Of a stretch of DNA of 41,634 nucleotides, positions 1 to 41,634 are shown one piece after another. The translations under genes were made by a program, and so were the position numbers. The notes under the pieces are model-generated. The model saw only the letters and a program-made list of their open reading frames with translations, was not told the origin of the DNA and made no database searches. This DNA is from Anaerolineae bacterium (GTDB lineage: Bacteria; Chloroflexota; Anaerolineae; Aggregatilineales; Phototrophicaceae), in NCBI GenBank assembly GCA_016788435.1, contig JAEURB010000346.1:1-41634 (forward strand), given 5' to 3'. The first letter of the stretch is position 1, and the number at the start of each line of letters is the position of its first letter.

Positions 1-2
1 AT

Positions 3-59
3 AATCTGCTCAGTATCGCCACGCTGCAGCTGATCGTGGACAAGATTGGGGACGGGTAG
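3..59 (+). CDS. C-terminal end of an unidentified gene (5' end outside window)
   Basis: Frame 3 is open from the window edge and encodes NLLSIATLQLIVDKIGDG before a TAG at 57-59. The next gene's ATG follows with no gap, which suggests the two genes are transcribed together and translationally coupled. Eighteen residues are too few to assign a family. The call rests on the open frame and the exact abutment with the lipoprotein start. Confidence 0.4.
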   Translation, partial: NLLSIATLQLIVDKIGDG

Positions 60-449
60 ATGAAACACGGATGGATAGTCGTCGCGGCGCTGCTGGCCCT
101 GCTGCTGGCGGCCTGCTCGGACGGAACGGGCGGCGCAGGCAGCGACGCGGCGGCGGTGACCGAAGGCTACCTGACGGCCAAAATCGCCGGGAACCGAGAC
201 GCGATGGCCCCGCTGATTTGCGCGGAACTGGAAGGCACACTCGATATCGAAGCCGCCTCGTTCAGCGCAGTGAAGGCCCAGATCGAAGGTATGGACTGCA
301 CCTTCAACGAGGCATCCTCGACGGTGACCTGCGCGGGCGAAATCAAGGCGGAATACGGGCTGGAAACGCGCTCGTTTCCGCTCTCCACCTACCGCATGGT
401 GCGGGAAGACGGCGCTTGGCGCTGGTGCGGAGAAGCAGTCAGCCAGTAA
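60..449 (+). CDS. Small exported lipoprotein, function unknown
   Basis: The product has 129 residues. A short basic start (MKH) is followed by a hydrophobic stretch and a lipobox LLAAC, so Cys19 is the probable lipidated residue and the mature protein should sit on the outer face of the membrane. The mature part holds a few more cysteines (for example near ICAEL, MDCTF and VTCAG), which could form disulfides. Its length and layout resemble small DUF4878/NTF2-like lipoproteins, but I see no diagnostic motif, so this is only a suggestion. The start abuts the stop of the preceding partial gene and has a G-rich Shine-Dalgarno-like stretch upstream. No partner gene indicates a role. Confidence 0.75.
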   Translation: MKHGWIVVAALLALLLAACSDGTGGAGSDAAAVTEGYLTAKIAGNRDAMAPLICAELEGTLDIEAASFSAVKAQIEGMDCTFNEASSTVTCAGEIKAEYGLETRSFPLSTYRMVREDGAWRWCGEAVSQ

Positions 450-572
450 CGCCGTATAAAACGGGCGCACCCAATCCTGTGGGCCCGGCATTTTCGACTT
501 TCATCTCGTAACTTTCAACTTCCATTTGCCTCGGCAGGATGAGCGCAGGATTAGCTCTCTCGCGTCGCCGCG

Positions 573-600
573 TTGACAACGCACTCGATCCTTGTATGGT
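573..600 (+). promoter_or_regulatory. Sigma-70-type promoter for the Rieske/FAD gene
   Basis: A perfect -35 box TTGACA (573-578) is separated by 16 bases from TATGGT (595-600), a partial -10. Transcription would start near 607, leaving a leader of about 77 bases before the ATG at 684. This is the only good promoter candidate in the 450-683 gap. That gap also holds a weak GC-rich hairpin just after the lipoprotein stop (about 462-488). Confidence 0.55.
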
Positions 601-683
601 CATGGTTGCGTCTGTAACCACGCATTTCAGCGGATGAGCATGCCTGGGCGGCTCAAGCAATCCGGGCGGCGAGGAGCAATCGT

Positions 684-2267
684 ATGGCAGAGCATGATCT
701 TGGCGAAGTGGATAATCTGCTGCAGGGTGGCCAGATGCGGCCGTTCGAACTGGAAGGCAAACAGGTATTGCTGACGCGCCTTGACGGGCAGTACTACGCA
801 ACGGCCGGCAAGTGCACCCACTACGGCGGGCCGCTGCACGAGGGGCTGCTGCGAGGCCACGAAGTCATGTGCCCCTGGCACCACGCCTGTTTCGACGCAC
901 GCAGCGGAGCGCGCCTCGAACCACCCGCCCTGAATGACCTTGCTCATTACCCGGTGCGCATTGCCGACGGCAGGGTCGTGGTTACGCTGCCGCACGACAA
1001 CCAAACTTCGCCCTATGCCAAGGCCGATCCCGCGGACGGTCAAACGTTCGTGATCGTGGGCGGAGGGGCAGCGGGGAACGCCGCAGCCGAAGCGCTGCGC
1101 CGGGCGAGCTTCAAGGGCCGGATCATCATGCTGAGCGCGGCTCCCAACTTGCCAGTTGACCGCCCGAATCTCTCCAAGGATTATCTGGATGGTCATGCCA
1201 AACCGGAGTGGATGCCGCTGCGCAGTGAGACATGGTATGCAGAGCGCGATATTGACCTGCGCCTGAACACCCGCGTGACACGGCTCGACCCGGCCGCGCA
1301 GACGATCTATCTGGCCCAAGGCGAACCACTGCGCTACGACAAGCTGCTGCTGGCGACTGGCGCGACGGCGCGCCAACTGCGGAACGTTCCCGGTGCTGAA
1401 CTGAAGGGCATCTATACGCTGCGCAACATGGCGGATGCCGACGCGATCATTCAGGCGGTTGAAACCGGCAAGCAGGTCGTGGTGGTCGGCGCGAGCTTCA
1501 TCGGAATGGAAGTGGCCGCCTCACTGGCCAGCGGTCGCGGCGCGCACGTTCGCGTCGTTGGGCCGGAACTGGTACCGTTCGCCCGGATTCTCGGGGGCGA
1601 TATCGGCCGCATGATTCAGCGCGAGCATGAAGCGCACGGCGTAGAGTTCTATCTGGATGACGGTGTGACAGCCTTCACTGGCGAGGACGGCTCGGTTAGC
1701 GCAGTCCAACTCAAGAGTGGCAAGACGCTGGCGGCGGACTGCGTGATCGCCGGCATCGGTGCCAACCCGGCGACTGAGTTCCTGCGCGATTCGGGACTGA
1801 CGCTGGACGGCAAAGACGGCTCGGTGCGGGCAGATACCCAGCTTCGCACCAACCTGGCTAACGTCTTCGCGGCCGGCGATATTGCGCGATGGGGCGAAGG
1901 AACCGGCACGCGGATCGAGCACTGGCGCGTGGCCGAGCAGCACGGCATTGTCGCGGCGCACAACATGCTCGGTGAGCGCCAGGATGTGCATGAACGCGTG
2001 CCGTTCTTCTGGACCACGCAGTGGGGCTTGACGCTGAACTACACCGGTCACGCGGCCGGATGGGATGAGATCGTCTATCGCGGCACGACGGAGCAGAAGG
2101 AGTTCATCGCTTTCTACGTCCAGAACGGCCAGCTTCAGGCTGCAGTAGGCGCGGGACATGACCGGGAACTGGTCGCAATCGAGTTCATCCTTCGGAACAA
2201 ACTGCCGCTGACTGTCCAACAAATGCGTGATCCCGCCTTCTCGCTGGTAGATTACGCGCGGCAATAG
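684..2267 (+). CDS. Rieske [2Fe-2S] domain fused to an FAD/NAD(P)-dependent oxidoreductase (AIFM3-like)
   Basis: The product has 527 residues and two parts. Residues 5-105 form a Rieske domain with ligands C44-x-H46 and C63-x2-H66. From about residue 122 a pyridine nucleotide-disulfide reductase fold follows, with an FAD-binding GGGAAG motif near 126, a second dinucleotide motif (VVVVGASFIG) and the late FAD motif in VFAAGDIA. This domain order is that of AIFM3-like proteins and of ferredoxin reductases fused to their own Rieske centre, so electrons probably pass between NAD(P)H, FAD and the [2Fe-2S] cluster. The acceptor is unknown because no oxygenase gene lies nearby. GAGGAG at 671-676 supports the start. 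The protein is probably cytoplasmic, with no signal peptide. Confidence 0.9.
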   Translation: MAEHDLGEVDNLLQGGQMRPFELEGKQVLLTRLDGQYYATAGKCTHYGGPLHEGLLRGHEVMCPWHHACFDARSGARLEPPALNDLAHYPVRIADGRVVVTLPHDNQTSPYAKADPADGQTFVIVGGGAAGNAAAEALRRASFKGRIIMLSAAPNLPVDRPNLSKDYLDGHAKPEWMPLRSETWYAERDIDLRLNTRVTRLDPAAQTIYLAQGEPLRYDKLLLATGATARQLRNVPGAELKGIYTLRNMADADAIIQAVETGKQVVVVGASFIGMEVAASLASGRGAHVRVVGPELVPFARILGGDIGRMIQREHEAHGVEFYLDDGVTAFTGEDGSVSAVQLKSGKTLAADCVIAGIGANPATEFLRDSGLTLDGKDGSVRADTQLRTNLANVFAAGDIARWGEGTGTRIEHWRVAEQHGIVAAHNMLGERQDVHERVPFFWTTQWGLTLNYTGHAAGWDEIVYRGTTEQKEFIAFYVQNGQLQAAVGAGHDRELVAIEFILRNKLPLTVQQMRDPAFSLVDYARQ

Positions 2268-2288
2268 AGCAGCCACTCACCACTTTCA

Positions 2289-2321
2289 CAGGGGTGCGCA
2301 GCAGAGGTCTGCGCGCCCCTG
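2289..2321 (+). terminator. GC-rich hairpin after the Rieske/FAD gene
   Basis: A 13-bp stem (2289-2301 with 2309-2321, one G-T wobble) and a 7-base loop lie 21 bases after the stop codon. There is no T-run after it, so it may act as an mRNA-end stabiliser rather than a classic intrinsic terminator. The rest of the 2268-2569 gap is relatively AT-rich and holds only a weak TATAGT-like -10 at 2511-2516. Confidence 0.5.
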
Positions 2322-2569
2322 CCACATCACACCTCTCCCTTCGACCTGGTAATGCAAAGGAGCCGGCTTTTCCCGTTCCAAATGGAAGCGGAAGCGGCAT
2401 CTAAAACACGCTCTAAAGCTCACTTTGTGAATTTTGGCGCAAGTAACTAGTTCGTATCTTACCACTACTTAAAAAATGAGAAATAGATGCCTTCCTAGAA
2501 CCAGGTGCGCTATAGTGATGCCTGTAAGCGGCACTTCGCGGTTCATATTTGATTAGGATGAGGATCATC

Positions 2570-3325
2570 ATGAGCGAGTTTGAAGGTAAGGTCGCAGTGA
2601 TTACTGGTGGCGCGTCGGGGATTGGCCTGGCCAGCGCCAGAATGTTCGTGGAGCGCGGCGCGAAGGTGGTTATTGCCGACATGGCCGATGGCGCGGCAGC
2701 TGTCGCCGAGCTGAAGGCGCTTGGCGGCGAAGCGGTGTACGTCAAGGCGAATGTCACCGCCGAGGCCGATGTGCAGAACATGGTACGGACCGCAGTAGCC
2801 AGCTTTGGCCGGCTGGACTATGGCGTCAACAGCGCGGGCATCGGCGGCGCTGCCGCGCCCGTGGCAGATCTCAGCCTCGACGACTGGAACAAGGTGATCA
2901 GCATCAACCTCACCGGCGTATTTCTGAGTATGAAACACCAGATTCCCGAAATGCTGAAGACAGGCGGCGGCGCGGTCGTCAACATTTCATCCATCCTCGG
3001 CTGGGTGGGCTGGGCGACCAGTTCGGCCTATGTCGCGTCGAAGCACGGCGTGATCGGCCTGACCAAAGCGGCGGCGCTTGAATACGCCACGCAGAACGTT
3101 CGCGTGAACGCCGTTTCGCCCGGCTTCATTTACACGCCGCTGCTGGAAACCGCCGGTATCGTCGAGGGCAACGAACTCTCCACCTATATCGCCAATCTGC
3201 ACGCCATGAAGCGCATGGGCCGGGCCGAAGAAGTTGCCGCGGTGGTCATCTGGCTGTGTTCGGATGGCGCGTCGTTTGTCACCGGCATGGCTCACCTGGT
3301 GGACGGCGGTTTCGTCGCCCAATAG
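2570..3325 (+). CDS. Short-chain dehydrogenase/reductase (classical SDR)
   Basis: The product has 251 residues, the usual length for a classical SDR. The nucleotide-binding TGGASGIG lies at residues 12-19, the catalytic serine in the NISS stretch, and the pair Y154-x3-K158 in SAYVASK. The final part (VTGMAHLVDGGFVAQ) matches the SDR C-terminus of the glucose-1-dehydrogenase/3-oxoacyl-ACP-reductase-like group. The substrate cannot be told from sequence. An upstream TTG at 2549 would add seven residues, but ATG 2570 has a better Shine-Dalgarno sequence (AGGATGAGG at 2556-2564) and gives the normal SDR N-terminus. The gene appears monocistronic. Confidence 0.9.
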   Translation: MSEFEGKVAVITGGASGIGLASARMFVERGAKVVIADMADGAAAVAELKALGGEAVYVKANVTAEADVQNMVRTAVASFGRLDYGVNSAGIGGAAAPVADLSLDDWNKVISINLTGVFLSMKHQIPEMLKTGGGAVVNISSILGWVGWATSSAYVASKHGVIGLTKAAALEYATQNVRVNAVSPGFIYTPLLETAGIVEGNELSTYIANLHAMKRMGRAEEVAAVVIWLCSDGASFVTGMAHLVDGGFVAQ

Positions 3326-3354
3326 CAGGCTCGTAATCCACGCAGAATCACAGC

Positions 3355-3377
3355 GGGCGCACTCATCCGGTGCGCCC
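3355..3377 (+). terminator. Stem-loop after the SDR gene
   Basis: GGGCGCAC (3355-3362) pairs with GTGCGCCC (3370-3377) around a 7-base loop, 29 bases after the SDR stop codon and between convergent transcription units (SDR and tRNA-Lys). The following bases are only weakly T-rich. Confidence 0.55.
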
Positions 3378-3412
3378 GATACTTTCAACTCGTAACTCTC
3401 AACTTCTTCTCA

Positions 3413-3484
3413 TGACCCCGGCAGGATTCGAACCTGCGACCAGGTGCTTAAAAGGCACTTGCGCTGCCGCTGCGCTACGGGGCC
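3413..3484 (-). tRNA. tRNA-Lys (anticodon TTT)
   Basis: The reverse strand folds into a cloverleaf of 72 nucleotides plus discriminator A. The acceptor stem is GGCCCCG with CGGGGTC (one G-T pair), the D stem is GCGC/GCGC, and the anticodon loop CTTTTAA places TTT at positions 34-36. The T arm is GCAGG-TTCGAAT-CCTGC. The top of the anticodon stem has one A-C mismatch. The 3' CCA is not encoded, so it must be added afterwards. Confidence 0.95.
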
Positions 3485-3495
3485 GACCGCCCATC

Positions 3496-3525
3496 ATTCT
3501 AGTGGATGGCGCGGCTCGTTGGCAA
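3496..3525 (-). promoter_or_regulatory. Promoter for tRNA-Lys
   Basis: On the minus strand TTGCCA (3525-3520) and TAGAAT (3501-3496) are 18 bases apart. Initiation would fall about five bases before the mature tRNA 5' end at 3484. It lies between the ATPase stop codon and the tRNA, so the tRNA need not depend on ATPase read-through. Confidence 0.6.
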
Positions 3526-3548
3526 CCGGGAAGTCAACCGCGCTGAAG

Positions 3549-5522
3549 CTACTTCGCCTGACGCAGCTCGCGGCGGCGCTTGATTTCGGGGACCACCATG
3601 AGCGCGATCAGGCTGAAAACGACCACGATCACCGTGCTGCCTTCGTGCCCCAGCACACCCACTGTCAGCGGCAAGTCGAACAGGAACGTCGAGATGACCA
3701 GCACAACGATCACGCTGATCGAGAAGGTCAAGTTGATCCATACGACGCGGCGCGCATTGCGGCTGAGCTGAATGGCGAACGGGATCAGTTCGAGACGGTC
3801 GCCCATCAGCACGACATCGGCTGTTTCCAGCGCCACATCGGTGCCTGCCGCGCCCATCGCAATGCCAATGGCCGCGCTGGCCAGCGCCGGGGCGTCATTG
3901 ACGCCATCGCCCACCATCGCCACCGGCCCAAAGTCATGCTCCAGCGCCTGCACCGCCTGTACCTTGTCTTCGGGCATCAGTTCCGCGCGAACGGCATCCA
4001 TGCCCAGTTTATTGGCCATATAGCGCGCCACTTTACTGTGATCGCCAGTGAACATGGCGGTACGCACGCCGCGCTGCTGGAGCGTCCTCACCACGTCCTG
4101 AGCTTCAGGGCGCAGCACGTCGGCCATTGCCACCAGCCCGACCAGCGCCGAATCGCGCTCGACGAGCATCACCGTCTTGCCCTGCTCCTGCAAGGCCCGC
4201 ATCGCTTCGAGGGCGTGCGGCTCGTTCACCAGGATGTAATTGGGGCTGCCCACGCGCACATGATGGTGTCCGTCTACGACCGCTTCGACGCCGCGACCGG
4301 GCACAGCCAGAAATTCCTCGACGGCCGGAATGGAGATGCCACGCTCGTTCGCTGAGCGGACCATCGCCTTGGCCAACGGGTGTTCCGAACGCGACTCGGC
4401 GGCTGAAGCCATTGCCAGCAGTTGATCCTCATCGAATTCGCTGAAGGTGACCACGTCGGTGACGGCCGGGCGGCCTTTGGTGAGTGTGCCCGTCTTGTCA
4501 AAGGCCACAGCCTTGATCGCCGCCAGCCCTTCAAGGTAGGCCCCACCCTTGAATAGCACGCCCCGGCGCGCGCCGGTCGCAATTGCGCTCAGGAACGCGG
4601 CGGGTGTGCTGATGATCAGCGCGCATGGGCTGGCGACCGTCATCAGCACCATCGCCCGGTAGAAGTTGTCCTGAAAGTCCACACCGAAAAACAGCGGCGG
4701 AATGACGATGAAGAGCGCCACGCTGGCTAGGACGATGAAGGCATAGATTTCCTCGAACCGGTCGAGGAAACGCTCGGTGGGAGCCTTGCTATCCTGCGCT
4801 TCGGCCACCAGCCTGATCATGCGGGACAGCACGGTGTCGCCCGAAGGCTGGGTGGTCTCAACGTCGAGCGCGCCTTGCTGATTGAGCGAACCCGCGAAGA
4901 CCTTGTCGCCAGGCGCTTTGTCCACCGGCATGGATTCGCCGGTGATCGGAGATTGGTCCACAGCCGAGCCACCGCTCGCCACGACACCGTCCACCGGAAT
5001 ACGCTCACCCGGCTCGATTAGAACTACGTCGCCTACAGCGATAGCCTCGACGCGCACCACTTCCACTTTATCGCCACGGTACACCTTGGCTTCCGTCGGG
5101 TTCAGCTTCAGCAGATTGCGAATGGCGCTGCGGCTGCGGCCAAGCGCGTACTCCTGCAGCACGTTGCTGAGCGAGAAGAGGAAGAGCAGCATCGCGCCTT
5201 CGCGCCACTGGTCAATCAGCGCCGCGCCAGCCGCTGCCAGAATCATCAGCAGGTCAATGTCCAGCTTGCCACGGCGCAGGCTCGCGATGGCCGCCTTCAG
5301 CCCATAGTAGCCGCCCGCCGCGTAGGATGTGACGTTGAGTGCGAGGATGAGGGCGGGTGGAGCGTTCAGCCGTTCGGCCACACCGCTGGCCAGCAGAGCC
5401 AGCAGAGTGATGATGACCAGCGCCACGGCCAGGCGCGGCGGGCCGTCACGACGTGCCAATTCCGGCGGGTGTTCGGGCTGCGCCGGCGAGGACGAACGGG
5501 CGGTTTCAGCGATAGCAACCAT
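3549..5522 (-). CDS. Heavy-metal translocating P-type ATPase, P1B-4 type (probable Co/Fe/Ni efflux)
   Basis: The product has 657 residues and no N-terminal HMA metal-binding domain, beginning with about 30 polar residues before the first membrane helices. It carries the TGES actuator motif, an SPC motif (S298-P299-C300) in place of CPC, the phosphorylation site D342-KTGT, the HP locus (SEHPLAKA) and GDGVNDAP. Near the C-terminus H626-E-G-S-T lies in the last membrane region. SPC together with HEG(S/G)T is the known signature of the P1B-4 subgroup (CoaT/CtpD-like), which exports Co2+, Fe2+ or related divalent metals. Copper and zinc pumps carry CPC/CPx motifs instead. Metal identity here is inferred. 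A GGAG lies upstream of the ATG, and the promoter overlaps a palindrome. Confidence 0.93.
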   Translation of the reverse strand: MVAIAETARSSSPAQPEHPPELARRDGPPRLAVALVIITLLALLASGVAERLNAPPALILALNVTSYAAGGYYGLKAAIASLRRGKLDIDLLMILAAAGAALIDQWREGAMLLFLFSLSNVLQEYALGRSRSAIRNLLKLNPTEAKVYRGDKVEVVRVEAIAVGDVVLIEPGERIPVDGVVASGGSAVDQSPITGESMPVDKAPGDKVFAGSLNQQGALDVETTQPSGDTVLSRMIRLVAEAQDSKAPTERFLDRFEEIYAFIVLASVALFIVIPPLFFGVDFQDNFYRAMVLMTVASPCALIISTPAAFLSAIATGARRGVLFKGGAYLEGLAAIKAVAFDKTGTLTKGRPAVTDVVTFSEFDEDQLLAMASAAESRSEHPLAKAMVRSANERGISIPAVEEFLAVPGRGVEAVVDGHHHVRVGSPNYILVNEPHALEAMRALQEQGKTVMLVERDSALVGLVAMADVLRPEAQDVVRTLQQRGVRTAMFTGDHSKVARYMANKLGMDAVRAELMPEDKVQAVQALEHDFGPVAMVGDGVNDAPALASAAIGIAMGAAGTDVALETADVVLMGDRLELIPFAIQLSRNARRVVWINLTFSISVIVVLVISTFLFDLPLTVGVLGHEGSTVIVVVFSLIALMVVPEIKRRRELRQAK

Positions 5523-5569
5523 CAGGACGGCGCTCCACGTTCACGGGTTTCGTTATACACCACATCATT

Positions 5570-5605
5570 TTAACATATGTTAACTCAATTCACAACGCCG
5601 GTCAA
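5570..5605 (-). promoter_or_regulatory. Promoter of the P1B-4 ATPase with an overlapping 14-bp operator-like palindrome
   Basis: On the minus strand TTGACC (5605-5600) and TAACAT (5582-5577) are spaced by 17 bases. The perfect palindrome TTAACATATGTTAA (5570-5583) covers the -10 box. Repressors of metal-efflux genes (ArsR/SmtB, TetR or MarR types) often bind such dyads over the core promoter. No regulator gene is adjacent, so the protein is unknown. Confidence 0.55.
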
Positions 5606-5772
5606 ATGAAAACTTCCTGATTGGTATGCTCAGGGCAAACACATCAAATCAATCACAGAGGCAGAATGACACAAAGAACAGAGGGAGACCCGGCTTTCAA
5701 ACGCCCGGCGTACAGCCACGCAGAAAGGATGCTTTCCGCTTGTGCCGGTTTCAATGCGTTGTCGTTGTCGGT

Positions 5773-6177
5773 TAACCTGAGTTACCAATAGCAATTCTCA
5801 CCCCTCAAGCAGTGGGATGTGCTCGAACGAAACCTCACCGCCGGCCCCTCTCCATTCTGGAGAGGGGAGAAGGACGGGCGGTTCACGAACCGCCCCTACT
5901 GTTAGCAAGCCTGTGAAAGAGCGAACAAGCGAACAGAATCAAAATCGCGAACATCGCCTGAGGGAAGAATCTAGTGAACAGTGAACAGAACAGCGAACAA
6001 CAGGCGCATCTCACCGCAGGCCAGTACCTTTCCAGCATAGATCAGGCCGGGGGTTGGCAGGAGAACGCCGGGTGGACTGAAATGCCGCAAAGCGACAGCG
6101 GTACGCGGGCGTAACGGGCGATAGCCGGGTGCTGCGATAGAGTGGCTGCCACAGGACGCTATCCGAAACTCAGGTTA
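5773..6177. repeat. 405-bp intergenic element, copy C of the pentamer-array repeat, with terminal inverted repeats
   Basis: The ends are imperfect 20-bp inverted repeats (5773-5792 and 6158-6177, 16 of 20 matching: TAACCTGAGTT, four variable bases, ATAGC). Inside are two perfect 9-bp hairpins (CCCCTCTCC/GGAGAGGGG near 5845-5867, GGGCGGTTC/GAACCGCCC near 5876-5895). A GAACA array follows (starts 5923, 5931, 5949, 5976, 5983, 5988, 5995), then a block at about 6033-6105 shared with copies at 13 and 14.7 kb. There is no coding capacity. It resembles a non-autonomous mobile element. The remainder of the 5523-6435 gap holds the ATPase promoter and another repeat at 6229-6388. Confidence 0.65.
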
Positions 6178-6228
6178 GTTACGCTCGGGGAGTTGGGAGC
6201 GTGCCAGACGGGGCGCTATACTTGATTT

Positions 6229-6388
6229 CGCCTGGTGTGAATGGATAGGTAGGCGAATGAGGTGTGATTGAGGGACGGTATACCGGTGTCGCCCGAGGCT
6301 GACGCTATCGGCTATAGTTGCGCCTGCTGAAGCAGGCTCTAATATTCCTCGGTATCTCACCGAACGCAGGCTGCTTTCACATAAGGCG
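6229..6388. repeat. Structured palindromic repeat, copy 1 (upstream of glpK)
   Basis: The left end CGCCTGGTGTGAATG and the right end CTTTCACATAAGGCG are imperfect inverted repeats of each other. The inside includes GCCCGAGGCTGACG and the hairpin CCTGC-TGAA-GCAGG. The second hairpin arm has decayed to TCGG...CCGA. The element ends 47 bases before the glpK ATG, so it would lie in or just ahead of the glpK leader. Confidence 0.6.
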
Positions 6389-6435
6389 CAGCTTTGGGGG
6401 CTCTCAACTTTCAACTTGTTCCTGGGGCCTTGCTG

Positions 6436-7917
6436 ATGAACGCACGTTTCATTCTTTCACTGGATCAGGGTACGACGTCCTCGCGCGCCATCGTCTTTGA
6501 CCAGCAGGGCCAGCCGAAGGGCAGCGCCCAGCGCGAGTTCCGCCAGATCTACCCACAGCCAGGCTGGGTCGAGCACGACGCAAACGAAATCTGGGCTACG
6601 CAGTATGCGGTGGCCCAGGAGGCGCTGGAACGAACTGCGCTGACAGCCGAACGGATCGCCGCTATCGGCATCACTAATCAGCGCGAGACGACGGTGATCT
6701 GGGACCGCGCGACCGGCGAACCGATTGCCAACGCTATCGTCTGGCAGTGCCGCCGTACCGCGCCGTTTTGCGAGATTCTCAAGGCGGAGGGCTTCGACCA
6801 GGCCATCCTGGCGAAGACCGGCCTGATCACCGACGCCTACTTCAGCGGCACCAAGGTCGCGTGGCTGCTGGACAATATCCCCGGCGCGCGCCAGCGGGCC
6901 GAGCGCGGCGAGCTGGCCTTCGGCACGATGGACAGCTTCCTGATCTGGAGATTGACTGAAGGCCGCGTTCATGCCACCGATGTGAGCAACGCCAGCCGTA
7001 CGATGCTGTTCAACATTCACTCGCTGGAATGGGACGACGAGATTCTAGCGCGGCTGGATATTCCCCGTTCGCTGCTGCCTGAGGTGCGTTCGAGCAGCGG
7101 AGATCACGGCGAAACGGCGCTATTTGGCGCACCAATCCCGATCACGGGCGTGGCGGGCGACCAGCAAGCCGCGACGTTCGGCCAGGCTTGCCATCAACCG
7201 GGCATGGCCAAGAATACCTACGGCACCGGCTGCTTCATGCTGCTCAACACCGGCGAAGAGGCGGTCGCCTCGCACAACCGCCTGCTGACCACCATCGGCT
7301 GGAAGCTGGGCGACGCGAAGACCGTTTACATGCTGGAAGGGAGCGTTTTCATCGCCGGGGCGGCCGTGCAGTGGCTGCGCGATGAGCTGCGAATCGTGCA
7401 GAACGCCAGCGAAACCGAGGAACTGGCGAGCAGCCTGCACGACAACGGCGGCGTCTATTTTGTACCGGCCTTCGTTGGGCTGGGAGCGCCCTACTGGAAC
7501 GCTTTCGCACGCGGGGCGGTGGTTGGGCTGACACGCGGCAGCGGGCGCGCCCACTTCGCCCGCGCGGCCCTCGAAGCGGTGGCTTTCCAAACCCGCGACG
7601 TGGCTGACGCCATGGCCGCCGATTCCGGCATACCACTGCATACGCTGCGCGTAGACGGCGGCATGGTGCATAACACGTTCCTGATGCAGTTTCAGGCGGA
7701 CATTCTTGGCGTGCCGGTTCAGCCGGCGGCCGTGCCGGAAACGACGGCGCTCGGCGCGGCCTATCTCGCTGGGCTAGCGGTGGGCTACTGGCCGTCCCCC
7801 GCCGCGCTGGCAGTTCACTGGCGGGCCGAACGAACCTATGAGCCGAACATGAGCGCCGACGAGCGCGAAAGCCTGTATGCCGATTGGAAACGAGCGGTCA
7901 ACTCGGCGCAGAGCTAA
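6436..7917 (+). CDS. glpK: Glycerol kinase
   Basis: GlpK phosphorylates glycerol with ATP to sn-glycerol 3-phosphate. The 493-residue product has the family start [14 protein letters not shown], the FGGY-family signature region [13 protein letters not shown] and the late motif [21 protein letters not shown] followed by [14 protein letters not shown]. Length matches the family. The frame opens further upstream (6394), but ATG 6436 gives the family-typical N-terminus and has GGGG eight bases before it. The glpAB fusion gene begins 42 bases after its stop, so the kinase and the dehydrogenase that oxidises its product are probably co-transcribed. A structured repeat lies immediately upstream. Confidence 0.97.
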
Positions 7918-7959
7918 TCCGGCGGGGCCGCGCAGACACCGGCCCGAAGGCAGTTTCTT

Positions 7960-10800
7960 ATGGATACTGATGTACTGGTCGTTGGCGGGGGCGTGACGGG
8001 CGGCGGCATTGCCTGGGACCTGGCGCTGCGCGGCGTGCGCGTGGTACTGGCCGAAATGGGCGACCTCGCCACCGGCACCAGCGGGCGCTATCACGGACTG
8101 CTCCATTCCGGCGGGCGCTACGCGGTGCGCGACCCGGAAAGCGCCAAAGAATGCATTGACGAAAACCGCATCCTGCGCCGCATCGCGCCGGAAGCCGTCG
8201 AAGATACCAGCGGCTTTTTCGTCCTTTGCCCCGGCGATGATGCGGGCTACGTCGAACCGTGGCTGGCGGCCTGCGCGGCGGCCGGCATTGAAACGCGGAA
8301 CGTAGCGCTGACCGAAGCCCTGAAGCGTGAGCGCATCCTCAACCCGCGCCTCGCAGCCGTCTACGAAGTGCCGGACGGCTCGTGCGATTCGTGGGACTTG
8401 CTGCACGCGCTGCAGAAGGCCGCCGAGGATACCGGCAACGGGCGCTTTCTCACCTATCACCAGGTGGACAGCTTCCACAAGGATGGCAAGCGTATCAACG
8501 GGGCGCGCCTGACCAACCTGCGCAGCGGGGAAGAAGTGGACGTATCGTGCGCTTACGTGGTCAATGCGGCAGGCCCGTGGGCGGCCGAGATCGGCGCGCT
8601 GGCTGGCGCCTCGTTCAACATGAAGCTCAACCGGGGCGCGATGCTGGCGTTCAACCTGCGCTGGGTGAATACCGTCATCAACAAGCTGCGTGCGCCCGGT
8701 GACGGAGACATCTTCGTACCGGTGGGCACGGTCAGCGTGATTGGCACGACGTCGGTGAAGACGGACGACCCGGGTGATATTCGGGTCGAACGCTGGGAGA
8801 TCGAGCGCATCCTCGACGAGTGCGAAGCGATGACGCCGGGCATCAGCCGGGCGCGCATCCTGCGCTCGTGGGGTGGCGTGCGGCCACTGTACGACCCCGG
8901 ACCGGGTGGTGACGGGCGGGGCGCGAAACGCACATTCTCTGTGCTCGACCACGCCGAAACGGACGGCATCGAAGGGTTTGCCAGCATCATCGGCGGCAAG
9001 CTGACCACGTTCAGGCTGATGGCCGAACGCATTTCGGATACAGTGTGCGCGCACTTGGGCGTGACCAACCCGTGCACGACCGCGACGACGCCTCTGCCCT
9101 CGCCTACTCACGTCCGCCAGCACCCGCATGCCCTGCGCGGACGCCTGAGCGAACTCGAACATGGCAACACCCCCGGCGCGCTGATTTGCGAATGCGAACT
9201 GGTGACGGCCCCGCAGATCATCGCGGCGCTCGACGGCGGGCGGCGCGGCGAAAACAGCGTCACCAGCCTGAACGACCTGCGGCGCGACCTGCGGCTGGGA
9301 ATGGGCCCGTGCCAGGGCGGTTTCTGCGCGGTGCGCGCGGCGGCGATCTGCCATGACCACCTGCGCCCTGAGGCGGCCGAGAGCGCGGCGATGCTGGCCG
9401 AATTCGCGGAACGGCGTTTCGGCGGCGTGCGGCCGCTGCTGTGGGGGCATAACCTGCGCCAAGCGCTGCTGGCCGAGCAGATTTACGGGCGCATCATCGG
9501 CCTGACCGACGCCCCGCCGGCGGTACAAGCCATGCCCGAACCTGCCGCGCCACCCGCTGAGCGGCGCGTCAATGGCGGCCCGCGACCGCGCGTGCTGGTC
9601 ATTGGTGCGGGGCTGGCTGGGTTCACCGCCGCGCTGGCCGCGCAGGAACTGGGCGCGCAGGCCGAGATCGCAGCCTTCGGCATGGGCCGCTTCTCGCTGA
9701 TGCCCGGCTGGATCGAAACGGGCGACGTAGCCGCGCTGGCCGCCAGCCCGGAACACCCGTATCACCACAGCGCCGAGTATGTGGCAAGCGGCCTCGGCGT
9801 GCTGGATCGCGCGGTTGGCCTTCAGCGCATCGGCGGGCTGGCCGTCACTGCGATTGGCCGCCAGCGCGTGGTCGCGTTTGCGGCGGGTGGCGCGCTGCAT
9901 CCACTGACGGCGAACGACCGCGTGCTGGTTGTGGGCATCGAGGAATGGCGCGACAACTTCGCACGGCTGGCGGCCGACACGCTGCGGGCGGCTGGCATTT
10001 CCGCCCACGCGGTTTCGCTGGCCATGCCCCATTTCGGCGGCAACTTCGACGACTGGCCGCTGGATTTCGCGCGCTGGCTGGACCACCCCGAATGCCGCGA
10101 CTACCTGATTGAGGAGCTGCGCACGCGCCTGTACGGCGAAACGGCGATCGCCTTCCCGGCCGTGATCGGCCTGAACGCGGAGACACGGCAGGTTATCGGC
10201 GACGTGCTGGGCGTGGCCATCATTGAACTGCCAACGCTGCCGGTATCGGTGCCTGGGCGCCGGCTGTTCCACGCGCTCAAGGCGCGACTGCAGGCGGGCG
10301 GCGGGCGGCTGACGCTTGGGCTGCGTGCCTCGGTGCTGGAACTGAGCGGCGGCCGCGTGACCGGCGCGATCTTCGAGACAGCGGCGCACGGGCGCGGCCA
10401 TTTGATCCCAGCCGATGCGGTCATACTGGCGACCGGTGGGCTGTATGGCGGCGGCCTGGAGAGCGATTACAAGGGCGCGGTGTGGGAGACGGTGATTGGT
10501 CTGCCGGTGGCGAATGTGCCGCCGGCCGGGGACTGGTTCAGCGAGCCGCTGCTGGCCGGGCGGCCGCAGCCAATCCACCGCGCCGGGGTGCGCACCGACA
10601 GCCAATTGCGCCCGCTGGATGATAGCGGCGCGCCCGCCGCCGAAAATCTGTATGCGGTGGGCCATCTGCTGGCCGGGGCCAGCCCGATTGTCGAGGGGTG
10701 CGCTGAAGGGATTGACCTGGCGACGGGCGCGGCGGCGGCGCTGCATGTGATAGACGCGCTGCGCGAACGCGCCACCGCACGAAGGACAGCGGCCTCATGA
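7960..10800 (+). CDS. glpA-glpB: Fused anaerobic glycerol-3-phosphate dehydrogenase subunits A and B
   Basis: The product has 946 residues and matches two normally separate proteins end to end. Residues 1 to about 525 are GlpA-like: FAD-binding VVGGGVTGGGIAWDLALRG, substrate-domain motifs such as NAAGPWA and GGKLTTFR, and a BFD-type [2Fe-2S] segment with C410, C412, C451 and C456. After a short Pro/Ala/Arg linker, residues from about 541 are GlpB-like, with a second dinucleotide motif (VLVIGAGLAGFTAALAA) and a C-terminal block (LYAVGHLLAGASPIVEG). In E. coli these are GlpA (about 540 residues) and GlpB (about 420). The single frame has no stop or internal start signal at the junction. The stop overlaps the glpC start (ATGA). 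The enzyme oxidises glycerol 3-phosphate to dihydroxyacetone phosphate and feeds the quinone pool through GlpC. Confidence 0.92.
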   Translation: MDTDVLVVGGGVTGGGIAWDLALRGVRVVLAEMGDLATGTSGRYHGLLHSGGRYAVRDPESAKECIDENRILRRIAPEAVEDTSGFFVLCPGDDAGYVEPWLAACAAAGIETRNVALTEALKRERILNPRLAAVYEVPDGSCDSWDLLHALQKAAEDTGNGRFLTYHQVDSFHKDGKRINGARLTNLRSGEEVDVSCAYVVNAAGPWAAEIGALAGASFNMKLNRGAMLAFNLRWVNTVINKLRAPGDGDIFVPVGTVSVIGTTSVKTDDPGDIRVERWEIERILDECEAMTPGISRARILRSWGGVRPLYDPGPGGDGRGAKRTFSVLDHAETDGIEGFASIIGGKLTTFRLMAERISDTVCAHLGVTNPCTTATTPLPSPTHVRQHPHALRGRLSELEHGNTPGALICECELVTAPQIIAALDGGRRGENSVTSLNDLRRDLRLGMGPCQGGFCAVRAAAICHDHLRPEAAESAAMLAEFAERRFGGVRPLLWGHNLRQALLAEQIYGRIIGLTDAPPAVQAMPEPAAPPAERRVNGGPRPRVLVIGAGLAGFTAALAAQELGAQAEIAAFGMGRFSLMPGWIETGDVAALAASPEHPYHHSAEYVASGLGVLDRAVGLQRIGGLAVTAIGRQRVVAFAAGGALHPLTANDRVLVVGIEEWRDNFARLAADTLRAAGISAHAVSLAMPHFGGNFDDWPLDFARWLDHPECRDYLIEELRTRLYGETAIAFPAVIGLNAETRQVIGDVLGVAIIELPTLPVSVPGRRLFHALKARLQAGGGRLTLGLRASVLELSGGRVTGAIFETAAHGRGHLIPADAVILATGGLYGGGLESDYKGAVWETVIGLPVANVPPAGDWFSEPLLAGRPQPIHRAGVRTDSQLRPLDDSGAPAAENLYAVGHLLAGASPIVEGCAEGIDLATGAAAALHVIDALRERATARRTAAS

Positions 10801-12071
10801 ACGACCTGGCTCACACCTTTGCAGCTTATCAGGATGTCGAGTTCACGGCCGACTGGTGCGTGAAGTGCAACATCTGCACGGCCGCCTGCCCGGTCGCGCC
10901 GGTCACTGAGCTGTTCCCCGGCCCGAAAACGGTTGGGCCGCAGGCGCAACGCTTCCGCCGCGATGAGGACCGGGGGCTGGATTCGCCGGACAAGAGCGTG
11001 GACTACTGCTCGGGCTGCGGCATCTGCACGATGGTTTGCCCGCACGGCGTGAAGATTATGGAGATGAACGCCCGCGCCCGCGAACAGCTTTACGATGAGC
11101 GCATCCCGCTGCGTAACCGGCTGCTGGGCCGCAACGAAACGCTGGGCAAGCTGGGGCATAAGTTCGCGCCGCTGGTCAATTTCGGGGCCAACTTCAAGCC
11201 CGCGCGGATCGCCGCCGAAGCCGTGATGGGAGTCGCCCGCGACGCGCCGCTGCCCACCTTCCACTTCACCTCGTTCCGCGAGTGGTTCGCCAAACACAAG
11301 CCCGCCGCCGAAGCGCCTACTCGCGGGCAGATCGCCTATTTCCACGCCTGCGCGGGAAACTACTACGAAGTCCTCACCTCGCAGGCGGCGGTGCGCGTGC
11401 TGGCTCATAACGGCTATGACGTGCTGCTGCCGGAACAGAACTGCTGCGGCCTGCCGATGCAGAGCAACGGCGAGTTCAAGGCGGCGCGCAGCTACGCCGA
11501 GCGCAACCTCGACCGGCTGAGTTTCTACGTGCGGCGCGGCATCCCGATTGTGGGCGCGTCCACCTCGTGCACGCTGGCGCTGAAATCGGACTACCGCGAG
11601 ATTTTGCAGATACAGCACCCGGAACTCGACCGCGTGGCCGAAATGACCTACGACATCAGCGAGTTTCTGCGCCTGCTGCACCTGCGCGGCGAACTGAAGA
11701 CGGATTTCAGCGCCCTGCCGATTAACGGCAAGGTGCTGTATCACGCGCCGTGCCAGCAGAAGGCGCATCACATGGGCCAGCCCGCGCTCGACCTATTCGC
11801 GCTGATACCAGGCCTGACCGTTCAGTTGAGCGACGCGGCCTGCTGCGGCATCGCCGGCACATATGGCTACAAGGCGGAGAAGTACGATATTGCGATGGCC
11901 GTTGGCGAGCCGCTGTTCGAACAGGTGCGCGAGTTCGGCGTGGAGCAGCCGGTCATTTGCGATAGCGAAACCTGCCGCTGGCAGATCACGCATGGAACCG
12001 GCGCGGCCAGCATTCACCCGGTGCTGGCGCTGGCGGCGGCGTATGGATTGATGCCGCTGGAAGTGGGGTAA
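10797..12071 (+). CDS. glpC: Anaerobic glycerol-3-phosphate dehydrogenase subunit C (membrane-linked Fe-S protein)
   Basis: The product has 424 residues. Two 4Fe-4S ferredoxin motifs lie near the N-terminus: CVKCNICTAACP and CSGCGICTMVCP. Two CCG domains follow, ending in NCCGLP and ACCGIAG, the layout of GlpC and related heterodisulfide-reductase-D-like proteins. Known GlpC passes electrons from GlpAB to menaquinone and anchors the dehydrogenase at the membrane. Its ATG overlaps the glpAB stop by ATGA, which implies translational coupling and a stoichiometric complex. No obvious transmembrane helix is visible, as in the family. Confidence 0.95.
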   Translation: MNDLAHTFAAYQDVEFTADWCVKCNICTAACPVAPVTELFPGPKTVGPQAQRFRRDEDRGLDSPDKSVDYCSGCGICTMVCPHGVKIMEMNARAREQLYDERIPLRNRLLGRNETLGKLGHKFAPLVNFGANFKPARIAAEAVMGVARDAPLPTFHFTSFREWFAKHKPAAEAPTRGQIAYFHACAGNYYEVLTSQAAVRVLAHNGYDVLLPEQNCCGLPMQSNGEFKAARSYAERNLDRLSFYVRRGIPIVGASTSCTLALKSDYREILQIQHPELDRVAEMTYDISEFLRLLHLRGELKTDFSALPINGKVLYHAPCQQKAHHMGQPALDLFALIPGLTVQLSDAACCGIAGTYGYKAEKYDIAMAVGEPLFEQVREFGVEQPVICDSETCRWQITHGTGAASIHPVLALAAAYGLMPLEVG

Positions 12072-12074
12072 CCG

Positions 12075-12425
12075 ATGGCGAGCGAACGATTACTGCACTA
12101 CCAGCGCCTGATCGAAGGGGCCTGCCCGTGGCCGCCGCCGGAAATTGACCTGCTGTTCCGGCCGATGTTCGGCGGGCTGGGCATTTACACGCGGGGGCGC
12201 ATCTTCGCGATTGTTACGAGCGAGGGGCTGGCCTTCAAGCTGGATGACTACGCGCAGGACGAGTTGAGGGAGACCGCGCCGGATGCCGTCAACTTGTCGT
12301 GGACGCGCAAGTACCTGATCGCGCCGCCGTACGTCGAGGATGACCCGGCGCGGCTGGAGGACTGGATGCAGCGCAGCGTGGAATATGTGCAGTCGCTGCC
12401 GCCGGAGAAGAAAAAACGCAGATGA
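12075..12425 (+). CDS. TfoX N-terminal-domain-like small protein
   Basis: The product has 116 residues. The stretch RPMFGGLGIYTRGRIFAIV followed by FKLDD and a later TRKYLIAPP region fits the TfoX N-terminal domain, a small alpha/beta fold found alone in many bacteria. In Haemophilus TfoX is a competence regulator, but single-domain relatives are uncharacterised and no competence role should be assumed. The gene starts three bases after the glpC stop, so it is the last gene of the glp operon. The C-terminus is very basic (EKKKRR). Confidence 0.75.
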   Translation: MASERLLHYQRLIEGACPWPPPEIDLLFRPMFGGLGIYTRGRIFAIVTSEGLAFKLDDYAQDELRETAPDAVNLSWTRKYLIAPPYVEDDPARLEDWMQRSVEYVQSLPPEKKKRR

Positions 12426-12452
12426 TCATCGCTGAGACGCCGAGGCAAGGAG

Positions 12453-12492
12453 AGAGGCGCGGAGAAAACTCCTCTGCGCCTCTCCGCTTTTC
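12453..12492. terminator. Terminator between the convergent glp operon and the IsdG-like gene
   Basis: AGAGGCGC-GGAG (12453-12464) pairs with CTCC-tct-GCGCCTCT (12469-12483) around an AAAA loop with a three-base bulge. CCGCTTTTCT follows, giving a short U-tract for plus-strand transcripts. It lies between genes that converge, so it may serve both. Confidence 0.6.
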
Positions 12493-12521
12493 TCCACGTT
12501 TCGGCGAAAAGTCTGGTTGCC

Positions 12522-12842
12522 TTACGCCGGCGCCCGCTCGGTCTGCTCGAGCAGCTCAAACAACTCGATGCGCTGCGGGCCGAGGAAGGTATCTTCCGGC
12601 AGGGTGCCCGTGCGCGAGTGGCCGTGCTTGAAGGCGGGCGACTTCAGCCAGCCATGGTAGGCGTCCTTCGACTCCCACGTCACCATGACCATATACTCGT
12701 CATCCGGCTTGGCCGGGCGCAGCAGTTGGAAGCTGACGAAACCGGGCGACCCGTCCACCATGCCAGCGCGGCTGAGGAACAGCGCTTCAAAGGCTTCCAC
12801 GTGATCCGGGTTGACCTGAACCCGATTGCACACTACGAACAT
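12522..12842 (-). CDS. IsdG/HmoA-like antibiotic-biosynthesis-monooxygenase-fold protein, possible heme-degrading enzyme
   Basis: The product has 106 residues and a ferredoxin-like ABM fold: it starts MFVVCNRVQV and has the central YMVMVTWESKDAYHGWLKS. The three residues that matter in IsdG heme oxygenases (Asn7, Trp67, His77 in S. aureus) have counterparts at N6, W65 and H75, with the Trp-to-His spacing of ten kept. Such enzymes open the heme ring to release iron. No heme transporter is near, so the physiological role is inferred from the residues alone. An alternative is a generic quinol monooxygenase of the same fold. The gene is isolated on the minus strand. Confidence 0.8.
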   Translation of the reverse strand: MFVVCNRVQVNPDHVEAFEALFLSRAGMVDGSPGFVSFQLLRPAKPDDEYMVMVTWESKDAYHGWLKSPAFKHGHSRTGTLPEDTFLGPQRIELFELLEQTERAPA

Positions 12843-13029
12843 GAGTCACTCTCCACTACCGCGAACATCGCTCCATTGTCTGGAAATGCGGCGAATAATT
12901 CCACGCCGCCGATTAATCCGTAACCTTCGCCAGGATAGATTTACTGCTCCAGCCACGCAGACTCGATGTGTAATGCAGGATTCTGTAGATTTCAGGAGCA
13001 GGGAAACGGGCGGGCATGATCGTTGCGCC

Positions 13030-13310
13030 GCTGGCCTGCAGAACCTCACCCCCGGGCCCCCTATCCGCACGCGGCGAGGGGGAGAAAAGCGCGGGGCGGG
13101 GCCGGAACGGTGGGAAGCGAACAGCGAACAAACGAACAGAATCAAACTCGCGAACATGGACTGAGGGAAGAATGCAGTGAACAGTGAACAGATCAGCGAA
13201 CATCGGATGGTCCATGCGGCAAGCGGACAGTCTCAGCATAGGACGATTGGGCGCGCTTGAGGCGAACGTGTGGTGGACCGGATGGACACGAAGCGGGCAG
13301 GTGTGGGACA
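13030..13310. repeat. Pentamer-array intergenic repeat, copy A
   Basis: The 633-base gap 12843-13475 has no credible gene. It holds copy A of the element also found at 5.8-6.1 kb and 14.7-15.0 kb. It has a CTCACCCC...GAGGGGG module near 13046-13084, then GAACA words starting at 13119, 13126, 13134, 13152, 13179, 13186 and 13198. A block at about 13235-13303 (CAGCATAGGACGATTGGGC to AAGCGGGCAGG) follows. The element ends about 165 bases before the M20 peptidase start. The boundaries are approximate. Confidence 0.65.
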
Positions 13311-13475
13311 TCCATCGGATCACAACCACCTACCCGTGGCCAAGACTTATGGATTACCGGCGTCTTCGACAGGTGACTTGGCAACCGTCTGCCCCAGACC
13401 TGCCTCGCGTTGCCGCCCGCCGGTTCCCGCGCAATAATCGGCCGCAGATTGCTCCGTTCAGCCATCGAGGCCCGT

Positions 13476-14624
13476 ATGCCGATGCCCACGATTGACCGCA
13501 ACCGTATCACTGCCCTGCTCGAAACGATGGTGCGCATCGAATCGATCAACCCAGATCTCGCGCCCGGCGGCAGCGGCGAAGGCGAAGTAGCCGCCTGGCT
13601 CGGCGTGCAGTTGAACGCGCTCGGCTTCGACGTGACATTCGAAGACGCCGCGCCGGGCCGCCCGAACCTGATCGCTCGCCGCCCCGGAGCGGGACAAGCC
13701 GCGCCGCTGATGTTCTGCGGCCACCTCGATACGGTGGGCGTGACCGACTACGACGGCGACCCGCTTGACCCGCTGATACGCGACGGCCGCCTGTATGGGC
13801 GCGGCAGCTACGACATGAAGGGCGGCCTGGCGGCGGTACTGGGCGCAGCGGCCGCCGTGCCGCAAACACCGGGCGACCTGTGGATGGGCTTCGTGGCCGA
13901 CGAGGAATATGCTTCCATCGGGGCCGATGCGCTGGTGCGTTCCAGCCCGCCGATGGCGACCGTGCTGGTTGAGCCGACCGACGAGGAGACGTGCATCGCG
14001 CACAAAGCCTTCGCCTGGCTGACGGTGACGACCGAGGGCCGCGCCGCGCACGGCAGCCTGCCCGCGCAGGGTATTGACGCCATCGCGCATATGGGCCGCC
14101 TGCTCGGTGAAATGGAGTCGTGGGCCGGCAGCGTGTTTGAGGCGCAGCGTGACCCGCTGCTTGGCCCGCCGAGCGCCCACGCCAGCCTGATTGACGGCGG
14201 CCTGGGCTGGAGCACCTACCCGGACCGCTGCGCGCTGCGAGTCGAACACCGGATGCTGCCCGGCCACACGGATCATGACGCGCTGACGCTGTGGAATGAG
14301 GCGATTGCCCGACAATCCGCTGCTGACCCGCGCTTCATGGCCCGCGCCGTGGTTGAACTGTTCCGGCCTGGCTACCGGATCGCCGAAGATGCCCCGGTCA
14401 CGCAAGCGCTGCAGGCCGCCGTCACTGCGGCCCAAGGCGCGCCCGCCCCGATTCGCGGCATCCCGGCCTGGATGGACAGCGCCGTGCTGTCGGCCGCCGG
14501 CTTCCCGACCGTCATCTATGGCCCGAAGGGCGCGGGCGCGCATGCCGCCACCGAGTACGTCGAACTGGAGAGCGTTTTCACCTGCGCGAGCATCTACGCG
14601 GCGATGATAGCGGGCTGGCGTTAG
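13476..14624 (+). CDS. M20-family metallopeptidase/deacylase (ArgE/DapE/CPG2-like)
   Basis: The product has 382 residues. H83-L-D85 in GHLDTV starts the zinc site. GRGSYDMKGG supplies the bridging Asp and DEEYASIGAD the catalytic Glu pair, and RAAHGSLP is the dimerisation-domain His motif, in the expected M20 order. Members remove acyl or amino-acid groups from small amides and peptides (acetylornithine deacetylase, succinyl-diaminopimelate desuccinylase, carboxypeptidase G2). The substrate cannot be told here, and no arginine or lysine genes lie nearby. The frame opens at 13410, but ATG 13476 has GAGG five bases upstream and gives a family-like N-terminus; ATG 13482 is also possible. Confidence 0.9.
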   Translation: MPMPTIDRNRITALLETMVRIESINPDLAPGGSGEGEVAAWLGVQLNALGFDVTFEDAAPGRPNLIARRPGAGQAAPLMFCGHLDTVGVTDYDGDPLDPLIRDGRLYGRGSYDMKGGLAAVLGAAAAVPQTPGDLWMGFVADEEYASIGADALVRSSPPMATVLVEPTDEETCIAHKAFAWLTVTTEGRAAHGSLPAQGIDAIAHMGRLLGEMESWAGSVFEAQRDPLLGPPSAHASLIDGGLGWSTYPDRCALRVEHRMLPGHTDHDALTLWNEAIARQSAADPRFMARAVVELFRPGYRIAEDAPVTQALQAAVTAAQGAPAPIRGIPAWMDSAVLSAAGFPTVIYGPKGAGAHAATEYVELESVFTCASIYAAMIAGWR

Positions 14625-14689
14625 GCGTTAAAGTGCAGGGGATGGTGAAGATCGAGGGGAGTAGCCGTGAAACCTCCCTCTGGCCCAAA

Positions 14690-15040
14690 GGCAACCTCAC
14701 CCCCTGCCCCCTCTCCAAATTGGCGAGCGGGAACGACGCGCGGGGGCGTGCGAACGGGTGTACGCAATCGGGAAAGCGCAGGGCGGTGCAGGTGGATGTG
14801 GTGTTATTAGCAAACCTGTGAAAGTGTGGACAAGTGGACAGAATCAAAATAGTGGACAGATGCTGAGAGAAGTAGTTGCTGGACAACTGGACAGAATAGT
14901 GGACAACCAAGCACACAAGGGGCTGGTTTTGCAGGCGGCCCGGCCGTACGGCAGCCTTCATCATAGACGAGTTGGGCTTGTTTGGGGTGAATGTATGGTG
15001 GACAGGATGGACGCAAAGCGGGCAGGCGCGAGACGGCAGC
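14690..15040. repeat. Pentamer-array intergenic repeat, copy B (GGACA version)
   Basis: The gap 14625-15186 has no gene. It contains a CTCACCCCCTGCCCCCTCTCC module (from about 14697). A segment nearly identical to copy C follows (GTTATTAGCAAACCTGTGAAAG), then the array with GGACA words at 14828, 14836, 14854, 14881, 14889 and 14901. The shared 3' block lies at about 14960-15031 (TGGTGGACAGGATGGACGC). Array spacing equals that of copies A and C to within one base, but every word is GGACA instead of GAACA. Confidence 0.65.
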
Positions 15041-15167
15041 CTGAACGCGACAACCCGCCCCTGGCAGGGAGCCGGGTGTAGGAATAGCCTGCGGCCGCAA
15101 CTGATGAGACTTCATGACAGCCCTCAACACGCCGCAGGGCGGTCTGCACCGGCACAGTGAGGTTAGG

Positions 15168-15173
15168 TATAAT
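15168..15173 (+). promoter_or_regulatory. -10 box TATAAT for the renalase-like gene
   Basis: A consensus TATAAT within GGTATAATGC has only a weak CTGCAC-like -35 about 18 bases upstream. Transcription from here would start near 15180. That excludes the far-upstream ATG at 15114 as the start of the following gene and supports GTG 15234. Confidence 0.5.
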
Positions 15174-15186
15174 GCAATATTCACCG

Positions 15187-15237
15187 ATGACGACATCCGT
15201 CCGGCCCGGCGGCGAAAGGCATGTGAACAGCTCGTGA
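15187..15237 (+). CDS. Possible 16-residue leader peptide overlapping the renalase-like start
   Basis: An ATG seven bases after the predicted transcription start opens a short frame (MTTSVRPGGERHVNSS) whose TGA overlaps the GTG of the next gene as GTGA. This could couple translation of the main gene to the leader. There is no clear Shine-Dalgarno sequence, so translation is uncertain. Confidence 0.3.
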   Translation: MTTSVRPGGERHVNSS

Positions 15238-16247
15238 CTGACCAACCAGACGTACTGATTATCGGCGCGGGAATCGCTGGGCTAACGGCCGCCCACGAAC
15301 TGGCGGCTTTGGGCAAGCGCGCGCTCGTATTTGACAAGGGCCGAAACGCGGGCGGGCGGCTGGAAACCCGCCGGGTGGGCGAAGGTGCGGCCGACACCGG
15401 AGCGCAATTCTTCACCACGCGCACGCCGGAGTTCGAGGCGGCGGTGGCAGAGTGGGTGCGCGAAGGTCTGGTCTTCGAATGGTCACGCGGCTGGAGCGAC
15501 GGCAGCCTGCTGACTGTGCGCGAAGGGCATCCACGTTATGCGGTAAAGGGCGGGATGGCGCAGCTCGCAGAACTGCTGGCGCAGGGCGTAGAGGTGGCAC
15601 TGCTCAAAGTCGTCACGGCGGTGCGGCGCGTGCCCGGCGGCTGGCAGGCTGAACTGGCGAATGGCGAAACTACTCGCGCGCCCGCCGTGCTGCTCACTCC
15701 GCCCGTGCCGCAATCACTGGAACTCCTGGATGCGGGGGGCGTGGCGCTTCCGTTCGATGAACGCGAGGCGCTGGAACGCATCGAGTATGCGCCGTGCATC
15801 TGCGGGCTGTTTACGCTCTCGCGGCCGATTGAACTACCCTCGCCCGGCGCGGTGCAGCGTCCGCACGCCAACCTGCACTGGATAGCCGACAACCAGCGCA
15901 AAGGCCTCTCGCCGAACGCCGCCGTCATCACGGCACAGGCCAGCAACGCCTACAGCCGCGCCCTGTGGAACGCTAGCGATGACGTCATCATTTCGGCGAT
16001 GAAGCTGGACTTGCTGCCGTTTCTGGACGACGACACGACCGTATTGAGCGGTGAAATCAGGCGCTGGCGCTATGCCGCGCCGGTTCGCATTTTCCCTGAA
16101 CCGGTACTGCTCACGGCCATTCCGCTGGACGGTGAAGGGAACGCGGCGCTGGCCTTCGCAGGCGACGCTTTTGGCGAAGCGCGCGTTGAAGGGGCGTATC
16201 TCTCAGGCAGGGCAGCGGCGCACAAGCTGGCGGCCTTCAGCCCCTAA
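15234..16247 (+). CDS. Renalase-like FAD-dependent oxidoreductase
   Basis: With the GTG start at 15234 the product has 337 residues. DVLIIGAGIAGLTAAHELA followed by LVFDKGRNAGGRLETRR is the FAD-binding start of the renalase/amine-oxidase group. TGAQFFTTRTPEF and the late ALAFAGDAFGEARVEGAYLSG also match that group, where the second supplies the FAD ribityl contact. Bacterial renalases oxidise misformed dihydronicotinamides, but related bacterial proteins have other or unknown substrates, so I leave the reaction open. An in-frame ATG at 15114 would add 40 residues unlike the family and would lie upstream of the TATAAT box, so it is unlikely. The gene converges with the NDUFA9-like gene. Confidence 0.82.
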   Translation: MTDQPDVLIIGAGIAGLTAAHELAALGKRALVFDKGRNAGGRLETRRVGEGAADTGAQFFTTRTPEFEAAVAEWVREGLVFEWSRGWSDGSLLTVREGHPRYAVKGGMAQLAELLAQGVEVALLKVVTAVRRVPGGWQAELANGETTRAPAVLLTPPVPQSLELLDAGGVALPFDEREALERIEYAPCICGLFTLSRPIELPSPGAVQRPHANLHWIADNQRKGLSPNAAVITAQASNAYSRALWNASDDVIISAMKLDLLPFLDDDTTVLSGEIRRWRYAAPVRIFPEPVLLTAIPLDGEGNAALAFAGDAFGEARVEGAYLSGRAAAHKLAAFSP

Positions 16248-16268
16248 CCACTTCCGAAAGAAAGCTCA

Positions 16269-16306
16269 CCCCTCTCCCCTCTCCACACGCGGAGAGGGGA
16301 GAGGGG
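16269..16306. terminator. Perfect 16-bp stem-loop between convergent genes
   Basis: CCCCTCTCCCCTCTCC (16269-16284) and its exact complement (16291-16306) enclose ACACGC. It lies 22 bases after the renalase-like stop and 25 before the end of the convergent gene. A short A-run follows on the plus strand, so a U-tract is not available in the usual place. The same CTCACCCC...CTCTCC module occurs in the repeats at 5.8, 13.0 and 14.7 kb, so this may be a solo repeat module serving as a transcript end. Confidence 0.55.
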
Positions 16307-16330
16307 AAAAACCCAGGCGCGGCGCGCTGC

Positions 16331-17284
16331 CTAGTTCAGCGTTTTGCCGCGGAAAATCCGCTGATAGGCGGTGCCAGCCGTATTATCGGCCAGGTAGGCG
16401 ATATTCGCGCCGCTAAACGGTTTGGGCGTGACGCCAAAGACCGGCTCCAGGGCATTATCGGGCGTCACGTTGGGCGCTTTCAGCAGTTCAAGCAGCGTAC
16501 GGTTGACCGGGGTGCCGGGGAGCAGCCATTCCATCAGCGTAACCGGGACTTTTAGCAGCCAGGTGGGCGCATTAAACAGCCAGCGCCGCGCGTTCATCGC
16601 CTGCAGGGTGCGGCGCTCGATCTCTTCCAGCGTCAGCACTTCTGGCCCGCCGAGGTCGTAGGCATGCTCGAAAGTGGCAGGGTCATCCATCGAGCGCACG
16701 ATAGCCGTGACCACATCATCCACCGAAACGGGCTGAAACAGGGATTTGCCGCCGCCAATCTTCGGGAAGATGAGGGGCGTAAGGCGCACGAGGCGGGCAA
16801 TCGAATTGAAGAACTCATCCTGCGGGCCGAAGATGGCCGACGGGCGGACAGTCGTCCACTGCATATTCGAGGACGCCACGTACTCCTGAGCGCGGCCCTT
16901 GCTGCGCAGGAAGCGCGAGAAGTGATCTGACGCGGCACCGTTCTGGCTGACGTAAATGAAGCGGCGCACGTTGGCGGCTTCGGCGGCATCCACGATATGG
17001 ATCGTGCCCTGATAGTTGACATCCTCGTAGGTGGCGCTGCCCTTCTCGATGGCAACGGCCACCGTGTGTACCACCGCCGACACATCACGCATTAAAGGGG
17101 CAAGGCTGGCCCGGCTGGTCACGTCGCCAGCGACGATCTCAACCTTCCCTTTCAGGTCGCCCAGCCGGATTTTGGCCTTTGCGGTATCGCGTACCATAGC
17201 GCGCACCGGCTTACCCTCGGCCACGAGACGGCGCACGACATTGTTACCCACAAAACCGGCCGCGCCGGTGACTAAAATCGCCAT
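16331..17284 (-). CDS. Atypical SDR / NDUFA9-like NAD(P)-binding protein
   Basis: The product has 317 residues. The N-terminal VTGAAGFVGNNVVRRL is the TGxxGxxG nucleotide motif of extended/atypical SDRs. RFIYVSQNGA, TTVRPSAIFGPQDEF and QPVSVDDVV follow the pattern of the complex-I NDUFA9-like and nucleoside-diphosphate-sugar epimerase-like group. The classical catalytic Tyr-x3-Lys is not evident where expected (the stretch reads HFSRFLRSKGRAQEYV), so it may bind NAD(P) without normal epimerase chemistry. The start is supported by GAGGGG eight bases upstream. Possible roles include quinone-related metabolism or assembly; the context does not decide. Confidence 0.8.
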   Translation of the reverse strand: MAILVTGAAGFVGNNVVRRLVAEGKPVRAMVRDTAKAKIRLGDLKGKVEIVAGDVTSRASLAPLMRDVSAVVHTVAVAIEKGSATYEDVNYQGTIHIVDAAEAANVRRFIYVSQNGAASDHFSRFLRSKGRAQEYVASSNMQWTTVRPSAIFGPQDEFFNSIARLVRLTPLIFPKIGGGKSLFQPVSVDDVVTAIVRSMDDPATFEHAYDLGGPEVLTLEEIERRTLQAMNARRWLFNAPTWLLKVPVTLMEWLLPGTPVNRTLLELLKAPNVTPDNALEPVFGVTPKPFSGANIAYLADNTAGTAYQRIFRGKTLN

Positions 17285-17368
17285 GTGACTTTCCCCTCGT
17301 ACATCATTGCGTTCGTCAGATTGGCGGAGAGTGTAGTCCGAAACTCGCCGCTCGTCACCGGGTTCGCA

Positions 17369-19269
17369 TCAGGGAACGGAGATCATTCCCAATTCGAGCG
17401 CGTCGCCGCCGGTCGAAACAGGCAGGCGTTCCTTGGGCGGATCGAGCGCGTACAGCCCAGCGATGAGCCGGTATTCACCCGGCGGCAGGTTTTCGGGAAG
17501 GAAGAGCGCGTGGCGGTCGGTCACTGGCTGGCCCGCCGTCCAGGTCGTCGTCAGCGCCAGCCCACCGCCCGGCTCACTGTCACGCTGGGCGACGAGCTGG
17601 CCGCTGGAGTCGAGCAGCTGCACGAAAACCTTGTAGCGCGTGTCGGGGGATGTGGCGGCTTCCCACGTGAACTGAACCTGGAGCGCATCACCGGGCGCGG
17701 CTCCAGTGGCACTCAATTCGCAGTTGACCAGCGTGATCTGCTCGCCGAACGTCACAGCGGCGGGGCAGGCTTCGGTCAGCGGCGCGGGCATGAAGTGCAG
17801 CGCCAGACGCACATCGCCGAACCACTGTTCGCCCGCCTCGAACGCACCGGCATCCAGTGATGTCTCGACCACCCGGTTCGGGTCGCGTTCGGCCTCGCCC
17901 CAGAAGACCGTCCAAGCGCGCTCGTACTGCGCCAGGATCGCTTCGACGGCGGCGCGCGTTTCGGCGTCGTTTCCGCCAAGGCCGGGCGGCAGCAGATAGA
18001 CCGGCGCAGCGCCGGTGTAGTAGTACGCAAAGACCTCGTTCTGGTTCGGCGCGTCGAGGATGACCGCATCGCCCGGCCGCAGCCGCGCTTCGATGGAAGC
18101 TGCAATCGCCCGGTAATCGGCCCGCTGCAGGGCGGGGTCACTGTAGAGCGCGGGCAGATTGAGCGCCATCACGCCGGCCATCCAGGCGAAGGCGCCGACT
18201 GCCGCCGCGCGCGACACCCGCCGCAGCAGTACGGGCGAACCGCCGCCCCGCACGGGACGCAGATTCCAGAGCACCCACAGGCCGCGCGCCAGCCACAAGG
18301 CTAACCCGACCTGGCTGGCGATGAGGAACTTGAGGTTCTGCGGGCGATAGAGGCCAGCCGCCAGAAACACGACGACCGGCACGATGACCCACAGCACCGG
18401 GACGAGCGTGCGCCAACGGCCATCGGCGCGGCGGTCGGCGTCAAGCAGGCCGAAGACGAGCACGACAAACGGTATGGCGAGGGCGGCCCCCTGCGCGGTT
18501 GGCCCATAGGCGAGCCAGACGCTGATGGCGCGCAAGGCTTCGGCAATGGCGGCCGGTTCGCCGGTACCCGGCCAGTTCGTCACTTGCGCCCAGGCCGTCG
18601 CCGCCAAGGGCAGGAACAGGATTGCGCTGAGGGCCAGCGACCCGGCGTACAGGCCGAGCAAGCGCATGATAACCGGCCGTTCGCGGCGGCGCTGAACCAG
18701 CGCGATCAGCACCAGCAGCCCCTGCGCCGCTATCAGCAGCGGATAGGCGTACTGCGTGTACAGTCCGGCGGCGTTGAGCAGGCCGAGGGCGACTGCCCAG
18801 CGCCCGCTGCGCTTCAGCACCAGCCCAGCCAGCGCCCACATCCCGGCGGCACCGAGCAGGGCGAGCAGCGCATACATGCGGGCTTCTTGCGCGTAGTAGA
18901 TGCTGAAGGTATTGAGGGCGACCAGCAGCGCGGCGGCCAGCCCGGCCCAGACACCATACAAGCGGCGGCCGAGCGCCAGCGCGAAAGCGACACTGAGTAC
19001 ACTGGCCAATGCCGAGAGCGAACGGAGCGCGAACTCGGAGTCGCCAGTGAGCGCCTTCCAGCCGGCCAGCAGCCAGTAGAAGCCCGGCGGGTGAATGTCG
19101 CGTGCGGCGTGTTCGGCGATGGCGGACAGCGAGCGCCCGGCCTGCACGACGCTGTTGCCCTCGTCGTTCCACAGGGACTGCGCGCCCAGCTCGTGAAAGC
19201 GCAGACCCGCCGACAGCAGCAGCACGGCCACGCCAAGGGCCAGCGGCAGCCAGCGTGGAAGACGGATGC

Positions 19270-19273
<4 letters not shown>
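17369..19273 (-). CDS. GT39-like membrane glycosyltransferase (dolichyl/polyprenyl-phosphate-mannose transferase family)
   Basis: The product has 634 residues. Multiple membrane helices fill roughly residues 5-400, and a soluble domain of about 230 residues outside the membrane ends the protein. The first loop has GAQSLWNDEG, with the acidic residues expected for the GT39/ArnT metal and catalytic site, then DIHPPGFYWLL and YYAQEARMYALLALLG, both characteristic of this superfamily in bacteria. It probably transfers a sugar from a polyprenyl phosphate to an extracytoplasmic acceptor. A start at 19300 is possible. ATG 19273 overlaps the stop of the upstream hydrolase gene as ATGA and is preferred. 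The acceptor is unknown. Confidence 0.85.
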
Positions 19274-21006
<1,733 letters not shown>

Positions 21007-21014
21007 GGGGGGTG

Positions 21015-21020
21015 ATTATA
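21015..21020 (-). promoter_or_regulatory. -10 box TATAAT placed for a leaderless transcript
   Basis: The minus strand reads TATAAT, then CACCCCCC, then the ATG at 21006. The normal distance from -10 to +1 puts the transcript start two bases or fewer before the ATG. No Shine-Dalgarno sequence is present in that space. Confidence 0.5.
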
Positions 21021-21128
21021 CGCGATAGCCGCGCGAATGCGGTGTGGGCGAGGGGAGGAATGGCCGGTGTCACCTGAGGCAAGGGACTACGCATGAGCCG
21101 CATAAGGTTGGGGGGGTGTGCCGGGCTA

Positions 21129-21294
21129 CGCCTGAGGCTGAAGCCGGCTTCAACAACGGGCTTCAGCCCATTGGTACCTCACGCAAGGGGCTAAAGCACC
21201 CTTGTTGAAGAAGCCGGGGTCAACCTCAGGCGCAGCAAGGCCATTCCCGGCTGGTTGCTTCTCATCCTGTTCGATTTCATTTCAAATCAGGCGC
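21129..21294. repeat. Structured palindromic repeat, copy 2 (upstream of the DUF5666 gene)
   Basis: Outer arms CGCCTGAGG (21129-21137) and CCTCAGGCG (21224-21232) are perfect complements and extend imperfectly. Inside are a GGGC-TTCA-GCCC hairpin (21158-21169) and a CAAGGG...CCCTTG hairpin (21184-21204). The right terminal sequence TTTCATTTCAAATCAGGCGC (21275-21294) matches the end of the copy at 35.8-36.0 kb. The left boundary is unclear and may lie near 21040. The 21007-21416 gap otherwise holds only the minus-strand promoter. Confidence 0.6.
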
Positions 21295-21416
21295 AACTTT
21301 CAGCTTCTTTCCAGATTGCCCGTAACCTTTTCGCGGTTTTCGCGTCTTCACCGGTGTCGGGCAATTGCACGTGCACGACATTATGAGACGCTGAATACAG
21401 CAAAGGAACTCCACGC

Positions 21417-22310
21417 ATGAACATTATCCATCCTGCACGCCGTCCCGTTCTTCTTGCCCTGCTCGTGCTGGCTCTGCTGGCCGCCGTGCTGCCCGCCGCC
21501 GCGCAGGCCACGCCGACCTCCACGCCACTGCCGATTACCGCGCCGCTGCCAGTTCCGGTGGCCACCTTCGAGTTTGAGGGCTTCGTCGAAGCTATCGGCC
21601 CAGGGACGATCACGGTCAACGGACTGACACTGGATACCAGCCGGGCCTATGTGAAGGGACGCGCCGCTGCCCTCGGCGATGCAGTCAAACTGGAGGGTGT
21701 GCTGTCGAACAGCGGCCAGATGGTGGCCTACGAACTGCGCGTGGTGGATCCGGCGCGGCGCGACCTGCGGCCGGGTGAGCTTGAGTTGGTGGGCATGCTG
21801 ACGGCTATGACGCAGAACCGGCTGACGATTGGCGGGCTGCCGATGGACGCCACGAATGCCGAGTTCGGCAGCGGCGTCGGCATCGGCCAGCTCGTCAAGG
21901 TCCATGCCACGCTCAACGCTCAGGGCCAGTGGGTCATCCGCGAAATCGAAGTGGCTTCAGCCGATGACAGCGACGGTGAGTTCAAGATCACCGGCACGAT
22001 CAGCGAAATGGGCGACGGCTACATCGTGGTCAACGGCCAGCGCATCAGTATCGCGAACGCCGAAATCGAAGGGCCACTGGCGATCGGCGCACTCGTCGAG
22101 GTTCACCTGCTCTTTGTAGACGGCCAGTGGGTGGCCAGCGAAGTTAAACTGGAAGATGGCGAAGATGACAGCGATGACGATCAGGACGACGACAGCGATG
22201 ACGACGCTGACGATGATCAGGACGACAGCGACGATGATGACGACGATCACGGCGATGATCACGGCGATGATCACGGCGATGATCACGACGACGACAGCGA
22301 CGATGACTAG
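21417..22310 (+). CDS. Secreted DUF5666-repeat protein with Asp/His-rich tail
   Basis: The product has 297 residues. A signal peptide (basic start, LLALLVLALLAAVLPAAAQA) is followed by a short Thr/Pro linker. Three related beta modules of about 65 residues come next, each with a pattern like FEGFVEAIGPGTITVNGLTLD, VGMLTAMTQNRLTIGGLPMD and ITGTISEMGDGYIVVNGQRIS; this is the DUF5666 type. The last 45 residues are almost only Asp, with some Ser, Glu and His (GDDHGDDHGDD), and could bind calcium or other cations. The coding DNA of the tail is a tandem repeat. The gene precedes the ECF sigma/anti-sigma pair, whose second member has a similar tail, so a common role is likely. ATG 21417 has AAGGAAC about 12 bases upstream. 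Confidence 0.82.
   Translation: MNIIHPARRPVLLALLVLALLAAVLPAAAQATPTSTPLPITAPLPVPVATFEFEGFVEAIGPGTITVNGLTLDTSRAYVKGRAAALGDAVKLEGVLSNSGQMVAYELRVVDPARRDLRPGELELVGMLTAMTQNRLTIGGLPMDATNAEFGSGVGIGQLVKVHATLNAQGQWVIREIEVASADDSDGEFKITGTISEMGDGYIVVNGQRISIANAEIEGPLAIGALVEVHLLFVDGQWVASEVKLEDGEDDSDDDQDDDSDDDADDDQDDSDDDDDDHGDDHGDDHGDDHDDDSDDD
22249..22296 (+). repeat. 12-bp tandem repeat coding for GDDH units
   Basis: The unit CACGGCGATGAT recurs in tandem about three and a half times within the acidic tail of the DUF5666 protein. Copy number could change by slippage without shifting the frame. Confidence 0.7.
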
Positions 22311-22364
22311 CCGCTCGCGGCCCGTTAACCACTGGTTCGCGCTAAACTGAAGGCAGAGGCGGCC

Positions 22365-23027
22365 ATGCAGCAGGATCACGCAGTGGCCGCCCTGTCCCGC
22401 CCATTGCCTGGCCTGGCCGGCCACCCGGCGAAGGCTCATCACCCGATGCTGCTGATCACCCTGCCTGACCTGAATGAGGACGACCAATTGCTGGCTGCTG
22501 CGCGACGTGGCAGCCCGGCCGCCCTTTCCGCCATTTTCGAGAGCTACTTTGAGCCAGTGTTCAGCTTCATTCGCCTGCGCGTGGACGATGCGGCATTGGC
22601 TGAAGACCTGGCGAGCGAGGTCTTCGTTCGGCTGGTGACGGTGCTGCGTCAGCGGCGGGGGCCGCGCTCCAGCCTGCGCGGCTGGCTGTTCCAGGTGGCG
22701 CGCAATCTCGTCAACGATCACTACCGGGCGCGCAAAGGGTTCACCGAAAGCGCGCTCGACGAATGGCTGCCCGGCCCGCAGGATGATGACCCGGAACTAC
22801 ATGCCATTCGCGCTGCGACGGCCGAGCAAACGCGCCGCGCCCTGCGCACCCTGCCACCCGAACAGCAGGAAGTCCTCATCCTGCGCTTCGCCCAAAGCCT
22901 GAGCCTGCAGGAGACTGCTGAACTCATGGGCAAGCAGGCGAACGCCATCAAGCAGTTGCAATTTCGGGCGATACAGGCGCTGCGCCGCGCTCTCGCCCCT
23001 TCGTTCACGGAGCCGGAACATGGCTGA
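22365..23027 (+). CDS. ECF-type RNA polymerase sigma factor
   Basis: The product has 220 residues. Region 2 is seen in [31 protein letters not shown], with the [19 protein letters not shown] stretch completing 2.3-2.4. Region 4 has the [18 protein letters not shown] turn and a helix-turn-helix ([27 protein letters not shown]). There is no region 1 or 3, as in ECF sigma factors. The called ATG (22365) has GAGGCGG close upstream; ATG 22446 would drop 27 residues that are poorly family-like and is an alternative. The stop overlaps the start of the next gene by eight bases, which fits the usual sigma/anti-sigma coupling. Confidence 0.9.
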
Positions 23028-24018
23028 GCGCGATTTACTCATCGAAGCGTTCAACGATTGCGCCGAACGGCTGCGGGCGGGCGAAAGCCTTGACGACTGC
23101 CTGCGACGCTATCCGCAGTACGCGGGCAAACTGCGGCCGATACTGCTTGGCGTCGAAGCCGTGGGCCGCGCCCGCCCGTCCGCTCATGAGGTCAAGCAGG
23201 CCCGGATGAGCGCCCGTTTCCGCTTCGAGGCGGCCCTGCAAGAGAAACCGGACAGGCGACGGGGAGGGCTGCTGAATCTGCGCTATGCGGCGGCGGCGGT
23301 CGCAGTACTCATCATCGGTGCCGGGGCGCTGACGGCACTCGCTCAATCTTCCCTGCCCGGCGATCCACTCTACGGCCTCAAGCGCGCTGGAGAACAGGCA
23401 CTGACGGCCCTGGCCGGCTCATCGGACATGGAACGGCTGAACGAACGGCGGATTGCGGAGATTCAGGCGCTGGTGGCGGCTGGCCGCGCCGTAGCGGTGA
23501 CTTTCGAGGGCGAGGTTGGCGCGCAGAATGGGCAGGACTGGCAGATCGAAGGCCTCGGCGTGACCGTTCCGGCGGACGCAGCGGGCGCAGGCGACACAAG
23601 AACCGGAGATCGCGTGCGGGTTTCCGGCTATACCACGCCCGGCGGCGAACTGGTTGCGGAATCGCTGCTGCTGCTCGAACGCGGTTTGCAGCCCCCCACC
23701 CCAACGGCCATCGCGCCGCCTACTCAGACGGCGCTGCCTTCGGCCACGCCTACGCCAACGGCCACGCCTACCGTGACCCCGACGCAGACGCTCACCGCGA
23801 CGCCCACGCCAACGGCCACGCCTACCGTGACCCCGACGCGGACGCCCACGGCGGCACCAACACGGACGGCCACGCCACTCCTCGCCGCGCCAACCATCTC
23901 TCTCACCGACGATCACGACGGCGATTCCGATGACGACGAGCCGGACGACGATGATGCTGACCACTCAGGAAGCGGGGGTGGAGGCCACGATGACGGCGAC
24001 GATGACGATGACGATTAG
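23020..24018 (+). CDS. DUF5667-type membrane protein, probable anti-sigma factor
   Basis: The product has 332 residues. The N-terminal 90 residues are helical and cytoplasmic ([36 protein letters not shown]), followed by one membrane helix (about 89-108, [20 protein letters not shown]). The DUF5667 start [18 protein letters not shown] and a small beta domain (about 155-220) come next, then a Thr/Pro-rich linker of about 60 residues and an Asp-rich tail with His and Gly. This topology puts a sigma-binding part inside and a sensor part outside. The overlap with the ECF sigma gene supports an anti-sigma role, which is inferred. The zinc-containing ZAS motif is not evident. Confidence 0.8.
23752..23839 (+). 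repeat. 34-bp direct repeat in the Thr/Pro linker
   Basis: Two identical 34-base copies (23752-23785 and 23806-23839) are offset by 54 bases, an in-frame 18 codons. They encode the [11 protein letters not shown] segment twice. Identity at the DNA level suggests recent in-frame duplication of linker sequence. Confidence 0.75.
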
Positions 24019-24048
24019 TGCGTTAGGAAACGCCAACCAACCCGCCGG

Positions 24049-24078
24049 TTGAGCGCCAACCTTCATGTGGACTATAAT
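24049..24078 (+). promoter_or_regulatory. Sigma-70-type promoter for the DUF883-like gene
   Basis: TTGAGC (24049-24054) and a consensus TATAAT (24073-24078) are 18 bases apart. The transcript should start near 24085. The frame's upstream GTG at 24084 would then be at the very 5' end, which supports ATG 24117 with AGGAG at 24102-24106. Confidence 0.7.
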
Positions 24079-24116
24079 ATAAGGTGCACGTGTCGACCAA
24101 CAGGAGCTATCCAGCC

Positions 24117-24503
24117 ATGAGTGACGAAACCGTCCAGACTCCGAATGGGACCGAAGCAGTCGAAGTCGAAGCACCCGCCAAGCCGAAGGCCGATCTGGGC
24201 CGCCAGGCGCTGAAAGTAGCCGAGCAGGCGCGTCAGCAATCCGCCAAAGGACTGCAGTCCGCCGCCGACAAGGTACGCAAGGAAGTTCGTGAGGGCGATG
24301 CTGACGAAGAGGCGATTCGCCGCGCCGACCAGCTCGCCGATAATCTGGAGAAGACCGCGCTGTATCTGAAGGAGAACACCGTCCCTGAGATGGGTGAACA
24401 GTTCGAGGCGCGCGTCAAGCAGGATCCGTACAAGGCGCTGATCATCGCCCTGGTCGTCGGGCTGGTGATCGGTTTCCTCTTCCCCAAGCCGAAGTTCCGC
24501 TAG
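24117..24503 (+). CDS. DUF883/YqjD-like membrane-anchored protein
   Basis: The product has 128 residues. A polar, charged N-terminal part (about 1-100) is rich in Ala, Lys, Glu and Gln and is probably a long amphipathic helix or coiled coil. It ends in KQDPYKALIIALVVGLVIGFLFPKPKFR. A single C-terminal helix with a glycine pattern after a conserved QDPY-like turn is typical of DUF883 (ElaB/YqjD/YgaM), tail-anchored proteins that in E. coli bind ribosomes in stationary phase. That function is known only for the E. coli members. The gene has its own promoter and a strong terminator, so it is monocistronic. Confidence 0.75.
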   Translation: MSDETVQTPNGTEAVEVEAPAKPKADLGRQALKVAEQARQQSAKGLQSAADKVRKEVREGDADEEAIRRADQLADNLEKTALYLKENTVPEMGEQFEARVKQDPYKALIIALVVGLVIGFLFPKPKFR

Positions 24504-24545
24504 CGATCGCCGTCTGGCAGGCCGCCAGCGCCAGCAGGTACAATC

Positions 24546-24582
24546 ACGAACCGGGCATCCATTGCGCCCGGTTCGTCTTTTT
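24546..24582 (+). terminator. Strong intrinsic terminator after the DUF883-like gene
   Basis: ACGAACCGGGC (24546-24556) and GCCCGGTTCGT (24566-24576) form a perfect 11-bp stem with a 9-base loop, followed directly by CTTTTT. This is the clearest intrinsic terminator in the window. Confidence 0.9.
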
Positions 24583-24597
24583 CACACTGAGGTCTTG

Positions 24598-24921
24598 ATG
24601 GTCAAGTTCATGATCCTCTTCCTACGGCCCGCAGACCCGGCCCGCTTCGAGGAACGCTACAACAATCTCCTGGCGCTCATCGAGCGAATGCCCTCGGTTC
24701 AGCGGCGGCAGGTCATCCATATACTAGGCTCGCCACTGGGGGAAACGCCCATCTCGCGCATCCTCGAAGTGTACTTCGACGATTACGCCACACTTGAGGA
24801 GTCTTTGAAGTCCCCGGCCGGGCAGGAAGCCGGGCGCGAACTGAACCTGTTACCCCGCGATGAATTCAACATGTTGTTCGCGGAAGTGTACGAAGAAGCG
24901 GGTGGCCGCACGGAGGCTTAG
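24598..24921 (+). CDS. EthD-domain-like small protein
   Basis: The product has 107 residues with MVKFMILFLRPADPARFEERY at the start, a central ILEVYFDDYATLEESLKSPAGQEAGREL and a final LFAEVYEE. This is the pattern of the EthD dimeric alpha/beta barrel. Members include a protein needed for fuel-ether degradation and many of unknown role. The frame opens at 24562, but that would lie inside the terminator stem. ATG 24598 with GAGGTC upstream is preferred. A weak promoter (CTGGCA, 18 bases, TACAAT at 24538-24543) lies just before the terminator. The xpt gene follows after six bases. Confidence 0.75.
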   Translation: MVKFMILFLRPADPARFEERYNNLLALIERMPSVQRRQVIHILGSPLGETPISRILEVYFDDYATLEESLKSPAGQEAGRELNLLPRDEFNMLFAEVYEEAGGRTEA

Positions 24922-24927
24922 CCAGTC

Positions 24928-25515
24928 ATGCAGATGCGAGCGTTGCAGCAGCGGATTGAGGCCGAGGGGCGCAACCTTGGCTCGGGCATTCTCAAGATTG
25001 ACAGCTTGCTCAATCACCAGTTGGACCCGCAGTTGATGTACGAGATGGGCGTCGAAATTGGCCGCCGCTTCGAGAACGTCAAGGTAGACCGCATCCTCAC
25101 CGCCGAAATCTCGGGCATTGCCCCCGCCCTGATGGCCGGTTACGCGCTCAATGTTCCGGTTGTTTATGCCCGCAAGATCAAGCCGATCACCATGTTTGGC
25201 CCGGTCTTCCTGGAAACCGCCCCCAGCCACACCAAAGGCGCTGAAGTCAACCTGCTGGTTTCGGCCGAGTTCATGCCGCCCGATGAGGATGTGCTGATCA
25301 TTGACGACTTCCTCGCCTCGGGAAAAACGCTGCAGGCGCTGGCGCGGATTGTCGAAAGCGCGCGTTCGCGGGTGTCGGGGGTGGCGGTGGTGGTCGAGAA
25401 AACGTTCGAGGGTGGCCGCCAGTACATACTGGAGAAGGGCTACCACATGCCGATCGAGTCGCTCGTTCAGATCACGGGCATGGAGAACGGGCAGATTTCG
25501 TTTGCGGAGGAGTAG
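24928..25515 (+). CDS. xpt: Xanthine phosphoribosyltransferase
   Basis: The product has 195 residues. It aligns by eye with Bacillus Xpt along its length: ALQQRIEAEGRNLGSGILKIDSLLNHQLDP at the start, ISGIAPALMAGYALNVPVVYARK in the middle, and the PRPP-binding loop VLIIDDFLASGKTLQAL. The enzyme converts xanthine and PRPP to XMP, the substrate of GuaA, whose gene lies about 245 bases downstream on the same strand. GGAGG precedes the ATG. I searched the upstream region for a purine riboswitch and saw none; the EthD-like gene is only six bases away. Confidence 0.95.
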   Translation: MQMRALQQRIEAEGRNLGSGILKIDSLLNHQLDPQLMYEMGVEIGRRFENVKVDRILTAEISGIAPALMAGYALNVPVVYARKIKPITMFGPVFLETAPSHTKGAEVNLLVSAEFMPPDEDVLIIDDFLASGKTLQALARIVESARSRVSGVAVVVEKTFEGGRQYILEKGYHMPIESLVQITGMENGQISFAEE

Positions 25516-25547
25516 GTAGAGAGTACAAAGTAAAAAGCAGAAAGTAG

Positions 25548-25695
25548 CGCCCGGTGTGAAGAGGTGTGATTGGCGGAAGTAAGGCCCGGTAGCGCCCGAG
25601 TCTGAAGCCATCGGGCCATAGCTGCGCCTGCTGAAGCAGGCTTAAAAGCCCCGTTCACGGGGCGCAGCTACAGCCTGACGCCTTTAGGCTCAAGC
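25548..25695. repeat. Structured palindromic repeat, copy 3 (upstream of guaA)
   Basis: The element starts CGCCCGGTGTGAA like copy 1. It has an imperfect outer stem (GAGTCTGAAGCC with GGCTC-side sequence), a middle stem TAGCTGC (25619-25625) with GCAGCTA (25664-25670), and two hairpins inside. These are GCCTGC-TGAA-GCAGGC (25626-25641) and GCCCCG-TTCA-CGGGGC (25648-25663). The loops TGAA and TTCA are complementary. The element ends about 65 bases before the guaA ATG. Confidence 0.75.
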
Positions 25696-25759
25696 GGCGA
25701 TGACACACGCCATTACCCTTTTTCTTTCACCTCTTTTTCTTTGTACTGAAGGGCTTGCC

Positions 25760-27328
25760 ATGTCCAACCCGCGCGCTGGCGGTATTGCCATCCTCGATTT
25801 CGGTTCGCAGTACACGCAGGTGATCGCCCGGCGGGTGCGTGAACTGGGCGTGTATGCCGAAGTGTTCGCGCCCGATGCGCCCGAGGCAACCGTAACCGGC
25901 CGCGATCCGCGCGGCTTCATTCTGTCGGGCGGGCCGTCGAGCGTTTACGAAGCGGGCGCGCCGCAGCTACCGGGCTGGCTGGCGCAGCGGGCGCTGGCTG
26001 GCGATGCCGCGCTGCTGGGCATCTGCTACGGAATGCAGGCGATGACGCACGCGTTCGGCGGTGTCGTCGCGCCGTCCAACGCCCGCGAATATGGACAGGC
26101 CGCGCTACGCCAAACCGCCAGTAGTCCACTGCTGCACGAACTGCCGGCCGAGCTGACCGTCTGGATGAGCCATGGCGACCGGATCGAACGGCCACCGGAC
26201 GGATTCGCGCCGCTTGCCGTGTCCGGCAACTCGCCTTACGCCGCGATGGGCGATGTGGAACGGCGGCTGTACGGCGTGCAGTTTCACCCGGAAGTCGCGC
26301 ATACGCCGCAGGGCGCGGCTATTCTCGCTAACTTCGTCTTCGGGGTGGCGGGGTGCGAGGCGCATTGGTCGCCTGCCGCCTTCATTGACGACGCGGTGGC
26401 CCGCATTCGCCAGCAAGTGGGGGCCGAGCGCGTGCTGCTGGCCCTCAGCGGCGGCGTGGACTCGGCGGTGGCGGCGGCCCTACTCCACCTGGCCATCGGC
26501 GCGCAGTTGACCTGCGTCTTCGTCAATACCGGCCTGATGCGGAAGGGCGAACCGGAACAGGTCACGCGAGTCTTCCGTGACCAGCAAGGCATCCCATTGG
26601 TGGCGGTGGACGCGACCGAGGACTTCTTCGACGCGCTGCGCGGCGTAAGCGACCCCGAACGGAAGCGCGTCATCATCGGCAAGCTGTTCGTAGACGTCTT
26701 CAGCGCCCAGGCCCGCGCCCTCGAAGCGGATGGCGTGCGCTTTCTGGCGCAAGGCACGATTTACCCGGATGTGATCGAAAGCGGGGCCAGCAGCGCGCAG
26801 GCCAAGGTCATCAAGAAGCACCACAACGTCGGCGGCCTGCCCCCGGATTTGCACTTCGAGCTGATCGAGCCGCTGCGCGACCTGTTCAAGGACGAGGTGC
26901 GGAAGGTGGGCGAGGCGCTCGGCCTGCCCGAGTCTATCGTCTGGCGGCAGCCGTTCCCGGGGCCGGGGCTGGCCGTACGCTGCCTGGGCGACTTGACGTG
27001 GGAACGCGTCGAAAAGCTGCGCGAGGCCGACGCCATCTTCACCGAAGAACTGGGCAAGGCCGGGCTGCTGCGCGGCGACACGGCGCAGGCCTTCGCGGTG
27101 CTGCTGCCGGTGCGCAGCGTGGGCGTGATGGGCGATAACCGCACCTACGACGAGGCCATCGCCCTGCGCGCCGTGACGACCGACGACTTCATGACGGCCG
27201 ATTGGGCGCGGCTGCCGTGGGACGTACTGGCCCGCGCCAGCAGCCGGATCGTCAACGAGGTGGGCGGCGTCAACCGCGTGGTCTACGATGTGACGACCAA
27301 GCCGCCGGCGACGATTGAGTGGGAGTGA
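25760..27328 (+). CDS. guaA: GMP synthase (glutamine-hydrolysing)
   Basis: The product has 522 residues, the family length. The N-terminal amidotransferase domain has nucleophile C89 in GICYGMQ and the partners H176 and E178 in QFHPEV. The ATP-pyrophosphatase domain begins with the P-loop [15 protein letters not shown], and the C-terminal dimerisation domain ends in [15 protein letters not shown]. The enzyme aminates XMP to GMP. An upstream in-frame start at 25700 would add 20 hydrophobic residues unlike the family; ATG 25760 with GAAGGG ahead is preferred. A structured repeat fills most of the leader region. With xpt it forms a guanine-nucleotide salvage pair. Confidence 0.97.
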
Positions 27329-27345
27329 GGGGTTCAACCGGATGA

Positions 27346-28023
27346 TTACGGCAGAACCACCGCCACACCCTCGCAACTCCCGGTTTCACTGACGACATCC
27401 GAACGCACCCACAGCCCCTCGCCGATGCGCCACCAGACGAACCCATCCGATCCGGTCGCCTGCCCGTCTACGACCGCAGAGATCCCGCCAGCCAACACCC
27501 CGGCGCGCTCGAAATCTGTTCCCGGCCCGCTTCGCTGGTTGACATCGCTGGTGCTGCTGACCGAACAGCCAGCCATACTGCCTGCGTTGCCGGCACGCGG
27601 CTGATCAGAGCCTGACGGTGTCGTTTGCGTCACACCTGCAGTCGAGGGAGTCGCATCCGCCGGAGCCAGCGGCTCATCGCCTTCGGCCAGCGTCAGAGTG
27701 TAGGAACTGCCTTCAGGCAAGTAGCGACTGGCGAGCAGCGGCACAAAGAAAGGCCCGGGACGGCCGGTCAGGTCGAACGTGGCAAAAGAGTCGCCTGCCG
27801 GATCCTCATTGACCGGATCAACCGTGCCGCCATCACCGTCTTTTAGACCCAACCACACATCGTACGAATCTGTTGTCCAGCCAAGTGTGACGGTTGTGTC
27901 TGGTTCGACATCCAGCGTGACGATGGACAACGTGTCATCGGGCGACTGAACCACACCGGCGACTGAGAAGCCCGGCGCGAGAACGGCCTCGTTGCGTACA
28001 AGCGTATCGCCGTCCTCCAGCAC
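27346..28023 (-). pseudogene. C-terminal part of a secreted protein with an SH3b domain, separated by a probable frameshift
   Basis: The frame encodes 225 residues from a GTG at 28023. It has no signal peptide and begins inside a beta module (LEDGDTLVRNEAVLAPGFSVAGVV) like the repeated modules of the upstream gene. A Thr/Ser/Pro linker follows, then a final SH3b-like domain (GCSVSSTSDVNQRSGPGTDFERAGVLAGG... WWRIGEGLWVRSDVV). The open frame extends back to a TAA overlapping the end of the preceding gene (28044-29090), reading PGGDVGELPFVFV before the GTG. One more G in the GGGG run at 28050-28053 would join the two frames as ...YNPAGDVGELPF.... It could be a mutation, a sequencing error or a real separate gene. 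Confidence 0.65.
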
Positions 28024-28043
28024 AAAAACGAAGGGTAGCTCAC

Positions 28044-29090
28044 CTACATCCCCGCCGGGTTATACACCGCCAGACTATAAGGCGGTGGCCCAGACACACG
28101 GGTGACGGCCACGGTATAGGTAGTGTCGCCGCGCACATAGGTCGTACCAAAGGAGAAGTACTCGTCATATTCGCCGTTGGCGTCTTGCAAAGTCATGTTG
28201 ACGTCTTCGCCAATCGTGGTTTCAACGCGCAGCGTCATCCATTGATCTTCTTCTGCGGGCGAAGTCAGGGCATAAAGCAGTGTCGTTCCGTCGAGTGTGG
28301 TTCCCTCAACGGGCTGCCCGAACTCAACCGTGTTTCCCCCCACAAAGAAGCTGGACAGCGACACTTCATACGTGACGCCTTCAGGGATGGTGGTCATATC
28401 ATAGCGATAGGGCAGCTCCCCATCGCTGATGAACGAAATGCCGCCATTGAATGTGGCGTCGGAGAGTTCCGTTTCAATCGGAAGCCCGTTGGCATCCCGA
28501 ATGACGCCAGGCTCGATGTTCAGCGCGCCAAAGTCACTCGTATCATTCAAATTACGCACCTGAAGCAGCATCGGCTGATCGGCGGGCAACTCCAGCGGAA
28601 AGGCCAGGAGTTGGTTTTCAGTCGGCGGTGTATTCACCTGTACCGTGTCTCCGGGCCGCAGAACCGGCTGAAGGACGATCTCAAGCCCAGTCTCATCAAG
28701 CAGACTAATGGTGAGGTCCTCATCCGAGAATGTGCCGCCATCCACCGTGTAAGGCAGCGGTCCTTCAAGCATATACTGCATGTAAACGACATTCTCGCGC
28801 TGAAGGAGCGCCGTTTGCAGCAACGGAGCGCCATCCCCATTCGTGGCGGTTGCAGAAATCTGCAAGCGGAAATCCCCGGCAGGTCTTTCCCAGCGAAGCG
28901 TCACAACGCTGCCCTGCTCGGCATCCAACTCATATTGGCCAAAGTTCCCCGAGCCAGGGTTGTGGGCCACCGTGACAGTGTCACCTACGGCGAGGGCAAC
29001 AGGCTCCTGTGCGTGTAGCACAAGTCCGGACCAGGCAAGACTAAGCAGCGCCATCAAGACCACAGGCAATCGGCTACGCAGCATGTCCAT
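28044..29090 (-). CDS. Secreted multi-module beta protein (PPC-like modules), N-terminal part of a probably longer protein
   Basis: The product has 348 residues. ATG 29090, with GGGGAG seven bases upstream, gives a good signal peptide (MDMLRSRLPVVLMALLSLAWSGLVLHA). Three beta modules of about 105 residues follow, each starting with a VTVxNP/VQVNT/VEFGQP-like phrase and ending in a YTV/YSLAVYN-type strand. They resemble bacterial pre-peptidase C-terminal (PPC) domains, though no single motif is decisive. The protein ends abruptly after YSLAVYNPAGM and the next frame continues the theme, so it has probably lost its C-terminus. An open frame extends upstream to 29207 but includes the Shine-Dalgarno region. 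The promoter is at 29236-29263. Confidence 0.7.
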   Translation of the reverse strand: MDMLRSRLPVVLMALLSLAWSGLVLHAQEPVALAVGDTVTVAHNPGSGNFGQYELDAEQGSVVTLRWERPAGDFRLQISATATNGDGAPLLQTALLQRENVVYMQYMLEGPLPYTVDGGTFSDEDLTISLLDETGLEIVLQPVLRPGDTVQVNTPPTENQLLAFPLELPADQPMLLQVRNLNDTSDFGALNIEPGVIRDANGLPIETELSDATFNGGISFISDGELPYRYDMTTIPEGVTYEVSLSSFFVGGNTVEFGQPVEGTTLDGTTLLYALTSPAEEDQWMTLRVETTIGEDVNMTLQDANGEYDEYFSFGTTYVRGDTTYTVAVTRVSGPPPYSLAVYNPAGM

Positions 29091-29235
29091 GTAATCTCCC
29101 CTTAGAACACATTGATTAGCCAGGCTGAGTTGTTCTGGAGATGGTGAGGAAATTGCTGGTATTGGGTGGTTGCAGAGGAACCGCGGCAGCGTACCCGAGG
29201 AGATCACTGCAAGTCGTCTATAATCAATATATCAT

Positions 29236-29263
29236 ATTGTAGTTGCTTATATGCTACTGTCAA
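29236..29263 (-). promoter_or_regulatory. Sigma-70-type promoter for the PPC-module protein
   Basis: The minus strand has a perfect TTGACA (29263-29258), 16 bases, then TACAAT (29241-29236), inside an AT-rich island. The transcript would start near 29229, with a leader of about 140 bases. The gap 29091-29459 also holds an 11-bp inverted repeat (AGTTACGGGTT, 29360-29370, with 29410-29420) that may end LysM-gene transcripts. I see no gene there. Confidence 0.7.
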
Positions 29264-29459
29264 TATCCAGCCCAAGCGGCAGGGCAGAGGGTGTACTTCT
29301 ATCAGACAATAGAAATAGTGGGAGTGAGGAAGAAAAGAAGTTACGAGGTGAGCGTTACGAGTTACGGGTTTTGAGGGGCGAGGGGAGGACAGCGAACGCC
29401 GCGCCTCGTAACCCGTAACTTGTCACTCAGCCGATCAGGACGGCAACGGCGCGCGCTGC

Positions 29460-30152
29460 TTACGAGGCGGCGCGCCACTGCACGATGGGCGCCGTGGCGC
29501 ACACGACGCGGCCATTGGCAATCGCCTGCACATTCCACGAGAAGCGGAAGCCCTCACCCAGCGCGCCAATACCGGTATCGCCGGAAAGGCGCGTGAACGG
29601 GCCAGGCGTGACGTATGACGCCACCAACCCACCGCCCCGGTCGAGATTGAAAACATTGACGCGGTAGTACTCGGCGCCCGGCGCTGCGTCCCAGTAGAAG
29701 GTGGTGCTGCTGTTCGACATTCCATCCAGCGGCGAGGTGGGCCGGAAGCCGAAACAGTTGACGAGCGGCACCGGCGGCGGAACGGTTACCGAACCGCCCG
29801 AAGGGATGACCACCTGCACCGGCGGAACACCGGGCACGTTAATGAAGATCGGTGTAGGGACATAGGACGGCAGGACGGATGCGGGTGGCGTAACGACCGG
29901 CAGCACCACCGCGCCCGGGCACGGGATGCGCAGCACCTGCCCGGCGTAGATCACGTTCGGGTTAGCGATGCCGTTGGCCGCGATGATCGCCCCCATCGAG
30001 GTGCCGTAGCGCAGCGAGATGCGGAACAGGTTTTCACCGCGCTGCACGACGTGGGTGACATCCGGGCCGCAGGTTTGCGCGGTGGGCGCAGCCACCGCCA
30101 TCAGAGGAAGCGCGAGCGCCACAGCCAGCACGATGATGAGAATCCGGCGCAT
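29460..30152 (-). CDS. Secreted LysM-domain protein
   Basis: The product has 230 residues. A signal peptide (MRRILIIVLAVALALPLMAVAA) is followed by one LysM domain (about residues 33-78: THVVQRGENLFRISLRYGTSMGAIIAANGI...AGQVLRIP). A Pro/Val-rich linker and a C-terminal beta domain with FYWDAAPGAEYYRVNVFN, similar to fibronectin-like modules, complete it. LysM binds N-acetylglucosamine polymers, so the protein is likely attached to peptidoglycan. No catalytic domain is seen. AAGGA lies eight bases before the ATG. Confidence 0.85.
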   Translation of the reverse strand: MRRILIIVLAVALALPLMAVAAPTAQTCGPDVTHVVQRGENLFRISLRYGTSMGAIIAANGIANPNVIYAGQVLRIPCPGAVVLPVVTPPASVLPSYVPTPIFINVPGVPPVQVVIPSGGSVTVPPPVPLVNCFGFRPTSPLDGMSNSSTTFYWDAAPGAEYYRVNVFNLDRGGGLVASYVTPGPFTRLSGDTGIGALGEGFRFSWNVQAIANGRVVCATAPIVQWRAAS

Positions 30153-30329
30153 GAGCTAATCCTTTTCGCGGCGCAGGGCCGCCGTGAGCGAACAGATCTC
30201 CTGTCCTTAGTGTAAGGAATGTTGTTACGTTCTGATGGTTCGAATGCTGTATGTGCTTGTGTAGAAATACCTATTGTGAAGCGCGCGAAACTGGCGGCAA
30301 TCTCCCCCTTTCGCACGCCGAAATGTTGT

Positions 30330-30335
30330 TATAAT
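30330..30335 (+). promoter_or_regulatory. -10 box TATAAT upstream of the pot operon
   Basis: A consensus TATAAT lies in GTTGTTATAATCC with only a weak -35 (TTTCGC-like, at short spacing). The transcript would start near 30342, about 64 bases before the chosen potB ATG. Confidence 0.45.
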
Positions 30336-30405
30336 CCGGCCGTTCCGTGGCTCCCAAGACCCTGCACGGCTGGAAGTGAAAACCGGTGGAGAACCTCCCC
30401 ATACT

Positions 30406-31302
30406 ATGGCCATGAACCTCGACCTGAGTGGTTCCAGCTCTTTCAACCGGCGGGAGAAGCGGAAGGGCTTTCTGCTCGCGCTTCCAGCCATCATCTATCT
30501 CGGCGTCTTCTTCGTCATCCCGTTGATTTTCGTCTTTATCATCAGCTTCATGACGCGCGGCAGCGGCCGGGGCGATGAAGGCTTCTACACAATGCCATTC
30601 ACGCTGCGCGCCTATCAGGACGCGGTTGGCGCGATCTACGGGCCAGTTATCCTCGACTCGGTTTGGATCGCGTTCATCACGACCGTCTTCTGCCTGCTGC
30701 TCGGCTACCCGCTGGCCTTCTTCATCGCCACGCGCAAGTCGAAAGCCCGGCAGCAGTTCGCGCTGTTCCTCGTCATTCTGCCCTTCTGGACCAACTTCCT
30801 GGTTCGTACGTACACCTGGCGCATCATCCTCGGCAACGAGGGCCTGATCAACAGCCTGCTGCAAGGCCTTGGGCTGACCAGCGCGCCGATTCAGATGCTG
30901 AATACCGATTTCGCCGTCCTCGTCGGCCTGATTTACGGCTACCTGCCGTTCATGGTGCTGCCGATTTACGCCTCGGTCGAGCGCTTCGACTTCCGGCTGG
31001 TGGAGGCGGCTTACGACCTGGGCGCGAACGACTGGAAGGCCTTCTGGCGCGTCGTGCTGCCGATGACGCTGCCGGGCGTAGTGGCTGGCATGATCCTCGT
31101 CTTCATCCCGGTTATCGGCGCGCTCGTTACGCCGGAACTGCTCGGCGGCACGCAGGGCATCATGATCGGTTCGCTGATCCAGAACCAGTTCCTGAAATCG
31201 GGCGGCAACTGGCCGTTAGGGGCCGCCATTTCGGGCGTCATGATGGGCTTCGTGATGATCGCGCTCATGATGTATGCGGGCCTCACCCGGCGGAGGAGCT
31301 AA
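30406..31302 (+). CDS. potB: Spermidine/putrescine-type ABC transporter permease, PotB-like
   Basis: The product has 298 residues with six predicted membrane helices, typical of type-I importer permeases. The EAA loop is seen as VEAAYDLGANDWKAFWRVVLPMTLPGVVAGM. The N-terminal region (LLALPAIIYLGVFFVIPLIFVFIISF) matches PotB/PotH-like permeases. It forms the channel with PotC. The frame has a GTG at 30376 and ATGs at 30406 and 30412; GGTGGAG lies ahead of the latter two. The start is therefore uncertain by up to 12 residues. It is the first gene of the potB-potC-potD-potA operon. Confidence 0.92.
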   Translation: MAMNLDLSGSSSFNRREKRKGFLLALPAIIYLGVFFVIPLIFVFIISFMTRGSGRGDEGFYTMPFTLRAYQDAVGAIYGPVILDSVWIAFITTVFCLLLGYPLAFFIATRKSKARQQFALFLVILPFWTNFLVRTYTWRIILGNEGLINSLLQGLGLTSAPIQMLNTDFAVLVGLIYGYLPFMVLPIYASVERFDFRLVEAAYDLGANDWKAFWRVVLPMTLPGVVAGMILVFIPVIGALVTPELLGGTQGIMIGSLIQNQFLKSGGNWPLGAAISGVMMGFVMIALMMYAGLTRRRS

Positions 31303-31306
31303 GGCC

Positions 31307-32239
31307 ATGGCCAGCACCACGACCCACCTTCCACCACGCCCGGAACTCCAGATTGACCAGGGCCAGATACGGCGCGATATGGCCGCCCGCCGCGTGGGCA
31401 AGCTGTTCACGCTCACGCTGGCGCCAATGGCCGGTTACTTCTTCCTGTGGGCCCCGATTGCTCTGCTCGTGATTTTCTCGTTCAACGACTCAAAATCGCT
31501 GGCGCGCTGGGAGGGCTTCACCCTGCAGTGGTACGCCAACATCTTCAACAACGTGGTGGGCGGCGACGCGACGTTCTCGACCTCGAAGATGCTTGAGGCG
31601 CTGGAAACCAGCTTCATCGTCGGCATCAGCGCCACGCTGATCTCGACCGTCATCGGCACAATGGTCGCGCTAAGCCTGGTGCGCGGCAACTTTCCGGGCA
31701 AGCGCTTTCTGGACGGCCTGCTCTTCCTGCCAGTGGTCATTCCGGAAATCACCCAGGGCCTGTCACTGCTGATCTTCTTCAACGCGATTTTCAGCTTCGT
31801 GAACGGAACGACCGGCCTGTCGATTCAGCGCGGCCTGGCGACGATTGTCATCGGCCACGTGGTGTTCTCGATCTCGTTCGTGGCGATTGTCGTTCGAGCG
31901 CGGCTGGCCGACATGAACCCGCGCTTCGAAGAGGCCGCGCAAGACCTCGGCGCGAACGCCTGGCGCACGTTCTGGCGGATCACGTTCCCGTTGATCCTGC
32001 CCGGCATCATCGCTGGCGCGCTGCTGGCCTTCACCCTGTCGCTGGACGACTATGTGGTGACCATCTTCATGAAAGGCGTCGGCGGCGATACGCTTCCGGT
32101 GTTCGTCTTCGGCTTGCTTAAACTGACGGTGACGCCGGAGATCAACGCGATTTCGGCGCTCATCCTCGTCATGTCCACCGCCCTGGTCAGCATTTCTCTG
32201 TTCTTCCAGGGGCGGGGCAGCGGGCGCGTTGGCGCGTGA
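31307..32239 (+). CDS. potC: Spermidine/putrescine-type ABC transporter permease, PotC-like
   Basis: The product has 310 residues with an extended polar N-terminus of about 35 residues and six membrane helices. The segment FFLWAPIALLVIFSFNDSKS with RWEGFTLQWYANIF is characteristic of PotC/PotI permeases. The EAA loop reads FEEAAQDLGANAWRTFWRITFPLILPGIIAG, and DDYVVTIF follows. GGAGGAG at 31292-31298 supports ATG 31307. The gene lies four bases after potB. Confidence 0.93.
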   Translation: MASTTTHLPPRPELQIDQGQIRRDMAARRVGKLFTLTLAPMAGYFFLWAPIALLVIFSFNDSKSLARWEGFTLQWYANIFNNVVGGDATFSTSKMLEALETSFIVGISATLISTVIGTMVALSLVRGNFPGKRFLDGLLFLPVVIPEITQGLSLLIFFNAIFSFVNGTTGLSIQRGLATIVIGHVVFSISFVAIVVRARLADMNPRFEEAAQDLGANAWRTFWRITFPLILPGIIAGALLAFTLSLDDYVVTIFMKGVGGDTLPVFVFGLLKLTVTPEINAISALILVMSTALVSISLFFQGRGSGRVGA

Positions 32240-32285
32240 TCTTGTACACGCGGGTCTGTTGCGCCAGAATCAAGATTCAAGCGAA

Positions 32286-32302
32286 GGCGGCTGACCGCCG
32301 CC
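32286..32302 (+). other. Hairpin between potC and potD
   Basis: GGCGGC (32286-32291) pairs with GCCGCC (32297-32302) around a 5-base loop, with AAGG/CCTT adding weak outer pairs. It sits in the 108-base gap before potD and has no T-run. It may protect the potD message from decay. Confidence 0.4.
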
Positions 32303-32347
32303 AACCTTGTGAGTTTTCGTGGCAGCTGGTTACAAGGGAGGTTTGTA

Positions 32348-33433
32348 ATGCGTAAAGTGATGTGGCTGGCGGTAATTCTGGCCGTGTTGGTGGGTCTGCC
32401 GGTGGCGGCCCAGGAAGCGACCGAGGCCGTGCAGGAACCATGGACGTGCCCGGATGGATTTCAGGGGCAAACTCTGAGTATCTATAACTGGTCCACTTAT
32501 GTGGCTGAAGACACGATCGCCAACTTTGAGGCGGCCTGCGGCGTGACGGTGGAGTACAGCATTTACGGCAGCAACGAGGAAATGGTGGCTATCATGCGCC
32601 AGGGCAACCCTGGCTATGATCTGGTCGTGCCGACCGACTACATGGTGGCCCTGATGATCGCGGAGGGTCTACTGTCGCCCCTCAATCGCGAATTGATCCC
32701 CAACTTCGCCAACCTCGACCCCACCCTGATTGACAAGGGTTTCGACCCCGGCAATGTTTACAGCATCCCCTATCAGTGGGGTACGGTGGGCTTTGGCTAC
32801 AATGTCGAGAAGGTCGGCGAGCTGTCCACGTGGGCCGAAAGTTTCGCTTACGCTGGCCCAGTGGCCTGGCTGGAAGACGCGCGCGCCATGTTCGGTGTGG
32901 CGCTGTCAATTCTCGGCTACGATCCCAATTCGAGCAACCCGGATGAAATCACCGAAGCCCGCGACTTCCTGCTCGCCAATGGCGCGAATGTCGTCGCCAT
33001 CGCCGCCGATGACGGCCAGGCGCTGCTTGCCAGCGGCGAAGCCGACATTGTGGTCGAGTACAGTGGCGACATCTTCCAGATCATGGCCGAAAATCCGGAC
33101 AAGTTCAACTACGTCATTCCGGCTGAGGCGGCTCTCTTCTGGCTCGATAACATGGTCATCCCGACCGGCGCGCCCAATCCCGATCTGGCCGCCGTCTTCA
33201 TGGACTACATTCTCGACCCGCAGGTGGGCGCCGATATCTCCAACTACACGGCCTTCGCCAGCCCGAACATGGCTTCGATTGAACTCGGCCTGATTGACCC
33301 GGAGCTGCTCGCCAACCCTGGCATCTACCCGACCGAGGAGACGCGCCAGAACCTGTTCATCATCGAGGACAATCCCGAAGGTGAGCAACTGATCAACGAT
33401 GCCTGGAACGAGCTGAAGATTTTCCTCGGCTAG
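32348..33433 (+). CDS. potD: Spermidine/putrescine-type periplasmic binding protein, PotD-like
   Basis: The product has 361 residues with a signal peptide (MRKVMWLAVILAVLVGLPVAAQ). The mature start TLSIYNWSTYVAEDTIANFE is a hallmark of PotD/PotF family proteins, followed by GYDLVVPTDYMVALM and IPYQWGTVGFGYN. The ligand is probably spermidine or putrescine, but other cationic compounds cannot be excluded by eye. GGGAGG lies six bases before ATG 32348. A long hairpin follows the gene before potA, which may raise its mRNA level relative to the other subunits. Confidence 0.94.
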   Translation: MRKVMWLAVILAVLVGLPVAAQEATEAVQEPWTCPDGFQGQTLSIYNWSTYVAEDTIANFEAACGVTVEYSIYGSNEEMVAIMRQGNPGYDLVVPTDYMVALMIAEGLLSPLNRELIPNFANLDPTLIDKGFDPGNVYSIPYQWGTVGFGYNVEKVGELSTWAESFAYAGPVAWLEDARAMFGVALSILGYDPNSSNPDEITEARDFLLANGANVVAIAADDGQALLASGEADIVVEYSGDIFQIMAENPDKFNYVIPAEAALFWLDNMVIPTGAPNPDLAAVFMDYILDPQVGADISNYTAFASPNMASIELGLIDPELLANPGIYPTEETRQNLFIIEDNPEGEQLINDAWNELKIFLG

Positions 33434-33450
33434 GCGAACGCAATACCTCT

Positions 33451-33491
33451 CACAGCCGGGGCGCGGTCAACCGCGCTGCGCCCCGGCTGTG
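33451..33491 (+). other. 14-bp perfect stem-loop between potD and potA
   Basis: CACAGCCGGGGCGC (33451-33464) pairs exactly with GCGCCCCGGCTGTG (33478-33491) across a 13-base loop. No U-tract follows, and potA begins 37 bases on. This is best read as an mRNA-stabilising or attenuating hairpin inside the operon. Confidence 0.6.
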
Positions 33492-33528
33492 TGCGACGCG
33501 GGCAGGTTCACCGGGCAGACGAGGAAAT

Positions 33529-34713
<1,185 letters not shown>

Positions 34714-34715
34714 CG

Positions 34716-35579
34716 ATGGGCTTGGCCCCTGTCGTATCATGGGTGCAGCTCAAGCCGCTGGCCGCCGCGTGGAAACGAGGCGAACCGGCGGTTTCGCTTT
34801 CTCTTGACCTGAACCTCAGCCAGTCCAGCGGGGAACTCAGCGACGATGGCATGCATTTGGAGGCCGGTCTGCTGCCGTGGGACGCCATTCAGGATGTGCT
34901 GGATGACGAGAACGGCTGTTTCGAGCTGCTTTCGACCGGCAACGATGGTCTGCTGAAGCCGGACAAGATTCAGGTCTTCTCGCCAGCTACGCGCCGCCAC
35001 TGCAGCCTGTACCCCACCGAAACGAGCGCCCCTACCCTGCTCATCGCCGGTTTTCCGATGCACCGCATCAAGGACACCGACCCGATGCTGGATACGAAGG
35101 CCAAAATCCGCGCCGCCGACCCGCGCGGCGTGCTGCTCGATACCTCGATGGGGCTGGGGTATACGGCCATCGCGGCGGCGAAACGGGCGCAGCGCGTCAT
35201 CACGCTCGAACTCGACCCGGCAGTGATGGAGGTGGCGCAGCGCAACCCGTGGAGCCTGGAGCTATTCTCGCTGCCCAACATCGAGCGCCGCCTTGGCGAC
35301 AGCAGCGAACTGATTGACGAGTTCGACGACGCCATGTTCGACCGCATCCTGCACGACCCGCCGACGCTGGCACTGGCCGGCGACTTGTACTCCGGCGCGT
35401 ACTACCGCGAACTGTACCGCCTGCTCAAACGCGGCGGACGGTTGTTCCACTACATCGGCGACCTGAACAGCCCGTCTGGCCAGCGCACGTCACGCGGGGT
35501 CATCGAACGGCTGGGCGCGGCTGGTTTCCGCAATATAGCCAAGCGGCCAGAGGCGTTCGGCGTGATCGGGTTCAAGTAG
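34716..35579 (+). CDS. SAM-dependent methyltransferase-like protein (resembles COG2521 'predicted archaeal methyltransferase')
   Basis: The product has 287 residues. The N-terminal half (about 1-120) has no recognised motif. The C-terminal half is a Rossmann methyltransferase fold: motif I VLLDTSMGLGYTAIAAAK, an acidic strand end VITLELDPAVM, and motif IV-like FDRILHDPPTLAL followed by LYRLLKRGGRLFHYIGD. By memory the arrangement is closest to COG2521 proteins, which are commonest in archaea. That should be checked by profile search. Spermidine-synthase folds are related, but the usual GGGDG aminopropyltransferase motif is absent. The two-base gap to potA suggests a role linked to the imported polyamine, which is inference. 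Confidence 0.75.
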   Translation: MGLAPVVSWVQLKPLAAAWKRGEPAVSLSLDLNLSQSSGELSDDGMHLEAGLLPWDAIQDVLDDENGCFELLSTGNDGLLKPDKIQVFSPATRRHCSLYPTETSAPTLLIAGFPMHRIKDTDPMLDTKAKIRAADPRGVLLDTSMGLGYTAIAAAKRAQRVITLELDPAVMEVAQRNPWSLELFSLPNIERRLGDSSELIDEFDDAMFDRILHDPPTLALAGDLYSGAYYRELYRLLKRGGRLFHYIGDLNSPSGQRTSRGVIERLGAAGFRNIAKRPEAFGVIGFK

Positions 35580-35673
35580 GATGAGAAGTTGAAAGTTGAA
35601 ATAGGAAATTATCGAGCGAGAGATCGGTTGGAAAGCGGGACAGTGACAGGCTTCAGTCTTCTGCCGCCTCAAG

Positions 35674-35694
35674 CAGGGGGTTAAAGCACCCCTG
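35674..35694. repeat. Partial structured-repeat module
   Basis: CAGGGG (35674-35679) pairs with CCCCTG (35689-35694) around GTTAAAGCA. The same GTTAAAGCA/GCTAAAGCA-looped hairpin occurs in copy 2 (21184-21204), so this looks like a solo fragment of the same family. It lies in the 35580-36033 gap, which has no gene and is otherwise occupied by the full copy at 35765-35994. Confidence 0.5.
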
Positions 35695-35764
35695 TTGAGC
35701 AAGAAAGACGGCGTCCGTTCCGCTGCTCAGGCTCAGGCAATTTCATACCTCGCGTTTTGTAGTT

Positions 35765-35994
35765 ACGCCTTATGTGGAATGAAATCGCATGGTACAAGAA
35801 GAAACGAGCGGGGAAATGCCTCGCATCGCCTGAGGCTGAAGCCGTCAGGCTTTAGCTGTGCCGGCTGAAGCCGGCTTGAAAGGCCCCTTCAGGGGTCACA
35901 GTCCTAGCCTGACGGCTTCAGCCTCAGGCGTAAAAAGGCATACGCTCTCTCAACTCACGGCGATAGACCTTGTTTTTCATTTCACATTAGGCGT
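35765..35994. repeat. Structured palindromic repeat, copy 4 (best preserved, upstream of the lyase gene)
   Basis: The ends 35765-35784 and 35975-35994 are inverted repeats of 20 bases with 18 matching. Inside, a perfect 25-bp inverted repeat (35827-35851 with 35906-35930) encloses CTGT/ACAG (35856-35859, 35898-35901). Two hairpins lie within: GCCGGC-TGAA-GCCGGC (35860-35875) and GGCCCC-TTCA-GGGGTC (35882-35897). The 230-bp element has no coding capacity and ends 39 bases before the lyase ATG. It resembles a MITE or REP-like element. Confidence 0.8.
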
Positions 35995-36033
35995 TACTTT
36001 GTACTTTCTACTTGTGTTCACTGAGATCCGGCC

Positions 36034-37500
36034 ATGATCCAACGGCTTCGATTGCTGATTTTGCTGGCCTTGTTGCCGGGCGTTTTCGGGGTGAGCGCGG
36101 GAGGGGAGTTGCCGGCGTTTCCGGGGGCCGAGGGTTTCGGGGCGGTGGCCAGCGGCGGGCGGGGTGGCGCGGTCATCACCGTCACCAATCTCGACCCATC
36201 TGGCCCCGGCTCACTGCAGGAGGCGCTCGACACGCCCGGCCCGCGCACCATCGTCTTCGCCGTCAGCGGCGTGATTGACAGCGCAATCTTTGTCCGGCAG
36301 GGCGACGTCACCATCGCGGGGCAGACTTCGCCGGGCGGCATTACGGTGCGCGGCATCATCTGCGACGGCCACTACGACATGGACGACTGCGACAACGTGA
36401 TCATCCGGCACCTGCGTTCGCGCCCGGCCGCCTACCTGGGCGATGAGGATGAGGCTGCGTCGGATGATGCGCTGCGGCTGGATGGCGTCGAGGACGTGAT
36501 GATTGACCATCTGTCGCTGGCCAACGCCAGTGACGAGGCCGTACAAATCTCGATGGCGCGCAATGTCACGATCCAGCATACGATTCTCGGCGAAACGGTG
36601 GGCGGCCATCATCGCCTGGGCGGGATGCTGATCAACTATTCGCACAGCGAACGCCCACAGGATCGGCTGACCATCCATCACAACCTCTGGTATCGCATCA
36701 CTGAACGCCTGCCGGAGATTTCGTGCGAACTGACGCGCGGCTTTGGCGAGGACGATGCGCCAGAGCTGCCCACTTTCTGCACCGAACAGCCGCTGAATAT
36801 CGAGATTTCCAGCAATCTGGTGTGGGACCCCGACAGCGTCGTGACGTTCAACCCCGCCGTTTATGGGTTATCCGATGAACTGCCCGGCGACTTCACTCTG
36901 AACCTGAACTACGTGGATAACTTCTTCTACGTGCGCCCGGACTTCCCGTATGGGATGCTGGCCGGTGAATTCGGCAGCGCGCCGCATAATGCCACCTTTC
37001 TGAGTGGCAACGGGATGAATATCTACCCGGATTACGCCGACACGCAGCTCATCTACTGCTGCGATGACTTCGACCTGTACCATCCCAATCCCGAACCGTT
37101 CGCCGGACAGCTACTGGCCGAACGGCATCCGTTCCCGCCCGTCAGTATCACGGACACGGCTGACCTGACCGGCGAAATCGTCAGCAATGTGGGCGCGTTT
37201 CCGCGCGACCCGATGGATCGGCGGTATGTCGAAAGCCTGCTCAGCGGGGTCATCCCGGATATACCGCACGACCGCCCGGCCGCTGACGATGCATTGGCGC
37301 TGGCCTTCGACCCGCAGAATCCGCCGCCTGCGCCAGTGGATAGCGACCTGGACGGTATGCCCGACGCCTGGGAAGCAGAGCGCGGCCTCGACCCGGCGGT
37401 TCAGGATCACAATGGGACGGCGCTTTCAGGCGAGGGCTACACCAACCTGGAGGTCTATCTGAATGAACTGGCCGAACGACTCGTTCAGAATGGAACGTGA
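36034..37500 (+). CDS. Secreted pectate-lyase-like parallel beta-helix protein with C-terminal Ca-binding-like segment
   Basis: The product has 488 residues with a signal peptide (MIQRLRLLILLALLPGVFGVSA). LPAFPGAEGFGAVASGGRGG followed by VTNLDPSGPGSLQEAL is the characteristic start of PL1-like pectate lyases, and VTIAGQTSPGG and NVIIRHLRSRP continue the beta-helix. The last 55 residues (DSDLDGMPDAWEAERGLDP ... GYTNLEVYLNEL) form a thrombospondin-type-3-like or dockerin-like calcium segment often joined to such lyases. It probably cleaves or binds pectin-like polysaccharide outside the cell. Catalytic residues were not assigned. A Ca2+/H+ exchanger gene follows on the same strand. Confidence 0.85.
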   Translation: MIQRLRLLILLALLPGVFGVSAGGELPAFPGAEGFGAVASGGRGGAVITVTNLDPSGPGSLQEALDTPGPRTIVFAVSGVIDSAIFVRQGDVTIAGQTSPGGITVRGIICDGHYDMDDCDNVIIRHLRSRPAAYLGDEDEAASDDALRLDGVEDVMIDHLSLANASDEAVQISMARNVTIQHTILGETVGGHHRLGGMLINYSHSERPQDRLTIHHNLWYRITERLPEISCELTRGFGEDDAPELPTFCTEQPLNIEISSNLVWDPDSVVTFNPAVYGLSDELPGDFTLNLNYVDNFFYVRPDFPYGMLAGEFGSAPHNATFLSGNGMNIYPDYADTQLIYCCDDFDLYHPNPEPFAGQLLAERHPFPPVSITDTADLTGEIVSNVGAFPRDPMDRRYVESLLSGVIPDIPHDRPAADDALALAFDPQNPPPAPVDSDLDGMPDAWEAERGLDPAVQDHNGTALSGEGYTNLEVYLNELAERLVQNGT

Positions 37501-37587
37501 AATGCACGGCGCGCAAACTTGTAGTGCGCAGGAATCGAGAGTACAAATCGCAACTTGCTGCGTTCAACATCCACCCGGGGGCTACCG

Positions 37588-38706
37588 ATGAAATTCCGCC
37601 TGAGTAACCCGCTGTACTATCTGGTCGTCTTTGCGATTGCGGCCATCATCGCTGAAGTGGCCCATGCCGACCCCGTCATCATCTTCGTGCTGGCGGCGCT
37701 CGGCCTGATCCCGCTGGCCAAGCTGATTGGCGACGCAACCGAAGAACTGGCAGTCTACACCGGCCCGAAGGTGGGCGGCCTGCTCAACGCGACGCTCGGC
37801 AATGCCGCCGAACTGATCATCAGTATCTTCGCCATTCAGGCCGGGCTGCTCGATTTGGTGCGCGCCTCGATAGCCGGCTCGATCATCGGCAACCTGCTGC
37901 TGGTGCTGGGGCTGGCGCTGTTCATGGGCGGCATCAAGAACGGCCTGCAGCGTTTCGACCGCCACACGGCCGCTATCAACGCCACACTGCTGATCCTGGC
38001 CGTCGTCGTGCTGGCCATTCCGTCACTGTTCGACCCCGCACTGGCCATTACACCCGATAACGAACTGCTGTTCAGCGAGGGCGTCGGCCTCGTGTTGATC
38101 ATCCTCTACGGCCTGCACATCGTCTACTCGTTCACCGCACATCGTCTGCCAAATCATCATGCCGTCGAGGGAGCGGGCGTCGTGATCAAGGAACCTGTGG
38201 AGACTCACAAAGCCAAGTGGACGCTGCCGTTCGCGGCCGTCGTGCTGCTGCTGGCGACCGTGGGTACGGCGCTGGTTTCGGAAGCGCTGGTGGGCGCGGT
38301 GGAGCCGGTCACCGAACAAATCGGCCTGAGCCAGATTTTCGTCGGCCTGATCCTCATCCCGCTGGTCGGCAACGTTGCCGAGCATCTGGTGGCGGTACAG
38401 GCGGCCATCAAGAACAAGATGGAACTGAGCATGGCGATTTCGCTCGGTTCGAGCATTCAGGTCGCGCTGTTCGTCGCGCCGGCGCTGGTGTTTATTTCGC
38501 TGCTGTTCGGCGAACGGCTGCTGCTGGTGTTCAACAACTTCGAACTGATTGCCCTGATCGGCGCGGCGATCATCGCCGCCTTCATCGCGCAGGACGGCGA
38601 GTCGAACTGGCTGGAGGGGGCGATGCTGCTGGCCGTTTACCTGATCATCGCTTTCGCATTCCTGTTGCTGCCCGAGGCGGCGATGGGAACGCCGATTCAT
38701 CCGTAG
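37588..38706 (+). CDS. cax: Calcium/proton exchanger (CaCA superfamily, Cax type)
   Basis: The product has 372 residues and about eleven membrane helices. Two alpha repeats are seen: LLNATLGNAAELIISIFAI and LIPLVGNVAEHLVAVQAAI, with the GNxxE acidic residues that bind Ca2+ in Cax exchangers. The later LGSSIQVALFVAPALVF fits the same family. It exports Ca2+ in exchange for protons. The frame opens at 37555, but ATG 37588 with GGGGG eight bases upstream fits the family start. Together with the calcium-dependent-looking lyase it may reflect high extracellular Ca2+, but no regulation is visible. Confidence 0.93.
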   Translation: MKFRLSNPLYYLVVFAIAAIIAEVAHADPVIIFVLAALGLIPLAKLIGDATEELAVYTGPKVGGLLNATLGNAAELIISIFAIQAGLLDLVRASIAGSIIGNLLLVLGLALFMGGIKNGLQRFDRHTAAINATLLILAVVVLAIPSLFDPALAITPDNELLFSEGVGLVLIILYGLHIVYSFTAHRLPNHHAVEGAGVVIKEPVETHKAKWTLPFAAVVLLLATVGTALVSEALVGAVEPVTEQIGLSQIFVGLILIPLVGNVAEHLVAVQAAIKNKMELSMAISLGSSIQVALFVAPALVFISLLFGERLLLVFNNFELIALIGAAIIAAFIAQDGESNWLEGAMLLAVYLIIAFAFLLLPEAAMGTPIHP

Positions 38707-38763
38707 GGCGGGGCGTGGGCTCTCAAAACGTGGCGCTGTGCCTGTGCTGGCGCGTCTGCTATC

Positions 38764-39183
38764 ATGCGTGCCGAACTTTGGAGCGCAACCGGCCCAACCG
38801 CCCCGTTGTCTGAAAGCGAATTGCTCGTGCAGATCGAGTGGCGAAACGTCCTGCCCGTCCTGATCTCCATCGGCGTCATCCTGCTGGTCGCGGTGCTGCG
38901 CAACTACTCGCGCACCGTGGCGGCGATCACCGCCACCATGCCGATCAACATCCCGCTGGCGATCTGGATCGTCTACAGCGCGGCGCCGAACGACAAGGCG
39001 GGGATGATCACGTTCAGCGAGGGCCTGGTGCTCGGCCTGATACCGGCATTCGCGTTTCTGGCGGTGGTGTGGCTGGCCGCCCGCGCCGAATTGGGCTTGC
39101 CAGTCATGATTGGCGGAGGATATGTGGCATGGGGTATCTGCCTCGGCGTGCTGCTCGTCCTGCAGCAAGTGCTGAAAAAGTAG
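38764..39183 (+). CDS. Small integral membrane protein, unknown function
   Basis: From ATG 38764 the product has 139 residues, with four predicted membrane helices (about residues 30-45, 53-70, 85-108 and 113-135). A GTG at 38827 would give 118 residues starting MQIEWRNVLPVLISIGV. That start is plausible because a possible -10 (TATCAT, 38760-38765) overlaps the upstream ATG and because a GAAAGCGA lies ahead of it. No known family was recognised; the layout vaguely resembles DUF3147/GlpM-like proteins. It sits between cax and the beta-propeller gene. Confidence 0.65.
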   Translation: MRAELWSATGPTAPLSESELLVQIEWRNVLPVLISIGVILLVAVLRNYSRTVAAITATMPINIPLAIWIVYSAAPNDKAGMITFSEGLVLGLIPAFAFLAVVWLAARAELGLPVMIGGGYVAWGICLGVLLVLQQVLKK

Positions 39184-39227
39184 CCCTGCCGGCCGCCATT
39201 TGCCAACCCTGAGGACGAAAACTCATC

Positions 39228-40298
39228 GTGCGCAGCCTGCAATCCATGTCTGTACCGCAGCGCCGGTTCATCTGGCTCACCTTCTTCGTTGGAGGGCTGC
39301 TGCTGCTGGTCGCCCTGTTCATCCTGCTCTCGTTCGGCAGCCTGAACAGCGCGAGCCGTAAGCCAGGCACGCCCTTGCTGCCCGGCGTAACGGTACGCGA
39401 GTTCGCGGCACTGCCGGACGACGATGCCTATCCACCGGCGGTGGCTGTGAGCGCGGACGGAACCGTCTACACCGGCAGCTTCGCCAGCGGAACGGTGTGG
39501 GCTATCTCGCCCGACGGGTCGCAGATCATCGAAGTGCCTGGTACGCGAGACGGGATCGGCGCAGTGTCGGCGCTGGCCCCGCTGCCTGATGGCTCACTGC
39601 TGGTGCTGGATGTCAACGACACCGATCCACGTACGGCGGGTGGCCAGGTGGTGCGCGTGCAGAACGGGGTGGTGACGCTGTATGCCAAACCCGGTGACGG
39701 GCAGGGCTTCATCGCGCCGAACGATATGACGCTCACGCCGGATGGGGCGCTGTATGTCACGGATGGTGGACACAACGAGGTATGGCGCTTCGAGACCAAT
39801 ACCGCAGGCGCTGGCGAAGGGAGCGTGTGGTGGGTCGCGCCCGCCCTGGCTGGAAGTGAACAGCCGCGCGCGTTTCTGACCGGCATCGCCTATGACCCCG
39901 CGCACGAGGCGCTGCTGATGACCGACCCTGGAACCAACACCATTTACCGCACGATGCTGGCGAACGGCAGCACCGAGGCCGTCTATCAGCATGGCAACCG
40001 GGCGTATCCGCCCGGTTTCGACGGGTTGACCGTTATGCCGGATGGCACGATTTTCGTGGCGGCGCTCGGCCAGAATGGCATCGCCCGCGTGGATGGCAAC
40101 GAATTATTCTACATCGCAGGTCTGTTCCGGGGTGGGAGCGATGTCGAGCATGACGGACTGGGGCGGCTGTTCGTACCCAACTTTGACCAGTCGTCGCTGG
40201 TCATCCCGATGATTCAACCGCAGCTACCGTTCGCCCTCGATGTCATCGAAACTGGCGTTCTCCCTACGCCGCAGCCCGCGGCCACCGCCACGTCTTGA
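39228..40298 (+). CDS. Membrane-anchored NHL/SMP-30-like beta-propeller protein
   Basis: The product has 356 residues. An N-terminal helix (about residues 15-36, WLTFFVGGLLLLVALFILL) anchors it, and the rest lies outside the cytoplasm. Repeating blade signatures (AVSADGTVYTGSFASGTVWAISPDG, LTPDGALYVTDGGHNEVWRF, VMPDGTIFVAALGQNGIARVDG) and an HDGLGRLFVPNF strand match the SMP-30/gluconolactonase/NHL group. No enzymatic residues were confirmed, so binding or lactonase activity is open. A GTG at 39228 and an ATG at 39246 are both possible starts. Confidence 0.8.
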   Translation: MRSLQSMSVPQRRFIWLTFFVGGLLLLVALFILLSFGSLNSASRKPGTPLLPGVTVREFAALPDDDAYPPAVAVSADGTVYTGSFASGTVWAISPDGSQIIEVPGTRDGIGAVSALAPLPDGSLLVLDVNDTDPRTAGGQVVRVQNGVVTLYAKPGDGQGFIAPNDMTLTPDGALYVTDGGHNEVWRFETNTAGAGEGSVWWVAPALAGSEQPRAFLTGIAYDPAHEALLMTDPGTNTIYRTMLANGSTEAVYQHGNRAYPPGFDGLTVMPDGTIFVAALGQNGIARVDGNELFYIAGLFRGGSDVEHDGLGRLFVPNFDQSSLVIPMIQPQLPFALDVIETGVLPTPQPAATATS

Positions 40299-40357
40299 AA
40301 TCGCGGCAGGGCGGGCATTACCATTGCCGGCGCTCCCCTTTTTTGAGGAGACGCGCC

Positions 40358-40384
40358 ATGAAGGTTGAGGGCAACCGGGCATGA
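40358..40384 (+). CDS. Possible 8-residue leader peptide overlapping the M23 gene start
   Basis: ATG 40358 opens MKVEGNRA, ending in a TGA that overlaps the ATG of the M23 gene as ATGA. GAGGAG (40345-40350) lies seven bases before this ATG, a better Shine-Dalgarno than the main start has on its own. Translation of the peptide would bring ribosomes onto the main start. Confidence 0.4.
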   Translation: MKVEGNRA

Positions 40385-41634
40385 ATGACCCGTACGAACA
40401 CGAATCGCTGACCAACCACGCAGGCGAAGAGGGCGAAGTGGTGGCCGTTCACCACGGCCCCAGCATCGCCGGGCGCATCCTCGGCGGTTTCGCTCTGGTT
40501 GGCGCGGTTCTGCTGACGATTGGCGCGTTCATCCTGCTGCTGACGCCGCCCAGCGCGGCCCCCACGCCCGTACCCGCCCAACCGACCGTCAATGCCGGCG
40601 AAGTAGCCATTCCTACCGCGACGACGGCAGTGATTCTGCCCACCGTCGAGGGGCAAACAGCGGCCGCCGACCCTGGCATCGCCGCCCTGCCCCCGCTGGC
40701 CCCCGAAGCGGCGGCGGCCCTGCTCGCACAGCCGGTCGTCAATCTGGCCGCCGGCCGGTCCGCCATCGAATACGTGCGGAACACGTACAATCCGTTCACC
40801 ATCATCCCGGAACGGCCACGCAACGAGGTCATCCAGTACGAAGTGCAGGCCGGTGACACCATCTTCTCGATTGCCGAGCGCTTCGGGCTGAAACCGGAGA
40901 CGATTGCGTGGTCGAACGACCGCAGCATCATCGGCGGGCTGCGCCCCGGCCGCCAACTCAACGTCATGCCGGTGGACGGCGCGTATTTCACTGTTTCGAC
41001 CGAAGAGCCAGTCAGCGATATCGCTGCCCGCTTCGGCGTTGACCCCTATACCATCATCGACTCGGAATATAACGATCTATTCGGCGCTGAACCCGCCACG
41101 TTGATTCCGGTGGGCACGAAGATCGTTGTGCCCGGCGGTTCGGCGGAAGCGATCACATGGACCGCGCGCGTCGAGCGGACGGGGGAACAAGCGACCTCAG
41201 GCAACAGCGGCGGCGGTGGTGGCGGCCAGATCCGTTTCGAACCGGGCGACCCCGGCAGCTGCGGCTGGACGGACAATCCCGGCGGCAGCGGCAACTGGAC
41301 CAACCCGATGGGCGGCCCGTACAACTGGTCTCGCGGTTTTACATCCTGGCATTCGGGTGTGGACCTGGCAGCGACACCTGGTACACCGGTCAAGGCTGCG
41401 CTGGGCGGCACAGTCATCTTCGCCGGCTGGAACAGCTACGGTTATGGCTACCTGATTGTGCTGGCGCATGGGCCGTATACCACGCTCTACGGCCACCTGA
41501 GCGAAATCTACGTGAGCTGCGGCCAGTACGTCGGCGCGGGGCAAGTCATCGGTGGCGTCGGCTCGACCGGCGACTCATCCGGCCCACACCTGCATTTCGA
41601 GGTCCGCTCCAACGATGTGCCGACGGACCCGACG
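40381..41634 (+). CDS. LysM and M23 (lysostaphin-like) peptidase, 3' end outside window
   Basis: Frame from ATG 40381 is open to the last base, giving 418 residues and no stop in the window. A cytoplasmic N-terminus of about 35 residues is followed by a membrane helix (about 36-58), a Thr/Pro/Ala-rich stretch, and one clear LysM (about 158-205, YEVQAGDTIFSIAERFGLKPETIAWSN). A second LysM-like unit spans about 207-258. After a Gly-rich linker the M23 domain has H324-x3-D328 (HSGVD) and H403-x-H405 (HLHFE), the zinc ligands and catalytic His, and YGHLSE between them. It should cut peptidoglycan cross-links. Few residues are missing. Confidence 0.9.
   Translation, partial: MNDPYEHESLTNHAGEEGEVVAVHHGPSIAGRILGGFALVGAVLLTIGAFILLLTPPSAAPTPVPAQPTVNAGEVAIPTATTAVILPTVEGQTAAADPGIAALPPLAPEAAAALLAQPVVNLAAGRSAIEYVRNTYNPFTIIPERPRNEVIQYEVQAGDTIFSIAERFGLKPETIAWSNDRSIIGGLRPGRQLNVMPVDGAYFTVSTEEPVSDIAARFGVDPYTIIDSEYNDLFGAEPATLIPVGTKIVVPGGSAEAITWTARVERTGEQATSGNSGGGGGGQIRFEPGDPGSCGWTDNPGGSGNWTNPMGGPYNWSRGFTSWHSGVDLAATPGTPVKAALGGTVIFAGWNSYGYGYLIVLAHGPYTTLYGHLSEIYVSCGQYVGAGQVIGGVGSTGDSSGPHLHFEVRSNDVPTDPT

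Follow-up and report, generated by a model that had tools for sequence, protein, structure and literature searches.

At least 107 copies of an intergenic repeat are present in a single Anaerolineae MAG, each built around six short words that lie on one strand at fixed distances, and the letters of these words change together within an array. Six or more word dialects coexist in this one genome. The family is most likely a dispersed, non-coding, MITE-like intergenic repeat private to a single Anaerolineae species. We tentatively favour the view, drawn from sequence comparison, that the words are sites for a sequence-specific DNA-binding protein whose specificity has repeatedly shifted, and that selection may have moved the words of an array together.

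Three of the copies lie in the window, that is, the whole stretch of 41,634 nucleotides that was analysed. The sequence-only reading had described them as three related intergenic arrays of pentamers; they are real, and they belong to this larger family. Their features are as follows.

5774..6176, + strand: copy C, complete 403-bp MITE-like element with TIRs (TIR search)
5774..5793, + strand: copy C, left TIR (AACCTGAGTTACCAATAGCA), 20 bp (TIR search)
5900..6003, + strand: copy C, conserved core from TTAG... to word 6 (core profile match, 87 bits)
5919..5999, + strand: copy C, word array, dialect YGA-ACA
5923, 5931, 5949, 5976, 5983, 5995, + strand: copy C, pentamer starts
6157..6176, - strand: copy C, right TIR (CGCTATCCGAAACTCAGGTT on the + strand), 20 bp (TIR search)
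13119..13202, + strand: copy A, word array, dialect YGA-ACA, seven words (core profile match 13120-13205, 56 bits)
13126, 13134, 13152, 13179, 13186, 13198, + strand: copy A, pentamer starts, with a seventh GAACA at 13119
13203..13342, + strand: copy A, 3' module (module alignment)
13327-13342: copy A, degenerate type II terminal repeat (CACCTACCCGTGGCCA) at the end of the 3' module (TIR resemblance by eye)
14805..14907, + strand: copy B, conserved core, TGG-ACA in six of six words (core profile match, 97 bits)
14828, 14836, 14854, 14881, 14889, 14901, + strand: copy B, pentamer starts
14908..15067, + strand: copy B, 3' module (module alignment)
15051-15067: copy B, degenerate type II terminal repeat (CAACCCGCCCCTGGCAG) at the end of the 3' module (TIR resemblance by eye)

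When the positions were re-read, the spacing first described for the six words held exactly, with start-to-start distances of 8, 18, 27, 7 and 12 in copies C and A and of 8, 18, 27, 8 and 12 in copy B, as did the assignment of GAACA to every word of A and C and of GGACA to every word of B. The seventh GAACA of copy A marks the start of the interval originally singled out, and this copy is without the 5' part of the core (TTAG...); an extra GAACA in copy C at 5988 (AGAACAG) is fortuitous. Such clustering is confined to the arrays: on the array strand of the 41.6-kb window G[AG]ACA occurs on average 0.21 times per 85 bases, only arrays A, B and C reach five or more within 85 bases, and the reverse strand never holds more than three. 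The pentamers are present as they were given, but the true unit is wider, an octamer in which five letters (wxyzR) co-vary before ACA, so that a spacing of eight bases means abutting copies.

As BLAST queries against their own genome (a MAG of 3.87 Mb in 505 contigs, 91% complete), copies C and B returned 42 and 40 matches, and a search of the same genome with a sequence-only core profile of 106 positions, built from 32 copies, gave 107 matches at E values up to 0.01. We extracted and aligned 105 cores; the word statistics come from the 96 copies with six readable slots. The layout is fixed throughout the family as W W -10- W -20- W W -4- W, where W is the octamer wxyzR-ACA, always on one strand. 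The core begins with TTAGCRA..CCTGTKAMA and continues as W W GAATCNAAA.. W ..CTGAGGGAAGAA.. W W GAAT W; the first two words (w1 and w2) abut, and so do w4 and w5 when they stand eight apart. A 3' module of ~100 bp, found in several related versions, follows the core, and the whole repeat extends from about -110 to +290 around it. Nearly all copies (103 of 105) lie outside called genes. The neighbouring genes are convergent at 27 copies, divergent at 14 and tandem at 41, with no preferred orientation, and on this absence of an orientation bias to genes a promoter, leader or terminator was rejected.

That the words of an array change together had been proposed from the three window copies, and across the family the effect goes far beyond what spacers or relatedness predict. 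Agreement of the yzR letters between slots was 0.515 in the 96 copies, compared with 0.214 +/- 0.009 after shuffling each slot among copies. As a control for relatedness, we used a tree from spacer columns only, which provided 48 independent close pairs; in these sister pairs 84 slot pairs had changed alike, against 7.5 +/- 2.6 when slots were shuffled among pairs. The concerted zone covers letters -4 to 0 (kappa.29,.27,.35,.47 and.70), with values near zero at -5 and from +4 on, and positions +1 to +3 (ACA) are nearly invariant. The AC after R is ~98% conserved, and the core spacers differ at ~20%. Where core spacers differ by 7%, y differs at 28%, AC at ~1% and the 3' module at 21%; the words change at about the rate of the 3' module, with spacers and AC held. 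Because the rate at y is close to that of the adjacent 3' module, speed alone is no demonstration of positive selection.

The dialects CGG, TGG, AGG, GGG, GAG and YGA are all present in this genome, together with the rarer TTGG. Strand-specific deamination was considered and rejected, since y takes all four letters and deamination cannot explain all dialects. The expectation that words would always be uniform within an element did not survive the comparison: one yzR triplet fills all six slots in only 17 of the 96 copies, although at least five words are alike in 46 of 96 when CGA and TGA are pooled. With copies gathered genome-wide and sorted by word, as had been recommended, random mixing within arrays was not seen; the mixed copies are partly switched. 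Agreement within these is highest among the four inner words, and CGG is the commonest form at the outer positions w1 and w6.

We propose that the core is a platform of six same-strand octamers, each of which would be read by a putative trans-acting, sequence-specific protein. The ACA end might then be a contact that stays the same, with the changeable part of the specificity in the four or five letters that precede it. If the specificity of the protein, or the paralogue in charge, were to change, selection on active copies could shift several words to the new letters, leaving spacers and layout unchanged, and old dialects would survive in older copies. The platform may serve the element's own spread or its control. 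The sharp five-letter limit of the concerted zone counts for such a reader. Counting against it are the many mixed copies and the partial concert of w and x, which copying could also give; moreover, with the dialects coexisting, a single protein of a single specificity could not serve every copy, and either relic copies or paralogues must be assumed.

Of the two causes originally put forward, a factor that demands one word per element fits better than the mutual copying of words, and neither is proven. Copying remains the main rival, and we regard it as unlikely rather than negligible: slippage or short gene-conversion tracts would copy one word over others within an array, without any reader. 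Words do recombine. The stretch between words has been lost at G000:C391:2599-2648 and C80:8056-8110, which points to recombination between words, and C472:11190, C227 and C324 have each gained one word. In addition, w4 and w5 are the most alike pair of slots (0.70 observed vs 0.19 expected). However, copying between words should spread into the flanks and peak at abutting words. Bases 3' of a changed word remain slot-specific, matching the same slot of the sister at 0.68 and other slots of the same array at 0.31, and the abutting w1-w2 (0.52) are no more alike than the distant w2-w4 (0.56). The edge of the concerted zone is sharp, with no common anchor upstream. At four composite loci, C142 (L027), C127 (L028), C420 (L113) and C52 (L122), a GAG array is followed ~130 bp on by a YGA array, and the neighbours keep their unlike dialects. 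Some GAG arrays, such as that of C225, have only GAGACA in common, with w and x differing from word to word, and C314 differs from C66 by what are nearly single G-to-A substitutions in four of the words, most adjacent letters being unchanged. Together, the slot-specific flanks, the unremarkable w1-w2 and the unlike adjacent dialects favour parallel change at recognised letters, and hence a reader. Some room for copying is left by the letters w and x, which do not discriminate between copying and parallel change (where a slot has changed, their agreement is 0.57 with the other slots of that array and 0.51 with the sister's same slot), and by the five copies with word insertions or deletions.

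Somewhat less likely again is that the dialects arose only once or twice in a source element, and that module exchange mimics many switches. Dialect does follow the spacer tree, with 33 changes compared with 54 after shuffling, where 33 is a maximum: the tree was built from few columns, and the copies are mosaics, so that some may be misplaced and the number of switches inflated. The mosaic nature of the copies is seen in the combination of both terminal-repeat types and several 3' modules with the same dialects. Yet for each of the six or more dialects, four to six words must still have switched together at least once, and two pairs of near-identical cores, C317/C239 and C314/C66, each differ in four words. 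It is improbable, in our judgement, that the words are asymmetric sites of a modification enzyme of changing specificity, with the constant A in RACA modified, although the recognition sites of Type IIL (MmeI-like), Type III and BREX enzymes are short, asymmetric and variable in specificity. Two N6/N4 methyltransferase matches are present in the genome, but that number does not correspond to six or more dialects, the words are neither clearly depleted nor enriched outside arrays, and the MmeI-type target recognition domain (PF20466) was not found in the 91%-complete MAG, on which ground Type IIL sites were rejected. An artefact of assembly or chance is highly improbable and already largely refuted. 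The MAG is fragmented, and some copies lie at contig ends or on duplicate contigs; against this, ~100 copies occupy distinct intergenic contexts, matches reach E 1e-28, and shuffles never attain the observed agreement.

Several other functions were considered and rejected. A structured RNA element is contradicted by the lack of consensus pairs and of any Rfam match to the arrays: no conserved pairs were predicted on the core alignment, and the 3' module stayed within its null. At the gathering threshold, Rfam matches the window once, at a tRNA gene (3413-3484, - strand). For a cis guide or anti-word, a complementary word was looked for in the element and none was found. The best 30 recurrent ORF matches near the arrays appeared to be the repeat itself in translation, so that among these no gene carried with the arrays was found. 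Ten common octamers occur near expectation in ~205 kb outside arrays, and a DNA-uptake signal was rejected for want of clear word enrichment there.

The ends of the repeat bear on its mobility. Type I copies are bounded by AACCTGAGTTTCGGATAGCA and its complement, for which a search returned 32 sites at up to 3 mismatches, against 0 for a control pattern. Both ends were found in nine copies, including copy C of the window, and such copies are about 380-650 bp long; TIRs were not found in every copy. By eye, a possible target-site duplication matches at 4 of 4 bases in C280, C66 and C301 and at 3 of 4 in C31, C172 and window copy C, and is absent in C220. Type II ends, TGGCAGGGGTAGGTTTT, occur on other array copies, on small elements of ~175 bp and on a complete IS of about 1.24 kb (L204 1-1239; G000:C332), which has ends CTGTCAGGGGTAGGTATT and a DDE_Tnp_1 transposase. 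The Y(2)R(3)E(6)K spacing of this transposase is presumably that of the IS4 family. No autonomous partner with type I ends was found in this genome. Type I ends accompany copies of every dialect, and since all dialects carry the same terminal repeats, the enzyme that cuts these ends is probably not the word reader. At L207 (G000:C402:16900-17500), the left end of a type I element is retained together with a portion of the 3' module, and the whole array is absent. Type I-like ends without arrays are also present in the same-genus genomes G062 and G063. Three G062 contigs, C135, C200 and C231 (L290, L292 and L293), break off just within an end of this kind, a pattern suggestive of a multi-copy element that failed to assemble; further same-genus cases are L291, L294 and L295.

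Beyond this genome, the core profile with permissive filters gave nothing convincing in 14 same-genus genomes. Two weak matches (E 0.03 and 0.12), L142 (about 1501-1574) and L143, were taken as chance, as all they have in common is a short stretch in an apparent upstream region. Both of these genomes carry GTGAAAAAGTGGACAACTGAAA in a similar upstream region, a sequence not unlike the beginning of the repeat core. Under stricter filters, which lose weak matches, there were none in 153 other genomes of the order or in about 395 others drawn from the class. One exact pattern over the conserved spacers had no match in 84,980 GTDB genomes (r220 contigs) or in IMG/VR, and copy C had none among plasmids and phages. 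The closest guaA relatives belong to Anaerolineae.

Parts of this architecture have parallels elsewhere. Plasmid iterons are directly repeated sites of one sequence in an origin, read by a cognate Rep initiator. The arrays likewise consist of directly repeated sites of the same sequence; unlike iterons, they number ~100 chromosomal copies, and no initiator gene recurs beside them among the best 30 ORF matches. Prokaryotic MITEs are as a rule under 500 bp, with TIRs, no gene and many intergenic copies (PMC10969869). The array repeat is similarly short, non-coding and intergenic, but it holds six oriented octamers that change in concert, and its dialects have common TIRs. Closer in having internal repeated units is BrickBuilt, a MITE of Porphyromonas gingivalis that contains a minisatellite (PMC4596501); it differs from the array repeat, in which short words stand at fixed, irregular spacing between homologous spacers and not head to tail. 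The DUS dialects of Neisseriaceae also combine a constant core with variable letters in short words, and they have a cognate receptor, ComP, thousands of copies per genome and dialects that separate species (PMC3630211, PMC3868556). The array dialects, by contrast, coexist in one genome, form six-word arrays and show no clear enrichment outside them. Eukaryotic hAT and CACTA transposons have subterminal repeats with several short transposase-binding motifs (PMC4763223, PMC10368747). The array repeat also has several short motifs within a transposon-like element, but its six-word array is central and on one strand, and the variation of the array is independent of that of the terminal repeats.

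The coevolution of a protein with its many sites is usually deduced by comparing species. Among the ~100 copies of this single genome, arrays of six sites have switched completely, in part or in a mixed fashion, and the family is a natural record of stepwise change in a multi-site recognition code. It is possible, though doubtful, that the coexisting dialects represent a multi-site key rewritten in concert, either through selection imposed by a fast-changing reader or through a process that alters every word of an array.

At 5840-5885 the window also contains another kind of repeat, CCTCACCCC(C)GGCCCCTCTCC, which has a hairpin; it occurs beside many array copies and also elsewhere in the genome.
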